From Lysinibacillus sp. (GTDB taxonomy: Bacteria; Bacillota; Bacilli; Bacillales_A; Planococcaceae), in assembly GCA_031181585.1 (NCBI GenBank), contig JAPSKP010000002.1, positions 92,133 through 156,132 of the forward strand: a stretch of 64,000 bases of DNA. The letters run 5' to 3'. Position numbers and translations under genes: made by a program. Positions 1 through 64,000 of the stretch are shown here, one piece after another; the stretch's first letter is position 1, and every line of letters begins with the position of its first letter. The notes under the pieces were generated by a model. It saw nothing but the letters and a program-made list of their open reading frames with translations. It was not told the origin of the DNA and did no database searches.

Positions 1-54
1 GGTGATTTCCTTGTCTTTTCAACCGTTAGCGATCCTTCTAAAGACACCTTGCCT

Positions 55-63
55 ATTATACCA
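55..63 (-). promoter_or_regulatory. Extended -10 promoter of the next leftward gene
   Basis: On the minus strand a perfect TATAAT (55-60) is preceded by TGG, giving the extended -10 pattern TGnTATAAT. No good -35 hexamer is visible, which extended -10 promoters tolerate. An AAGGA-like ribosome site lies at about 6-12, so a minus-strand gene should start just left of the window. In B. subtilis that gene would be ylxM of the ylxM-ffh pair; this identity is inferred from synteny only. Confidence 0.5.
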
Positions 64-97
64 TCTCTTATTTGTGATCACCATTAAGGACCTGCAA

Positions 98-133
98 AAA
101 AAGACTCCCTTTTCCACTTTACGGAAAAGAGAG
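98..133 (-). terminator. Terminator of the fapR-ftsY operon
   Basis: A hairpin with arms CTCCCTTTTCC (105-115) and GGAAAAGAGAG (123-133) lies just after the ftsY stop codon. On the minus strand it is followed by a run of seven T, the usual intrinsic terminator form. Confidence 0.8.
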
Positions 134-139
134 CCCCTT

Positions 140-1378
140 CTAGTCTTCCATGTTTTTCAGTTCGGCTTCTAAGCCCTCTGCAAATAGACCATATACATAC
201 CGTTCTGCATCGAACGGCTGCAGATCATCCATTTTTTCGCCTAGCCCAACAAATTTCACAGGGATATGCAGCTTGTTGCGGATAGCAAGAACGATACCGC
301 CTTTCGCTGTACCATCAAGCTTTGTCAGCACGATTCCTGTTACATTTGTCACCTCTTTAAACATCTGTGCCTGTACTAATGCATTTTGTCCTGTTGTTGC
401 ATCAAGTGCCAATAGCACTTCATGAGGTGCATTTGGAATTTCGCGTGAGATGACACGGTGCACCTTTTCAAGCTCGTTCATTAAGTTCACTTTATTTTGC
501 AAGCGTCCTGCTGTATCGCAAATGAGCACGTCGGCACCGCGGTTTTTCGCCGCACGAATAGCATCGTACATAACAGCAGCAGGATCTGATCCTTCCGATT
601 GCTTAATAACTTCACAGCCTACACGGTCACCCCATACTTGGAGCTGATCGATCGCTCCTGCACGGAACGTATCTCCCGCAGCGAGCAGAACGGATTTTCC
701 TTCTGATTTCAGGCGGTGTGCCAGCTTACCGATTGTCGTCGTTTTCCCAACACCATTTACACCTACAAATAGAATGACTGTTAGTTCACCAGCAGGCTGC
801 ATATTTAGCTCAATCAGATTCTCTTCTCCTGCTTCGTAAATTTCAACAAGCTTTTCAGAGATGATTGTCTGAATGCCTTCTGTATCCTTAATATTCTTAC
901 GCTGTACTTCAAAGCGTAATTTATCCATCAATTCCATTACAGTTTCAAAGCCAACATCCGCCTGGAGCAGTAAATCCTCAAGCTCTTCGAAGAAGTCCTC
1001 ATCCACTTTACGGTAACGAGCAACTAAGTCATTTACTTTTGACGTAAAGGAATCCCGCGTTTTAGCAAGGCCCATTTTGAACTTTTGTGTAATAGACCAA
1101 GCAGAAGGCTTTTTCTGCTCTTCCTGCTCTTCTACCTCTGCTAAAGCCGGAGTCAATTCTTCAGCAGGAATTACTTCTTCCCCTACTGTCTCTGTAACCG
1201 GAACCTCTTCCTGGGCAGACTCCTCTACTACAGGTTCTTGTACGCCCTCTTTGTCAGCAGGGGCTTCATCCTGCACTTCATTTTCTGCCTCAGGTTCTTT
1301 TGTTCCTTCCAGAAATTCTTCTTTTTCTTGTTCTGTAGAACCGACCAATTTCTCTTTTAATCGTTTAAAAAAACTCAT
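140..1378 (-). CDS. ftsY: Signal recognition particle receptor FtsY
   Basis: SRP receptor GTPase that docks Ffh-ribosome complexes at the SecYEG translocon on the inner face of the membrane. The 412-residue protein has a strongly acidic N-terminal region (residues about 10-90, rich in E), then the helical N domain and the NG GTPase. GTPase motifs seen are [14 protein letters not shown] (G1), DTAGRLQNK (G3) and [10 protein letters not shown] (G4/closing loop). B. subtilis FtsY is about 329 residues; the extra length here is the acidic A-region. It is the last gene of the operon, 13 bp after smc, and is followed by a terminator. Confidence 0.97.
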
Positions 1379-1391
1379 TTCCTACACTCCT

Positions 1392-4300
1392 TTATCCTAC
1401 CGGCAAGTCTTCTTCCAATTTTACCGAAACAAGTTTCGATACACCGGATTCCTGCATTGTAATTCCATATAGGACATCCGCCCCTTCCATCGTCCCTTTT
1501 CGGTGCGTGATGACAATGAACTGTGTTTCCTTACTAAATTTTTTCAAATATTGACTGTAACGGATGACGTTGGATTCATCTAGTGCAGCCTCTACTTCGT
1601 CCAGAATACAGAAAGGAACCGGACGTGTATTTAAAATGGCAAACAATAAGGCGATGGCAGTCAGAGCACGCTCTCCACCCGAAAGCAGGCTTAAACTCTG
1701 CAGTTTTTTGCCTGGCGGCTGGGCGACAATCTCAATACCTGTTTCGAGTAGATTTTCAGGGTCGATCAGTACAAGATCTGCCTGTCCTCCGCCAAACAAC
1801 TCACGAAATACGTCTTTAAATTGTGAACGGACATTCGTAAACGTATCATGGAAACGGGTCGACATTTCACCATCCATTTCCTTGATAGCCTCATGTAATG
1901 TCTCCTTTGCTTCGAGCAGATCATTACGCTGCTCTGTCAAGAATGCATGACGCTCCTGTACACGCTCGAATTCATCGATTGCCGTCAAATTGACTGGTCC
2001 TAATTCTTCAATCGACTGCTTCAAAAGCTTCACTTTTCGACGCACCTGCTCTACGTCCTCAATTGCTTCTGCTAATTCCTTTGCCATTTCAAATGTCAGC
2101 TCATAGTTTTCCTCCAACTGTGTCAGCAGGTTTGTCTGATCATACTGAAGGCGGCTGCGTTTAATAGACAATGCATTAATCGCTTCTACAAAGCCTTTGT
2201 GCATTCGCTGCTTTTCTTTTACATCTTCTTCTATTGCAGCAAGCTTCGCCTGCATCGTTTCTTTCTGATCGCGTTTTTCCGCAATAATATCGAGCAATGT
2301 CTGTCTCTTAACACTCCATTCGACAATCGATTGCTCAATTTCCTCCATTGAAGGACCATTTAAGCCTGCATCCGACTGGAACCACTCGATTTCCTGGGAA
2401 ATTTTTTCGATAGATTCGTTCGCTTTCGACAATCGAACAGCAATATCTGCTATTGTCAGCTGCAACTGAGATAGCTGCTCCTGTGCAACAGCGAGCTGTG
2501 AGCGCTTCTCTCCAATCTGATCCCGCAGGACATCCTTCTGTGTATCCCCTTGCGCCTTGGCGAGCGTCAACTGTTCGACTAGTTCATTGATTTCAGCAAG
2601 TTCAATCGAGAGTTCCTGCAACCGTTTCTCTGCCTGTTCCTTTTGCTCAGCAAGCGTTTCATGTCGTGTGGACATTGATGTCTGCTCACTCGTAGCAAGG
2701 GTCACACTCGTACGCAGATTCTTCTCCTGCATATCAAGCTCCAATAGCATTGATTTTTGCTGCTGCTCTTGAGAACGCAGTTCCTCTCCGAGCAAACGTA
2801 CTTCCTCCAGCTCATCTCCTAGTGTCGCAACCTTTTCTTTATCAATGGCCACTGTACGCTCCGCTGATTGGATAGACTGCTCCAGCTCTGCGATTTTCAC
2901 CGACAATGTATCCAGCTCTGCTTTTCTTGTGAACAGAGAAGTTTGCTGTTTAACAGATCCGCCTGTCAGTGATCCGCCTGCATTCACGATATCACCATCA
3001 AGTGTCACAACACGGAATTTAAAACCAAGCATACGGGCAATTTGACTTGCCCCATCAAGGCTGGCAGCAACAAGTACATTTCCTAGGAGATTTTCAACGA
3101 TAGATCGGTTCGTTTCCTCAAATGCCACCAGGTTATACGCCATGTCAACAAATGAAGGATGGCCGGAAACCGAAGAAATCTGGGCTTCACTCAACCGGCG
3201 AGACTTCATAACAGATTTCGGTAAAAATGTTGCACGACCCGCACGACGTTTCTTCAGCCATGCGATTGCCTGCTGTGCATGCTGCTCGTTTTGCGTCACG
3301 ATATGCTGACTTGCCGCACCAAGTGCCGTTTCAATAGCCTGGGAATACTCACCGGTTACTTGCACAAGTTCGGCAACCGCTCCTTCAATACCTGTTAATT
3401 CACCTTTATCGCGCGCCAGCAGTATTTCTTTAACGCCGTGGAAAAAGCCTGAAAAATCTGCTTCTAGCTCTGCTAATGTTTCACGCCGCGACTTTAACTG
3501 TTGCTGATGCTGGTATGCTTTGTAGAGAAGGTTTTGCTTCTCATCCAACTGTGAAGTAAGCTGCTTTAAAGAATTTTGCATAACTGCATACAGATCAAGC
3601 TTTTCCTTTAACTCTTCCTGCATTTTCTTTAACTGCTTGTTTACTATTTCTTTCTCGGCAATCGTACGGTCTAAGTCTTTTTGCATGTCAGCCGAGCGGT
3701 CGGTAATACGTTCTGCCGTTTCCTGCTGCTGCTGCAGCTGCTGGTCAATATGCTTTAGTTCATTCTTGACCGTTGCTTCCTCATTCAACAAATCAATATA
3801 TTTATTTTTCGATGTTTCGATTTCTTCCTCAATTTCAGAAACAGAGCGCGTTAAAGCCTGCTCCAGCTGTTTGATAGCCTGCCTTAATGTGGACACTTCC
3901 TGCTGTTTTTCGGAGAACAGCGCTTTTTTCTCTGTCTCTTGTAACGCATGTTTCTTCGCTTCCTCTGTTGCCGTCTGCAGATTAGCTTCCAGCTGCTTCA
4001 TATGCTTTTCGGCATTTGAGCGCTTTTCATGCATCAAAGCCTTTCGACCATCCCAGCGTTCCACTTCAGCCGTTGCTTCCACTAATTCTTCCTGAGAACC
4101 GTCTAACTGTCCATCTAATATTTTCAGCTCTGCACGCACTTGGCGCAGACTCTTTTCAAGAGTGCTTATTTCACCGGCCAGCAGAAGCTCATTTGCTTCC
4201 AATTCAGCAAACTCTCTTTGCATTGCCTCCAGTTGTTTTGCACAGACATGTAAATCGTGAACGATTAAGGAAATATCGAAGTCCTTCAATTCTGCGCTCA

Positions 4301-4952
4301 TCCGGACATAGTCTTTGGCAGCTGAAGCTTGAATTTGTAATGGCTCCAAGCGGTTATCCAGCTCATGTAAAATATCCAGCACTCGATGGAGATTCTCATC
4401 CGTCTCAACGAGCTTATGTTCTGCCTTCTTTTTCCGCTGCTTGTATTTTAGCACACCTGCTGCCTCTTCAAAGATCAGACGACGATCATCCGGACGACTG
4501 TTTAATACTTCATCGACCCGTCCTTGCGAAATGATAGAAAACGCTTCTTTTCCAAGCCCGGAATCCATAAACAAGTCCGTAATATCCTTCAGGCGACATG
4601 TTTGATTATTGAGCAAATACTCACTATCACCTGAACGATACACACGTCTTGTCACACTGATTTCAGTATACGGTACAGCAATTCGTTCGTCCGTATTATC
4701 CAAAACCAATGTCACCTCTGCAAAGTTCAGCGGTTTGCGTGACTCACTGCCAGCAAAAATAACATCTTCCATTTTCGACCCACGAAGTGATTTCGCCGAT
4801 TGTTCACCAAGTACCCAGCGAATTGCATCCGTTACATTACTTTTACCACTGCCATTCGGGCCTACTACTGCGGTTACACCTGGGACAAAATCTATACCAA
4901 TACGCTCTGCAAAAGATTTGAAGCCCATTACTTCAAGTCGCTTTAAGAACAT
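1392..4952 (-). CDS. smc: Chromosome segregation ATPase SMC
   Basis: Core subunit of the SMC-ScpAB condensin that organises and segregates the chromosome. The length of 1186 residues is typical. The N-terminal Walker A motif GPNGSGKSNVTDAI lies near residue 32. Two long coiled coils flank a hinge (about 510-680, with the glycine-rich GGSLTGGS segment). The C-terminal head has the signature LSLLSGGERALTAIALLFAI and Walker B FCILDEVEAALD. The start is 2 bp after the rnc stop codon, so the two genes are probably co-translated. This neighbourhood (rnc-smc-ftsY) is conserved across Bacillales. Confidence 0.98.
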   Translation of the reverse strand: MFLKRLEVMGFKSFAERIGIDFVPGVTAVVGPNGSGKSNVTDAIRWVLGEQSAKSLRGSKMEDVIFAGSESRKPLNFAEVTLVLDNTDERIAVPYTEISVTRRVYRSGDSEYLLNNQTCRLKDITDLFMDSGLGKEAFSIISQGRVDEVLNSRPDDRRLIFEEAAGVLKYKQRKKKAEHKLVETDENLHRVLDILHELDNRLEPLQIQASAAKDYVRMSAELKDFDISLIVHDLHVCAKQLEAMQREFAELEANELLLAGEISTLEKSLRQVRAELKILDGQLDGSQEELVEATAEVERWDGRKALMHEKRSNAEKHMKQLEANLQTATEEAKKHALQETEKKALFSEKQQEVSTLRQAIKQLEQALTRSVSEIEEEIETSKNKYIDLLNEEATVKNELKHIDQQLQQQQETAERITDRSADMQKDLDRTIAEKEIVNKQLKKMQEELKEKLDLYAVMQNSLKQLTSQLDEKQNLLYKAYQHQQQLKSRRETLAELEADFSGFFHGVKEILLARDKGELTGIEGAVAELVQVTGEYSQAIETALGAASQHIVTQNEQHAQQAIAWLKKRRAGRATFLPKSVMKSRRLSEAQISSVSGHPSFVDMAYNLVAFEETNRSIVENLLGNVLVAASLDGASQIARMLGFKFRVVTLDGDIVNAGGSLTGGSVKQQTSLFTRKAELDTLSVKIAELEQSIQSAERTVAIDKEKVATLGDELEEVRLLGEELRSQEQQQKSMLLELDMQEKNLRTSVTLATSEQTSMSTRHETLAEQKEQAEKRLQELSIELAEINELVEQLTLAKAQGDTQKDVLRDQIGEKRSQLAVAQEQLSQLQLTIADIAVRLSKANESIEKISQEIEWFQSDAGLNGPSMEEIEQSIVEWSVKRQTLLDIIAEKRDQKETMQAKLAAIEEDVKEKQRMHKGFVEAINALSIKRSRLQYDQTNLLTQLEENYELTFEMAKELAEAIEDVEQVRRKVKLLKQSIEELGPVNLTAIDEFERVQERHAFLTEQRNDLLEAKETLHEAIKEMDGEMSTRFHDTFTNVRSQFKDVFRELFGGGQADLVLIDPENLLETGIEIVAQPPGKKLQSLSLLSGGERALTAIALLFAILNTRPVPFCILDEVEAALDESNVIRYSQYLKKFSKETQFIVITHRKGTMEGADVLYGITMQESGVSKLVSVKLEEDLPVG

Positions 4953-4953
4953 A

Positions 4954-5721
4954 TTACTCCCCCTCTTGTGCCTGCTGCTTTAGCTTCTGCATTGCACTTT
5001 GTGCCGCTTGCTGTTCAGCCTCTTTCTTCGATTTACCTCGTCCTACCCCAAGCTCCTGCTCATTCAACAGAACACGAGACACGAAGGTACGGTTATGAGC
5101 CGGTCCTTTTTCATCAACGATTTCATAATGCAAGACGCCGTTGTTTGATTGCTGCACCATTTCCTGCAACTGACTCTTGAAATCCATCACATGCGAAAAA
5201 GCACCGAGTTCTACTTTCGGGAACACGACTTTTTCCAGGAATGCTACTACCCGCTCTAATCCTTGGTCCAGATAAAGTGCACCAACAAATGACTCAAATA
5301 CGTCTGCTAAAAGCGCTGGACGCTCACGGCCACCCGTTAATTCCTCACCTTTTCCAAGTAATACATATCGGCCAAATTCCAATTCATTCGCAAAAATAAC
5401 TAAAGACGGCTCGCAGACAATTGATGCACGTAATTTTGTCAGCTCACCCTCACTCATTTGTGGGTATTTTTCAAATAGAAATTTTGACACAGATAGCTCT
5501 AAAACAGCATCTCCTAGAAACTCTAGCCGCTCGTTGTCCGTAAATAGCTTTCGACGATGTTCATTCACATAGGATGAATGGGTAAATGCTTGATATAGCA
5601 AATTTTTGTTATTGAACGAAACGTTCAAATCGCTTTGCAATTGTTCGAAAAGTTCCCGAACCTTTTCTGGGAATACGCCAGTTTTCTGATTATTTCCTTT
5701 TTTTCTTATCGTCATGGACAA
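4954..5721 (-). CDS. rnc: Ribonuclease III
   Basis: Double-strand-specific endoribonuclease that processes rRNA precursors and structured mRNAs. The catalytic domain carries the signature [14 protein letters not shown], and a second acidic cluster [18 protein letters not shown] supplies the metal-binding Asp/Glu. The C-terminal 70 residues form a dsRNA-binding domain ending in a Q/K-rich tail. Length is 255 residues against about 249 in B. subtilis. The start is uncertain: a TTG at 5721 lies 7 bases from AAGGA, while the ATG at 5715 gives a protein two residues shorter. An acpP terminator lies upstream, so rnc may depend on read-through or on its own promoter. Confidence 0.96.
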
Positions 5722-5751
5722 TCTGCCTTCCTTACTCAGTTTCTAACGTTT

Positions 5752-5780
5752 AGTTTACATCGTTGTACCAGTTAACGCAA
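5752..5780 (-). promoter_or_regulatory. Possible promoter of rnc-smc-ftsY
   Basis: On the minus strand TTGCGT (5775-5780) and TAAACT (5752-5757) are separated by 17 bp, an acceptable sigma-A arrangement. It lies after the acpP terminator and before rnc, where a secondary promoter would be useful. The match to consensus is only moderate. Confidence 0.35.
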
Positions 5781-5843
5781 AGAGATTCTCATAAAAAGTC
5801 ACGTTTTACAAAGGTTTTTCCTCTATTGTATAAATATCGCAAT

Positions 5844-5888
5844 GAAAAAGAGGTACATGAACACGAATACCCGCGTTTATGTACCTCT
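5844..5888 (-). terminator. Hairpin terminator between acpP and rnc
   Basis: Ten-base arms AGAGGTACAT and ATGTACCTCT (plus-strand 5849-5858 and 5879-5888) pair perfectly, and five T follow on the minus strand. It begins 6 bases after the acpP stop. It should reduce transcription into rnc, allowing acyl carrier protein to be made in excess over the downstream products. Confidence 0.75.
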
Positions 5889-5894
5889 GTATCA

Positions 5895-6131
5895 TTAGCT
5901 GATTTTGCTTTCAATGTAGTTGATGGCATCACCAACTGTTGCAATTTTTTCAGCATCTTCATCTGAAATTTCCATGTCGAATTCATCTTCAAGCTCCATA
6001 ACAAGCTCAACAACATCTAATGAATCCGCACCTAGATCTTCACGGAAAGAAGCTTCTACTTTCACTTCGCTCTCGTCAACACCTAGACGGTCTACGATTA
6101 CTTTTGAAACACGCTCTAATACTGTAGCCAA
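5895..6131 (-). CDS. acpP: Acyl carrier protein
   Basis: Carries growing fatty acyl chains on a phosphopantetheine attached to the serine of the DSL motif ([19 protein letters not shown]). The reading frame is open to a GTG at 6140, but that codon overlaps the strong ribosome site GGGGAGG. The TTG at 6131 is 8 bases from the site and gives 78 residues starting (M)ATVLERV, almost the length of B. subtilis ACP (77). TTG is therefore preferred. The middle of the protein is nearly identical to other Bacillales ACPs. It follows fabG by 30 bp. Confidence 0.96.
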
Positions 6132-6161
6132 ATCGGTCACCTCCCCTCAAATATATATCAA

Positions 6162-6905
6162 TTACATAACTAGGCCACCATCAATATGCAGCGTCTGCCC
6201 TGTAATATAATTTGCGCTGTCAGAAGCAAGGAATATAACCGCCTTTGCAATATCCTCCGGCTGCCCAAGCTTCGCCAATGGAATTTGCTTCAACATCGTT
6301 TCCTTGATTTCTTCCGGCAGAGCATCTGTCATTTCAGTCGTAATAAAACCTGGTGCAATAGCGTTCACTAAAATATTGCGGCTCGCCAACTCCTGGGCTG
6401 TCGTCTTCGTCAAGCCAATTACCCCTGCCTTAGCAGCGACGTAATTCGCCTGCCCTGGGTTCCCCGCTACTCCTACGATCGAAGAGATATTAATAATACG
6501 GCCTGCACGCTGCTTCATCATCTGACGCGTTACTGCTTTTGTACAAAGGAACACTCCCTTGAGATTCGTATCGATCACATCATCCCATTCCTGTTCCTTC
6601 ATACGCATTAATAAGTTGTCGCGTGTAATTCCCGCATTGTTGACTAGTATGTCGATAGAACCGAATGTTTCCAATGCCTGCTTCATTAGACTATCTACAG
6701 AAGGACTGTCCGCTACATTCGCCTGTACTGCTATAGCCTTTGGTCCCAGCGCCTCGATTTCTTTCACAACTTCCTCTGCTTTTGCTTCACTGCCGCTGAA
6801 GTTGACCACAACATTTGCCCCCTGCTTTGCCAGCTCAATGCAAATCGCACGGCCGATCCCGCGAGAACCGCCCGTTACAACGGCCGTTTTACCTGTTAAA
6901 CACAT
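6162..6905 (-). CDS. fabG: 3-oxoacyl-ACP reductase FabG
   Basis: NADPH-dependent first reduction step of the type II fatty acid elongation cycle. The Rossmann motif GGSRGIGR, the NNAG motif and the catalytic YxxxK (NYVAAK) with upstream Ser (NISSIVG) mark a classical short-chain dehydrogenase. The ATG at 6905 lies 8 bases from AAGGAG and gives 247 residues, the usual length; an in-frame GTG three codons upstream is less well placed. The first 10 bases overlap the end of fabD, so the two are translationally coupled. Confidence 0.97.
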
Positions 6906-7849
6906 TGTGCCCACTCCTTAGACGCCTCGACGACCTGCGCCAGTGTCACTTCATCATACACACTATAAACAGTCGCTCCGCGATCAATTTTCTTCACAAG
7001 CCCAGACAACACCTTGCCCGGACCACATTCAATAAAGATATCCACGCCCTGTTCAAGCAATGTGCGTACATTTTGCTCCCACTGGACAGGACTCGATACT
7101 TGATCCACCATTTCCTTCTTAATATCTGCCACCTCTTCAAGCAACACAGACGTTACATTACTGATAACAGGAATGGCAGGTTTCTTCATTTCTATTTCTT
7201 CTATTGCCGCTGCCAGCTTTTCAGCAGCAGGTTCCATCAATGAGCTGTGGAAAGGTCCACTTACTGTTAAAGGAATCACACGCTTTGCTCCACGTTCTTT
7301 TGCTAAAGCTCCGGCTTTTTCAACGCCTTCCTTCGTCCCCGAAATGACGATTTGTCCCGGGCAATTTAGGTTTGCAAGCTGCGCTACCACCCCTGATGCG
7401 CTCACTTCCTCGCAAACTTGTGCTAACTCGGTAGATTCCATGCCCAGCACTGCTGCCATGGCCCCCTCACCCGCCGGTACTGCCTCGTCCATATATAAAC
7501 CACGTTTATGAACAATTTGCACTGCATCCTCGAATGTCACTACTTCTGATGTGACGAATGCACTGTACTCCCCTAATGAATGACCTGCTGTATAATCCGG
7601 TCTGATGCCTTCTTCCATCAATCGACGTGCAATCATGACACCTGTTGTCAAAAGTGCCGGCTGCGCATTGTAAGTCAATGTCAGCTCCTCCTGTGGTCCT
7701 TCCAGCATCAATTTAGATAATGAAAAGCCTAAAGCATCATCCGCTGTCTCATAAAACGTTCTGCTATTTTCATTTACTTTGACAAGTTCCGAACCCATTC
7801 CTACTTGCTGCGACCCTTGTCCCGGAAAAATAAAAGCAATTTTTGTCAT
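6896..7849 (-). CDS. fabD: Malonyl-CoA:ACP transacylase FabD
   Basis: Transfers malonyl groups from coenzyme A to ACP, supplying the extender unit for fatty acid synthesis. The N-terminal FPGQGSQ motif and the nucleophile elbow [10 protein letters not shown] are present, with the catalytic His in GPFHSSLM. The reading frame runs open further upstream, but the ATG at 7849 follows the ribosome site AAAGGGGA and starts [14 protein letters not shown], the family N-terminus. That start gives 317 residues. Confidence 0.97.
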
Positions 7850-7875
7850 CTTTAGCTCCCCTTTGTGACTGACAA

Positions 7876-8859
7876 TTACTCTGCTGTAATCGTCTCTTGA
7901 ATCGTTGTGCACACATCATGCTCGACCATCGTGCGCGCCTGCTTTATAGCACTGCGCACAGCCTGCGCATTTGATGAACCATGTGCCTTAATTACTGGTG
8001 CTTTTAAGCCGAACAACGCGGCGCCACCATATTCTGTATAATCCATTTTTTCCTTTAATACTTTCAAATCACCTTTTACAAGCGCGGCACCGAGCTTTGC
8101 TTTTGTAGAAGATGTCAAGGCATCCTTCAGCATAGAAAATAATGCTCCTGCTGTACCTTCGATCGTTTTCAGAACCATATTGCCCGTAAAGCCATCCGTC
8201 ACTACGACATCTGCCACACTATTTAACAGCTCACGTGCTTCTACATTTCCTTCAAAGTGCATATCAGTATCTTTCAACAAGTCAAAAGTCGCCTTCGTCA
8301 GCTCATTTCCCTTTTTGTCCTCCGTGCCGATATTCAAGAGACCGACACGAGGTGCTGAATAGCCCCGCACCTTTTTCGCATAAATATTTCCCATAATAGC
8401 ATACTGCACTAAATGCTCTGGCTTTGCGTCCGCATTCGCACCAAGGTCCAGCATTAAGAAACCTTTGCCGTCAAGTGTCGGAAGTGTAGTTGCCAATGCA
8501 GGACGCTGCACGCCTTCGATTCGTCCTACTTTAAAGAGGCCTCCTGCCATAAGGGCGCCAGTATTTCCGGCTGAAAGGCATGCATCTGCCGTTCCTTCCG
8601 CCACTGCCTCCAGCATACGGGCCATAGAAGAATCTTTTTTACGACGTACAGCACGAGCCGGGTCGTCATCCCCTTCTACTACTTCCTCACAATGGATCAC
8701 CGTTAGACGCGGATGGGCCTTTACATAAGGCTTCATTGCATCCTCACGGCCATATAATAAAATCTCTACATCATTAAACTCTTCTAATGCCTGCATGACA
8801 CCTTCTACGATTGCTTGAGGGGCGTTGTCTCCGCCCATGCCATCTACTGCTAGTTTCAT
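7876..8859 (-). CDS. plsX: Phosphate acyltransferase PlsX
   Basis: Converts acyl-ACP into acyl-phosphate, the donor for PlsY in phosphatidic acid synthesis. It is a peripheral membrane enzyme. The protein begins [20 protein letters not shown], the hallmark of the family, and is 327 residues long (about 333 in B. subtilis). The start codon overlaps the fapR stop by 4 bases (ATGA), as in other Bacillales, so repressor and enzyme are made together. Confidence 0.97.
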
Positions 8860-9431
8860 GTCTCGTTTCCACCTTTCGTGCGGTACATTTCAAACTCTCC
8901 TGTAAATACTATGTCATTATTTACTGTCGAAGTAACATCTATAATTGTACGATTTTTTTCCGTCTGTTGTGTACGAACAACTGCCTTTGTCACAACACGG
9001 TCTCCAGCCTTTACAGGTTTTACGAATGCAACGCTGGATTTTACCGTCAATGCCAGTTCATCATCAATTACTGCTACTGCAAGAGAGTTTGCCTGCGCAA
9101 ATAAATGGTGTCCGCGGGCAATCCCATTACGCTGGAATACGTGCTCTTCTCCAACATCAAAGATGGATAGCGCGCGTTTATCCAGTTCGATATCTATAAT
9201 TTCACCAATCACTTCGTCAATCGGAAGTGATTTAACTTCATTTTCATAGTTTTTTGACGCTACATCTTTTATACGTTCCCGCAGTTCAGGGATAGACAGT
9301 TCCATTCGATCAAGCCTGATCGTCTGGACACTAACGCCAAACTGCTGTGCTAATTGTTCATCAGTGACGAATGGGTTATCTGCAATCGTTTCTATAAGCA
9401 ATTGCTGACGTTCTTTTTTTGTACGCTTCAT
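8856..9431 (-). CDS. fapR: Fatty acid biosynthesis repressor FapR
   Basis: Transcriptional repressor of fatty acid and phospholipid genes that is released from DNA by malonyl-CoA. The N-terminal winged helix ([33 protein letters not shown]) precedes a hot-dog-fold effector domain with [32 protein letters not shown]. The ATG at 9431 after AAGGTGA gives 191 residues and starts [10 protein letters not shown], like B. subtilis FapR (188). The matching operator lies directly upstream at 9458-9474, so the gene is almost certainly autoregulated. Confidence 0.97.
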
Positions 9432-9457
9432 ATCACTCGTCACCTTCTTATTAAGTA

Positions 9458-9474
9458 TTAGCACTTGGTACTAA
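9458..9474 (-). promoter_or_regulatory. FapR operator
   Basis: The 17-base near-palindrome TTAGTACCAAGTGCTAA (minus strand) closely matches the known FapR box (TTAGTACCTnnTACTAA type). It starts 4 bases downstream of the -10 hexamer, so bound FapR would block transcription start. Malonyl-CoA would relieve the block. Confidence 0.88.
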
Positions 9475-9478
9475 TACC

Positions 9479-9507
9479 AATATACATAACTACTAAAAAG
9501 AACGCAA
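9479..9507 (-). promoter_or_regulatory. Promoter of the fapR-plsX-fab operon
   Basis: On the minus strand TTGCGT (9502-9507) and TATATT (9479-9484) are spaced by exactly 17 bp, directly before the FapR operator. The -35 hexamer lies inside the hairpin that probably terminates recG. Confidence 0.7.
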
Positions 9508-9529
9508 CAACTTTTTTTGTCATTGCGCT
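9491..9529 (-). terminator. Terminator of recG, overlapping the fapR promoter
   Basis: Arms 9501-9511 and 9519-9529 pair over 11 positions (with G-T pairs) around a loop of seven T on the plus strand. The minus-strand transcript then reads CTTTTTAG. It lies 35 bp after the recG stop codon. Confidence 0.55.
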
Positions 9530-9563
9530 CTGCTCCATTCGTTTTCATTCTTTCACTTTTCCA

Positions 9564-11603
9564 TTAATCAATACGCTCACCCTCTAAAGCACCTGACTTT
9601 ACGAGCATATTTCGCAGCGGTTCATATTCATCAGATGACCAGAATACTTCACTTTCAATAAGCCGTACCGCATCCTGACGCGCTACCTCGAGTGCACGAT
9701 AATCATGCACAAGATCAGCCATTTTAAACTCTGGAAGACCACTCTGCTTCTTGCCAAAGAAATCCCCTGGCCCTCTAAGTTCTAAATCCTTTTCTGCTAA
9801 ACGGAATCCATCATTTGTTTCTGTCATCGATATCATCCGTTCTTTTCCTTCATCTGTTTTCGGGTCAGCCAACAGTACACAATACGACTGGTGTTCTCCA
9901 CGCCCCACGCGGCCTCGAAGCTGATGAAGCTGTGCCAGGCCAAAACGTTCTGCATCATAGATCGTCATAAACGTTGCATTCGGTACGTTCACCCCAACTT
10001 CTACGACTGTTGTTGACACAAGCACCTGGATATTCCCCTCGCTGAACGCACGCATGACGGCATCCTTTTCATCCGAGTGCAAACGTCCGTGCATAAGCCC
10101 TACATTGAAGCGTCCATGGAAATAGGTAGTGAGCTGCTCAAATACTTCAACTGCATTCTGCACATCAATTTTATCGGATTCTTCGATCAATGGACAAATA
10201 ACATATGCCTGACGCCCTGCCGCCAGTTCAGTTTCCATTCTCGTCAATACAGCACCAAGCTGTTCATGTTTCATCCAGTGTGTTTCAATTTGCTTCCGCC
10301 CTGCCGGAAGTTCATCGATAATCGATACATCCATTTCTCCGAATGCCGTAATCGCTAATGTACGGGGTATTGGTGTTGCTGTCATGAAAAGTACATCCGG
10401 ATTTTGTCCCTTATCACGTAATATGCGGCGCTGTTCAACTCCGAAGCGGTGCTGTTCATCCGTGATGACAAAGCCGAGTTGCTTAAATTCAACATCCGGC
10501 TGAATGAGCGCATGTGTTCCGATTAAAATATCAATTTCACCGTTTGCCAGACGTTCAAGTATTTCCCGTCTTGCCTTTGCTTTTGTAGAACCGGATAACA
10601 GTGCAACCCGGACACCGATCGGCTCGAACCAAGCGTATAGGTTTTCAGCGTGCTGCTCTGCCAAAATTTCCGTCGGTGCCATTAATGCTCCCTGAAATCC
10701 TGCCGTGACCGCTGCATATAAGCCAATTGCCGCCACTACGGTCTTCCCAGAACCAACATCCCCCTGAAGCAAACGGTTCATCCGGTGATGAGATTTCAAA
10801 TCCTTACAAATTTCATTGACCACCCTTTTTTGAGCGCCTGTCAGCTCATAGGGTAATGTGTTAATGAAAGCGCGCAGTTTTTCAAGATCGTAATGAATCG
10901 ACAGTCCTTTTTCCTGGTCTTGTCTTGCTTTACGAAGAGCTTGGATACGCAGCTGGAATGCCAGCAGCTCCTCGAACACAAAACGCCTTCTTGCTTGCTT
11001 TACATGGTCTGTATCCTTCGGAAAGTGAACCCCTTCAAGCGCCTCTTGCAGTGGCAGCAGTTTATACTGCTCACACATAGAGGGCGGGAGCGTTTCAGGA
11101 ATATTGTCTCCTGCTTCATCAAGAGCCTGCCGCATCATTTTACGGAAACGATTTTGATGAATTGTATTACGCAGACTATAGACTGGTTCAAAGTCTCCCT
11201 GATCCTGCTTTGGGCCAAATTTAATCGACGAGCCGACAATTACCTGGCGTCCGCGGTCCCATTTCCCTGAAACCGTAACAATAGCGCCCGGTGTCAACTT
11301 TTGCTTTAAATAATGCTGATTGAACATGACGACCTTCACTAAATGCCGCCCTGCCAGCACAGTGACAGTTAAACGGGATTTTTTCCCCATATAAGTAACA
11401 GAAGGGATACTCTCTACTCTTGCCTCAATTGTTACTTTCTCATTATGGGGTGTTTCTGCTAAATTTTTTAATGTAAAATCTTCGTGCCGGTATGGAAACG
11501 TCCAAATCAAATCCTCGACTGTCTCGATGCCGAGGGATGCCAACTGCTCTGCCGTTTCCTTGCCGACACCCTTCATATTCGATACTGGTTCGGTAGTGTT
11601 CAC
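9564..11603 (-). CDS. recG: ATP-dependent DNA helicase RecG
   Basis: Branch-migrating helicase that remodels stalled forks and Holliday junctions. An N-terminal wedge/OB domain (KVTIEARVESIPSVTYMGKK) precedes the superfamily 2 motor, with Walker A GDVGSGKTVVAAIGL, the DEQH box (TDEQHRFGVEQR), and motif VI QLRGRVGRGEHQSYC. The frame is open for 50 more codons upstream, but the GTG at 11603 follows GGAGGAG by 11 bases and starts (M)NTTEPVSNMKGVGKET, matching the family N-terminus. It gives 679 residues (682 in B. subtilis). The GTG overlaps the stop codon of a 42-codon ORF as GTGA. Confidence 0.95.
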   Translation of the reverse strand: MNTTEPVSNMKGVGKETAEQLASLGIETVEDLIWTFPYRHEDFTLKNLAETPHNEKVTIEARVESIPSVTYMGKKSRLTVTVLAGRHLVKVVMFNQHYLKQKLTPGAIVTVSGKWDRGRQVIVGSSIKFGPKQDQGDFEPVYSLRNTIHQNRFRKMMRQALDEAGDNIPETLPPSMCEQYKLLPLQEALEGVHFPKDTDHVKQARRRFVFEELLAFQLRIQALRKARQDQEKGLSIHYDLEKLRAFINTLPYELTGAQKRVVNEICKDLKSHHRMNRLLQGDVGSGKTVVAAIGLYAAVTAGFQGALMAPTEILAEQHAENLYAWFEPIGVRVALLSGSTKAKARREILERLANGEIDILIGTHALIQPDVEFKQLGFVITDEQHRFGVEQRRILRDKGQNPDVLFMTATPIPRTLAITAFGEMDVSIIDELPAGRKQIETHWMKHEQLGAVLTRMETELAAGRQAYVICPLIEESDKIDVQNAVEVFEQLTTYFHGRFNVGLMHGRLHSDEKDAVMRAFSEGNIQVLVSTTVVEVGVNVPNATFMTIYDAERFGLAQLHQLRGRVGRGEHQSYCVLLADPKTDEGKERMISMTETNDGFRLAEKDLELRGPGDFFGKKQSGLPEFKMADLVHDYRALEVARQDAVRLIESEVFWSSDEYEPLRNMLVKSGALEGERID

Positions 11604-11728
11604 TTGCCCGACAGCTCCTCCAAAATTCGCCCAGCAAAAACTTTGTCTGCTAGTAGAAACAAAGCTTCGCTCAAACTCTCCAGGAAGAGCCTTCCTCCTT
11701 CCATTACGATTGCATTTTGCTCTCGCAT
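11600..11728 (-). CDS. Small ORF overlapping the recG start (42 aa)
   Basis: No function is recognised. The ORF starts ATG at 11728 (or the internal ATG at 11704, 34 residues) and ends with a TGA that overlaps the recG GTG as GTGA. The product is leucine-rich and likely helical (for example SEALFLLADKVFAGRILEEL). A fair sigma-A promoter lies 26 bases upstream (11754-11781), and the recG ribosome site GGAGGAG lies inside the ORF. No clear ribosome site precedes its own ATG. It could be a leader peptide coupling translation into recG, or a chance ORF. Confidence 0.35.
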   Translation of the reverse strand: MREQNAIVMEGGRLFLESLSEALFLLADKVFAGRILEELSGK

Positions 11729-11753
11729 TTTTTCTATTTATGCACGGTTGCAC

Positions 11754-11781
11754 AACATACGTTCTGTTTTCTACAGTTCAA
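11754..11781 (-). promoter_or_regulatory. Possible recG promoter
   Basis: Minus-strand TTGAAC (11776-11781) and TATGTT (11754-11759) are 16 bp apart. They lie in the 310-bp gap between sdaAA and recG, which otherwise holds only the sdaAA terminator and the small ORF. Confidence 0.4.
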
Positions 11782-11869
11782 TTGTATCATTTATTTTCCT
11801 TGTTATCCTCTAAAGATATCTTTTCATCAGCTACTGACTTATAGGCCTCCGTGCATCAGCAAAAAGGCA

Positions 11870-11904
11870 AAAGAAAAACACACGAATTAGCTCATCGTGT
11901 GTTT
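11870..11904 (-). terminator. Terminator of the serine dehydratase genes
   Basis: Perfect 10-base arms AAACACACGA (11876-11885) and TCGTGTGTTT (11895-11904) lie 9 bases after the sdaAA stop codon. On the minus strand the hairpin is followed by TTCTTTT. Confidence 0.85.
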
Positions 11905-11913
11905 CTGTCTTCC

Positions 11914-12822
11914 TTATTGCAGTGATTTGATGCTCTGTAATCCACCGTTATCAAAAATTGCTTTACTGATCGCTTTTCCTGTCGGTGTTGCAGCCAGGCC
12001 GCCTCTTGCTGTTTCTTTTAAATTCGGACTCATTGCCTGCCCGATCCGGTACATTGCTCCGATTACTTCGTCGCATGGAATACGGCTTGTCACACCGGCA
12101 AGCGCCATATCTGCTGCTACAAGAGCATTCGCTGCCCCCATGGCATTCCGTTTAACACATGGCACTTCCACAAGTCCTGCAACTGGATCACATACAAGCC
12201 CAAGCATATTTTTCAATGTAATAGCAAAGCCCTCTGCACTCTGCTGCGGTGTACCCCCAGCCATTTCAACAATGGCCGCTGCCGCCATCGCTGCTGCAGA
12301 GCCTACCTCTGCCTGACATCCACCAGCTGCACCAGAAATGGATGCATTATTCGCTACGATGAAACCAAATGCGCCGGATGTAAATAAATAACGAATCATT
12401 TGTTCACGAGTCGGATTCAGCTTATTTTTAACAGCAAACAGTGTACCCGGCACAACGCCAGCTGAGCCGGCTGTAGGCGTAGCACAGATTGTTCCCATGG
12501 CTGCATTCACTTCATTTGTCGCTACCGCTTTACTTACTGCATCAAGCAGCAGCTCACCTGATAATGATTTTCCGCTTGCGATATAGTTTTGAATAAGTAC
12601 AGCATCTCCACCTGTCAAGCCTGTAACAGACTGAACTCCCTTAAGTCCGCGTTCAACTGCCTCTTCCATTACCGTTAAGTTACGGTCCATCTGCTCCATG
12701 ATCATTTCTCTACTGCGTCCACTAATCAGCATTTCTTGTTCGATCATAAGCTCTGAAATACTTTTATTCTCTTTTTCCGCTAAGGCAACCAATTCTCTTA
12801 CATTTTGAAATAACACGTCCAC
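11914..12822 (-). CDS. sdaAA: L-serine dehydratase alpha subunit
   Basis: Catalytic subunit of the oxygen-sensitive iron-sulfur enzyme that deaminates L-serine to pyruvate and ammonia. The 302-residue protein contains the three conserved cysteines expected to hold the cluster (GGCQAEVGSA, GLVCDPVAG, EVPCVKRN) and the ATPTAGSAGVVPG substrate loop. It is 12 bp after the beta subunit gene. The two-gene form is typical of Firmicutes, in contrast to the fused enterobacterial enzyme. Confidence 0.95.
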   Translation of the reverse strand: MDVLFQNVRELVALAEKENKSISELMIEQEMLISGRSREMIMEQMDRNLTVMEEAVERGLKGVQSVTGLTGGDAVLIQNYIASGKSLSGELLLDAVSKAVATNEVNAAMGTICATPTAGSAGVVPGTLFAVKNKLNPTREQMIRYLFTSGAFGFIVANNASISGAAGGCQAEVGSAAAMAAAAIVEMAGGTPQQSAEGFAITLKNMLGLVCDPVAGLVEVPCVKRNAMGAANALVAADMALAGVTSRIPCDEVIGAMYRIGQAMSPNLKETARGGLAATPTGKAISKAIFDNGGLQSIKSLQ

Positions 12823-12834
12823 TTTGCGGTCCTC

Positions 12835-13497
12835 CTAATTATTAATCTTCGAGACTTTTGTAATATGCGGAATATATGAAATCTGGTCCAAAACTCGTTC
12901 TTCTATATTTTGGTCCACTTCGATTACCATTAACGCAGTATGTCCTCGTTCGATACGGGATACTTCCATATGACCAATATTTACGTTATGCATAGCCAGG
13001 CAGTTCGCTACATTGGCAATACAGCCTGTGCGATCATTATGCACAACCAGAATAGCCGGCATACCTCCAGTCAAGCGCAGCTTAAAGCCGTTTACTTCAC
13101 TGATTTCAATTTTTCCGCCCCCAATGGAGATGCCTTCTACACTCATCTCTCCGTCATCATCACTCATGACAATGCGGGCTGTATTTGGATGTTCTTTATG
13201 TGCCTCTTCAGGAATAAATTCAAACTCCATCTCAGCTGCTGCTGCATCTTCAAACGCCGTTTTAATGCGCTCATCATACGTATCATAGTTTAAGAGACCC
13301 CCAACAATCGCTACGTCCGTTCCATGACCTCGATACGTTTCAGCAAACGAGCCATATAAATGGATTTTCACCTGCTTCGGCTGCCGGCCGAATAAATCAC
13401 GCGCCACTCTGCCAATCCGTGCTGCCCCTGCTGTATGCGAGCTTGACGGACCGATCATTACTGGACCGATGATATCAAATACAGATGTAAATTTCAT
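12835..13497 (-). CDS. sdaAB: L-serine dehydratase beta subunit
   Basis: Partner of SdaAA. The N-terminal part has the family motif FDIIGPVMIGPSSSHTAGAARIGR and the C-terminal part is an ACT domain (about 148-220, GMPAILVVHNDRTGCIANVANCL) that usually senses serine. The ATG at 13497 after AAGGTGA gives 220 residues, as in B. subtilis; an upstream in-frame start would add ten unconserved residues. About 250 bp upstream to fakA hold the fakA terminator; no convincing promoter was picked out there. Confidence 0.95.
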   Translation of the reverse strand: MKFTSVFDIIGPVMIGPSSSHTAGAARIGRVARDLFGRQPKQVKIHLYGSFAETYRGHGTDVAIVGGLLNYDTYDERIKTAFEDAAAAEMEFEFIPEEAHKEHPNTARIVMSDDDGEMSVEGISIGGGKIEISEVNGFKLRLTGGMPAILVVHNDRTGCIANVANCLAMHNVNIGHMEVSRIERGHTALMVIEVDQNIEERVLDQISYIPHITKVSKINN

Positions 13498-13689
13498 CAA
13501 GTCACCTTCCCACTTCAATTTTCTCACAATTTTTTTCTTACCTTTAGTTTATCAAGCAAAGCCTATCACATACAAATCTTTCAACTTTTCATATGAAAAA
13601 TAATGTATCCAAGCTGAAATCTCCTCTTTTAAGAGGCTTTTCTTCCCGATTATACACGGGATTGATACGAATCAAAACAAATTTTAATT

Positions 13690-13737
13690 AAAACGAAAGA
13701 GGCTCCCCATAAGTATATACTTACGGGGCAGCCCCTG
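13690..13737 (-). terminator. Terminator of yloU-fakA
   Basis: A long hairpin (13699-13736, arms around GGCTCCCCATAAG and CTTACGGGGCAGCC) lies just past the fakA stop codon. The minus-strand transcript continues TTTCGTTTTAATT. Confidence 0.75.
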
Positions 13738-13750
13738 ATCCTTTTATGCA

Positions 13751-15400
13751 TTATTCAACTGATAAGATAAATGGATATAACGATTGTTTTCCTTCAACGA
13801 TTTCTACTTCTGCATCCGCGAAGTTCTCCTCGATGAAGCTAGCTAATTCGTTCGCTTGTTCTTCCGTTGCATCTTCCCCATAAATGATGGTAATGATTTC
13901 GCTGTCTTCATCAGCTATGCTGCTGATTACTTCTTTTGCAGCATCCATCAATTGTGGTGTTGATAAAATGATTTTGCCCTCTGCTAGTGCCATATAGTCA
14001 TCTTTACGGATTTCCACACCGTCAATCGATGTGTCACGTACTGCATATGTCACCTGGCCTGTTTTTACATGGGCAAAGCCTTCTGTCATATTTTCTTTAT
14101 TTTCTTCGACACTCAGCTCAGGATTGAATGCCAAGATAGCTGCCATCCCTTGAGGAATTGTCTTTGTTGCTACAACAGCCGCTTCAATATCAAGAAGCTC
14201 CACCGCTTGTTCTGCCGCCATCACAATATTTTTATTATTTGGCAGGATCAGTACACGCTCTGCGCCGATTTCCTTCACAGCTTTTACAATATCCTCCGTC
14301 GATGGATTCATTGTTTGACCGCCCTCAATGACATAAGAGGCACCGATCGAACGAAGCAGATTGGCAATCCCTTCTCCCATTGCAATCGTGACAACTGCAT
14401 AAGGGTGCTGTTCTTTTTTCGCTGGCGGAGCTGCAGGAGCTGAAGAATCACCTACGATAGCCGAGTGCTGCTCGCGCATATTATCTACTTTAATTTTAAT
14501 TAAGCTTCCATACTTTTGCCCTGCCGATAAAACTACACCAGGCGTTTCTGTGTGAATATGTACTTTCGCAATTTCATCATCAGAAATAACTAGCAGCGAG
14601 TCACCAAATGGATTTAGCTCATTGCGGAACTGATCTTCATTAAAAGGCTCTTTTTCATCTTCAAAACGTACCATAATTTCTGTACAGTAGCCGAATTCGA
14701 TATCTTCTGTATTCATAAAATCTTGAACACGATGGTGCTCTGCACTGATCAAATCATCCAAGGATGCATCATTTCGTTCAGGAAGCTCCTCACCTTTTAA
14801 AGACGCAAGAAAACCTTCGTACACAAACAGCAGTCCTTGTCCACCACTGTCAACTACGCCGACTTCTTTTAATACAGGTAATAGTTCAGGAGTACGATTT
14901 AAAGATGCTTTCGCCTCTTCCACGAAAGCCTCCATCAATTCAATTAAATCATCTGTAGTCTCTGCAACTTCGACACCTTTAGCCGCTGCTTCGCGTGCCA
15001 CTGTTAAAATCGTTCCTTCTACCGGCTTCATCACCGCTTTATACGCAGTATCCACACCGCCTTGGAAAGCTGCAGCCAGCCCTTTCGCATCGATTGCCGC
15101 ATCTTTTTCAATCGCTTTTCCAAAGCCGCGGAATAATTGCGATAAAATAACGCCTGAGTTGCCGCGCGCCCCCATTAATAATCCTTTTGATAACGCCTGT
15201 GCTGTCTTCCCGATATGCTCACTTGTGTTCGCTTCCGTTTCCTTTGCACCTGACGTCATCGATAAATTCATATTCGTCCCTGTATCACCGTCTGGTACTG
15301 GGAATACATTTAACGAATCTACATAACTTGCATTTTGGTAGAGGTGATGTGCACCCATCTGTACCATTTCTGCAAATTTAATTCCGTCTAATGACTTCAT
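13751..15400 (-). CDS. fakA: Fatty acid kinase catalytic subunit FakA
   Basis: Phosphorylates fatty acids held by FakB carrier proteins, feeding exogenous acids into phospholipid synthesis. It is the YloV homologue. An N-terminal DhaL/DAK2 ATP-binding domain contains PVPDGDTGTNMNLSM, the metal-binding aspartates of the family. The middle and C-terminal parts (about 210-549) match the FakB-binding region. Length 549 agrees with about 553 in B. subtilis. It is 18 bp after an Asp23-family gene, the usual arrangement. No fakB gene is seen in this window. Confidence 0.93.
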   Translation of the reverse strand: MKSLDGIKFAEMVQMGAHHLYQNASYVDSLNVFPVPDGDTGTNMNLSMTSGAKETEANTSEHIGKTAQALSKGLLMGARGNSGVILSQLFRGFGKAIEKDAAIDAKGLAAAFQGGVDTAYKAVMKPVEGTILTVAREAAAKGVEVAETTDDLIELMEAFVEEAKASLNRTPELLPVLKEVGVVDSGGQGLLFVYEGFLASLKGEELPERNDASLDDLISAEHHRVQDFMNTEDIEFGYCTEIMVRFEDEKEPFNEDQFRNELNPFGDSLLVISDDEIAKVHIHTETPGVVLSAGQKYGSLIKIKVDNMREQHSAIVGDSSAPAAPPAKKEQHPYAVVTIAMGEGIANLLRSIGASYVIEGGQTMNPSTEDIVKAVKEIGAERVLILPNNKNIVMAAEQAVELLDIEAAVVATKTIPQGMAAILAFNPELSVEENKENMTEGFAHVKTGQVTYAVRDTSIDGVEIRKDDYMALAEGKIILSTPQLMDAAKEVISSIADEDSEIITIIYGEDATEEQANELASFIEENFADAEVEIVEGKQSLYPFILSVE

Positions 15401-15418
15401 TCGCCTTGAATCCTCCTC

Positions 15419-15781
15419 TTACACATTCATTACGCGCACGCCTTGAACAAAGATGTTCACAGATTTTACGCTCATGCCTAATGTTTTGTTCACTGTATAT
15501 TTTACTTTCGATTGTACTTGGTATGCGATTTCAGAAATTTTCGTTCCATAGCTTACAATAATGTACATATCAATATGCAAATCTTCGCCGTCCTGGCGGA
15601 TCAATACGCCCTTTGCAAAGTTTTCTTTCCGTAAAATATCTGTCAAGCCATCACGAATTTGGTGTTTACTCGCCATACCTACAATTCCGTAGCATTCGAT
15701 TGCAGCGCCGCCTGCAATTTGTGCAATGACGTCATTGGAAATATCAATTTGGCCGAATTCATTTTTTAATTCTACTGACAT
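15419..15781 (-). CDS. yloU: Asp23/Gls24 family envelope stress protein (YloU)
   Basis: Small protein of 120 residues in the Asp23/Gls24 family, whose members sit at the membrane and are linked to alkaline or envelope stress. Recognisable parts are the start QIDISNDVIAQIAGGAAIECYGIVGMAS and the C-terminal SVNIFVQGVRVMN. It is cotranscribed with fakA in Bacillales, which suggests a link to membrane lipid state; the precise role is unknown. The ribosome site AAGGAGG precedes the ATG. Confidence 0.9.
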   Translation of the reverse strand: MSVELKNEFGQIDISNDVIAQIAGGAAIECYGIVGMASKHQIRDGLTDILRKENFAKGVLIRQDGEDLHIDMYIIVSYGTKISEIAYQVQSKVKYTVNKTLGMSVKSVNIFVQGVRVMNV

Positions 15782-15957
15782 ACATATGCCTCCTTGGCTC
15801 TTTTTGACTGTCTATATTGTACTACACAAAGATTGATTATAAAAGAAAACGTTCATTGAAGTCTAGCGGTTACAATGAAAAGCGATTGCACCCCTTATAA
15901 TTGACCATGCTTTACAAGGTGTAAAGGTTTTTTTCTTGAAAGTATGTGCGAAATGTC

Positions 15958-15986
15958 TTGCAAGCATGTAGAGTCTATGTTAAATT
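15958..15986 (+). promoter_or_regulatory. Possible rpmB promoter
   Basis: TTGCAA (15958-15963) and TAAATT (15981-15986) are 17 bp apart, 68 bp before the rpmB ATG. A short hairpin with a T run lies just upstream (15910-15934). Confidence 0.4.
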
Positions 15987-16053
15987 ATTATGGTATGTGA
16001 AATATCGAACTGAAAAACAAGCTTTCAGATTCATCTGTTAGGAGGGAATTTAC

Positions 16054-16242
16054 ATGCCAAAGAAATGTGTTATCACTGGCCGTAAAGCTCGTACAGGCAA
16101 CAACCGTTCTCACGCTATGAACGCTTCTAAACGTACTTGGGGCGCTAACTTACAAAAAGTTCGTATCCTAGTTGACGGTAAGCCAAAACGTGTATGGGTT
16201 TCTGCTCGTGCATTAAAATCAGGTAAAGTTGAGCGCGTTTAA
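16054..16242 (+). CDS. rpmB: 50S ribosomal protein L28
   Basis: Large-subunit ribosomal protein of 62 residues, starting [23 protein letters not shown]. It has only the first cysteine of the paired zinc-ribbon pattern seen in some L28 proteins (C- form). It is transcribed divergently from yloU and convergently with the thiN-spoVM end of the long operon, as in B. subtilis. A strong ribosome site TTAGGAGGGAA precedes the ATG. Confidence 0.97.
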
Positions 16243-16253
16243 TCGCGTACTGG

Positions 16254-16287
16254 GCATCAGCATTTACTGTTGATGCTCTTTTTTATC
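16254..16287 (+). terminator. rpmB terminator
   Basis: Arms GCATCAGCA (16254-16262) and TGTTGATGC (16268-16276) around a 5-base loop are followed by TCTTTTTT. Confidence 0.9.
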
Positions 16288-16294
16288 AAAAAAT

Positions 16295-16332
16295 AAGGGA
16301 GTGAGTAGCCATAACGGTTACCCACTCCCTTT
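16295..16332. terminator. Bidirectional terminator between rpmB and spoVM
   Basis: A near-perfect stem (AAGGGAGTG with CACTCCCTT, continued by inner pairs) has T runs on both sides: TTTTATTTTTT on the plus strand and TTATTTTTTG on the minus strand. It would end the long minus-strand operon and back up the rpmB terminator. Confidence 0.8.
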
Positions 16333-16418
16333 TATTTTTTCTCCCGGCGAAAAACCTTGATGCAAGCTCTTGTCATACTGCTTAAAAATTTTGGAATTTG
16401 AAAAGTGTATACTTTCAC
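16332..16418 (-). CDS. spoVM: Stage V sporulation protein SpoVM (28 aa)
   Basis: Amphipathic peptide that recognises the convex forespore membrane and anchors SpoIVA, starting spore coat assembly. The sequence begins (M)KVYTFQIPKFL and continues with a basic helix ending FRREKK. It aligns with B. subtilis SpoVM (26 residues, MKFYTIKLPKFL), including Pro9, which is important for curvature sensing. The start is GTG at 16418, after the ribosome site GGGGGAGC. It lies between rpmB and thiN exactly as in B. subtilis, 12 bp from the end of thiN. It is short enough to be missed by automatic gene calling. Confidence 0.93.
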   Translation of the reverse strand: MKVYTFQIPKFLSSMTRACIKVFRREKK

Positions 16419-16430
16419 TATCGCTCCCCC

Positions 16431-17063
16431 TTAGTCCATGCTTCTTACCATTAAACATATGCCAGAGGTGAACGCGATATACGCATCATCTTGTATGATT
16501 TCATTACTTGTAAAACGGGATGTCCCCTGCTCAATCATTTCCTTTGTCGTTTCGTATTTGACTCCCCGAAGCGTAACTTCCTGAATTGCCTCCCCATAGG
16601 CAAAAAAGGAAAGGTATTGGTGCTTCGTATTTTCAAGTTGATGGTGCCCCGGCAGCAAAAACTGCAGTTCATTTTGCTTGTTAATAATTTTAAACTGAAT
16701 ATTCGGATATGCAAGCTGGAAACGGTATAAGGAGCGCAGGGCTGCTTCATGGTGATCAAGCCGCCCTCCCGTAACGCCTGTTAACAAGACGGTGTGCGGG
16801 TGGAACTCAAGTGCCCGCTCAAGTGCCAGATCAGTATCTGTTTCATCCTTTTCAGCCTGGAACATTTCAACATGTATTACAGTTTCGGAAATACGTGCAT
16901 ACTCTTCTTCCGTGACCGAATCAAAATCACCCACGATTGCATCCGGTATAATACCCTCTTCAATTAAATGATAGGCCCCGCGGTCCACCCCAATCCACCG
17001 GTCTGCTTTTAAATGAAAGACGGCCTCACGAATGGGGCCGCCTGAACAAATGGCTACGATCAT
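16431..17063 (-). CDS. thiN: Thiamine pyrophosphokinase
   Basis: Transfers pyrophosphate from ATP to thiamine to make thiamine diphosphate. The 210-residue protein has the acidic metal site IVGDFDSVTEEE, the EKDETDTDLALERAL segment and GVTGGRLDH, all standard for ThiN/YloS. The start overlaps rpe by 4 bases. It sits near the 3-prime end of the long operon with rpe and rsgA, the conserved Bacillales arrangement. Confidence 0.95.
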   Translation of the reverse strand: MIVAICSGGPIREAVFHLKADRWIGVDRGAYHLIEEGIIPDAIVGDFDSVTEEEYARISETVIHVEMFQAEKDETDTDLALERALEFHPHTVLLTGVTGGRLDHHEAALRSLYRFQLAYPNIQFKIINKQNELQFLLPGHHQLENTKHQYLSFFAYGEAIQEVTLRGVKYETTKEMIEQGTSRFTSNEIIQDDAYIAFTSGICLMVRSMD

Positions 17064-17728
17064 TGAATAGCAGCTAGGCCGGCTTGCTTGATTTCCTGCA
17101 ATGCTGCCGTCCGGTCTTCCTTACTATAAATAGCAGATCCTGCCACAAAAATATTGGCACCGGATTTTACACAAGGGACAATTGTTTCCGCTGTAATACC
17201 GCCATCAATCTCAATATCTATCTCCAATCCTCGCTCTTTGATGATGCTAGATAATGCCTCGATTTTAGGCAGTACAGAAGAGATAAACTTCTGGCCTCCA
17301 AAACCTGGGTTTACTGTCATGAACAATACCATATCTACATCCTCTAAAATATGAAGAATCGATTCGATTGGGGTATGCGGGTTTAAAACAACACCTGGTT
17401 TTACGCCGAATGAACGGATCAGCTGAATCGTACGATGCAAATGGCGGCAAGCCTCTACATGTACCGTTATATAATCCGCGCCTGCCTTGGCGAACTGCTC
17501 GATATACTGATCTGGGTTTTCAATCATTAAATGAACATCCATTGGTAAAGTCGATAAAGGACGGATCGCCTCTAAAGCAATTGCTCCAAAGGAAATGTTC
17601 GGTACGAAATGTCCGTCCATTACATCAATATGAATTAATTCTGCTCCTGCTGCCTCCACTTCCTTCACTTCTTCACCTAATTTGGCAAAGTCTGCAGCTA
17701 GAATAGATGGTGCAATTTTTATCATCAT
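17060..17728 (-). CDS. rpe: Ribulose-phosphate 3-epimerase
   Basis: TIM-barrel enzyme of the pentose phosphate pathway that interconverts ribulose 5-phosphate and xylulose 5-phosphate. It starts MMIKIAPSILAADFAKLGEEV and contains HIDVMDGHFVPNISFG, MVNPGFGGQKF-type loop (MTVNPGFGGQKF) and EIDGGI, covering the metal and phosphate sites. Length 222 residues. The start ATG overlaps the rsgA stop (TAATG). Confidence 0.97.
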   Translation of the reverse strand: MMIKIAPSILAADFAKLGEEVKEVEAAGAELIHIDVMDGHFVPNISFGAIALEAIRPLSTLPMDVHLMIENPDQYIEQFAKAGADYITVHVEACRHLHRTIQLIRSFGVKPGVVLNPHTPIESILHILEDVDMVLFMTVNPGFGGQKFISSVLPKIEALSSIIKERGLEIDIEIDGGITAETIVPCVKSGANIFVAGSAIYSKEDRTAALQEIKQAGLAAIQ

Positions 17729-18609
17729 TAATACCTCGGCTTTCGATCAAGTATTTCTTGCAAAAACTGTTCATAATGCTCATAGCGGTATGCTTTTATC
17801 TCTCCTGTTTCAAGTGCTGCCTTTACTGCACATTTCGGCTCCTTTATATGTAGGCAGCCACGGAATTTACACCCTTCTGCGATGCGCTGAAATTCTGGAA
17901 AACACGCTGTTAATTCTTCTTTTTCAATCGTATCGAAATCAAATGAACTGAATCCCGGTGTATCAGCCAGCAGACCTCCACATACTTCAATTAACTCAAC
18001 GTGACGTGTTGTATGCTTTCCGCGCCCGAGACTTTGCGAAATAATGCCAGTCTTTAAATTCAAGTTTGGCAGGAGTGTATTCAAAAGTGTTGACTTTCCG
18101 ACACCTGATTGCCCTGCCAGGACTGTTGTTTTTCTTTCCAAAACTGGCTGAAGACGATCTAGCAAGGAAACATCTTCTTTATAGGTCGTAATAACTTCAT
18201 AGCCGATTGCCTTGTAATCTTCAATATAGGCTTCCAGCCCAGCGTGCTCACTGTCTGCCAATAAGTCCATCTTTGTCAAACAAATGATCGGCTCAATATG
18301 AAATGACTCTAAAACGACTAAAAAGCGGTCTAGCAGGATTGTATTGAACTCCGGCTCCTTTACTGAAAAGACAAGAATCGCTTGATCAATATTTGCAATC
18401 GGCGGTCGTACAAGCTCATTTTTACGTGGATGGATTTTCATTACATAGCCATCCGATTCACCATCTTTCGTAAAATCAACGACGTCACCGACAAGCGGAG
18501 CTTCACCACGGTTGCGGAATACCCCACGGCCTCGACACTGAATCAGTTCTCCATTCTGCTCAACATAATAATATCCACTTAATGCTTTTCTAATTTGGCC
18601 TTGCGCCAT
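17728..18609 (-). CDS. rsgA: Ribosome small subunit-dependent GTPase RsgA
   Basis: Circularly permuted GTPase that checks late assembly of the 30S subunit. An N-terminal OB domain (residues 1-65) precedes the GTPase, with motifs in permuted order: LTKMDLLAD (G4), GQSGVGKSTLLN (G1) and DTPGFSSFD (G3). The C-terminal zinc site CKFRGCLHIKEPKC is intact. Length 293. The ribosome site GGGAGG lies 10 bases after the stop of the small ORF upstream. RsgA is a known substrate of PrkC in B. subtilis, so its position near prkC may be functional. Confidence 0.96.
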   Translation of the reverse strand: MAQGQIRKALSGYYYVEQNGELIQCRGRGVFRNRGEAPLVGDVVDFTKDGESDGYVMKIHPRKNELVRPPIANIDQAILVFSVKEPEFNTILLDRFLVVLESFHIEPIICLTKMDLLADSEHAGLEAYIEDYKAIGYEVITTYKEDVSLLDRLQPVLERKTTVLAGQSGVGKSTLLNTLLPNLNLKTGIISQSLGRGKHTTRHVELIEVCGGLLADTPGFSSFDFDTIEKEELTACFPEFQRIAEGCKFRGCLHIKEPKCAVKAALETGEIKAYRYEHYEQFLQEILDRKPRY

Positions 18610-18623
18610 GTAAACCCTCCCAT

Positions 18624-18770
18624 CTATTCTGCCTCGGCATCATCATAGTCGGATACAGCTTTGTGCAGGCACAAAGCTGTATCCGTGACATTCACCAAAG
18701 GCTTTTCAATACTTTTTAGACGAGCAGTAAACGCTCGCTGACAATAATCTAAATCCTTACTCATTCGCAT
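18624..18770 (-). CDS. Hypothetical small protein (48 aa) between prkC and rsgA
   Basis: No family is recognised. The ORF starts ATGCGAATG (18770, alternative start 18764 giving 46 residues) and ends 10 bp before the rsgA ribosome site. The product is acidic at its end (DYDDAEAE) with two or three cysteine/histidine residues in the middle (LCLHKAV). It begins 31 bp after the prkC stop. No good ribosome site is visible, so translation would need coupling or a weak start. A perfect 15-bp palindrome lies within it (18651-18684), so selection on RNA structure instead of protein cannot be excluded. Confidence 0.45.
   Translation of the reverse strand: MRMSKDLDYCQRAFTARLKSIEKPLVNVTDTALCLHKAVSDYDDAEAE
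18651..18684. repeat. Perfect 15-bp inverted repeat
   Basis: Arms GGATACAGCTTTGTG (18651-18665) and CACAAAGCTGTATCC (18670-18684) with a 4-base loop. There is no T run on either side, so it is not an ordinary terminator. It could be an RNA processing or attenuation site between prkC and rsgA. Confidence 0.9.
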
Positions 18771-18801
18771 CTATAAATCGAAGGACTTCTATTGGACAAC
18801 A

Positions 18802-20769
18802 TTAAAAATCATCAAAGGAAATAGTTTCTTGGGCAAATGTGACTGAATCCAGGATGATTCGGTATGCCGCTTTTTCTCCTTCTACAATTTCCAGCTGAAT
18901 AGGATATGTTCTATCTTCTGTAATAACAAATTCCTCAATAGGCTCCGCCATTGTATGAGTTTTATCCTGGATATAAATTTGAACGGTCTGCGGAATTGGC
19001 TCACCGTTTTCATCTAGCTTCTCCTCATACTTAATTGGAATGATTTTGTTATATAATTTTGTTCGTTTTTCTGCTGGGCCCTTCGAAAGGACAACAGTAA
19101 TTGTCGTTCCTTCTGTTATTTGCGAGCCGGCTGAAGGATTTTGTGAAACAACGCTCCCTTTAGGAATTGTATCCGAATTAACCGGATTCCCTTTTTTAAT
19201 ATTCAAGCCTATATTTCGTGCATAATCATTCACTTCCGCCTCCGTATAACCCTTTAGATTATCAACGGTCAGCACCTTTTTTCCCTTGCTCACCTGCAAT
19301 GTGACAACTGTATCCTCTGCCACTACTTCTTCTCCTGCTGCAGGTTCCTGATTAACAACCTCACCTGCTTGTGCGTCAGAATTGACCTCTATTGTTTCAA
19401 CGTCTTGGAACCCGGCTTTTTCAAGTAAAGACAATGCTTGACTAACCTGCTCTCCTACATAATCATCCATTTCGACCATTTCTTCGCCAAGACTGACAAT
19501 TAACTGTACCTCAGTACCTTTTACTCTTGAAAGTCCCGATTTTGGAGTTGTACCAATTACCTTATCCTTTTCAACTTCCTCTGAGTTGCGTTCAATCGGT
19601 TCACCAACTGTAAAGCCTGCTTTCTCCAAATCGGCTGTAGCTTCTTCTACCGATAAATTAGCAACATCCGGAATTTCTACCTTAGATGGTGTCAATGCAA
19701 AAATCAGCACGAGTGCCAAGATAGCCAGGGTCACTACAGCCCCTAGGAGAATCGGCCATTTCTTTCTTTTCTTTTTCTCCTTTACTGGCTGTTTTTGTGA
19801 TTTGGGCTGCTCTCTTTCAATAGGCTTTACCCTATCAATCGGTTTTGTCTTTAATAGGTCATCGACAGGTAATTTTTCTCTAATAATTGGAATAGCCTTT
19901 GTTGCCTCATCATCAATAGGCAACGCAAACTTCGGCTCATTCACCCGCGCTGCTGACAGGCATGTTTGCAAATCTTCTTCCATCTCATTCATGCTGGTAT
20001 AGCGATGATTTGCATCCTTTGCAGTCGCTTTTAACACTACATTTTCAAGCGCCTGTGGAATAGATGCATCAAAAGCTCTTACAGAGGGCGTTTCAGACTG
20101 TAAATGCTTTAAGGCGATCGAAACGGCAGATTCACCTGAAAAAGGCAGTTCCCCTGTTAACAGCTCGTAAAGTACGATTCCCAATGAATAAATATCGGAC
20201 TTTTCTGTTGCGCCTCCTCCACGAGCCTGTTCTGGAGAAAGATAGTGAACTGTTCCCATTACAGAGTTCGTCTGCGTATAGCTCGTTGCATTCAAAGTTG
20301 TCGCTATACCAAAATCTGTAATTTTAACATTTCCTTCTGCGTCCATCAAAATATTTTGGGGCTTGATATCACGATGGATAATCCCATTTTCATGCGCATG
20401 TGCAATCGCCGATGTCAATTGCTTCATAATGTGTACACTTTTCGCAGGGGACAACGGAGAAAACTCCTGTATGTATTGCTTCAATGTCTTCCCTTTAACA
20501 TATTCCATTACAATATAGTGCATATCTCCGTCTTCACCGGCATCATAGACACTCACAATGTTGGGATGTGTTAGGCTTGTAGCAGATAATGCCTCTCGCT
20601 GAAAACGTCGATGCAATTCTTCCTCATTTGAAAAATCATACCGCAAAATTTTAATTGCCACATCACGGCTCAAAATAATATCGTGTGCTAAGTAAACATG
20701 ACTCATCCCACCGCCGCCAATCAGCGATAAAATTTCATAACGTTCACCTACCCGTTTTCCAATCAGCAT
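18802..20769 (-). CDS. prkC: Serine/threonine protein kinase PrkC with PASTA domains
   Basis: Membrane kinase that senses muropeptides and controls germination, wall metabolism and translation factors. The cytoplasmic kinase domain (about 10-270) has GGGGMSHVYLA, HRDIKPQNILMD, DFGIA and GTVHYLSPEQARG. A basic juxtamembrane stretch (KKKRKKWP) precedes one transmembrane helix (about 338-358). Three PASTA repeats follow (from about 362 to 575) and a C-terminal extracellular domain of about 80 residues. Length is 655 against 648 in B. subtilis. It starts 2 bp after prpC, its opposing phosphatase. Confidence 0.97.
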   Translation of the reverse strand: MLIGKRVGERYEILSLIGGGGMSHVYLAHDIILSRDVAIKILRYDFSNEEELHRRFQREALSATSLTHPNIVSVYDAGEDGDMHYIVMEYVKGKTLKQYIQEFSPLSPAKSVHIMKQLTSAIAHAHENGIIHRDIKPQNILMDAEGNVKITDFGIATTLNATSYTQTNSVMGTVHYLSPEQARGGGATEKSDIYSLGIVLYELLTGELPFSGESAVSIALKHLQSETPSVRAFDASIPQALENVVLKATAKDANHRYTSMNEMEEDLQTCLSAARVNEPKFALPIDDEATKAIPIIREKLPVDDLLKTKPIDRVKPIEREQPKSQKQPVKEKKKRKKWPILLGAVVTLAILALVLIFALTPSKVEIPDVANLSVEEATADLEKAGFTVGEPIERNSEEVEKDKVIGTTPKSGLSRVKGTEVQLIVSLGEEMVEMDDYVGEQVSQALSLLEKAGFQDVETIEVNSDAQAGEVVNQEPAAGEEVVAEDTVVTLQVSKGKKVLTVDNLKGYTEAEVNDYARNIGLNIKKGNPVNSDTIPKGSVVSQNPSAGSQITEGTTITVVLSKGPAEKRTKLYNKIIPIKYEEKLDENGEPIPQTVQIYIQDKTHTMAEPIEEFVITEDRTYPIQLEIVEGEKAAYRIILDSVTFAQETISFDDF

Positions 20770-20771
20770 GC

Positions 20772-21527
20772 CTACACCTCCTCTTTCATCGTCATTAATA
20801 TAAGGGAAATATTATCTTCACCACCGCTGTCGTTTGCCAGCTTGACGAGTTTTTCTCCTTTTTCTTTCAGTGGCATAGGCAATGTAATGATTGCGGCCAT
20901 TTCATTTGCCGTCAACTTATTGCTCAGTCCATCTGAACAAATGAGTAAATAGGAGTCTTCCTCCACTTTCGTATCATAAAAATCCGGCTGGATAGAGCTT
21001 TCTGTTCCAAGTGATTTTAGTATGAAATTTTTCTGTGGATGGTTTTGAGCTTCTTCTTCACTGATTTGACCGCTTTCTAATAAAACATTCACATATGAGT
21101 GGTCACGCGTAATTAGCGTAACCGACTCGTTAGTGAAATGATAAACACGACTGTCACCTATATGACTAATAATGCAGTCCATATGATGAACCAGCACGGC
21201 GATGAGTGTAGTCCCCATTCCTTGACAGTCTTCATGTGATAGGGAGTAACGATAAATTTCATCATTAATTTGTGATACAGCATCACGAAGCCACTCCTTG
21301 CAGCTTTCTAGGGAATGGAAGCGGGTGCCTTCCTCCTTAAGGAAAAGCTTCCGCATCTGCTCAATCGCCATTTCACTTGCTACATCGCCTGCATTATGAC
21401 CGCCCATGCCGTCTGCCAAAATAGCAAGTTTGAATTGATCAGGCCGCTCGACAAATGCGACCCGATCTTCATTAACTGCACGCTTTAATCCAACATCACT
21501 TTCGACTGTAAAGTTCAAAATGGTCAC
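20772..21527 (-). CDS. prpC: Serine/threonine phosphatase PrpC (PP2C family)
   Basis: Manganese-dependent phosphatase that removes phosphate placed by PrkC. PP2C metal motifs ADGMGGHNAGD, GDSRVYHF, SDGLSNKL and GGEDNISLI are all present in 251 residues. It is sandwiched between rlmN (directly abutting) and prkC (2 bp), the standard Bacillales pair. Confidence 0.96.
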   Translation of the reverse strand: MTILNFTVESDVGLKRAVNEDRVAFVERPDQFKLAILADGMGGHNAGDVASEMAIEQMRKLFLKEEGTRFHSLESCKEWLRDAVSQINDEIYRYSLSHEDCQGMGTTLIAVLVHHMDCIISHIGDSRVYHFTNESVTLITRDHSYVNVLLESGQISEEEAQNHPQKNFILKSLGTESSIQPDFYDTKVEEDSYLLICSDGLSNKLTANEMAAIITLPMPLKEKGEKLVKLANDSGGEDNISLILMTMKEEV

Positions 21528-22667
21528 CTACCTTACTTCATCTTGGCGCTCTTGTGCACGTAACTGCCCACAAGCTGCTGCAATATCTGCTCCTTGCTCA
21601 CGACGAATTGTTACATTCACGCCACGCTCTTTCAATGCGCGCTCAAATGCAAAAATGCTGCTGCGTGATGTACGAACATAGTCACGCTCTGGTACATAGT
21701 TGATTGGTATCAAATTGACATGGCACTTAATTCCTTTGATCAAATCAGCTAATTCATTAGCGACTTCCACTGAGTCATTTTCACCAGACATCAATCCATA
21801 CTCAAAGCTTACACGACGGCCTGTTTTCTTTGTATAATAACGGACTGCTTCCAATAGTTCGTCAATTTTATATGCGCGGGCAATCGGCATCAATTTCTGA
21901 CGTGCTTCCTGGTTAGGGGCATGCAGTGAAACTGCAAAGTTGATTTGCAATTGCTCATCGGCAAATTGATAAATCTTTGGTACAATCCCAGAAGTTGAAA
22001 CAGTAATATGGCGAGCACCGATGTTTAAGCCCTTATCATTATTAACAATTTTCAGGAAGTTCATCATTGCATCGTAGTTGTCGAACGGTTCGCCAATCCC
22101 CATGATAACAATAGAGCTTACACGTTCGTCCACTTCATCCAATGTTTGCTGGACTTTTACAACCTGCTCTACAATTTCTCCCGCCAGTAAATGGCGTTTC
22201 AGCCCGCCTAATGTAGAGGCACAGAATGTACAGCCAATACGGCACCCTACCTGCGTCGTGACACAGACAGAATTCCCGTAATCGTGGCGCATCAATACTG
22301 TTTCAATAGAATAGCCGTCCTGCAGCTGGAATAAAAATTTGATTGTCCCGTCCTTTGATTCCTGCTTTATAAGTGTCGACAACGTTGTTAACGCGAAATT
22401 CTCCTCTAACTTTTCACGCAGCCCTTTAGAGAGATTAGACATTTCTTCGAATGTTTTGACACGCTTGTCATACAGCCATTCGTAAATTTGTCCGGCCCGG
22501 AACGGCTTTTCTCCGTTTTCCTTTAACCATTCCTGCAGTTCATCTGGGCGCAGGGAATAAATCGATTCCTTCAATTGAGGCTTTTCTTTTTTCTGACGAC
22601 GAACCGGCTTGACTTCCGTCTCTTCCACTAAATCTTGAATACGTTCATCAAATTTATTTTGATCCAT
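21528..22667 (-). CDS. rlmN: 23S rRNA (adenine2503-C2)/tRNA methyltransferase RlmN
   Basis: Radical SAM enzyme that methylates A2503 of 23S rRNA. The cluster motif CRIGCTFC is present, with [11 protein letters not shown] and the methyl-carrying cysteine near AAACGQLRA. The 379-residue protein has an N-terminal extension of roughly 30 charged residues ([12 protein letters not shown]) before the conserved [16 protein letters not shown]. Codon 1 ([10 protein letters not shown]) is used; the later in-frame positions lack a good ribosome site. Confidence 0.95.
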
Positions 22668-22670
22668 TAC

Positions 22671-24032
22671 TTAAATTGTTTCTCCTTTTTTACGAAACGC
22701 GGCGACGAAAAAGCCGTCGCTGCCAAAATCTTGCGGAAATACTTGCAGCATCCCGTTATTTTGTTTCGCTAATAGTTTTTCTGGTAAATTTGTTATTTCC
22801 TCGCGTTCCATTTCCGGGTGTGTAGAAATAAATGCCTCTACTGTCCCTTCATTTTCACGCTTATCCACTGTACATGTACTATATACGAGGCGTCCACCGG
22901 GTTTTAGTACTTGTACTGCATTAGCTAAAATCGCTAATTGGATCGCCTGTAAACTCTCTAAATCCTCTTCGCGCTTTGTATATTTAATATCAGGCTTCCG
23001 GCGCATAACGCCCAATCCTGAGCAAGGGGCATCAACAAGCACCGCATCATAACTTTCCTTTGCAAGAAAGTCTGCAGCCTTTCGTCCATCGACCGGGGCT
23101 GTCTGAACAATATCCAGTCCAAGACGCGCTGTGTTTTCATCAATAAGATCGAGCTTATGTGGATGTAAATCCATCGCTAAAATAGAGCCATCATTCTCCA
23201 TTCTTTCTGCCATATGCGTCGTCTTGCCACCCGGGGCTGCACACATATCGAGCACCTTCATTCCCGGCTTTGGATCAAGAACATTTGCAGGCATCATTGA
23301 GCTTTCGTCCTGAATAGTAATAAGCCCTTCTTTAAACGCTTTTGTACGTGCCGCTGTTCCATTTGTCAAATGGATACATTCAGGCATCATATCACTCTGC
23401 TTCGCCTTCACGCCTTCTTTCTCAAGAGACGCTAATACTTCTTCTACAGTTGCACGTGTCATGTTGACCCTAACGGTCTGTACTGGCGGTATATTATTTT
23501 CATGAAGCATAGCGGCCGTTTCATCAAAGCCATAGCTTTCTACCCAGCGTTCTACCAGCCACTGCGGATGACTCGTCTCAACCGAAAGGCGTTCCACCGG
23601 ATTCTTGATATCCTCAACCGTTGGTACACCTTGACGTAAAATCGAACGCAATATGCCATTGACCATTGAAGCAATCCCTTTATGGCCTCGTCGCTTTGCA
23701 ATTTCTACAGCCTCATTTACAGCAGCATGTGCTGGAATGCGCGTCAAATATTCCATTTGATACAGCGACAGGCGTAAAAGCCAGCGTACCCATAAATCCA
23801 CCTTGCCTTTGATAAAAGGTTCTAGATAATAATCTAGTGTTAGCTTATGTTGCAAGGTACCATACGTAATCTCCGTCAGTAAACCTCTGTCTTTCACATC
23901 GATTTTATATTTCTCGATAGTCTGGTGGAGCAATAAATTGCTGTATGCCTGATTTTTATCGACTGCCAGCAGGATGGAAAGAGCAGCATCTCTTACGTTG
24001 CCGTCCCAGATTTGTTGCTTCTTTTTACTCAT
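22671..24032 (-). CDS. rsmB: 16S rRNA (cytosine967-C5)-methyltransferase RsmB
   Basis: SAM-dependent methyltransferase with an N-terminal NusB-like RNA-binding domain (residues 1-140) and a C-terminal Rossmann methyltransferase. Visible motifs are [14 protein letters not shown] (SAM site), [18 protein letters not shown] and the catalytic cysteine in [12 protein letters not shown]. Length 453. The start overlaps the fmt stop by 4 bases. Confidence 0.96.
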
Positions 24033-24970
24033 TCAAAACGGTCTCCAATCTGTAATTTCGAGCCTGTACCACGAAGGTATTCTTGTGCTGTCATACGCTT
24101 TTTACCTGCTGGCTGCAAGTCATATACAGCTAGAGAGCCGCCCTCTCCTGTAGCAATCTCGAAATTGTCATTATGGATAGCCACCACTTCACCTGGCTGA
24201 CGATCATTGGCTGTCGTACCGACTTGCGCCCACCATATTTTAAAGTTGGCGCCTTCAAACGTTGTATAGGCAACAGGCCATGGATGAAGACCGCGTACTT
24301 GATTGTAAATTGTACGAGCCTCTTTTGACCAGTCAATGCGCTCCTGTTCACGGCTAATGTTAGAGGCAAACGTTACCTTTGACTCGTCTTGTGGGATTCG
24401 AGGATTTGTCCCATCAATAATTGAAGGTAAGGTATTCTTTAAAAGCTCCCGGCCCACTTCACTTAATTTTTCAAACATACTGCCGGTATGGTCAGTATCT
24501 TCAATAACAATTCCCTGTTGGGAAATAATATCGCCGGCATCCAGCTTTTCAGCCATATACATGATTGTTACACCAGTTGTATCCTGTCCGTCGATAATGG
24601 CTTGATGGATAGGAGCGCCCCCCCGATACTGCGGCAGTAAAGAAGCATGCACATTGATACAGCCAAGACGAGGTGCCTCAAGCAGCTCCTTCGGCAGGAT
24701 TTGACCAAACGCAGCAGTAATGACTAGATCAGCACCAAGATCAATAATTTGCTGAAGTTCTTCAGAACCTCTTAATTTTTCTGGCTGAATAACCGGCAGT
24801 CCTAAGCGTACCGCCTCTTCCTTTACCGGGGGCGGCGTTAGCACCTTTTTACGACCTACCGGGCGATCAGGCTGTGTCACAACAGCCAGCACCTGATAGC
24901 CTTCTTCATGAAGCATGCGCAAAATTGGTGCTGAAAAGGCTGGTGTGCCCATAAAAACAACTGATGTCAT
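24029..24970 (-). CDS. fmt: Methionyl-tRNA formyltransferase
   Basis: Formylates initiator Met-tRNA using 10-formyltetrahydrofolate. The ATG at 24970 starts [20 protein letters not shown], the family N-terminus, giving 313 residues; the frame is open 12 codons further upstream inside def and is not used. The signature [19 protein letters not shown] and the C-terminal tRNA-binding domain are present. It is 1 bp from def, which removes the formyl group again. Confidence 0.96.
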
Positions 24971-24971
24971 A

Positions 24972-25463
24972 TTACTCCTCCTCAACGTCCGCGTACATTT
25001 CATCAAGCTCTTCTTGTGTCAATACACGCGTCATTTTCGAGTCGAATAGCACCCCATCTAAGTGATCAATTTCATGTAAAATACAACGTGCTTCAAAATC
25101 TTCTGCTTCTAACTCATAAATACGGCCTTCACGGTCTGCAGCCTCAATTTTTACGTAAGTCGGACGCTTTACCATCCCGAACAAGTCAGGGAAGCTCAGG
25201 CATCCTTCTATATCTTCGGCTTCACCGCGTGTTTCAAGAACTACCGGATTGATCATCTCTAAAATATCTTCTCCAAGTTCCACTATAGCTACACGCATAT
25301 TTACACCGATTTGCGGAGCAGCAATTCCTACACCGTCGTATTCCACCATTGTGTCGTATAAATCATCTAAAAGCGCAATGATTTTCTCATCGATCACTTC
25401 AACTTCTTTTGTTTTAGAAGATAAAACCTTTGCAGGCGCCTTCACTACCTCTTTAATTGCCAT
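24972..25463 (-). CDS. def: Peptide deformylase
   Basis: Metalloprotease that removes N-terminal formyl groups from new proteins. The three motifs are intact: [17 protein letters not shown] and [11 protein letters not shown], giving the Cys and two His metal ligands. At 163 residues it resembles the shorter B. subtilis Def rather than the longer YkrB/DefB form. It lies in the conserved priA-def-fmt-rsmB order. Confidence 0.97.
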
Positions 25464-25487
25464 ATATTTTTTACCTCTTTCACAAGC

Positions 25488-27905
25488 TCAAATCATGGAA
25501 GGGTCCAAATCGATTGTGAGCTGAATTCCTTTTTTTATCCATTCCGAGCGGTACAATTTTATTAACTGCAATAACACCGGAATCAGATTCGGTTCTACTT
25601 TATATTTTATCAAACATTGATATCGATATCTATTTTGGAGGCGGCTGATACTCGCCGTTGTAGGGCCAATGATAGAGACAGTAGACGATAGATTACCCCG
25701 TAAATATTCTGCAGCTCTTGCAGCATATTCCGCGGCCATCATTACATCTTCATGAGAGACCTGAATGAGCGCCAGATAGTAATAGGGCGGATAATTAGCC
25801 TGCCTTCTGACATACATCTCATGTTCATAAAATGGCTCATATAACTGTTCCTTCGACAGCTCGATTGCATAATGCTCAGGGGTATATGTTTGTATGATGA
25901 CTTCCCCTGCCTTATCATGCCGCCCCGCACGCCCGCTCACCTGTGTCAGCAACTGGAATGTCCGTTCTGCTGAACGGTAGTCTGGCAGATGAAGGCTCGT
26001 ATCGGCACTTAATACCCCAACAAGTGTGATATTCGGGAAATCAAGTCCTTTAGCAATCATTTGCGTGCCAAGCAAAATGTCTGCCTCTCCACGTCCAAAG
26101 GCATCTAAGATTACCTCATGGGAGCCCTTTTTATTCGTTGTATCTACATCCATCCGGAGCACTCTCGCCTCTGGAAATAATTTATGGAGCTCTTCTTCGA
26201 CCTTTTGTGTACCCGTTCCAAAAAAGCGGATATGGTCACTTGCACATTCTGGACAAGCTTGCGGTACATATTCTTCGTGTCCGCAATAGTGGCATTTTAA
26301 CTTTTCACTAAAACGGTGGTATGTTAGCGAGATATCACAATTCGGACATTCCACAACCGTTCCACAGTCCCTGCATAGCACAAAGGAAGAATAGCCTCTA
26401 CGATTTAAAAACAATACCGTTTGCTCTTTTTTTACAAGACGTTCCCGTATTGCATCCGCCAGTTGAATAGAAAACATCGAACGGTTACCAAGCTTTAGCT
26501 CCTCGCGCATATCTACTACATGTACAGTAGGTAAACCCTGATTCATCGCACGCTTTTTCAATGTTAGTAGCGTGTAGACACCTTTTTTCGCGCGCGCAAA
26601 TGATTCCAGACTCGGTGTCGCACTTCCTAAAATAACCGGACATTTATGGTACTCGCTCCGCCAAATAGCCACATCTCTTGCATGATAGCGCGGGGAATCC
26701 TCCTGCTTATAGGTAGATTCATGTTCTTCGTCGAGTATGATCAGCCCAAGGTTTTCAAAAGGTGCAAAAATTGCTGAGCGTGCACCGACTACTACCTTCA
26801 CCTTGCCCTGCTGGACTTTTCGCCATTCATCATACTTTTCACCGACGGACAAGCCACTATGCATCACTGCTACGAGCTCGCCAAAACGCGAACGGAAACG
26901 CTCTGTCATCTGAGGCGTAAGGGAAATTTCAGGGACAAGGACAATAGATTCCTTGCCTTCTTGGAGCGTATGCTGGATAGCCTGCAAATACACTTCCGTT
27001 TTACCGCTTCCCGTGATTCCTTGAAGCAGAAATGTATCAGCGGAATGCACATCCATTGCGCCAGTAATAGCAGAAAGTGCCGCCTCCTGCTCATCTGTCA
27101 GCTTTAGAAAATTCGTTTTCGCGATTTCCTTTGTAAACGGATCCCTATATACTTCTTCTTTAATAAAGGCGGCTGCACCTTTTTCTATAACGGATTGCAA
27201 TACAGCCATCGTGACGCCCGCTTCGCTGCATACTTCGTCTGGTAAAAGAACTTGACCTGGGCGTTCTGTCATCCATCGTACAAGCTGCTTTTGCTTTGCC
27301 GCACGCTTCGAAATTTCCGCCTCGATCCGCTCAAGTTTCGATACATCCATTTCAATTTGCACCTTGCGAATTTCCTTTACTGCTCCTTGCTGCTTTACGC
27401 TATTTTCGATTATGACAAGGCCATCCTTAACAGCCTGCTTAAGCTCATGCAGCAGACCGGCTTTTTCAAAACTTTTAAAATCCGCCTTGCCGTTTCGATT
27501 GAAAAATGTCTGTAGCTGCTCAGGAATCGCTTCTGCCTCGACTGATAAGTGTACGATTTTTTCGTATTTTGCTCGAAGTGCAGATGGCAGCATGGCTTGC
27601 AGAGCATCAATTTCATAGCAAATTGTCTGTTGCTTCAGCCACTTGGCCATCTCCAACATTTCCTGTGTTAATACCGGTTCAATATCCAGCACCTGAGATA
27701 CTGGTTTAATTTTGTTCATTGGCACGTCCGTTTCGTTTTGGAGCGCCACTACAAATCCTAATACATTACGTGGTCCAAACGGAACCTTTACACGGCTGCC
27801 CGCCTCGATTAAATCATGCCACTTTTCAGGTACGAGATAATCAAACGGCCGGTCCACTGGATACGCTGCTACATCAACGATGACTTGTGCAACGACTAGT
27901 GTCAT
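25488..27905 (-). CDS. priA: Primosomal protein N-prime (PriA helicase)
   Basis: 3-prime to 5-prime helicase that restarts replication at abandoned forks and loads the helicase with DnaD/DnaB in Firmicutes. The 805-residue protein has the N-terminal DNA-binding domain, Walker A GITGSGKTEVYLQ, the DEEH box LDEEHESTYKQED, and eight cysteines in two zinc modules (CRDCGTVVECPNC, CHYCGHEEYVPQACPEC). Motif VI QVSGRAGR is present. It overlaps the coaBC stop by 4 bases. Confidence 0.97.
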   Translation of the reverse strand: MTLVVAQVIVDVAAYPVDRPFDYLVPEKWHDLIEAGSRVKVPFGPRNVLGFVVALQNETDVPMNKIKPVSQVLDIEPVLTQEMLEMAKWLKQQTICYEIDALQAMLPSALRAKYEKIVHLSVEAEAIPEQLQTFFNRNGKADFKSFEKAGLLHELKQAVKDGLVIIENSVKQQGAVKEIRKVQIEMDVSKLERIEAEISKRAAKQKQLVRWMTERPGQVLLPDEVCSEAGVTMAVLQSVIEKGAAAFIKEEVYRDPFTKEIAKTNFLKLTDEQEAALSAITGAMDVHSADTFLLQGITGSGKTEVYLQAIQHTLQEGKESIVLVPEISLTPQMTERFRSRFGELVAVMHSGLSVGEKYDEWRKVQQGKVKVVVGARSAIFAPFENLGLIILDEEHESTYKQEDSPRYHARDVAIWRSEYHKCPVILGSATPSLESFARAKKGVYTLLTLKKRAMNQGLPTVHVVDMREELKLGNRSMFSIQLADAIRERLVKKEQTVLFLNRRGYSSFVLCRDCGTVVECPNCDISLTYHRFSEKLKCHYCGHEEYVPQACPECASDHIRFFGTGTQKVEEELHKLFPEARVLRMDVDTTNKKGSHEVILDAFGRGEADILLGTQMIAKGLDFPNITLVGVLSADTSLHLPDYRSAERTFQLLTQVSGRAGRHDKAGEVIIQTYTPEHYAIELSKEQLYEPFYEHEMYVRRQANYPPYYYLALIQVSHEDVMMAAEYAARAAEYLRGNLSSTVSIIGPTTASISRLQNRYRYQCLIKYKVEPNLIPVLLQLIKLYRSEWIKKGIQLTIDLDPSMI

Positions 27906-29098
27906 TTGAAATCTTCCCTCTCTGCTATCGTTGTGAGAAGCCGGTACGCAAGCTCTGTTTTCGGAAGATGGGTAAAACTTTTTTTGTAATCATGTCCAAT
28001 TAAAATAACGCTGTTCGTATCTGTTCCAAAGCCAGAGCCCGCCTCTGTCACATCATTTGCTACGATGTAATCGGCCTTTTTCTTTTGCAGCTTCTGCATC
28101 CCGTAGTTCTCTATATCGTTCGTTTCAGCGGCAAATCCGATCAGCAGCTGATGTTTTTTATGTTCACCAAGTGCTGCTAAAATATCAGTGGTCCGTTCAA
28201 GCTCCAATACAGCCTCGCCCGGCTGCTTTTTCATCTTCTGGTTATGCATATTTTTAGGTCGATAGTCAGCTACTGCGGCTGTCTTAATAACAATATCAGC
28301 AGATTCGTATTCCGCCCAAATGGCTTCAAACATCTGCTGTGCACTTTCGACATTCATGACCTTCATCCCGGAAGGCTTTGCGAGGTTGGTTGGTCCGGAA
28401 ACAAGAACTACCTCCGCTCCCAAGTCTCTTGCTGCTTCCGCCATTGCATATCCCATTTTGCCCGAAGAAAAATTCGTTAGAAAACGTACAGGATCTACTT
28501 TTTCACGGGTTGGACCGGCCGACACTACCACTTTCTTTCCCTTTAACGGTTGAACAGCAGGCTGAAAATGCTTTTTCACCAGCTCGGTAATTTTCTCCGG
28601 CTCCTCTAAGCGGCCTTTTCCTACATAGCCGCATGCTAGGTACCCTTCAGATGGTTCAATAAATCGATATCCATCCGTATGAAGCTGCGCAATATTACGC
28701 TTTACCGCTGGATGGTCATACATATGAACATTCATCGCTGGTGCGATCCATACAGGTGCTGTTGCAGCGAGAAGCGTCGTAGTTACCATGTCATCAGCAA
28801 TTCCATTGGCAATTTTCCCAATAACATTTGCTGTAGCTGGTGCTACTAGAATGAGGTCCGCCCAGTCTGCCAAATCAATATGAGCAATGACATTTGAATC
28901 CTTTTCATCGAATGTATCGAAAAACACATCATTTTTAGACATCACTTGAAAGCTTAATGGGTTTACAAATTTCTGTGCAGATGCTGTCATGATTACTTTT
29001 ACGTTAAAGCCTGCTTGTGTCAGTTTACTCACAAGCGCAACTGCTTTATAAACCGCAATTCCACCTGTTACACAAAGTAAAATATTCTTCGATTGCAT
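27902..29098 (-). CDS. coaBC: Bifunctional CoaBC (PPC synthetase/decarboxylase)
   Basis: Two steps of coenzyme A synthesis: phosphopantothenoylcysteine synthetase (C-terminal) and decarboxylase (N-terminal flavoprotein). The decarboxylase part shows the PAMN motif (APAMNVHMYD) and the catalytic cysteine region GYLACGYVGKGRL. The synthetase begins near KGKKVVVSAGPTREKVDPVRFLTNFSSGKMG. Length 398. A small unpaired-tail hairpin (29124-29151) lies upstream after rpoZ. Confidence 0.96.
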   Translation of the reverse strand: MQSKNILLCVTGGIAVYKAVALVSKLTQAGFNVKVIMTASAQKFVNPLSFQVMSKNDVFFDTFDEKDSNVIAHIDLADWADLILVAPATANVIGKIANGIADDMVTTTLLAATAPVWIAPAMNVHMYDHPAVKRNIAQLHTDGYRFIEPSEGYLACGYVGKGRLEEPEKITELVKKHFQPAVQPLKGKKVVVSAGPTREKVDPVRFLTNFSSGKMGYAMAEAARDLGAEVVLVSGPTNLAKPSGMKVMNVESAQQMFEAIWAEYESADIVIKTAAVADYRPKNMHNQKMKKQPGEAVLELERTTDILAALGEHKKHQLLIGFAAETNDIENYGMQKLQKKKADYIVANDVTEAGSGFGTDTNSVILIGHDYKKSFTHLPKTELAYRLLTTIAEREDFK

Positions 29099-29123
29099 AA
29101 AAATTTCTCCCTTTCAAATGATA

Positions 29124-29151
29124 AGCTCCCAAAGAAACTTCTCCGGGAGCT
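29124..29151. other. Hairpin between rpoZ and coaBC
   Basis: Arms AGCTCCC (29124-29130) and GGGAGCT (29145-29151) pair perfectly. No T run follows on the minus strand, so it is more likely an mRNA processing or stability element than a terminator. Confidence 0.4.
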
Positions 29152-29165
29152 ACCTGCATCAATTA

Positions 29166-29390
29166 TTAAACTTCGTCCTCGTAAATAGTTGACTCATCCT
29201 GCTGCTCTTTTTTCAGCACACCTGTTGCCACTTCTTCTAACGCTTTTCCTACTGGCTTATAAGATACGTATTTATGAAGGCGCTCGCCGCCCTCTTCCTG
29301 CATTTGACGAGCACGCTTAGAAGCTAGGCTCACTAATGAATATTTTGAATCAATTTCCTTTTTTAAAGCATCTACTGATGGATATAACAT
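29166..29390 (-). CDS. rpoZ: RNA polymerase omega subunit
   Basis: Small subunit that supports assembly of the beta-prime subunit. The 74-residue protein has the core SLVSLASKRARQMQEEG and the PVGKALEEVATGVL segment typical of Firmicute omega. It starts 3 bp after gmk, and the gmk-rpoZ pair is conserved in bacteria. Confidence 0.95.
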   Translation of the reverse strand: MLYPSVDALKKEIDSKYSLVSLASKRARQMQEEGGERLHKYVSYKPVGKALEEVATGVLKKEQQDESTIYEDEV

Positions 29391-29393
29391 GAA

Positions 29394-30011
<618 letters not shown>

Positions 30012-30027
30012 TTATAACTCCTTCTAG

Positions 30028-30903
30028 CTATTCAATATTTTGAACTTGCTCCCGCATTTTCTCTAAGATTGTCTTCGCCTGTACAACAGCGATCGAGCTT
30101 TCCGAAGACTGATTTTTTGAGCCGATTGTATTAATTTCACGGTGCATTTCCTGCATTAGAAAATCGAGCTTACGACCGATCGGTACATTTTCCTCCAGCG
30201 TTTCTGCTAATTGAAGAAAATGGCTGTCTAAACGATCCAGTTCTTCGCTGATATCTACACGTTCAGCGAACAAGGCAACTTCCGTCAGCAAGCGGTCTTC
30301 TAACAGGTGTCCATTCGTAAACTCCTCGACACGCTGTTTTAAACGCTCCCGATATTTTGCAACCGCCTCTCCAGATGTTTCCCGGATACACTGTACCTGT
30401 GCCTGCAGCTGCTCCTTATATTGCAGCATAACTGCTTTAAGCTCGGTGCCTTCCCGCTCGCGCATCGTAATCAGCTGGGTAATAGCATCGGCCAATGCCT
30501 TTTCTATTGCAGAAAGCACTTCATCATTAACAAGTTCTTCTTTCTGCACGGCTAATACTTGATCGAGCATCGCGAGCTCCTGCATTGTCCATTTTTCCTC
30601 TACCAGCATGTTTAGCGACAATTCTTCCTTCGCTTTCCGGTACGCCTCTAATAACGGCCAGTTAATTTCAATTTTCTGTTCAGCTGTCTGAAGCTCCTTT
30701 AAAAAAATAATTACATCGAGCTTCCCCCGTGATAAAGTCTGTGATAGCATTTTTTTTGCCAACACTTCCGACTCCATCCACTCTTTTGGGAATTTCGTAT
30801 TAATTTCTAAAAAACGATGATTCACACTACGAACTTCAACGGTTAGTTGATGAGATTTCGTCGTTGTGACACCCCTGCCAAAGCCCGTCATACTACGCAC
30901 CAA
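30028..30903 (-). CDS. yloC: YicC family endoribonuclease-like protein (YloC)
   Basis: YicC/YloC family protein; family members act as endoribonucleases on small RNAs in other bacteria. It has the N-terminal hallmark SMTGFGRG and the C-terminal EMHREINTIGSKNQSSE signature. The start is unsure: a TTG at 30903, GTG at 30900 or the ATG of SMTGFGRG at 30891 are all possible, and none has a well-placed ribosome site. It is the first gene of the long operon and is divergent from rqcH. Confidence 0.92.
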   Translation of the reverse strand: MVRSMTGFGRGVTTTKSHQLTVEVRSVNHRFLEINTKFPKEWMESEVLAKKMLSQTLSRGKLDVIIFLKELQTAEQKIEINWPLLEAYRKAKEELSLNMLVEEKWTMQELAMLDQVLAVQKEELVNDEVLSAIEKALADAITQLITMREREGTELKAVMLQYKEQLQAQVQCIRETSGEAVAKYRERLKQRVEEFTNGHLLEDRLLTEVALFAERVDISEELDRLDSHFLQLAETLEENVPIGRKLDFLMQEMHREINTIGSKNQSSESSIAVVQAKTILEKMREQVQNIE

Positions 30904-30936
30904 GGTTCGTCACACCCTTCTTTGCATACTGCAACA

Positions 30937-30945
30937 ATTATAGCA
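30937..30945 (-). promoter_or_regulatory. Extended -10 promoter of the yloC operon
   Basis: Minus strand TGCTATAAT, with a perfect -10 hexamer at 30937-30942. The -35 position falls in one arm of an inverted repeat (30962-30968). Confidence 0.6.
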
Positions 30946-30961
30946 TATGTTAGGCCTGTTA

Positions 30962-30997
30962 TGCCGATTGATTTATATAAATATGTAAACATCGGCA
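30962..30997. repeat. Inverted repeat centred between two divergent promoters
   Basis: Arms TGCCGAT (30962-30968) and ATCGGCA (30991-30997) with an AT-rich 22-bp centre. Each arm sits at the -35 position of one of the divergent promoters (yloC operon and rqcH). It may be an operator or a coincidence of symmetry. Confidence 0.6.
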
Positions 30998-31011
30998 CCC
31001 GTAAGAAAAAA

Positions 31012-31020
31012 TGCTATCAT
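31012..31020 (+). promoter_or_regulatory. Extended -10 promoter of rqcH
   Basis: TGCTATCAT, an extended -10 with one mismatch to TATAAT, mirrors the yloC promoter across the inverted repeat. It is 72 bp before the rqcH ATG. Confidence 0.45.
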
Positions 31021-31091
31021 AAGAGAGAATGAATTGACAATGGCATATCTAAATAAATGTGGAATCCCCACAAATGAAAGAGGAATGAACT

Positions 31092-32768
31092 ATGGCTTTT
31101 GACGGATTATTTACACGTTCTATGACAAAAGAGCTTCAAAAATTAGTGACAGGACGTATTACGAAAATTCATCAGCCGAATGCACTGGAAGTGATGCTGC
31201 AAATCCGTGCTGGCGGCGCTAATCATAAACTACTAATTTCTATCCACCCTTCTTATGCTCGCATACATATTACAGGGCAAACAGTCGACAACCCAGCGGA
31301 GCCGCCAATGTTCTGTATGCTCCTCCGCAAGCATTTAGAGGGCGGCTTTATCCAGAGCATCAAAGCACAGGATGGGGAACGAATTATTGAAATGACAGTG
31401 GAAAGCAAAAATGAAATCGGAGATCCAGTAATACGGAAGCTAATTGTGGAAATCATGGGCCGTCACAGCAACTGTATTTTGGTCGATGCAGACAATATGC
31501 GGATACTTGACAGTTTGAAGCATCTTCCTCCGTCCTTAAATAGTTACCGAACTGTGCTTCCCGGCCAGACCTATATCGGTCCTCCAGCACAGGAAAAAGT
31601 AAATCCATTTACCGCTTCAGACGAGGAAGTCATTTCCTTTTTCAACTGCTCGCGCGAACCAAAGGAAATTGTACAGCATTTCGCCGGCTTCTCCCCTTTG
31701 CATGCAGCAGAGCTGTTATACAGGTTGGATGATACAAATCATCCGCACATTTTCCGCGACTTTTTAACGGAGATTGAGGAAGCCGTACAGCCAACCTACA
31801 TGGAAAATGGTAAAGTTGCTTTCTCACCTGCAACCCTCCGTCATGTTGAAGGAGCACAAGCGACATATGCTACACTTGGCGAGCTGCTAGATCGCGTTTT
31901 CTTTGCCAGGGCTGAGCGTGACCGTGTAAAACAGCAAGCAGGTGATTTAGAACGCTGGCTATCAAATGAAATTGACAAACTGCGCCTAAAGTTAAAAAAA
32001 TTAGATCAAGACTACGCACGTGCCAGCAAGCTAGAGGAGTTTCAATTATATGGTGAGCTATTGATGGCAAACTTATATCAATTCGAAAAGGGTACAGAAC
32101 GTGTGTCAGTTGAAAACTATTATACAGGCGATCAAGTAACGATTCCGGTGAGCCCACGTAAAACACCAATTGAAAATGCTCAAAGCTACTATACAAAGTA
32201 CAACAAGGCAAAAAATGCGCTTGTAATGATTGAAGAACAGAAGCAAAAAACAGAAGATGAAATTCAGTATTTTGAAATGCTGAGCCAGCAGGTACAGCAG
32301 GCGGCGCCAGCCGATATTGAAGAAATCCGTGAAGAACTAGCAGAGCAAGGCTATCTGCGGCTTCGTGCTTCAAAGAAAAAGAAAAAACCGACAAAACCGG
32401 AACCCGAGAAATTTATTTCTTCTTCAGGCATTCCCATTTCAGTCGGTAAAAATAACAAGCAGAACGATTATTTGACATTCAAACTGGCTAAAAAAAGCGA
32501 TATTTGGCTCCATACAAAAGACATTCCAGGTTCGCATGTTGTTATCCATTCAGACCAGCCGGATGAGACAACGCTGCATGAAGCAGCCGTCTTGAGCGCC
32601 TACTTCAGTAAAGCGCGCGACTCTTCCTCTGTACCTGTGGACTATACGGAGATTCGGCAAGTGAAAAAGCCTAATGGATCAAAGCCGGGCTTCGTCATTT
32701 ACTTCGAGCAGAAAACATTATTTGTGACGCCGGATGAAAATACTATCCTTCACTTGAAAAGAAAATAG
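31092..32768 (+). CDS. rqcH: Ribosome quality control factor RqcH
   Basis: NEMF/Rqc2 homologue that binds stalled 50S subunits and directs alanine tailing of nascent chains; older annotations call it fibronectin-binding protein or YloA. The N-terminal NFACT-N domain (1-270) includes RKHLEGGFIQSI and GRHSNCILVD. Coiled coils (about 270-420) and the NFACT-R domain (about 450-558) follow, with KSDIWLHTKDIPGSHVVI. Length is 558 (about 570 in B. subtilis). Ribosome site GAAAGAGGA. Confidence 0.95.
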   Translation: MAFDGLFTRSMTKELQKLVTGRITKIHQPNALEVMLQIRAGGANHKLLISIHPSYARIHITGQTVDNPAEPPMFCMLLRKHLEGGFIQSIKAQDGERIIEMTVESKNEIGDPVIRKLIVEIMGRHSNCILVDADNMRILDSLKHLPPSLNSYRTVLPGQTYIGPPAQEKVNPFTASDEEVISFFNCSREPKEIVQHFAGFSPLHAAELLYRLDDTNHPHIFRDFLTEIEEAVQPTYMENGKVAFSPATLRHVEGAQATYATLGELLDRVFFARAERDRVKQQAGDLERWLSNEIDKLRLKLKKLDQDYARASKLEEFQLYGELLMANLYQFEKGTERVSVENYYTGDQVTIPVSPRKTPIENAQSYYTKYNKAKNALVMIEEQKQKTEDEIQYFEMLSQQVQQAAPADIEEIREELAEQGYLRLRASKKKKKPTKPEPEKFISSSGIPISVGKNNKQNDYLTFKLAKKSDIWLHTKDIPGSHVVIHSDQPDETTLHEAAVLSAYFSKARDSSSVPVDYTEIRQVKKPNGSKPGFVIYFEQKTLFVTPDENTILHLKRK

Positions 32769-32796
32769 CAAAATAGAAGAAGTAAAAATTTGGAGA

Positions 32797-32852
32797 CGGA
32801 GTCTTGAATAGAACTTGCAGTTATAGGTATCTATTCGAGGTTCCGCTTTTTA
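32797..32852. terminator. Terminator between convergent rqcH and the oxidoreductase
   Basis: Sixteen consecutive pairs, several G-T, join 32797-32812 and 32830-32845. The plus strand continues CTTTTTATTT, and the minus strand has a weaker AAATTTTTA. It probably works in both directions and reaches the end of the oxidoreductase gene. Confidence 0.8.
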
Positions 32853-33869
32853 TTTCGTATACTTCTTCACCTGCGGCAAAATATCATTACCAATTATCTC
32901 TATCGTCTTCACTACTTCCTTAAACGGTACGCCACCAAAATCAATTTGTGCGAGGAAACGCTGATGTCCGAACAGCTCATGCTGGTGAAGAATCTTTTCA
33001 ACGATACGACTAGCATCCCCTACCATCAGCACATCCTCAACTGCATCTCCATCCATGAAAAGCTGTGCCGGGTAACCTCGCCCATTGACATGAATCATTC
33101 CTTTATTTAAGTAAGGATACATTGTGTTCATCGCATGCTCAATATTTTCTGTCAGGTACATTAAACTTGTTGTTGCAACAGGTAAACTTGATGAATCATG
33201 TCCCGCTTTTTCAGCAGAAGTACGATATAAATCGATGAGGCGTTTAAAATGGTGTGCATTACCGCCTAACGCGGCCAATGCCATCGGAACGCCAGCTTCC
33301 CCTGCCTTTACAGCACTTGTTGGTGTTCCACCTACAGCGCGCCAAATCGGTAATTTCCCATTAAATGGACGCGGCAAAATTTCAGCATTTTTTAGCGGTG
33401 CCCGGTACTCCCCATGCCAATTAACTACTTCCTGTTCATTAATTAAGTTCAACAGTGCAAATTTTTCTTCAAATAATGCTTCATAGTCAGTCAAATCATA
33501 GCCCAATAATTCGAATAGACCAATCCGCGAGGCACGGCCTGCAATAATTTCCACCCGTCCGCCTGATAATAAATCAATAGTAGCAAAGTCTTCAAATACT
33601 CTTACGGGATCTGAAGTACTAATAATTGTGGAAGAGCTGGAGATCTTTATTGTTTTTGTAGCCTGTGCAATAGCACTCAATAATACCGTGTGTGCCTGTG
33701 TCGTGAAATATTTCTGGTGACTCTCACCGACACTGAATACATCAATTCCTACCTCTTCCGCTAGCTTTGCCGCTTCAATGATTTCTGTTAAGCGCTGGCT
33801 GGCAGGGATCCACTCATTTGTATGTGGATTCGGCATGTGATCTCCTAGTGAATATAGTCCAAATTCCAT
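32850..33869 (-). CDS. LLM class flavin-dependent oxidoreductase
   Basis: Member of the bacterial luciferase-like monooxygenase superfamily (339 residues, TIM barrel). It starts MEFGLYSLGDHMPNPHTNEW and contains VGESHQKYF, TIDLLSGGRVEIIAGRAS and WRAVGGTPTSAVKAGEAG, which match the FMN-binding pattern. The substrate is unknown. It stands alone between rqcH and the pyr operon, with its own promoter region of about 40 bp before the pyr terminator. B. subtilis has sulfate assimilation genes near this place instead. Confidence 0.85.
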   Translation of the reverse strand: MEFGLYSLGDHMPNPHTNEWIPASQRLTEIIEAAKLAEEVGIDVFSVGESHQKYFTTQAHTVLLSAIAQATKTIKISSSSTIISTSDPVRVFEDFATIDLLSGGRVEIIAGRASRIGLFELLGYDLTDYEALFEEKFALLNLINEQEVVNWHGEYRAPLKNAEILPRPFNGKLPIWRAVGGTPTSAVKAGEAGVPMALAALGGNAHHFKRLIDLYRTSAEKAGHDSSSLPVATTSLMYLTENIEHAMNTMYPYLNKGMIHVNGRGYPAQLFMDGDAVEDVLMVGDASRIVEKILHQHELFGHQRFLAQIDFGGVPFKEVVKTIEIIGNDILPQVKKYTK

Positions 33870-33910
33870 AAATATCCCTCCTTTTCTCTAGTTAAACATC
33901 TTTTTAAGCA

Positions 33911-33947
33911 CAAAAAAAGCATAGAGACTTTGAAATAGCTCTATGCT
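33911..33947 (-). terminator. Terminator of the pyr operon
   Basis: Arms AGCATAGAG (33918-33926) and CTCTATGCT (33939-33947) followed on the minus strand by seven T. It lies about 240 bp after pyrE, beyond a chain of other hairpins. Confidence 0.85.
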
Positions 33948-33957
33948 TCAGTATTAT

Positions 33958-34131
33958 CTGCTGATTTTGGAAGGCCCCTTCTTTCAGCAGTGAAGTCCGG
34001 CTTATGCCGGGCCTCATTCATTATGCTCCTGCGGTTGTCATTGCCTTGCAATCACAATCCTCGTCGCACGGAAAACTTAAAGCGTTCCAGCCTTAAGTTT
34101 TCCAATGTGGCTGTCGCTTTGCTTTCGCCAC
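33958..34131 (-). other. Hairpin chain in the 3-prime trailer of the pyr operon
   Basis: Five successive palindromes fill most of this stretch: 33958-33990 (CTGCTGA/TCAGCAG), 33997-34010 (CCGGC/GCCGG), 34033-34060 (built on ATTGC/GCAAT), 34070-34103 (11-bp perfect GGAAAACTTAA/TTAAGTTTTCC) and 34107-34131 (GTGGC/GCCAC). No ORF is supported. It looks like a structured RNA or a composite intergenic repeat; it is richer in G and C than ordinary spacers. Confidence 0.6.
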
Positions 34132-34185
34132 AGCTCTATCTAAATAAATTGTATCCTATCCTTTTTAGGTGTACCTTCTTTGCTT

Positions 34186-34815
34186 TTATAGGTTCCCTGC
34201 TTTAAGATCCGCGTGCCACTCCTTAAGGAATGGGATTTGCTCCTGGGAGATGGCGCCGGATTCGTTTGCTGCTTCTACTAGATAGTCGAAGTTTGTGAGT
34301 GACACATATTTTATACCGGCTGCATCAAATGCTTCTTCAGCTTTTGGAAGATTGTATGTATATACACATACGACACCAAGCACTTCACAGCCTGCTGCAC
34401 GTAATGCTTCTACTGCGGTGATAGAAGAGCCGCCTGTTGAGACAATGTCTTCTACTACAACAACCTTTTGGCCTGGTGCGTATTTTCCTTCAATTTGATT
34501 ACCGCGGCCGTGTTCTTTTGCTTTGGAGCGCACATATACCATCGGCAATTCTAGAATATCAGCAACCCAAGCCGCATGCGGAATGCCGGCTGTCGCTGTT
34601 CCTGCTACTACCTCTGTTGCTGGGAAAAACTCTTGAATATTTTGGGCCAATCCATTCGCCAGCTGCTTACGAATGGCAGGATCTGAAATCGTTAAGCGTG
34701 TATCACAGTAGATCGGTGATTTAATACCCGAAGCCCACGTAAAAAGTTCTGTCGGATTTAGCTCAACCGCCCCAACTTTTAGCATTGCGTGTGCGATTTC
34801 TTTTTGTAATGTCAT
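34186..34815 (-). CDS. pyrE: Orotate phosphoribosyltransferase
   Basis: Joins orotate to PRPP to form OMP. The PRPP loop VVVVEDIVSTGGS is intact. The ATG at 34815 starts MTLQKEIAHAMLKVGAVELNP and gives 209 residues, matching the family; the frame is open upstream into pyrF but that part is not conserved. It is 1 bp from pyrF and is the last gene of the operon. Confidence 0.97.
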   Translation of the reverse strand: MTLQKEIAHAMLKVGAVELNPTELFTWASGIKSPIYCDTRLTISDPAIRKQLANGLAQNIQEFFPATEVVAGTATAGIPHAAWVADILELPMVYVRSKAKEHGRGNQIEGKYAPGQKVVVVEDIVSTGGSSITAVEALRAAGCEVLGVVCVYTYNLPKAEEAFDAAGIKYVSLTNFDYLVEAANESGAISQEQIPFLKEWHADLKAGNL

Positions 34816-34816
34816 A

Positions 34817-35524
34817 TTATTTTTCCTCCCATAATTCACAAACTTCTTTATATGCTGCGCGTTTATCGGCTGCCTCTGTAATGGCACGCCCTACAACAAT
34901 CAATGATGAACCGTCACGGCGGGCACCATCTGGCGTAGCAACTCGTTTCTGATCATGTGCCGCCCCGCCGCTCATACGAATGCCTGGTGTCACACGTAGA
35001 AAATCTTCTCCACATACATCAGCAATTGCACGTGCTTCATGTACTGAACATACAACACCATTGAGGCCAGCCTGTTTTGTCAGCTGTGCATAATGTAATA
35101 CCGATTCAATCAACGACAGGTCAATGCGCTGTTCACGCTGCATTTGTTCCTCTGTCGTCGATGTCAGCTGTGTTACGGCAATTAAAGCAGCCCGACTTTT
35201 ACCAACCGGAGTTCCCTCTTCAAGGCCTTCTAATGCAGCCTCCATCATCTGTTTGCCACCTGCTGCATGAACATTTACTAAGTCCACGCCTAGACGTGCT
35301 AAACCTTTCATTGCCGACTTTACCGTATTCGGGATGTCATGGAGCTTTAAATCCAAGAATATCTCATGACCCTCTTCTTTGATTTTTCTTACAATATCCG
35401 GTCCTTCCTGCATGTAGAGCTCCATCCCTACTTTGACAAAAAGCTGTTCATCAAATTCATTTAAAAATTGGAATACCTCTTTCTCTCCCGGAAAGTCCAA
35501 GGCAATAATCGGTTTATTGTTCAT
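34817..35524 (-). CDS. pyrF: Orotidine 5-prime-phosphate decarboxylase
   Basis: Last step to UMP. The catalytic motif [11 protein letters not shown] and the phosphate-binding TPGIRM and VVGRAITEA segments are present. The ATG at 35524 gives 235 residues starting [12 protein letters not shown]; a TTG seven codons upstream is less likely because it overlaps the ribosome site GGAAGGAG. The pyrD stop is 1 base upstream. Confidence 0.96.
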
Positions 35525-35525
35525 G

Positions 35526-37207
<1,682 letters not shown>

Positions 37208-37208
37208 A

Positions 37209-40200
37209 TTAGTGTACTACCTCCGCTTTCGGCATTTCTTCGGCAGTGAACGTCATTGACTCGATAACACGCAGCATCGCCTCTGCTGTATCAAGTGACG
37301 TTAAGCATGGTACTCCATTTTCAACTGATTCACGTCGAATGCGGAAACCATCGCGAGCCGGCTGTTTCCCTTTTGTTAGTGTGTTCACCACAAGCTGTGC
37401 TTCACCGTTTTGGATGACATCGATTAATGTTTTTCCTTTTGCGCCGATCTTTTCTACTACATCTGTACGAACACCGGCCTCTTCAAATGCTTTTGCCGTT
37501 CCTTCTGTCGCCATGATGCGGTAGCCGACTGTTGAGAAGCGTTTTGCAAGTGCAATGGCTTCTTCCTTATCTTTATCAGATACAGTAAACAATACTGTAC
37601 CGTGCGTCTTAATTTCCATACCGGCTGCTACCAAGCCTTTGTATAACGCTTTTTCCAATGTGGAGTCTTTCCCCATTACTTCACCTGTCGATTTCATTTC
37701 AGGACCTAATGTAATGTCTACACGACGCAATTTTGCAAAAGAGAATACCGGTACTTTCACGAATACACCTTTTTGCTCCTTCGCTAGACCTGTCGGATAG
37801 CCTTGTTCCACGATTGTCTGGCCAAGGATTGCCTTTGTCGCGATATTCGCCATCGGAATGTTCGTAATCTTCGATAGGAAAGGTACGGTACGAGATGAGC
37901 GCGGGTTTACTTCAATAACGTAAATTTCCCCTTCGCTCATTACATATTGAATATTCATCAGACCAACAATGCCAAGGCCTTTGGCTAAACGCGTTGTGTA
38001 ATCTACCAGCGTTTCCTTCTGTGCTTCTGTTAGTTTCTGAGGCGGGTATACGCTGATCGAGTCACCGGAGTGAACACCTGCACGTTCAATGTGCTCCATG
38101 ATACCAGGAATTAATACATTCTCTCCATCACAAATTGCATCTACTTCTATTTCCTGGCCAGTCAGGTAACGGTCGACTAGTACGGGATGATCCGGTGATG
38201 CTTCTACTGCATTTTCCATATAATGTTTCAATTCATCCTCGTTATAAACAATTTCCATCGCACGGCCCCCAAGAACATAAGATGGACGTACTAGTACAGG
38301 GAAGCCAAGATTCTTCGCAATTTTAAGTGCCCCTTCAGCAGATGTGGCCGTATCTCCCGGCGGTTGCGGGATGTCTAACTCTTTTAACGCTGATTCAAAC
38401 TTATCACGGTTTTCTGCACGGTCGATATCCTCTAAAGTTGTACCAAGAATTTTCACACCATATGCTGCTAATTTATCTGCAAGATTGATCGCTGTCTGGC
38501 CACCAAACTGTACAACTACACCGATCGGCTGTTCAAGGTCAATAATGTGCATAACATCTTCTATTGTCAGCGGCTCAAAATATAATTTATCCGAAATAGA
38601 GAAGTCCGTTGATACTGTCTCGGGATTTGAGTTGATGATAATCGCCTCATAGCCTGCTTCCTGGATTGCCCATACAGAGTGGACTGTCGCGTAATCGAAT
38701 TCAACTCCCTGTCCAATACGAATCGGTCCCGAGCCAAGGACCACAACAGATGGCTTATCTGTTTTGATTGATTCGTTTTCTTCCTCGTATGTGCCATAGA
38801 AGTAAGGTGTTTGAGAATCGAACTCTGCTGCACATGTATCAACCATTTTGTAAACAGGAATGATGCCGCGCTCTTTACGGAAAGCATACACCTCTTCCTG
38901 TGTCATTTCCCAAAGTTCTGCAATTTTTTTGTCTGCGAAGCCGAGGCGTTTTGCTGTACGTAATACGTCCTGATCCTGTTTGTTTTCTGCCAATGTTGTT
39001 TCCATATCCACAATTTTTTTCAGTTTGTGCAGGAAGAATAAATCGATTGCTGACCAGTCATGGATTTGCTCAATTGTGACACCGCGGCGCAGTGCTTCAC
39101 CGATGAAGAATAGACGCTCATCACCGGCTTTACGGATACGCTTTTCAATCCAGGAATCCGATAGTTCTTCCGGATGTTTCATCTCGATATGAACATGGCC
39201 TGTTTCAAGAGAACGCACTGCTTTCAGTATTGCTTCTTCAAATGTACGGCCAAGCGCCATTACTTCCCCAGTCGCCTTCATTTGTGTGCCTAGATTACGT
39301 TTTGCAGCTTCAAATTTATCGAATGGCCAGCGTGGGATTTTCGCCACGATATAGTCCAGTGCCGGCTCAAAGCAGGCAAATGTTGAACCTGTTACCGGGT
39401 TTTTGATTTCATCAAGTGTCAAACCTACGGCAATTTTAGCAGCCAATTTTGCAATCGGGTAACCTGTTGCTTTTGAAGCAAGTGCAGATGAACGAGATAC
39501 ACGCGGATTTACTTCAATAACATAGTATTGGAAGCTGTTTGGATCTAGTGCTAACTGTACGTTACAGCCGCCTTCGATTTTTAAAGCGCGGATAATATCC
39601 AGAGAGATATTGCGCAGCATTTGGTTTTCACGGTCAGATAATGTCTGTGTCGGTGCTACAACAATCGAGTCACCTGTGTGAATACCAACCGGATCGAAGT
39701 TTTCCATATTACATACGACAATGGCATTGTCCACTGCATCACGCATTACTTCATACTCAATTTCTTTATAGCCTGCGATCGACTTTTCAAGCAGACATTG
39801 TGTTACCGGGGAATACTTCAAACCGGAAGTAACGATTTCCTCTAATTCTTGATCGTTATTACAAATACCTCCGCCTGTACCGCCTAATGTGAATGCAGGA
39901 CGCACGATGACAGGGTAGCCGATTTTTGCAACAAAGGTACGTGCTTCGTCTAGATTGTGAATGATATCTGATTCAGGAACAGGCGCACCAAGCTCATACA
40001 TTAAATTACGGAACAGATCCCGGTCCTCCGCTTTATGGATTGCATCCAGCTTCGTCCCTAAAATCTCGATACCAAGTTCATCCAAAATCCCTGATTCATC
40101 TAGCTCAATAGCCATATTCAGCCCTGTTTGGCCGCCCAATGTAGGAAGGATTGCATCTGGACGCTCTTTACGAAGGATACGTGATACGAATTCTAACGAA

Positions 40201-40406
40201 ATTGGTTCGATATAAACTTTATCTGCAATTTCTGTATCTGTCATAATTGTCGCTGGGTTGGAGTTAATCAGGATGACGCGATACCCTTCCTCTTTTAATG
40301 AAAGACACGCTTGAGTTCCTGCATAGTCAAACTCCGCTGCTTGGCCGATCACGATTGGACCTGAGCCGATTACTAAAATTGTGTTGATATCTGTACGTTT
40401 AGGCAT
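37209..40406 (-). CDS. carB: Carbamoyl phosphate synthase large subunit (pyrimidine type)
   Basis: Makes carbamoyl phosphate from bicarbonate, ATP and ammonia supplied by CarA. Two homologous ATP-grasp halves are seen, with [20 protein letters not shown] and [20 protein letters not shown]. The C-terminal MGS-like domain (about 930-1065) is where UMP or PRPP regulators bind. The ATG at 40406 ([16 protein letters not shown]) gives 1065 residues. It overlaps carA by 8 bases. Being in the pyr operon marks it as the pyrimidine-specific enzyme. Confidence 0.97.
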
Positions 40407-41499
40407 GTTGTTTCTCCTTTGCTGCTTCATTTTCCATCATTTCAATGAATTCATCGAATAAGTGGTTTGAATCTTCCGGACCCGGGGATGCTTCTGGATG
40501 ATATTGCACTGTAAAAATCGGATATTTCTTATGGCGAACACCTTCACAAGTACCGTCATTCAACGCAACGTGTGTCAGTTCTAGATCCGTATTTTTTAAT
40601 GACTCAATATCAATGGCATAGCCATGGTTTTGAGAAGTTAAATCCGTACGTCCTGTACGTAAATCCTTTACTGGGTGATTTCCCCCGCGATGTCCAAATG
40701 GCAGCTTGAAGGAAGAAGCACCGCATGCCAGGCTGAACAGCTGATGGCCTAGACATATACCGAACATTGGCACTTTTCCGATTAAATTTTTGATCGTTTC
40801 AATTCCTTCTGTCACATCCTCTGGGTTACCAGGACCGTTCGACAGCATAATACCATCTGGATGCCAAGCAAGAATTTGCTCTGCCGGTGTATTGTAAGGA
40901 ACAACAAGTACATCACAATCACGCTTGTTTAATTCCCGTAAAATACCATGCTTCATACCAAAGTCAAGCAGCACAACACGTTTGCCGCGCCCTGGAGATG
41001 GATAGGCAGCTTTTGGTGATACTTCCTTTACATGATGTGTAATCAATGGTGTTGCCTGCAGCTTTTCTACAATTTCCTCTATATTTACTTCTGCATCTGC
41101 CGCTGTCAGGATGGCACGGACCACACCTTTTGAGCGAATGATACGCGTCAGCTTACGTGTATCAATTCCTTCGATACCAGGGATATTTTGAGATGCCAAG
41201 TAATCATGTAAAGACGTATCTGAACGCCAGTTAGACGGCTGTTCCGCAAGTTCGCGGACAACGAATCCGCGGATGGCCGGTGTAATCGATTCGAAATCAT
41301 CACGATTAATACCGTAGTTACCGATCAATGGATATGTCAGGGTAACAATTTGTCCGTAAAATGAAGGGTCGGATAATGTTTCCTGGTAGCCTGTCATCCC
41401 AGTTGTGAATACGACTTCCCCTTGTGATTCTCTCTCACTGCCAAATGCTGCCCCGTGGAACACTGTACCGTCTTCTAAAATTAAGTAACGTTTTTTCAT
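40399..41499 (-). CDS. carA: Carbamoyl phosphate synthase small subunit
   Basis: Glutaminase subunit that supplies ammonia to CarB. The catalytic cysteine is in [15 protein letters not shown], and the His/Glu pair is in [14 protein letters not shown]. Length 366. The start overlaps the pyrC stop by one base. Confidence 0.97.
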
Positions 41500-42785
41500 T
41501 ATTCTGCCTCCTGATATACGATATTGCCTTCAAAAATTGTCATGATCGGCCAGCCTTGTGCGGCCCAACCATTGAATGGCGTGTTTCGTCCTTTTGAGAT
41601 GAATCCTTCTGCATCCACTGTCATTTCTTTTTCTAAATCAATAATAGTGAAGTCAGCAGCAGCTCCTACTTCAATTTTTCCGTATGGTAAATCAAAGATT
41701 TCAGCCGGTTTTGCCGCCATCCAGTCGACTAACTGTTTCAATGTCCATTTACCTGTTTTCACAAAGTTTGTATATAGCAATGGGAATGCTGTTTCAAAGC
41801 CTACGATGCCAAATGGTGCCCCTACCATACCACAGCATTTTTCTTCCACAGTGTGCGGTGCGTGGTCCGTTGCGATACAGTCGATCGTTCCGTCAAGAAG
41901 CGCTACATGCAAGGAATCTTGGTCATCCTTTGCACGAAGCGGCGGATTCATCTTCCAGTTCGCATCATCCGAAGGGATATCCATTTCTTCTAGCAGAAGA
42001 TGGTGCGGACAAACCTCCGCAGTTACTTTGATACCAGCTGCCTTTGCATCACGTACAGCCCGTACAGATTCCTTCGTCGACACGTGGCAGACATGGTAGC
42101 GGGCACCTGCTGCTTCAGCAAGCAGGACATCACGGGCAATTTGAACTGATTCACAGATCGATGGAATTCCAGGCAGCCCAAGCTCTTTATTTCGTTTCCC
42201 CTCATGCATAACCCCATCATAGATCAAGGAGTTATCTTCACAATGCGCTACGACAATCGTATTTAAACGGGCCGCTTCCTTCATTTGTTCATACATTGTA
42301 GAAGCGAGCTGAATCCCAATTCCATCATCTGAAAATGCAACTGCTCCTTGCTCTTTCAGTTGTTCCATATTCGTGCGTACCTCACCTGAAATATCCTTTG
42401 TCAGGGAACCGTATGGCAGTACACGGATTACTGCACTATCTTTGATTAATCCATTAATCAACCGCATATTCTCCACCGAATCTGGAACAGGCTTTGTATT
42501 CGGCATTGCGCAGATTGTCGTAAACCCGCCGCGAGCTGCTGCTGCAGAGCCTGTCGCAATCGTTTCTTTATGTTCAAAGCCAGGCTCACGCAAATGTGTA
42601 TGTACATCGACAAAGCCTGGTGAAAGAAAATTCCCGCCGCCATCGATCACTTGGATTATCCCTTGCTCCTGTGGCATTTCTTCCCCGATTGCCGTAATCA
42701 TTCCATCTTCCACTGTTATAGATGAAAGCTCTAAATCGCCGAATTCATTTAACCGTTGCACATTGTGTATATAAGTGATTGTCAT
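41499..42785 (-). CDS. pyrC: Dihydroorotase
   Basis: Zinc amidohydrolase that cyclises carbamoyl aspartate. The metal motif [15 protein letters not shown], the HCEDN and CHVSTKES histidines and the catalytic [13 protein letters not shown] are intact. Length 428, the Gram-positive type I form. It is 1 bp from pyrB. Confidence 0.97.
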
Positions 42786-42786
42786 A

Positions 42787-43665
42787 TTATTTCCGTCCCT
42801 TCAAAATCGTTTCAAGAATTGCCATTCGTGCATAAACACCATTGCGCACTTGCTGGAAAATGCGGGAGCGTTCACACTCTACCAATTCATCCGCAATTTC
42901 TACATCCCGGTTCACTGGTGCCGGATGCATGATAATTGCCCCCGTCTTCATACGTTTTTCACGTTCTGCTGTTAAACCGAATTCATCATGGTAACCGTCT
43001 TTCGAGAAATTCTTGCTTACCGCATGCCGTTCGTGCTGGATACGGAGTAACATGATTACATCGCTATCTTCTAGTACATCCTCCCATGAGTGAGCCGCTT
43101 CAAAATCACCTGCCCATTCTTCTGGACATAGGAATCGGACATTTGCCCCTAATCGGGTAAGCGCTGAAGCATTTGATTTTGCGACCCGGCTGTGCGTAAT
43201 ATCGCCAACGATGGTAATGTTCAGATTTTTGAATGTTCCGAACTCTTTACGTATCGTGAATAGATCAAGCAGACTTTGCGATGGATGCTGGCCTGCCCCG
43301 TCCCCAGCATTAATGACTGCACAATCAATGCCTTCAAGTAATTCATTGTAATACTCGTCTTCCTTGGCGCGAATGACTACCGCATCCATTCCAATCATTT
43401 CAAGCGTTTTTACGGTGTCGTACATCGTTTCTCCTTTTAATGCACTAGAAAAGCCGGCATCAAATGGGATCACTGTACAGCCAACACGCCGTTCCGCCAT
43501 TTCAAAACTTGTCTTCGTACGTGTACTTGGCTCAAAGAAAAGATTGGCTACGTTATAAGAGCGGACAACTTGCGGCTGTTCACCATTTTCAAATGCCTGT
43601 GCCCTGTCAAGAATGTGTAATATTTCTTCATTCGTTAAGTGTTCCATTGACAATAAATTCTTCAT
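42787..43665 (-). CDS. pyrB: Aspartate carbamoyltransferase catalytic subunit
   Basis: First committed step: carbamoyl phosphate plus aspartate. The carbamoyl phosphate motif [15 protein letters not shown] and [11 protein letters not shown], plus LRIQHERHA, are present. Length 292, somewhat shorter than the roughly 304 of B. subtilis. No pyrI regulatory gene exists nearby, as expected for Bacillales. It is preceded by a PyrR attenuator. Confidence 0.97.
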
Positions 43666-43722
43666 GCAAACGCGCCTCCGATTCGAACGAATACTTTCTT
43701 ATTTTCTATTAGCAAAAGAAAA

Positions 43723-43827
43723 GCCTCACTATTGAAGATAGTGAGGCAATTTAGGGTGTGACAAGCTACAGCATCATATAAGAATTATGTGCCAATCCCT
43801 TGTCTTTCCCCTTGCTGCCTCTCTGGA
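43723..43827 (-). promoter_or_regulatory. PyrR attenuator between pyrP and pyrB
   Basis: Minus-strand order: the PyrR-binding loop TCCAGAGAGGC (43817-43827), about 70 nt able to form the antiterminator, then the terminator GCCTCACTAT (43738-43747) with ATAGTGAGGC (43723-43732) and a TTTTCTTTT tail. UMP- or UTP-bound PyrR would stabilise the binding hairpin and allow termination, lowering expression of pyrB and later genes. Confidence 0.9.
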
Positions 43828-43850
43828 CAATCTTTAAAAGGTACTTCTAT

Positions 43851-45185
43851 TTAATTATCATAGTCTTCTACATTTTTCTCGCGTCCTGGTAGAAGCAAGT
43901 TTAGAATCACACCGATGATAGCTGCAAGCGCCATTCCCTCGATCGCGAACGATTCATTGAAACGGACTGCCGCACCGCCGATTCCTACAACCAAGATAAC
44001 TGATGCAATTACCATGTTACGATTGTTTCCGAAGTCTACCTTACTCTCTACTAGCATACGCAAACCACTAGAAGCGATAATCCCAAACAACAGGATGGAG
44101 ATTCCGCCAAGTACTGCCGTTGGAATCGTGGAGATCAATGCCATTACTTTCCCGAAGAAGGAAACAATGATAGCAATGATTGCTGCCCCTAGAATAACGT
44201 ACACTGAGTACACACGCGTAATGGCCAGTACCCCGATATTTTCACCATATGTTGTCTTCGGCGGGCCGCCGATCAGCGCACTTGCAAATGTGCCAAGACC
44301 GTCCCCCAGCAGGGAGCGATGCAAGCCGGGATCTTTTACATAATTGCGGTTTACTACTTTTCCTAGTACAAGCTGGTGGCCGATATGCTCTGAAATTGTC
44401 ACAATAACAATCGGTACCATTGCCAGCAGGATTTTTGCTGTAATATTGAATTCATAGTCCACACCCGGGATTAAAAATTCCGGTAAGGCAAACATTGCTG
44501 CTTCCTTTACTGGTGTAAAATCTACTATCCCAATTACTAGTGAATAAAGGTACCCGACAATGAGGCCTAGCAAAATCGGCATGGCGCTTAAAATATTTTT
44601 AAAATACACCGTGAAAATGATCGCTGCAAACAGTGTAACGAGTGCAGCCGAGAAGTGCAGACCGCTGTATTGCGAAACATTTTCCATTACACCTGTCGCT
44701 TCGTCTAATACCTCTACATTGATATTCATTGCCATATTTACCGCTGTTCCCGACAATCCAAGACCGATTACAATGATTACCGGTGCTACAACAATCGGCG
44801 GCAATAAGCGCATCAGCCATTTATAACCCGTCTTCCAAATTAATAAGGAAACAATCCCGTAGACTAGCCCTACCGCCATGGCGCCGATCATCGCATTGCC
44901 CGGGTTGATGCTCATACCCGTTTTCTCATTCAGACCCGCTGCTATAATAATCGGTGAAATAAAGGCGAAGGATGAGCCTAGATAAGCCGGTACTTTAAAC
45001 TGCGTGACAATCAAAAAAATGAGTGTCGCAATACCGCTCGTCAACAGTGCAATTGCAGGGCTTAATCCAACTAGCTGTGGTACTAATATTGTTGAACCGA
45101 ACATTGCAAACATGTGCTGAAAGCTTAGTGTAAGCAGTTGACCGCCCGATGGTTTTTCATTGATATCCAATACTGGTTTTGACAT
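43851..45185 (-). CDS. pyrP: Uracil permease
   Basis: Proton-linked uracil uptake protein of the NCS2 (UraA) family, with about 14 hydrophobic segments across 444 residues. Family motifs include the FQHMFAMFGSTILVPQLVGL start, VIVTISEHIGHQLVLGKV and GGPPKTTYGENIGVLAITRVYS. It is the second gene of the pyr operon, 20 bp after pyrR; no attenuator fits in that gap. Confidence 0.95.
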   Translation of the reverse strand: MSKPVLDINEKPSGGQLLTLSFQHMFAMFGSTILVPQLVGLSPAIALLTSGIATLIFLIVTQFKVPAYLGSSFAFISPIIIAAGLNEKTGMSINPGNAMIGAMAVGLVYGIVSLLIWKTGYKWLMRLLPPIVVAPVIIVIGLGLSGTAVNMAMNINVEVLDEATGVMENVSQYSGLHFSAALVTLFAAIIFTVYFKNILSAMPILLGLIVGYLYSLVIGIVDFTPVKEAAMFALPEFLIPGVDYEFNITAKILLAMVPIVIVTISEHIGHQLVLGKVVNRNYVKDPGLHRSLLGDGLGTFASALIGGPPKTTYGENIGVLAITRVYSVYVILGAAIIAIIVSFFGKVMALISTIPTAVLGGISILLFGIIASSGLRMLVESKVDFGNNRNMVIASVILVVGIGGAAVRFNESFAIEGMALAAIIGVILNLLLPGREKNVEDYDN

Positions 45186-45205
45186 CCTTAGTTCCCCGCT
45201 TTTAC

Positions 45206-45766
<561 letters not shown>

Positions 45767-45811
45767 CTATGTATTTTATCCGGCCGGTAGTTTGTGCTAT
45801 CCCAAATAAAA

Positions 45812-45928
45812 AATCCCCTAGAGTGTCTCTAGAGGATTGGAAAGTTAGCATGTGGAAATAGTGCGTACGTAAAGATTTGCAGCACAAATCATTCGTCGCT
45901 TCACAAGTACCTTCTCAGCCTCTCTGGA
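45812..45928 (-). promoter_or_regulatory. PyrR attenuator in the operon leader
   Basis: The PyrR-binding sequence TCCAGAGAGGCT (45917-45928) precedes a terminator with arms 45812-45823 and 45827-45838 (core CTCTAG/CTAGAG) and a T-rich tail TTTTTTATTT. The layout is the same as in the pyrP-pyrB spacer. Confidence 0.9.
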
Positions 45929-46004
45929 CTGCTATTAAAGGTGAATATTCAATTTCACTCGTCAACAGATTCGCTCTCGTCGAATCTTTTGTTTAACTGT
46001 TGCT

Positions 46005-46033
46005 AGTATAGACCCGCCGAAATCGGAAGTCAA
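46005..46033 (-). promoter_or_regulatory. pyr operon promoter
   Basis: Minus strand TTGACT (46028-46033), 17 bp, TATACT (46005-46010): each differs from the sigma-A consensus by one base. It would give a leader of about 250 nt before pyrR, long enough for the attenuator. Confidence 0.8.
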
Positions 46034-46120
46034 GGACATTTTAAGAGGTCGGACAACTAAACATAAATGTGTTTAAATTAAGAATTATCAGTTTCTTATG
46101 GCCTTTTACTTCCAAAACAA

Positions 46121-46152
46121 CAAAAAGCATAGGAAAAATAAGTTCCCATGCT
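46121..46152 (-). terminator. Terminator after rluD
   Basis: Arms AGCATAGGAA (46126-46135) and TTCCCATGCT (46143-46152) with one G-T pair; the minus-strand transcript continues TTTTTG. It separates lspA-rluD from the pyr promoter. Confidence 0.8.
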
Positions 46153-46177
46153 TTTTTCATCGCAAAATAACTAGTTC

Positions 46178-47077
46178 TTATTTTAGCGATTGAAGCAGTT
46201 GTTCAAAATCTTCAGGAAGCGGGACGGAAAATTCAAGATACTTACCTGTGACAGGGTGCTCAAAGCCTAAAACTCCTGCATGTAACACTTGTCCGCCAAA
46301 ATCGATTGTCTTCTTTGGCCCGTATTTAGGGTCCCCTACAAGCGGGAATCCAATATAATTCATATGAACACGAATCTGATGTGTACGGCCAGTCTCAAGT
46401 CGGCATTCCACAAGCGTATAATCTCCAAAACGTTCAATTACCTGGAAGTGAGTTACGGCATGCTTCCCTCCATCAACTACTGCCTGTTTCTGACGATCTT
46501 TCGGGTCGCGTGCGATTGGTGCATCGATTGTTCCCTTATCATGAGCTATATGGCCATGGACTAACGCTGTATACTTACGTGTCACTGTTTTATTAACAAG
46601 CTGGTTGACTAAACTTTCATGTGCCACATCGTTTTTAGCAACCATTAAAAGCCCCGTTGTATCTTTGTCGATACGGTGGACGATACCCGGACGCAAAACA
46701 CCATTAATCCCAGATAAGTCCTTACAATGATACATCAGTCCATTGACAAGCGTACCTGTCATGTGACCCGGCGCCGGATGCACAACCATCCCGCGCGGCT
46801 TGTTGACGACAAGCACGTCGGCGTCTTCATAAACGATCTCCAGTTGCAGGTCTTCTGCTACAACTTCAAGCGGCTCAGCTTCCGGTACATCGATTTCTAC
46901 GATATCCCCTGCCTTCACCTTATACTTTGCTTTTATTACAGCTCCGTTTACCTTTACAAGGCCATCTGTAATCCAGTTACTAATTTGTGTACGTGACCAT
47001 TCAGATTGCTGGCTTGATAACGCCTTATCAATGCGTTCTCCAGCATGTTGTTCCTCAATAGTATATGTTTCGATCAT
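46178..47077 (-). CDS. rluD: RluD-family 23S rRNA pseudouridine synthase
   Basis: Modifies uridines of 23S rRNA; homologue of B. subtilis YlyB. An N-terminal S4 domain (residues 14-75, ERIDKALSSQQSEWSRTQISNWI) precedes the catalytic domain with VHRIDKDTTGLLMVAKN, where the Asp is catalytic, and RTHQIRVHMNYIG. Length 299. The start overlaps lspA by 4 bases. Exact target positions cannot be read from sequence. Confidence 0.92.
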   Translation of the reverse strand: MIETYTIEEQHAGERIDKALSSQQSEWSRTQISNWITDGLVKVNGAVIKAKYKVKAGDIVEIDVPEAEPLEVVAEDLQLEIVYEDADVLVVNKPRGMVVHPAPGHMTGTLVNGLMYHCKDLSGINGVLRPGIVHRIDKDTTGLLMVAKNDVAHESLVNQLVNKTVTRKYTALVHGHIAHDKGTIDAPIARDPKDRQKQAVVDGGKHAVTHFQVIERFGDYTLVECRLETGRTHQIRVHMNYIGFPLVGDPKYGPKKTIDFGGQVLHAGVLGFEHPVTGKYLEFSVPLPEDFEQLLQSLK

Positions 47078-47553
47078 TTTTTCACCTTTTTCTTTTCTGC
47101 TCGGTCATCTAATATAATGGCAATTAACAGCATGACTACGGCAATCGTCAATGCCGCATCTGCAATATTGAATATCGGGAAATGGTAATCGATCACTGGA
47201 ATGAGTACATCCACGAAATCAACTACTTCTCCTAAAAATAGACGGTCAATAAAGTTTCCGACCGCACCGCCCAGTAAAATCATTAAACTTACCTGGAAAA
47301 ATGGCTTCCCTTTTGCCTCAGTATGATAGAAGTAAATAATCGCTGCGATTACACCGACTGTCACAATTGTAAAGAGCCACATTTGTCCTTCCAGCATCCC
47401 CCACGCTGCTCCGCGGTTCCGGTGGGATAAAAGTCCAAGCCAAGGATCCCAAATAGCAATACGTTCACCAAGCTCCATATTTTTAACAATCATCCACTTT
47501 GTTATCTGGTCCAGAAAAATAACAAGCGCGGCTAAACTATAGTACTTATACAC
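47074..47553 (-). CDS. lspA: Lipoprotein signal peptidase
   Basis: Aspartyl membrane protease that cleaves prolipoprotein signal peptides. Four transmembrane segments are visible in 159 residues. The family motifs are LDQITKWMIV, NRGAAWGML, GNFIDRLFLGEVVDFVD and FPIFNIADAALT, carrying the two catalytic aspartates. It is followed by rluD as in B. subtilis, but the upstream neighbour is the accessory block, not ylyA-ileS. Confidence 0.97.
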   Translation of the reverse strand: MYKYYSLAALVIFLDQITKWMIVKNMELGERIAIWDPWLGLLSHRNRGAAWGMLEGQMWLFTIVTVGVIAAIIYFYHTEAKGKPFFQVSLMILLGGAVGNFIDRLFLGEVVDFVDVLIPVIDYHFPIFNIADAALTIAVVMLLIAIILDDRAEKKKVKK

Positions 47554-47610
47554 ATTAGACGCCCCCTACACGATATCTTATCTATTCTACCATAGGAGGG
47601 ATAGGGAAAA

Positions 47611-47642
47611 CAAAAAAAGCATTGCCGATTTCTCGACAATGC
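47611..47642 (-). terminator. Terminator of the symporter operon
   Basis: Arms GCATTG (47619-47624) and CAATGC (47637-47642), with inner pairs CGA/TCG, are followed on the minus strand by seven T. It lies 14 bp after the symporter stop codon. Confidence 0.8.
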
Positions 47643-47656
47643 ATACATACATCTTC

Positions 47657-49225
47657 CTAGGCTGTTTCGGATTCTTTGGAATGCACCTTCACCATGAATT
47701 CATTTACATCGGCTGGCACTTTCCGGTCAATCAGCGACACAATGATGACCGCCAGGAATCCGACTGGAACCGTCACAATACCAGGAATTTTAAACGTTAG
47801 GAATGCTGGTACTGTACTCGGCAGGAAAATCATCCACATAGAGACGACCAGTCCGACAATCAACCCGGCGATCGCTCCTTTTTCCGTCATTCCCCGCCAC
47901 CAAATGCCAAGGATGAATATCGGCGTAAAGGTACTGGCTGCTACAGTAAAGGCTAATGCAACGAGATGGCCGATTGAAGCATCCTTAACAAGTAATCCGA
48001 GAGCACCGTAGACAACAGCTAAAATCAGAATGGCAACTTTCCCTGCCATTACACGTTGACGCTGTGTTAAATCCTTTTTGATAAACGTCCCATATAAATC
48101 ATGGGCCAGCGCACCTGAGCTTGCAATAAACAGCCCGGATAAGTTTGAGAAAATGGCTGCGAACGCCCCCGCGATGACAAGACCGAGCAGCCATTCACCG
48201 CCAAGCGCTTGGGCTGTAGATGGAATGACCATGTTATTCCCACCGGTCACCATATCAGCCATAACCTGATCACTAGCCTCTCCTCCCAAGAAGATAGCGC
48301 GTCCTACCGTTCCTAAATACACAGCGAATAAAAAGAAGACAGAGGCAATAGCGATTGCCATAATTGCTGATTTACGTGCTGCTTTTGCGCTTGGGTTCGT
48401 ATAGAAGCGCAATAGAATATGCGGCAGTCCGATCGTACCGAGTGCCAACCCAATCGTCATGCTGATCGTATCCCAGAATGTAGGGAAATAGAAGCCTGTC
48501 CCACTCCAGCTTTCACCATCGAACTCTAAATCTTTACCGTCAATTGCATACGGAGAAGTATCAGCAATCGGACCAGTGAATGAATTGATGCCGTCTAACA
48601 CTTTGTCGTAGTGAAGTCCGCTATAGATTGCAACCCCTGCCATAATGATGAAAGCGCCTAAACGGATCCATAATTCTAATGCCTGGTTAATCGTCGTTCC
48701 CTTCATTCCGCCGACACCTACATAAAATACCATTACTGCACATGTAAAAATAATACCGAATTCATAGGATGTCCCAAAGAACATGCTTAAAATTTGTGCA
48801 GCTCCTAAAAGCTGAGGAGCGGCATAAAAGCCGGAAATTGCAAATACGACCAGTACTGCAGCCAGCCGTGCTCGCTTACTGTGGAAACGGTAGCCTAAAA
48901 AGTCAGCTACTGTGTAGGCTCCAAATCTGCGCAGCGGTCCTGCTACGAAAATAGCCAATAATGTTAAACCAATCGAAAAGCAGAAAGCATAGTAGGCACC
49001 ATCATAACCAAGCTGGAACGTTAAGCCGGCAATTCCAAGGAATGTCGCTGCACTTAAATAATCCCCGCCGATTGCCGAACCATTCGTAAACCAACCAAAG
49101 CTGCGTCCCCCTACGAAAAACTCAGAAGCGTTTTCGTTCTTTTTCGTTAAATATGTGATATAGACAATCGTCCCCATTAAAAAGATTGTCATAATCATTT
49201 TAGGTGATAACAGTAGCTCCAGCAT
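47657..49225 (-). CDS. Sodium:solute symporter, acetate permease (ActP) type
   Basis: Solute:sodium symporter of 522 residues with about 13 membrane segments. The FVGGRSFGWFTNGSAIGGDYLSAATFLG start, the GLPHILLRFYTNPSAKAARKS loop and pairing with a DUF485 gene point to the cation/acetate symporter (YwcA/ActP) subgroup. Short-chain carboxylates are therefore the likely substrate; this is by family only. It overlaps the DUF485 gene by one base and lies in a block that B. subtilis lacks at this locus. Confidence 0.85.
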   Translation of the reverse strand: MLELLLSPKMIMTIFLMGTIVYITYLTKKNENASEFFVGGRSFGWFTNGSAIGGDYLSAATFLGIAGLTFQLGYDGAYYAFCFSIGLTLLAIFVAGPLRRFGAYTVADFLGYRFHSKRARLAAVLVVFAISGFYAAPQLLGAAQILSMFFGTSYEFGIIFTCAVMVFYVGVGGMKGTTINQALELWIRLGAFIIMAGVAIYSGLHYDKVLDGINSFTGPIADTSPYAIDGKDLEFDGESWSGTGFYFPTFWDTISMTIGLALGTIGLPHILLRFYTNPSAKAARKSAIMAIAIASVFFLFAVYLGTVGRAIFLGGEASDQVMADMVTGGNNMVIPSTAQALGGEWLLGLVIAGAFAAIFSNLSGLFIASSGALAHDLYGTFIKKDLTQRQRVMAGKVAILILAVVYGALGLLVKDASIGHLVALAFTVAASTFTPIFILGIWWRGMTEKGAIAGLIVGLVVSMWMIFLPSTVPAFLTFKIPGIVTVPVGFLAVIIVSLIDRKVPADVNEFMVKVHSKESETA

Positions 49226-49602
49226 TATTCCACCACCTTATTGTCAGATGGTTGTTTGCTATGCTCATACTTGATGATTTCATCTTCATATTTTACTAGA
49301 CGTCGTTCATAAAGGAATGTATGAATTCCCGCAATCACGACTGCCATTATCATTGCAACAACCGTTGTTACGAACCAGGTGAATGTCATACCACCCCAGA
49401 ACTTAGAAAATGCCAAATCAGGTAAAAACCAGTTCATAATCGGAATAGAAAAGATAAAGACAAAATAAACAATGGTTAGTATGAGCCCAGTTGACAATTC
49501 CCCCTTCATGATTCCCCTAATTTGCGGATCCAGCGGCTTTAGATCTTTTACATCCACCGTGCCTGCCTCTACATAGTCGTAGTCTCTGTAATCTCCCGCC
49601 AT
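49225..49602 (-). CDS. DUF485 membrane protein, symporter partner
   Basis: Protein of 125 residues with two transmembrane helices (about 38-58 and 74-98) and the IRGIMKGELSTGL segment characteristic of DUF485 (YjcH/YwcB) proteins. These genes nearly always precede an ActP-type symporter and are thought to be an accessory subunit; the molecular role is not established. First gene of the two-gene unit. Confidence 0.85.
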   Translation of the reverse strand: MAGDYRDYDYVEAGTVDVKDLKPLDPQIRGIMKGELSTGLILTIVYFVFIFSIPIMNWFLPDLAFSKFWGGMTFTWFVTTVVAMIMAVVIAGIHTFLYERRLVKYEDEIIKYEHSKQPSDNKVVE

Positions 49603-49711
49603 AAAAGCCCCCCTTTATGAAATTACCAATCTTACAATTATTGTATAGGTTTTCATCTTTCATACCCTTACATTTTTTCACTGTACTAATACAACTTTTC
49701 GCTATTTTCTG

Positions 49712-49717
49712 TATAAT
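49712..49717 (+). promoter_or_regulatory. Possible -10 of the AraC-type gene
   Basis: A perfect TATAAT lies 48 bp before the ATG. No clear -35 is seen at 17 bp (ATACAA). The gap 49603-49764 should also contain the divergent symporter promoter; a minus-strand TACAAT occurs within TATACAAT near 49637-49642. Confidence 0.3.
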
Positions 49718-49764
49718 AATTTAATATACTGATTATTTCTGCAATATCATTGGGGGGAATAGAG

Positions 49765-50976
49765 ATGCTACAAATTTATCTGGAAATAAGGGATGGCAAG
49801 GAGAAAGCAGAAATTCATCAATGGCTGGACAATTTTCTAGAGTCCAAATACGAGCTAGTACAGGAGCATTCCTGCGCTCATATTTATATTAAAGAAATCA
49901 ACCGCCTTTTCGACTGGGTAGTCGTAAAGCGATTTAAAAAGTACAATCCCAGTTGTGTAATCGTACCAATTGTTCATGAACGCCTTGCCCACTCCTCACC
50001 AATTGCCATGGAACTGGAACTACCCTATTTACTTATTAAACCCGTACAAAAAAACAAATTTATGCGTGCCGCTAAAAAACTTCAGACAATGTTTGATGAC
50101 CATATGGTGGAACCCGTCAGTTATGCGGAGTTATCGACTGAGCTTGCCCAAACGCGATCACCCTTCTATAAAGCTTTTCTCCGAAGACTCGTACGCGGAG
50201 AAATGACAGATGAAAAAGAATTTTTCGAGGCAAGATCGCATGTCCCAAATGGAAGCCTGCCAAACACGGTCCTATTCCTTCAAGGGTTTTTATTGCATGA
50301 AAAACTGCTGACGGTTGATTTATGCAGCAAAATCATTGAACATACATTAGATGAATTGTTCTCGTCTCTTACCGAGGTTTCTTTTCTGTACTTCAACAGC
50401 TATTTACTTGTACTCATCAAAGTGCCCTCACCCTATGCATCCTTCAAATATTGGACTGCAGGCGTACATGCCCTGACCATAGCAATCGAACAGCTTAAAC
50501 AGCAGCAAATTTATATGTATTTAGGAATTGGCAAAACCTTTGAAAAACCGCTTGATCTTCATACATCCTATTTACAGGCTCGAAAGGCGCGGAAAAAGCC
50601 GCCTGTAGATTGTATTCACATACGTTATTTCGAGGACTTGGCATCACATCCTTCAATTATCAAGGCAATCGATTTAATTGAAAAAACGTGCCATGAACCG
50701 ATTAACATTCAGCATATTGCACGCCATGCTGGATTCAGTCCAACACATTTTGGACGCCTATTCAAAAAAGAAACCGGGCGCAATTTCCCCGAGTATGTTG
50801 CCTATACAAGGCTGATTCAATCGTTGAAAGGGCTGCGGCGGACAAATCATACACTTGAGCAGATTTCGGCTGATTATGGATTTAACACACCGAATTATTA
50901 TAGCGGTACATTTAAGAAATATGTCACTTTGTCTCCGAGTGAATACCGCCATACAAAGGAGATTTTCTTTAAATAG
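49765..50976 (+). CDS. AraC-family regulator with a degenerate receiver domain
   Basis: Likely transcriptional regulator of 403 residues. The last 100 residues form an AraC/XylS double helix-turn-helix (INIQHIARHAGFSPTHFGRLFKKETGRNFPEY, then LEQISADYGFNTPNYYSGTFKKY). Residues 1-110 end in LELPYLLIKPVQKNKFMRAAKKL, like the last strand and helix of a response-regulator receiver (Lys92-Pro93), but no phosphoacceptor Asp is present. The overall plan resembles YesN-type regulators. The ATG at 49765 is favoured by GGGGGGA upstream. It is divergent from the symporter pair and may control it; no kinase gene is adjacent. Confidence 0.8.
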   Translation: MLQIYLEIRDGKEKAEIHQWLDNFLESKYELVQEHSCAHIYIKEINRLFDWVVVKRFKKYNPSCVIVPIVHERLAHSSPIAMELELPYLLIKPVQKNKFMRAAKKLQTMFDDHMVEPVSYAELSTELAQTRSPFYKAFLRRLVRGEMTDEKEFFEARSHVPNGSLPNTVLFLQGFLLHEKLLTVDLCSKIIEHTLDELFSSLTEVSFLYFNSYLLVLIKVPSPYASFKYWTAGVHALTIAIEQLKQQQIYMYLGIGKTFEKPLDLHTSYLQARKARKKPPVDCIHIRYFEDLASHPSIIKAIDLIEKTCHEPINIQHIARHAGFSPTHFGRLFKKETGRNFPEYVAYTRLIQSLKGLRRTNHTLEQISADYGFNTPNYYSGTFKKYVTLSPSEYRHTKEIFFK

Positions 50977-51010
50977 GTGCTTTTGGCGTGCTAATGAAGC
51001 ATAAAAAAAC

Positions 51011-51040
51011 TAGAAGGGCTCATCTCTACCCTTCTAATTT
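51011..51040. terminator. Bidirectional terminator between the regulator and the M14 peptidase
   Basis: Arms TAGAAGGG (51011-51018) and CCCTTCTA (51029-51036) with T runs on both strands (ATTTTTTA and AGTTTTTTTA). It serves two convergent genes. Confidence 0.85.
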
Positions 51041-51044
51041 TTTA

Positions 51045-53636
51045 TTATCGTTTACTTGCTTCTGCCGCACCCACTAAGCCAACTGTCTGATTTCGGCGCC
51101 AGACATCTTCCCACTGACTAAACGATACCGGTCCTTCACCAGAGTACTTGGCAATTTCTACAGTCATCGCTGGCATCTTCTTTACTTTCGTAAACCAAGA
51201 CTCGGATGCTGCAGTCGGTTTTTTGGGATTAGGGGGAATAATTGAATAACCTGTTACGTTTGCTACACTTTTGACGACATTATAGTTCCGAGTATGGTTA
51301 CTCATACTGTCATAACCCCAATAAATAATTTGTCCGGAAGAATGATAAGTAATGTAAGATTTAAATGGCCGTGCTAATACAAAGTCTCGAAGCGCCTTTG
51401 CTTCTGGTTCAGAAAAAGGAGCAATCCCTTTATAATTTTTAAAGGCAGGTACATTGTATGGAGGCGTTAATATAATGGAGCTCCATGTTGCATCAAAGTT
51501 ACGATTTAAATCTACGCCCCGGATATTAGCTTTCCACCGCGCAACATTGGAGCTGCCATTTATTTTTCTTACTAAATCTTTATTAGCAACGGCATTTAAG
51601 CCACTTTGCACGAGAGTCACGCCATCTGGGTTCATCATTGGCACAAACCAGATACTTGCCTGATCAAGCACCGACTTCACCTGATAAGAACCAAATTTTG
51701 AACCTCTTACATAATGGTAGGAATATTGATCAATCATCTCCATCAATACATTTGTCGTCATATGCTCCCGTGCATGCATGGAAGCATCCATTAAGATTTC
51801 CTTTTTCCCGTTTCCTATCCGAAGTGCATAAATAGGGCGCCCTTCTACAGATTTACCAATCGTCTTCAACTCAGTAAATTCCGGATAAAGTAAGTTGAAT
51901 ACCTTTAATTGATATTCCATTTCATGATGTGTAACATTTTTCGTCGGATTAACGACGTCAGCATGGGTAAAATCACTAAGATTAACATAGCCGGCGCCAC
52001 CTAAAAATTCAATAATCCCTACTGAAGCTGTAATATTTTTCAGCTCTACTGTTGTATTCGCTTTGATCTTCCCAATCACTTTACCTGATGAAAGTTTAAC
52101 AGTTGTATCTGTCTGAGCCGTAATTGTCTCGGGATATTTAGCTGGTATCACTGCTGCCATACCCGTTGCCTCATCTGTTTCCACAACCGCTTGTCGAGGG
52201 AAGGTAAATGTTTTACCGCTTACTGCAATGTTGTAATGACTGCCATCAAAACCTGATGCCTTAATGACTGCCCCCGCGGCTAGCTCCCCAGCAGCTTTCC
52301 CTCCTGCTGAAAAGGTCGTAGCTTCCGCTAACTTTATATTTTTCCGGGTATTAATGTACGTTTGGCTAAGGGCAATATATCCGTCCTTCTGACCAAGTTT
52401 CACTTTATAATAATTATCTGTCATACCAACGACCTGAAGCTTCGTCATCCGATTGCCAGAAAGGATAGCCTTCCCATTTGGTGCATCCAGCAGTTGATAC
52501 GCATTTTCCGTACGGACAGCCCCTACTATCTCGCTCTCTGATGTGCTTTCCTCTAATGCAGCAGGTACAACAGCAGCAGGCGTTACATAATATTTCTCTC
52601 CTCCTGCAGAGACAACTACTAAATGCTTATCAGCCAAATACGTGACTGGTACAGTAAATGTTTCATTTTGCCAAATACCAATTTGGTTTTTCATATTTCG
52701 AGAAGAATATAGAGGCGTACCACGCGTGATTGCAGCGCTTTTCACTTTTGAAAAATCTACTGGCTGTGCTGTTTCTGTAAACTCTGTATCAGATTCCAGA
52801 TTTTCCGATGTTAGAAGCTCTTCCCCCGGTACTGTGTCTGCAGCAGCCTGCTGTTCTAGCTGTTTCGTTTCGCCCGTCCCTTCTTGACCTTCTGCTGATA
52901 CTTCATGCCGATCTACTATGTCATTGGAGCTTTCTCCGGCCTGGTCAATTGGTTCGCCACCTGATTCAGATGTATTTAGCTCATTTTTTTCACCTGCTGT
53001 TTCCAAAGCTCTGACTAAAAATGAAGCGAATTGACCGCGTGTCACAGTATTAGAAGGATTGAATTGTTTTACGATCGTAATTCCTGCGTATTCAAGAGCC
53101 GTAATTGCTTCTCGCTTTTCATCATCAAGGGCCTTATGTATATCTGTAATGGATGTTTTAAAGCCTGCATCCTTGTATTCAGCTACTAAATCCTTTTCAA
53201 ATACATCATGCATCATTCGTACAATAACAACCGCCATATGCTGTCTTTGCATTTGGTTATTTGGATCTAAATAGCCGGAAGCGCCTTGGAAGACCCCTTC
53301 CTCGTACAATAAAGCACTTAACTGTAATAATTCTTCATCACTTTCCGAGGGGATATCCTCAAAGCGTCTGTCCGTTAATGCATCTTCTGGAATTTCATAG
53401 CCTTCTCTTATAATAAATCTGCCTAAAAGACGGACAACCTGTGAGCGTGTAATATTTGCATCAGGCTTATATGTACCATCTGAATAACCGCCAATGATAT
53501 CTTGCTCATACAATTGCTTAATGGCGGATTCATGCGTATTACCTGCAATATCTACAAGCGCGGCATTTGCAGGGGGACCGCTGAGCCCAAAACATAGCAT
53601 GCCAGCTAAAAAAAGAGTGCCCCATTTTCGTTTCAT
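51045..53636 (-). CDS. SLH-domain M14 zinc carboxypeptidase, surface-anchored
   Basis: Secreted protein of 863 residues. A signal peptide (1-25, ending PPANA) is followed by three S-layer homology domains (about 26-212), which bind pyruvylated secondary wall polymer. A low-complexity E/T/S-rich linker (215-292), SH3-like beta repeats (about 295-560) and an M14 peptidase domain (about 565-863) follow. The zinc ligands His621, Glu624 (MHAREH) and His765 (TYHSSGQ), Asn711-Arg712 (DLNRNF) and catalytic Glu827 (MTVEIAK) are all present. It probably trims peptides or wall stems at the cell surface; the substrate is unknown. The SLH domains imply an S-layer host. Confidence 0.9.
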   Translation of the reverse strand: MKRKWGTLFLAGMLCFGLSGPPANAALVDIAGNTHESAIKQLYEQDIIGGYSDGTYKPDANITRSQVVRLLGRFIIREGYEIPEDALTDRRFEDIPSESDEELLQLSALLYEEGVFQGASGYLDPNNQMQRQHMAVVIVRMMHDVFEKDLVAEYKDAGFKTSITDIHKALDDEKREAITALEYAGITIVKQFNPSNTVTRGQFASFLVRALETAGEKNELNTSESGGEPIDQAGESSNDIVDRHEVSAEGQEGTGETKQLEQQAAADTVPGEELLTSENLESDTEFTETAQPVDFSKVKSAAITRGTPLYSSRNMKNQIGIWQNETFTVPVTYLADKHLVVVSAGGEKYYVTPAAVVPAALEESTSESEIVGAVRTENAYQLLDAPNGKAILSGNRMTKLQVVGMTDNYYKVKLGQKDGYIALSQTYINTRKNIKLAEATTFSAGGKAAGELAAGAVIKASGFDGSHYNIAVSGKTFTFPRQAVVETDEATGMAAVIPAKYPETITAQTDTTVKLSSGKVIGKIKANTTVELKNITASVGIIEFLGGAGYVNLSDFTHADVVNPTKNVTHHEMEYQLKVFNLLYPEFTELKTIGKSVEGRPIYALRIGNGKKEILMDASMHAREHMTTNVLMEMIDQYSYHYVRGSKFGSYQVKSVLDQASIWFVPMMNPDGVTLVQSGLNAVANKDLVRKINGSSNVARWKANIRGVDLNRNFDATWSSIILTPPYNVPAFKNYKGIAPFSEPEAKALRDFVLARPFKSYITYHSSGQIIYWGYDSMSNHTRNYNVVKSVANVTGYSIIPPNPKKPTAASESWFTKVKKMPAMTVEIAKYSGEGPVSFSQWEDVWRRNQTVGLVGAAEASKR

Positions 53637-53788
53637 TCACTATTTCCCACCTTTCCCATTTCCATTACCCATTATATTTATCGTAAAACTATCATCGTGC
53701 AGATATTGATAGATTTATTTGATTATACTATTTAGGTGTACGGCCAGGTAGGGGCAAATGCAGTTGTTCATTCACTCTAATATAAAAA

Positions 53789-53810
53789 AGCTGGAGGGTT
53801 TCCTCCAGCT
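53789..53810 (-). terminator. Distal copy of the ileS terminator hairpin
   Basis: Arms AGCTGGAGG and CCTCCAGCT with a GTTT loop, followed on the minus strand by a TTTTTTATATT tail. A nearly identical hairpin lies on the other side of the repeat at 54013-54036. Of the remaining gap, 53637-53788 shows nothing beyond the ribosome site of the M14 gene. Confidence 0.75.
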
Positions 53811-54012
53811 TCAGAGTGAAGACAAAGTCGTTTTTCGACTTTGTTTTTACGTTTTTTTAGATAGATTTTTAAAATGAAGTTTTACCCAGCCTGTCTTGAA
53901 AACGCTTGCCAGACAAGGCGCGCCGACGAGCGAAGACGCGAATAGAACCTAAGTTCATGAGCGGACGAGCGAGGCAAGCAACGATGAATGAAAGCGTTTG
54001 TCAACAGGCTGA
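53811..54012. repeat. Intergenic repeat, copy 1 (202 bp)
   Basis: Shares most of its length with 63251-63451, including identical blocks such as GTCTTGAAAACGCTTGCCAG and CAAGGCGCGCCG. Read on the minus strand it begins CAGCCTGTTGACAAACGCTT; an imperfect inverted copy (CAGCCTGTCTTGAAAACGCTT type) lies at 53887-53908 on the plus strand, so the inner 125 bp can form a large cruciform. The outer part holds the hairpin GACAAAGTCG/CGACTTTGT (53821-53843). It has no ORF. It lies between two copies of the ileS terminator hairpin, like a small non-autonomous mobile element with a target duplication. Confidence 0.8.
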
Positions 54013-54036
54013 AGCTGGAGGGTTTCCCCTCCAGCT
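54013..54036 (-). terminator. Proximal copy of the ileS terminator hairpin
   Basis: Arms AGCTGGAGGG (54013-54022) and CCCTCCAGCT (54027-54036), 8 bases after the ileS stop codon. On the minus strand it is followed by the repeat (TCAGCC) and not by T residues, so the distal copy at 53789-53810 is better suited to terminate. Confidence 0.7.
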
Positions 54037-54043
54037 TTTCTCA

Positions 54044-56803
54044 TTACATGTAATATTTCTCTACAACTTCTGCACAGCGCGTACATAATGTTGCATGAGC
54101 TTCGTTTGTTCCTACTGTTTCAGAAATTGTCCAGCAGCGCTCACATTTTTCACCATCGGCTTTTTCTACCACAAGTGCCGTTTGGCCAAGGACTAACGCA
54201 TTATCAGGTGCATTTTCCTTACTGCCTGCGATAGCGAATTGCGATACGATACATAGCTGTGCAAAATCAATGTTTGCATCATTTAGTAATTGCACCGCCT
54301 CACTTTCCGCATAAACAGAAATTTTTGCTTCTAGTGATTTTCCGATTACTTTCGCATTTCGGGCTTCTTCCAAAGCTTTCAATACTTCATCACGGATTTC
54401 GATGACCTTCGCCCACTTTTCACGTAACTGACCGAAGTTTTCCTTCTCTTCTACTTCAGGGAAGTCTGTCAATTGTACGGATGCTTCCTCAGCACCCAGG
54501 TAACCCCATAATTCTTCAGTCGTATGCGGGATAATCGGCGTCAGTACCTTTAATAGCATTTGTAATGTGTCATACATAACTGTCTGCATCGCACGGCGAT
54601 CTTTGTTATCTGTACCTTCGATATAGACTACGTCTTTTGCGATATCAAGATAGAATGAAGATAATTCAACTGCCACAAAGTTATTAATTGCATGATATAC
54701 CGTCGAGAATTCATAACGGTCATATGCAGCACGTGAGGCCTTTAATACATCCTGCATGCGCATGTACATATATTGATCCATTTCCCGTAAGTCTTCATAT
54801 GCTACGCGGTCTGTCGCTGGATTAAAGTCGGCAACATTTCCGTGTAAGAAGCGAAGTGTGTTGCGGATTTTACGATATACTTCTGATACTTGTTTCAGCA
54901 TATCCATTGAGATACGAACATCCGCTGTATAGTCAACAGATGCTACCCATAGACGAAGAATATCTGCACCATATTGATCCATTACCTTCTGTGGTACGAT
55001 GACATTTCCTAAAGACTTCGACATCTTCCGTCCTTCCCCATCAAGCACGAAACCGTGGGATAGCAAGCCTTTGTATGGTGCATAGCCATTGATCGCTACA
55101 GACGTGATCAGTGATGAGTTGAACCAGCCTCGATATTGGTCAGATCCTTCTAAATAAAGATCGGCTGGATATTTCATGCCGCGTTCTACAAGTACACCTT
55201 GGTGAGATGAACCTGAATCGAACCATACGTCCATAATGTCATTTTCTTTTGTGAAGATGCCATTCGGGCTGCCTGGATGTGTGAAGCCCTCTGGCAATAA
55301 TTCTTTAGCCTCTTTTTGGAACCAAATATTGGATCCGTGCTCACGGAATAAATTTGCTACATGTGCGATTGTTTCTGGTGTGATGATTGGTTCACCATTT
55401 TCCGCATAGAAAATTGGAATTGGTACTCCCCATGCACGCTGACGGGAGATTACCCAGTCACCACGGTCACGAATCATATTGTAAAGACGTGTTTCACCCC
55501 ATGCCGGTGTGAAAGTCGTATCTGTTACTGCTTGTAACAGCTCTTCTCGGAATGCATCAATTGAAGCAAACCACTGTGGTGTAGCACGGTAAATAACCGG
55601 CTTTTTCGTACGCCAATCATGTGGATAAGAGTGCGTGAAGAAGCCTAGTTTTTCTAACGCGTCCATTTCTTTCAGCTTTTCTGTTACTAATTTGTTTGCA
55701 TCATCATAAAAGATTCCTTCAAATCCTGGTGCTTCTTCTGTATAGCAGCCGCGATTGTCTAATGGAGATAAAATGCCAAGGTCATACTCACGACCGATAT
55801 TGTAGTCTTCTTCCCCGTGACCTGGTGCTGTATGCACACATCCTGTACCAGCTTCAGCTGTTACATGATCACCAACCATTACTAATGAATCACGGTCATA
55901 GAATGGGTGCTGCGCTACGACGCGGTCAAGCTGCTTTCCTTGTACTTCCTGGATGACTTCGTAATTTTCCCAGCCGATTGCATTAGCTACAGTTTCAAGC
56001 AGATCTTTTGCGACGATGAATTTTTTATTCTCTACCGCAACTACCACATAAGCAAATTCCGGATTCAAGGAAATTCCCAAGTTCGCTGGCAGTGTCCATG
56101 GTGTTGTCGTCCAAATAATGAATTTTGCATCTGCTGGCACTACGCCTTTTGCGTCCTTAATTGCGAAACTTACATAAATAGATGGTGATTTTACATCCTT
56201 GTATTCAATTTCTGCTTCCGCTAAAGCTGATTCAGAAGATGGCGACCAGTAGACTGGTTTAAGACCTTTATAAATATATCCTTTTTCCGCCATTTTTCCG
56301 AACACTTCAATTTGGCGTGCTTCAAATTCAGGCTTTAATGTAATATAAGGATTTTCCCAATCTCCGCGTACACCAATGCGTTTAAACTGAGAACGCTGGC
56401 TGTCAATTTGCTCGTAAGCATATTTTTCACAAAGCTCACGGAATTCCGCTACAGACATCTCCTTGCGTTTGACTCCTTTATTCGTCAGCGCTTGTTCAAT
56501 CGGTAGACCATGTGTATCCCAGCCTGGTACGTATGGTACATGATAGCCTGTCATTGATTTTTGACGCACAATCATATCTTTTAGCACTTTATTTAATGCG
56601 TGGCCAATATGAATGTCCCCATTTGCGTATGGAGGGCCATCGTGCAGCACAAAATGCGGGCGATCCTTTGTGCGCTCATTCACTAGCTTGTTGATATCCA
56701 TCTCATCCCATTTTGTTTGGATTTGCGGTTCTTTCGTTGGCAGTCCGCCACGCATTGGGAAATCTGTTTTCGGCATTAATAATGTATCTTTATACTCCAC
56801 CAT
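54044..56803 (-). CDS. ileS: Isoleucyl-tRNA synthetase
   Basis: Class I aminoacyl-tRNA synthetase of 919 residues. The HIGH motif is in [17 protein letters not shown] in [14 protein letters not shown], and the editing domain (about 200-390) has [13 protein letters not shown]. The C-terminal zinc ribbon CERCW...CTRCAEVV is intact, typical of the bacterial type. The ATG at 56803 follows AGGAGGAG. Expression should be controlled by the upstream T-box. Confidence 0.97.
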
Positions 56804-56839
56804 TTCATACTCCTCCTAGTTTATCCGTTTATACAAAAT

Positions 56840-57085
56840 AAAAAGCCTTTCATCCCTAAAAGGGACGAAAAGCTGTTATTCCGTGGTACCACCCTAATTT
56901 GCAGAACATACACGAAGTATAATTCCGCCTCTTAGCCGCTGTAACGTCGCGTATCACGGGTCCGCCTACTCGATTCAGCGTACCAGCTCCAGAGTGATTT
57001 TCTGTAAAAAACGCATTGTTCGGGCTCTCACCACCCCCGAATCGCTAAACCGCCGTTTTCCCATACTGTCTCTATCTTAGCCGAT
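56840..57085 (-). promoter_or_regulatory. T-box leader of ileS (isoleucine)
   Basis: The minus strand contains the T-box sequence AGGGTGGTACCACGG (56881-56895) followed by the terminator TTTCGTCCCT/AGGGATGAAA (56848-56870) and TTTTTATTTT. Stem I has the distal hairpin GGTGGTGAGAGCCC. The specifier is best placed as ATC (56996-56998) in the context GAAAATCACTCTGGAG, the usual position after the distal hairpin; a second ATC occurs at 56972-56974. Uncharged tRNA-Ile would pair with it and allow read-through into ileS. Confidence 0.92.
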
Positions 57086-57164
57086 TATGCATATAAACGT
57101 CTTTTGTGTATCAGTATATGAAAAATCCTTGATATTCGTCAAGCTTTTCTAGCTAATTTGATTA

Positions 57165-57692
57165 TTAGTCTTCATTGCTTGTCTGTAACTTCTCACGTGT
57201 ATGCTCATAAATATCAGTCATTGGTATATCGTATTCCAATAGCTTATCCCAATCATCTGTATTCAATAGATCAAGCTGTGCTTCTACCAGCATCTTGAAA
57301 CGATTCCGGAATACTTTAGATTGCTTTTTTAATTCATCGATTTCGATTGTCACTTTGCGTGCCTTTGTCAATGCTTCATTAATAATACGGTCTGCATTCT
57401 TCTCAGCTTCTTTTACAATCAGTTTCGCTTCCTTCTGGGAATTGCGGCGTACTTCCTCGGCTGCTTCCTGTGCAACAACAATCGACTTTTGCAATGTCTC
57501 TTCTAAGTTATTATAGTGGGTCATCTGCTCTGACATCGTCTTGACTCTATCTTCAAGCTCTTTTTTCTCACGCAAGATAATCTCATAATCTTTAATGATT
57601 TGATCTAAAAATTCATTTACTTCGTCCTCCGAGTATCCCCGGAATCCCCTTGTAAACTCCTTATTATGTATATCAAGTGGTGATAATGGCAT
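57165..57692 (-). CDS. divIVA: Septum and pole marker DivIVA
   Basis: Coiled-coil protein that binds negatively curved membrane at septa and poles, and directs the Min system and chromosome anchoring. It begins MPLSPLDIHNKEFTRGFRGYSEDEVNEFLDQI, the lipid-binding N-terminal domain, with a long coiled coil from about residue 35 to 135. Length 175. It follows ylmH, as in other Firmicutes. Confidence 0.96.
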   Translation of the reverse strand: MPLSPLDIHNKEFTRGFRGYSEDEVNEFLDQIIKDYEIILREKKELEDRVKTMSEQMTHYNNLEETLQKSIVVAQEAAEEVRRNSQKEAKLIVKEAEKNADRIINEALTKARKVTIEIDELKKQSKVFRNRFKMLVEAQLDLLNTDDWDKLLEYDIPMTDIYEHTREKLQTSNED

Positions 57693-57729
57693 GTCGTTAC
57701 TCCCCTTTACCCGTTACTGTTTAGTAATC

Positions 57730-57735
57730 ATTATA
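57730..57735 (-). promoter_or_regulatory. Possible -10 of divIVA
   Basis: A perfect minus-strand TATAAT lies in the 93-bp gap between ylmH and divIVA. No good -35 is visible. Confidence 0.3.
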
Positions 57736-57785
57736 CTTTGTTGCCGCTTTATTAGCATCAGTTTTTCAGTAAATTTTGTCTAGCT

Positions 57786-58571
57786 TCACTGGTTTTGCTC
57801 TAATCGACCTATCTGAAGACGGATTTTGTCTTTTTTCGTTCTTCCTTCCGCCATAATAACCTTTAGGCGGCCAAATCCCCGTGCTGAAAGAATGTCACCC
57901 TCCTGCAGTTCAAAGGATACCTGCTCCCTTACTGTCCAATTTACTTTTACACGGCCAGCCGTAATTAAATTTTGAGATTTCTGTCTAGAAATGTTGAGTA
58001 TCGTTGCTAATACTACATCAAGGCGCATGGAAGAGACAGTTGTCGTACTCTGCACCCATTCCTCTTCTAAGCGCAGCAATGGCTGTGTCCCAACCTCTTC
58101 AAGATGTACTTTTACTTTCCCTATACTTGTCAAGTTCGCCCGCACATAATCTGCCACCTCAGCCGCTACTGCAAATTGAACAGTATTTTCAGCTACTCGA
58201 ATATCGCCGAACTTGCTGCGTTCAATACCAACAGAAAGAAGGGCGCCCAATACATCCGGATGTTTCAACTGGACAAATTTTGATGGATAGCCAACAGAAA
58301 ATACGGTGATTTGATAGTCCTCTTCGCCAGGTGTGAAATAGGAAGGAGCAATCATGAGACGCATACGCTCGGGTTCATCAAATACGCCCTCCTCAAAAAC
58401 AGACAAATCATCCGATTGACCAACTACAGATGTGACGATGAAACGCTGCCTAGGATCCAGGAAATCGGTCAGCTTCGGTGCATAGCGGTCTTCCACTTCT
58501 CTCTGCCAGCCGACAACTTGTTCGATAAAAGGCTGTTCATCTTTTCTAAAATGCTGAATTAAATGCTCCAT
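57786..58571 (-). CDS. ylmH: YlmH family S4-domain RNA-binding protein
   Basis: RNA-binding protein of 261 residues with a C-terminal S4 domain (about 182-240, RLDVVLATILNISRQKSQNLITAGRVKVNW). In B. subtilis YlmH has recently been linked to rescue of stalled large ribosomal subunits, parallel to RqcH, which is also encoded in this window. It belongs to the sepF-ylmG-ylmH-divIVA division cluster. Confidence 0.93.
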   Translation of the reverse strand: MEHLIQHFRKDEQPFIEQVVGWQREVEDRYAPKLTDFLDPRQRFIVTSVVGQSDDLSVFEEGVFDEPERMRLMIAPSYFTPGEEDYQITVFSVGYPSKFVQLKHPDVLGALLSVGIERSKFGDIRVAENTVQFAVAAEVADYVRANLTSIGKVKVHLEEVGTQPLLRLEEEWVQSTTTVSSMRLDVVLATILNISRQKSQNLITAGRVKVNWTVREQVSFELQEGDILSARGFGRLKVIMAEGRTKKDKIRLQIGRLEQNQ

Positions 58572-58633
58572 TTTTTCGGCAACTCCTTGTACTAAACAAA
58601 ATCCCCCTACAGTACGACTGTACGGGGAAATAA

Positions 58634-58891
58634 TTACACAATGTAGCTTACAACAATCAGTAGACCTTGTTGAATAAATCGTAAAGCAAACAACGCAACG
58701 ATTGGCGAGATATCGATCATGCCAATTGGCGGAATAAACTTACGGAAAAAGCCTAAATAAGGTTCACATACAGCTGCTAAAAATCGGCCTACAGCAGAGT
58801 TTTGTGCTGCTGGTACCCAAGATAGCAGAATGTAAGCAATTAGCATAAACGTATAGATCGTAAATGCCTGCGCAATAATATAATAAATCAT
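58634..58891 (-). CDS. ylmG: YggT family membrane protein (YlmG)
   Basis: Membrane protein of 85 residues with two hydrophobic segments (about 1-25 and 60-85) and the signature [26 protein letters not shown]. The family is tied to nucleoid and division organisation in cyanobacteria and plastids; its function in Bacillales is not settled. It lies between sepF and ylmH. Confidence 0.92.
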
Positions 58892-58910
58892 TTATTTACC
58901 TCTCTAGCAT

Positions 58911-59411
58911 TTAAATTTCATCGATAATATAGTCAGAGATTTCTCCGGATACTTCTACGTTGTCTGGTGTGCAGAGGAAAATATTATTACCGATGCGTTG
59001 AATATCCCCATTTAAAGCATATACTGTTCCACTTAAAAAGTCGATAATTCGCACTCCCTGATCCCGATCAATGCGTTGCAGATTGACAATTGTCGCACGC
59101 TTATTGCGAAGATTTTCAGCAATATCCTGTGCTTCTGCATATACACGCGGCTCTACTAACACGACTTTGGCACCTTTCGCGGAAGCTGCTGTATGCAGAC
59201 TTACCACATTGTTATGTGCTGGAGCAGGTACTTGTTGCATTTGCTGTGGAACGACTTTCCGCTCTTTTTTAAAACGGTTGTTAATCGCTGGGGCAGGTAC
59301 TTCAGACTGTTGCTGTTTCATCACAGGATTTTTATCTAATTCCTCACGCACTACGTGATCTTCTTCTTCTTCCAAATAGAAAAAGTTTTTAATGATGTTT
59401 TTCATGCTCAT
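58911..59411 (-). CDS. sepF: Cell division protein SepF
   Basis: Membrane-anchored FtsZ partner that forms rings shaping the septum. The N-terminal amphipathic helix MSMKNIIKNFFYLEEEED binds membrane. A variable linker (25-80) and the SepF core (about 83-166, VVLVEPRVYAEAQDIAENLRNKRATIVNLQ) follow. Length 166. FtsZ itself is encoded at the right edge of the window. Confidence 0.95.
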   Translation of the reverse strand: MSMKNIIKNFFYLEEEEDHVVREELDKNPVMKQQQSEVPAPAINNRFKKERKVVPQQMQQVPAPAHNNVVSLHTAASAKGAKVVLVEPRVYAEAQDIAENLRNKRATIVNLQRIDRDQGVRIIDFLSGTVYALNGDIQRIGNNIFLCTPDNVEVSGEISDYIIDEI

Positions 59412-59429
59412 CCATCGTCCCTTCTTTCG

Positions 59430-60098
59430 TCATCCAACAAGAGCCGTTCCAATTCTTACAAATGTTGCTCCTTCTTCAATGGCAATTTCATAGTCATTTG
59501 ACATCCCCATTGAAAGCTCCGTACATGGTGCGTATGCTAGTTGTAAGGCGACAACTTCCTGCTGAAGGTTTTTTAATTCCCGAAATACTCCACGAATTAC
59601 ATCTTCATTCTCCGTATTCGGCGCCATCGTCATAAGACCGACAATTTCGATTTTCGAATAGGAAGCCAACTGTTTGATAAACGGTATTACCTCATCACGT
59701 GATAAGCCATGCTTTGACTCTTCTCCAGATACATTGGCCTGTATGAAGCACTTCACTGGCTTTTCCGCACGCTTTTCAATCTCTTCTGCCAAGCTCAATC
59801 GGTCTAATGAATGTAAATAATCAATCTCATTGATGATCTGTTTTACTTTCCGTGTCTGCAATGTGCCGATATAGTGCCAATGAGCGCCAGATTTGATTTG
59901 TTCTAGCTTTGTATGTAATCCCTCTGGACGGTTTTCTCCCAGATGCACAAGCCCAGCCTCAAGTACCTCTTTTGTCCGCGCTACATCTACTTCTTTTGTA
60001 ACAGCCACAATTTTCACTGATTGAGCTGCACCTGCACGTTTTTTCGCTTCATCTATATTGTTTTGAATTTTCTCTAGATTACTGATAACTTTAGTCAC
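59430..60098 (-). CDS. ylmE: YggS family PLP homeostasis protein (YlmE)
   Basis: Pyridoxal phosphate-binding TIM-barrel protein of 222 residues that buffers PLP. The PLP lysine is in VKIVAVTKEVDV; HLGENRPEGLHTKLEQI, HYIGTLQTRKVK and LSMGMSNDYEIAIEEGATFVRIGTALVG complete the family pattern. The start codon is GTG. In B. subtilis it follows ylmD; here ylmD is absent and ylmC is 75 bp upstream. Confidence 0.94.
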   Translation of the reverse strand: MTKVISNLEKIQNNIDEAKKRAGAAQSVKIVAVTKEVDVARTKEVLEAGLVHLGENRPEGLHTKLEQIKSGAHWHYIGTLQTRKVKQIINEIDYLHSLDRLSLAEEIEKRAEKPVKCFIQANVSGEESKHGLSRDEVIPFIKQLASYSKIEIVGLMTMAPNTENEDVIRGVFRELKNLQQEVVALQLAYAPCTELSMGMSNDYEIAIEEGATFVRIGTALVG

Positions 60099-60173
60099 TT
60101 TATTCCCAACTTTACATCATTAGTTTCCCCTATTGTATCAAGCTAAACATCATTTATCAATGAATAGCGTGAC

Positions 60174-60413
60174 CTATGCGGAGACACATTTTACTATAAT
60201 AACATCCTTACCAATTATGAGAATATCACTAATTGCGACCTTTTTAACACTTTCTTCCCCCTGAATGAGCTGGTAAAACTTTCTTGGTTGTGAAACGAAA
60301 AAGTAGTCTATATACCCGCTCTGTTCATTGATTTCCGCATCGATGATATAACCGATGAATCGCCCGCTTCCCGCCTCAATCATTTCTTTTTGCTGCACTA
60401 CTGAAAAGCGCAT
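60174..60413 (-). CDS. ylmC: YlmC/YmxH family PRC-barrel protein
   Basis: Small protein of 79 residues in the YlmC/YmxH sporulation-associated family with a PRC-barrel-like fold (MRFSVVQQKEMIEAGSGRFIGYIIDAEI). It follows sigG as in B. subtilis, but ylmA is missing between them. The ribosome site AAGGAGG precedes the ATG. Function unknown. Confidence 0.88.
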   Translation of the reverse strand: MRFSVVQQKEMIEAGSGRFIGYIIDAEINEQSGYIDYFFVSQPRKFYQLIQGEESVKKVAISDILIIGKDVIIVKCVSA

Positions 60414-60619
60414 CGAATCCTCCTTTTTTTAGAAAAACACATTCGCATCTGCCCGGCTCCTACAAGCACTTGAGAAATGCTCCAGAAACACAGGCTAAAG
60501 CCATTATGACCTGTGACAACGTCTTTATGACCAACATCTTGTTAGCCTGATGTGACCCCGAGCAGCAGATACGAATAGCTAGGTATATCTAGAACACGAA
60601 AAATTATCCTTTTTTACCT

Positions 60620-60648
60620 TGAAGAAAAGCGCACGAAATGTGCGCTTT
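60620..60648 (-). terminator. Terminator of sigG
   Basis: Perfect 9-base arms AAAGCGCAC (60626-60634) and GTGCGCTTT (60640-60648) overlap the sigG stop codon; the minus strand continues TCTTCAAGG. The T run is weak, so efficiency is uncertain. Confidence 0.6.
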
Positions 60649-61426
60649 AGTCAAACTTATAATCTTTCTGCATCAAAGCAATTGCACTTTTTTCCAAACG
60701 TGAAATTTGTGCTTGTGAGATGCCCAATGTCTTTGCAATTTCTGTCTGGGTCTCACCATAATAAAAGCGTTTCGCCACGATTAATTGCTGACGCTCATCC
60801 AACTTCTGCATACTTTCTTTCACTGACACATAGGCAACCCATTGATCCTCTGAAACATCACCCTTCAGCTGATCGAGCATGTACACCGGATCGGTGCCAT
60901 CTGCATAAATTGGTTCTTGCAGCGACATAGGATCCTGAATAGCGTCTAAGGCATAAAGCACATCTTCCTGCTTCATTTCTAACATCTCGGCAATCTGCCC
61001 AAGCGTCGGTTCATATAGATTTTCAAGTACAAACTGCTCTTTTGCCTGCATGGCTTTATAGGCAATATCCCGTAGTGAACGCGATACTCGAAGTGCATGA
61101 TGGTCACGTAAATGACGGCGTATTTCACCGACAATCATCGGCACAGCATAAGTGGAAAACCTTACATTATGCTTCAGGTCAAAATGATCGATAGCCTTTA
61201 GTAAACCAATACAGCCTACTTGGAATAAATCATCTGCCTGTTCTCCGCGATATGAAAAACGTCCAACTATGCTTAGCACAAGTCTTAGATTGCACATAAC
61301 AAGCTGCTCACGTACCTCTTCCTCGCCTGCTTGCATACGTTCGAATAAAGCTTTCATTTCTTCATGTTTTAAAATTGGTAACTTCGATGTGTCAACTCCA
61401 CATAGTTCAACTTTCATACGAACCAT
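60647..61426 (-). CDS. sigG: Forespore RNA polymerase sigma factor SigG
   Basis: Late forespore sigma factor of 259 residues. It begins MVRMKVELCGVDTSKLPILKHEEM, the SigG-specific N-terminus. Region 2 has DDLFQVGCIGLLKAIDHFD and region 4.2 has TQTEIAKTLGISQAQISRLEKSA. The ribosome site GGAGG is 8 bases before the ATG. It is 85 bp after sigE, the conserved spoIIG-spoIIIG order. Confidence 0.97.
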   Translation of the reverse strand: MVRMKVELCGVDTSKLPILKHEEMKALFERMQAGEEEVREQLVMCNLRLVLSIVGRFSYRGEQADDLFQVGCIGLLKAIDHFDLKHNVRFSTYAVPMIVGEIRRHLRDHHALRVSRSLRDIAYKAMQAKEQFVLENLYEPTLGQIAEMLEMKQEDVLYALDAIQDPMSLQEPIYADGTDPVYMLDQLKGDVSEDQWVAYVSVKESMQKLDERQQLIVAKRFYYGETQTEIAKTLGISQAQISRLEKSAIALMQKDYKFD

Positions 61427-61455
61427 CTCTTTTCCTCCGAACTTTTTTATCGTTC

Positions 61456-61483
61456 AGTTTGTCCGTATGAGATAAGACTATGC
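61456..61483 (-). promoter_or_regulatory. Possible sigma-F/G promoter of sigG
   Basis: Minus strand GCATA (61479-61483) fits the forespore -35 form GywTA, and GGACAAACT (61456-61464) resembles the -10 form GgnrAnAnTw with a mismatch. The spacer of 14 bp is about two shorter than usual, so this is tentative. Confidence 0.3.
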
Positions 61484-61511
61484 GTTTTTGAGCTACGCCA
61501 AATTCAACCAA

Positions 61512-62219
61512 TTATGCGATTGGTTCATTCAAATACTCTCGTAAATCCAGAATAATTTTCTTTTCAAGCCGGGAAATATATGATTGCGATATACCAAGAT
61601 GATCTGCTACTTCTTTTTGCGTCATCTCTGTTTTACCATTAAGGCCAAAACGACATTCCATAATATATTTTTCACGCGGATTCAAACAATTAATTGCATG
61701 GAACATGTGCTGACGCTGGAGTTTTCTTTCTACATCATCTGAAATAATATGCTCCTCTGTCCCTAAAATATCAGATAACAGCAATTCGTTTCCATCTGCA
61801 TCTGAATTCAGCGGCTCATCGAGTGATACTTCACTCTTCATACGGCTTGTTTTACGAAGGTGCATCAAGATTTCATTTTCAATACAACGTGAGGCGTATG
61901 TTGCTAATTTGATATTTTTTTCTGTATTAAATGTTTCAATTGCTTTAATTAATCCAATTGAACCGATGCTGATTAAATCCTCAATTGGTGTGGCTGTATT
62001 ATCAAATCGTCTTGCAATATAAACAACAAGACGCAGATTGCGCTCAATCAAAGTATCACGCGCATGTAAATCACCATCCATAAATGCTTTGACAACAGTT
62101 AATTCTTCTTCTCTAGTTAGTGGCACTGGCAATGCATCATGTCCTCCTATATAGTATGTTCCTTGGCGTGATATTTTTCGCCAAATGTTTAAAAAAAGTA
62201 AGCGTAGCTTTTGAAACAA
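61512..62219 (-). CDS. sigE: Mother-cell sigma factor SigE (precursor)
   Basis: Early mother-cell sigma factor of 235 residues, made as an inactive precursor. The N-terminal pro-region is [20 protein letters not shown] followed by TYYIGG; the equivalent of the B. subtilis cut between the two tyrosines would fall after residue 22, making this pro-sequence about five residues shorter. Region 2 has [19 protein letters not shown] and region 4.2 has [24 protein letters not shown]. It is 17 bp after spoIIGA, its activating protease. Confidence 0.97.
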
Positions 62220-62236
62220 TGATTGTCCCCCTTTGT

Positions 62237-63043
62237 TTATAGAATAGGAAGCATAGACACATGGAGAATGATCTCTACCTGCTTCGGAAATTTGGCATCC
62301 TTGGCTGTAAATACCATATAATGCCCATGAACAGTTTGTTCATCCATTGATAACCCATTTGTTCGAAAAGCTAGTGCAAGCGTATCCCCCTGCACAGTTT
62401 GAATAGGAACGACACGCAGCAATTTTTGAATTTCCTTTGAAAACATATGCAATTCATACGGTGCCTCTTGTCGCCAACTCATGAGTGCCTGTACAAAATC
62501 AGGAGGCAACTGGGCCTGCATCGCCTGTAAAGAAACAAAATGAACAGGCAGGGCACTAATTGGCTCTATGCATGTATTGCCTGTATCAATAAATGCAGCA
62601 AGAGAAAATTGCTGACCTAGAAATTCAATAGTACATGTCGTATAAAAGTGATTTTGTCGAACTTGCCAACGTAGTCGATAACGCCTCACAAGAAAAATAA
62701 GAACCAATGCCGCCAGCGACAGCCATAAAACCTGCATGTCGTATTTATTGCTAGCATATGATTGTATAGCTGTTAAAAGACCACCTACTATAAACGTTGC
62801 GATAAAAAGTATACCTGCTTGTCTATAGAGCGTTGCTTGTATCGGAAACGTTGGCAATAGCACAAGAAAACTTATGAATACGCCAAGCACGGATGGATAA
62901 AGCAACAGTCCGATCAAACCGCTGAGCGCCGCCATTGTCCATAATCGGATTTTTGCAACTCGGACGTCCGTGATTGTTGCTGTAAAGGTAAGCAACATAT
63001 AGTTATAAAGCGTGTTCACTAGAAGTAGCCATTCCCCAGCCAT
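62237..63043 (-). CDS. spoIIGA: Sporulation sigma-E factor-processing peptidase SpoIIGA
   Basis: Membrane aspartic protease that cuts pro-SigE on a signal (SpoIIR) from the forespore. Five hydrophobic helices occupy residues 1-120. The protease domain has the active-site motif [11 protein letters not shown] with Asp153. The ATG at 63043 follows AGGAGG and gives 268 residues; the frame is open 39 codons further upstream, but that part covers the promoter and is not conserved. B. subtilis SpoIIGA is about 309 residues, so this one is shorter. Confidence 0.93.
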
Positions 63044-63064
63044 GCAAAAAAACCTCCTACACAT

Positions 63065-63097
63065 ACAGTAGCATGTCGAGGTTGTAGAATTTGTCAA
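63065..63097 (-). promoter_or_regulatory. Spo0A-controlled spoIIG promoter
   Basis: Minus strand TTGACA (63092-63097) and a -10 TACTGT (63065-63070) are 21 bp apart. An over-long spacer is the known mark of the spoIIG promoter, which needs Spo0A to be used. Sequences one base from the Spo0A box TTGTCGAA or TGTCGAA occur at 63091-63098 (over the -35), 63074-63080 and, inverted, 63144-63150. Confidence 0.7.
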
Positions 63098-63224
63098 ACC
63101 AGTGAACGCTTTTCTATAAATTGCTTTACAAAAGTCGAGTACATCCGACATTTTATTCAAAATTAATTCCTGCTTATTAATTTAAAAAACGAGGCTGGAA
63201 CAAAATCGAATCACAAAACAAGGA

Positions 63225-63250
63225 GATGAAACCATTTTATTAGGTTCATC
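63225..63250. repeat. Left hairpin flanking repeat copy 2
   Basis: GATGAAACC and GGTTCATC arms around ATTTTATTA. Nearly identical to the hairpin at 63452-63477 on the other side of the repeat, differing at one or two positions. Confidence 0.75.
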
Positions 63251-63451
63251 CAGAGTGAAGACAAAGTCATAAATCGACTTTGTCTTCACTTTTCTTTAGA
63301 TACTTTAATAAAAAGAAAATTTACCCATCCTGTCTTGAAAACGCTTGCCAGACAAGGCGCGCCGTCGAGCGAAGACGCAAATAGAACCTAAGTTCATGCG
63401 CGGACGAGCGAGGCAAGCAACGATGGATGAGAGCGTTTGTCAACAGGCTGA
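63251..63451. repeat. Intergenic repeat, copy 2 (201 bp)
   Basis: Second copy of the element at 53811-54012, in the same orientation. The outer hairpin here is perfect, GTGAAGACAAAGTC with GACTTTGTCTTCAC (63255-63290), and the inner arms GTCTTGAAAACGCTTGCC and GAGCGTTTGTCAACAGGC can pair. The ends CAG and CTG are inverted. It is flanked by duplicates of a hairpin unrelated to the one flanking copy 1. Confidence 0.8.
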
Positions 63452-63477
63452 GATGAACCCATTTTATTAGGTTCATC
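63452..63477 (+). terminator. Right hairpin flanking repeat copy 2
   Basis: GATGAACC and GGTTCATC arms with TCTTTTTC following on the plus strand, so it looks like a plus-strand terminator, although no plus-strand gene lies upstream within 12 kb. Confidence 0.5.
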
Positions 63478-63530
63478 TTTTTCTATGATATCGGCGGACA
63501 CTTAACCGAAGCACACACAGTTCCAGCCTC

Positions 63531-63800
63531 CCTCCTCGCTTCGCTCAATCCAGGTGCTTGCAGCCATGCTGTCCCCCTGTGGTGTCATCGCCTGTCGCTA
63601 TTCAATTTAAAAACACATCAAAATAGAATACATCTGTTAAATTGAAGTATCTGACCTGAAGAAAGCAGTCATCCCTCTGTTTAAAGACATGGCATGAATC
63701 AATTGATCTTAGCATTGGGATTAAAAATCACATTTTTAAAAATGATCATGCTGCCTCTTTCATCAGTTAGCAGAAGTAGTGCTCATTGAGCTTTCCCTCC
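63531..63800. other. Non-coding mosaic between spoIIGA and ftsZ
   Basis: No gene is supported here on either strand. It holds a 10-bp perfect inverted repeat TTCAATTTAA/TTAAATTGAA (63601-63610 and 63637-63646) and an AT-rich palindrome TTAAAAATCACATTTTTAA (63721-63739). It may be decayed mobile DNA or repeat remnants; B. subtilis carries bpr in this interval. Confidence 0.5.
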
Positions 63801-63810
63801 ATAACAAAAA

Positions 63811-63838
63811 GCGAAGTTGCTTGTATTAGCAACTTCGC
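63811..63838. terminator. Strong hairpin upstream of the ftsZ terminator
   Basis: Arms GCGAAGTTGCT (63811-63821) and AGCAACTTCGC (63828-63838), 11 bp perfect, with TTTTTGTT on the minus strand. It is a second terminator after ftsZ. Confidence 0.75.
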
Positions 63839-63903
63839 TTCTTACTAGGCTTAAATTAGGTATCTCTCATCCTCTTTTTTTAGTCTTCCTCGGAAAAGTA
63901 AAA

Positions 63904-63938
63904 GAAGAGAGATGCCTTATATTGAGGCAGCTCTCTTC
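63904..63938 (-). terminator. ftsZ terminator
   Basis: Arms GAAGAGAG and CTCTCTTC with inner TGCCT/AGGCA pairing; the minus strand continues TTTTAC. It lies 9 bp after the ftsZ stop codon. Confidence 0.75.
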
Positions 63939-63947
63939 CTTTTAATA

Positions 63948-64000
63948 TTAGTGACGGTTTCGACGATTGCGTAAGAATGTCGGAATGTCTAATTGCTCTT
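63948..64000 (-). CDS. ftsZ: Cell division protein FtsZ, C-terminal end (partial)
   Basis: Only the last 16 or so codons are in the window. They read QLDIPTFLRNRRNRH followed by TAA. This is the conserved C-terminal peptide of FtsZ (DIPTFLRNR) that binds FtsA, SepF, ZapA-linked factors and ClpX, with the basic tail. The gene continues beyond the right edge. In Bacillales ftsAZ normally precedes the spoIIG locus, which agrees with this position. Confidence 0.95.
   Translation of the reverse strand, partial: EQLDIPTFLRNRRNRH

Follow-up and report, generated by a model that had tools for sequence, protein, structure and literature searches.

A 200-bp miniature element of Lysinibacillus, likely mobilised by IS1182-family transposases, between duplicated terminator hairpins

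A 200-bp repeat lies inside the terminator of the ileS gene in a Lysinibacillus genome, with the terminator hairpin present on both of its sides. Very probably, this repeat is a non-autonomous MITE, likely mobilised by DDE transposases of the IS1182 family and found within terminator hairpins, the entire local hairpin being duplicated to its left and right. We consider it a MITE of hairpin-duplicating IS1182 elements, and not a member of the IS200/IS605 or REP systems, because its ends match those of an IS1182 clade and because whole hairpins are duplicated at 30 of the 70 IS loci compared. Palindrome targeting by some IS1182 members has been described in print (available text of PMC5678879 and PMC4923244, citing Siguier et al.).

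The ileS site and the copies of the element

The window is the whole stretch of 64,000 nucleotides that was analysed, and the coordinates given here refer to it. The isoleucyl-tRNA synthetase gene ileS occupies 54044-56803 on the minus strand, and its terminator hosts the element at 53812-54011 (plus strand, 200 bp; nhmmer 5.2e-70), which has the ends CAGAGTGAAGACAAA ... TTTGTCAACAGGCTG and thus starts with CAG and closes with CTG. The left copy of the duplicated hairpin (AAGCTGGAGGGTTTCCTCCAGCTT, 53788-53811, 24 bp) is distal for ileS, and the T run comes next to it on the minus strand; the right copy (AAGCTGGAGGGTTTCCCCTCCAGCTT, 54012-54037, 26 bp) is proximal, 2 nt longer, and followed on the minus strand by TCAGCC, the T run being absent behind it. 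A preliminary description of this DNA had placed the element between two nearly identical hairpins, only the distal one keeping its T run, and both statements are confirmed in the sequence, the latter as read on the ileS strand. It had also set the borders at 53811..54012; the location stands, and the borders need a shift of about one base, as the nucleotide preceding CAG is part of the duplication. We assign this base to the target since it varies among the 46 copies (34 T, 9 C, 2 G and 1 A) and, in the six non-T copies out of twelve that were inspected by eye (L004, L005, L006, L012, L013 and L018), is identical with the base after the right hairpin.

The left terminal inverted repeat (53812-53826, plus strand) forms mostly the 5' arm of a terminator-like hairpin at approximately 53816-53850, which is followed by a T run, and the right one (53997-54011, minus strand) is the 3' arm of a long hairpin spanning around the right 125 bp; the predicted fold of the element consists of these two main hairpins. 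On the minus strand, the whole ileS site folds far more strongly than its shuffles (z -7.63), and in the predicted structure the arms of both flanking hairpins pair with one another. No Rfam family matched at the element at the gathering threshold. Elsewhere in the window, Rfam located a T-box leader upstream of ileS (56858-57087; RF00230, 111.5 bits), as expected, and a Bacillaceae-1 RNA (60479-60545; RF01690, 37.4 bits, gathering score 35).

A second full copy (L018) is found in the window at 63251-63450 (plus strand; nhmmer 1.8e-63), between a left copy of its own local hairpin at 63224-63250 and a right copy at 63451-63477, with a T run next to the latter. Around it, at 63191-63530, GAGGCTGGAACAAAATCG and an inverted AGTTCCAGCCTC were observed; since these flanks resemble the AGAGGCTGGGACAAAA ends of another IS1182 subgroup, this copy may sit within an older repeat.

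The genome is a draft of 3.79 Mb in 164 contigs, 87.6% complete, and is close to Lysinibacillus odysseyi NBRC 100172 (ileS proteins 96% identical in the best segment, L141). It carries the element in at least 40 distinct places, a count obtained from 49 matching rows after merging the 6 copies that were split over two rows and discounting 3 internal matches in inverted orientation; this is a lower bound, as 40 of 77 first-look candidates were scored, and a further copy is present on contig C164. In L. odysseyi 26 rows matched the element, and a plasmid search with it gave no match. A length of 200 bp, the absence of a transposase gene and the dispersal over these 40 places are features of MITEs, and the element is like the bacterial MITEs of a review in being short, non-coding, multicopy and intergenic, with terminal inverted repeats; the words 'IS1182' and 'hairpin' have 0 occurrences in the available text of that review (PMC10969869). 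A variant of approximately 240 bp, with around 40 additional bases in its right part, occurs at L020, L022, L036 and L037 of the same genome. Duplicated hairpins also surround the shorter deletion forms of 86-162 bp (L032, L034, L035, L038 and L039), weakly in the case of L035.

Hairpin duplication at filled and empty sites

Flanks were analysed at 52 loci, 40 from the genome studied here and 12 from the 26 rows of L. odysseyi, and both ends of the element were present in 46 of them (36/40 and 10/12, respectively). Copies were retained at four or fewer end mismatches; two manual decisions were the inclusion of L185 (6 mismatches) and the orientation chosen for L038. The loci without both ends are at contig ends (L030 and L040), have truncated left ends (L028 and L033) or are partial matches (L061 and L191). 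The similarity between the two flanks exceeded the 99th percentile of permuted flank pairs in 42 of the 46 copies (35/36 here and 7/10 in L. odysseyi), and chance likeness of the flanks is excluded. Among these 42 copies, the direct orientation of the repeat fits better in 41, the inverted one in none, with one tie, and the flanking hairpin pair differs from site to site. The four copies without a duplication are L017, where the right hairpin is mostly lost, L183, which stands between two different hairpins, L187 and L189.

In the 40 clean cases (L025 and L035, with borders shifted by more than 1 nt, were skipped) the duplication measures 17-35 bp, with a median of 25. Its midpoint was compared with the dyad of the hairpin in 39 of the 46 copies: the offset is 0 in 30 and at most 2 bases in 38, against 10.5% for displaced controls, which supports the earlier suggestion of hairpin-directed insertion. 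Between its two outermost 8-base stretches, the duplication pairs at seven or more positions in 29 of the 40 cases (shuffle probability 0.0006) and at fewer in the other 11. Stems often pair a few bases outside the duplication, which frequently stops some pairs short of the ends of the longest possible stem, and the duplication length correlates weakly with the maximal stem-to-stem length (r = 0.34, 69 sites); for these two reasons the cut is likely to lie near the border of the stable stem and not at the last pairable base. The 8-nt windows beside the 40 duplications are rich in A upstream (0.67) and in T downstream (0.57; raw fractions), and the targets themselves have no common sequence, the best score between different 24-nt targets having a median of 8 and a maximum of 12.

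The same measurements bear on a different reading, in which the transposase makes long, loosely spaced staggered cuts at terminators, guided by sequence or bound factors such as A/T runs or a paused polymerase, and the hairpin is duplicated merely for lying between the cuts. Targets that are mostly A-rich before and T-rich after, in the manner of terminators, would agree with it, as would a duplication length so weakly tied to the stem. We nevertheless find it unlikely, given that the duplications are symmetric on the dyad at base resolution, vary in length from 17 to 35 bp and share no target sequence. Pre-existing tandem terminators that attract insertion between them, or flanking hairpins that belong to the element itself, are hardly credible at all: tandem terminators do occur in bacteria, but the hairpins vary between copies, duplications of the same kind surround 30 IS loci, and the orthologous sites lacking the element carry one homologous hairpin in 7 of 10 cases and two in none.

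Those empty sites were examined at ten orthologous positions, eight filled here and sought in L. odysseyi and two filled in L. odysseyi and empty here, and a single homologous hairpin was found at seven of them. At L001 (ileS) and L004 the two sides of the filled locus map onto one shared stretch, of 26 and 21 bases respectively, which forms one hairpin, and at the reciprocal site L055, filled in L. odysseyi, both flanks correspond to the same 27 bases of one hairpin in our genome; at L002, L009 and L016 one flank could be aligned through the lone hairpin, and at L021 the lone hairpin was matched by eye. The other site filled in L. odysseyi, L041, has one hairpin here that is too diverged for counting. 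At L008 and L018 no alignment of the empty locus reached the insertion point, near which one unrelated hairpin was seen by eye. Two hairpins without the element were present at none of the ten sites. The preliminary description had explained the ileS site as the insertion of a mobile element that duplicated the whole terminator hairpin, and had proposed other copies and empty sites as the places to look; the duplicated flanks in 42 of 46 copies and the single-hairpin empty sites, ileS included, bear this explanation out.

IS1182-family relatives and the candidate mover

The insertion sequences with ends like those of the element form a clade of the IS1182 family in Bacilli. In related genomes, IS1182-family loci (NF033551) have ends such as TCAGACTGTAGACAAA, found in 14 of the 32 loci searched, and the element ends CAGAGTGAAGACAAA and CAGCCTGTTGACAAA each share 13 of 15 positions with IS ends of the type CAGACTGTAGACAAA (by eye), the terminal inverted repeats being common to the MITE and the autonomous elements. 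The exact parent of the element was not found among the IS1182 loci compared. The relatives share with the element the CAGACTGTAGACAAA-like terminal repeats and the position of their ends beside terminator hairpins; in contrast to the gene-less 200-bp element, they measure approximately 1.5-1.75 kb and carry a DDE transposase. The sole transposase scanned, that of L068, belongs to the IS1182 family (NF033551, 468.3 bits, cut-off 270; Pfam DUF772 / DDE_Tnp_1_6). A named relative, ISEfa7, is 55% identical to the L068 transposase, and the single copy viewed (L287) has different hairpins at its two ends, by eye.

Among the 32 loci, a direct hairpin-folding repeat flanks the IS at seven places (L063/L064, which are one place, L066, L067, L068, L082, L083 and L084). 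We then compared 70 IS loci, 30 retrieved with the L068 transposase as query and 40 hand-chosen extra copies, a few of which overlap the 32. A repeat was obtained in 31 of them, and L237 (non-palindromic, fold 0.0) was taken out by hand. This leaves 30 loci, belonging to 14 genomes and to 10 family codes, in which both ends carry a repeat of 18-33 bp. These repeats are identical over the reported segment, as favoured by their retrieval as best ungapped segments (the permuted-flank threshold was applied to the element copies), and they are palindromic in 29 of 30 loci, with the midpoint at most 2 bases from the dyad in 27. The element (42/46 copies) and the IS (30/70 loci) hence show the same kind of target duplication. 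The 40 loci without a duplication are partly accounted for by contig ends, truncations, other subgroups and differing hairpins on the two sides; ten of the 70 belong to hairpin-less subgroups (L271-L275 and L280-L284), and eight (L219, L229, L230, L236, L239, L247, L251 and L255; 25 loci inspected by eye) have a hairpin at each end that differs from the other, as would be expected from recombination between IS copies. At L247 and L245 (G250, C1:3274001-3278477) the outer ends of a pair of neighbouring IS1182 copies carry one 21-base hairpin in two versions that differ at the central base, as if these 4.5 kb had transposed together as a composite and duplicated their target hairpin.

An intact IS1182 transposase was not found in the genome studied here, at its 87.6% completeness: the NF033551 search gave two fragments on contig C17, below the family cut-off, and the PF05598 profile alone detected no transposase. 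This agrees with the earlier remark that no transposase lies near the element. The IS1182 remnant L063/L064 belongs to this genome, and L063, on C17, lies between two copies of a weak hairpin. An active transposase in the same genome is not a defining feature of MITEs; as only IS1182 fragments are seen here, we infer the mover of the element from its relatives.

The preliminary description had likened the hairpin-directed insertion to that of some IS200/IS605-like and REP-linked systems. REP-associated (RAYT) and IS200/IS605 systems do involve hairpin-rich DNA, and the element both meets hairpins at its targets and consists of two main hairpins. To our knowledge, however, these systems use single-strand HUH chemistry with tyrosine transposases, and have neither inverted terminal repeats nor a target duplication. 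The element has both: its terminal inverted repeats are like those of DDE IS1182 elements, related IS encode DDE transposases, and a target duplication is present. That lead was consequently abandoned, and we consider single-strand transposition of this type highly improbable.

Target choice in the IS1182 family and its consequences

A tree was built by a quick method from 53 transposases that had been selected and labelled manually; it came with a long-branch warning concerning the distant groups. All 26 rows labelled as hairpin-duplicating fall within one group of 41 rows; the hairpin label changes 9 times, against a shuffled mean of 18.0, and the H and S labels cluster on the tree (0 of 500 shuffles as low), near-copies contributing to this result. 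The group of 41 also contains a nested subclade (L271, L274 and L277 on the tree) with short duplications and no hairpins, measuring 4 bp for the L271 group (L271-L275, by eye) and around 5 bp for L277. L271-L275 come from one genome, and their ends, TCAGACTGTTGAGAAA, are very similar to those of the hairpin-duplicating IS; this subclade is a possible natural switch in target choice. Distant members with GGCACTGAAAAA ends have 8-bp duplications in all nine copies read. In three of them (L079, L288 and L294) the duplicated bases coincide, exactly or nearly, with the loop of a terminator hairpin, which suggests insertion into the loop and not at the feet of the hairpin, and the other six have no clear hairpin. 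The AGAGGCTGGGACA-ended copies whose borders were set (L280 and L281, from one genome) are without flanking hairpins.

IS1272/TnSha1, also of the IS1182 family, inserts like the element at hairpins or inverted repeats, several times at a terminator and without a sequence consensus (available text of PMC5678879 and PMC4923244). IS1272 removes its target hairpin, replacing it without duplication (Wan 2017, PMC5678879; Furi 2016, PMC4923244), whereas the element has the hairpin on both sides and its empty sites have one. The IS1272 transposase, of 548 aa (PMC5678879), would fit the long-transposase clade (L280-L285) by its size. Duplication of a whole stem-loop was drawn by Wan 2017 (PMC5678879) as a possible alternative pathway b, with no example given in the available text. 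A table in PMC3852290, an IS/MITE pipeline paper, includes two IS1182-linked Methanosarcina MITEs with size columns of 26/4 and 25/0; comparison with the remaining rows suggests that the first figure of each pair is the inverted repeat and the second the duplication; whole-hairpin duplication is not described in its available text. Among the titles and abstract openings listed in a literature search of partial coverage, a report of whole-hairpin duplication was not found. The element constitutes a new MITE family, and our data give the first evidence that we could find for hairpin duplication by this IS1182 clade.

The likely route to these sites would start with an IS1182 transposase that moves the element and recognises the target hairpin as a structure, either a cruciform or a hairpin in single-stranded DNA. 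The two 3' ends of the element would be joined to the two 5' feet of the hairpin, one per strand, and gap filling would afterwards place a full copy of the hairpin on either side. Since the A-run and T-run would stay outside the insertion, a T run would still follow the distal hairpin in each direction. Termination would then shift by around 225 bp rather than be lost, and its maintenance after insertion is plausible from the A- and T-runs retained in the sequence.

DDE transposases generally produce duplications of fixed length, owing to cuts at a fixed spacing. Around the element, by contrast, the length is variable and each duplication tends to have the hairpin at its centre. For IS1182 members, ISfinder/TnPedia list duplications of 0-60 bp. 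On balance, we lean towards the view that one clade of IS1182 transposases sets its duplication by DNA structure and not by spacing, through strand transfer to the feet of a cruciform, the duplication being whatever hairpin is present (17-35 bp); with the replacement by IS1272 and the loop duplication, a single family would realise all three outcomes drawn as possible by Wan et al. The pathway that had been hypothetical now has dozens of natural examples, together with empty sites and candidate enzymes. For a mobile element, duplication of the hairpin offers a landing place where the terminator likely survives, and this would explain why some 40 copies are tolerated in one genome.
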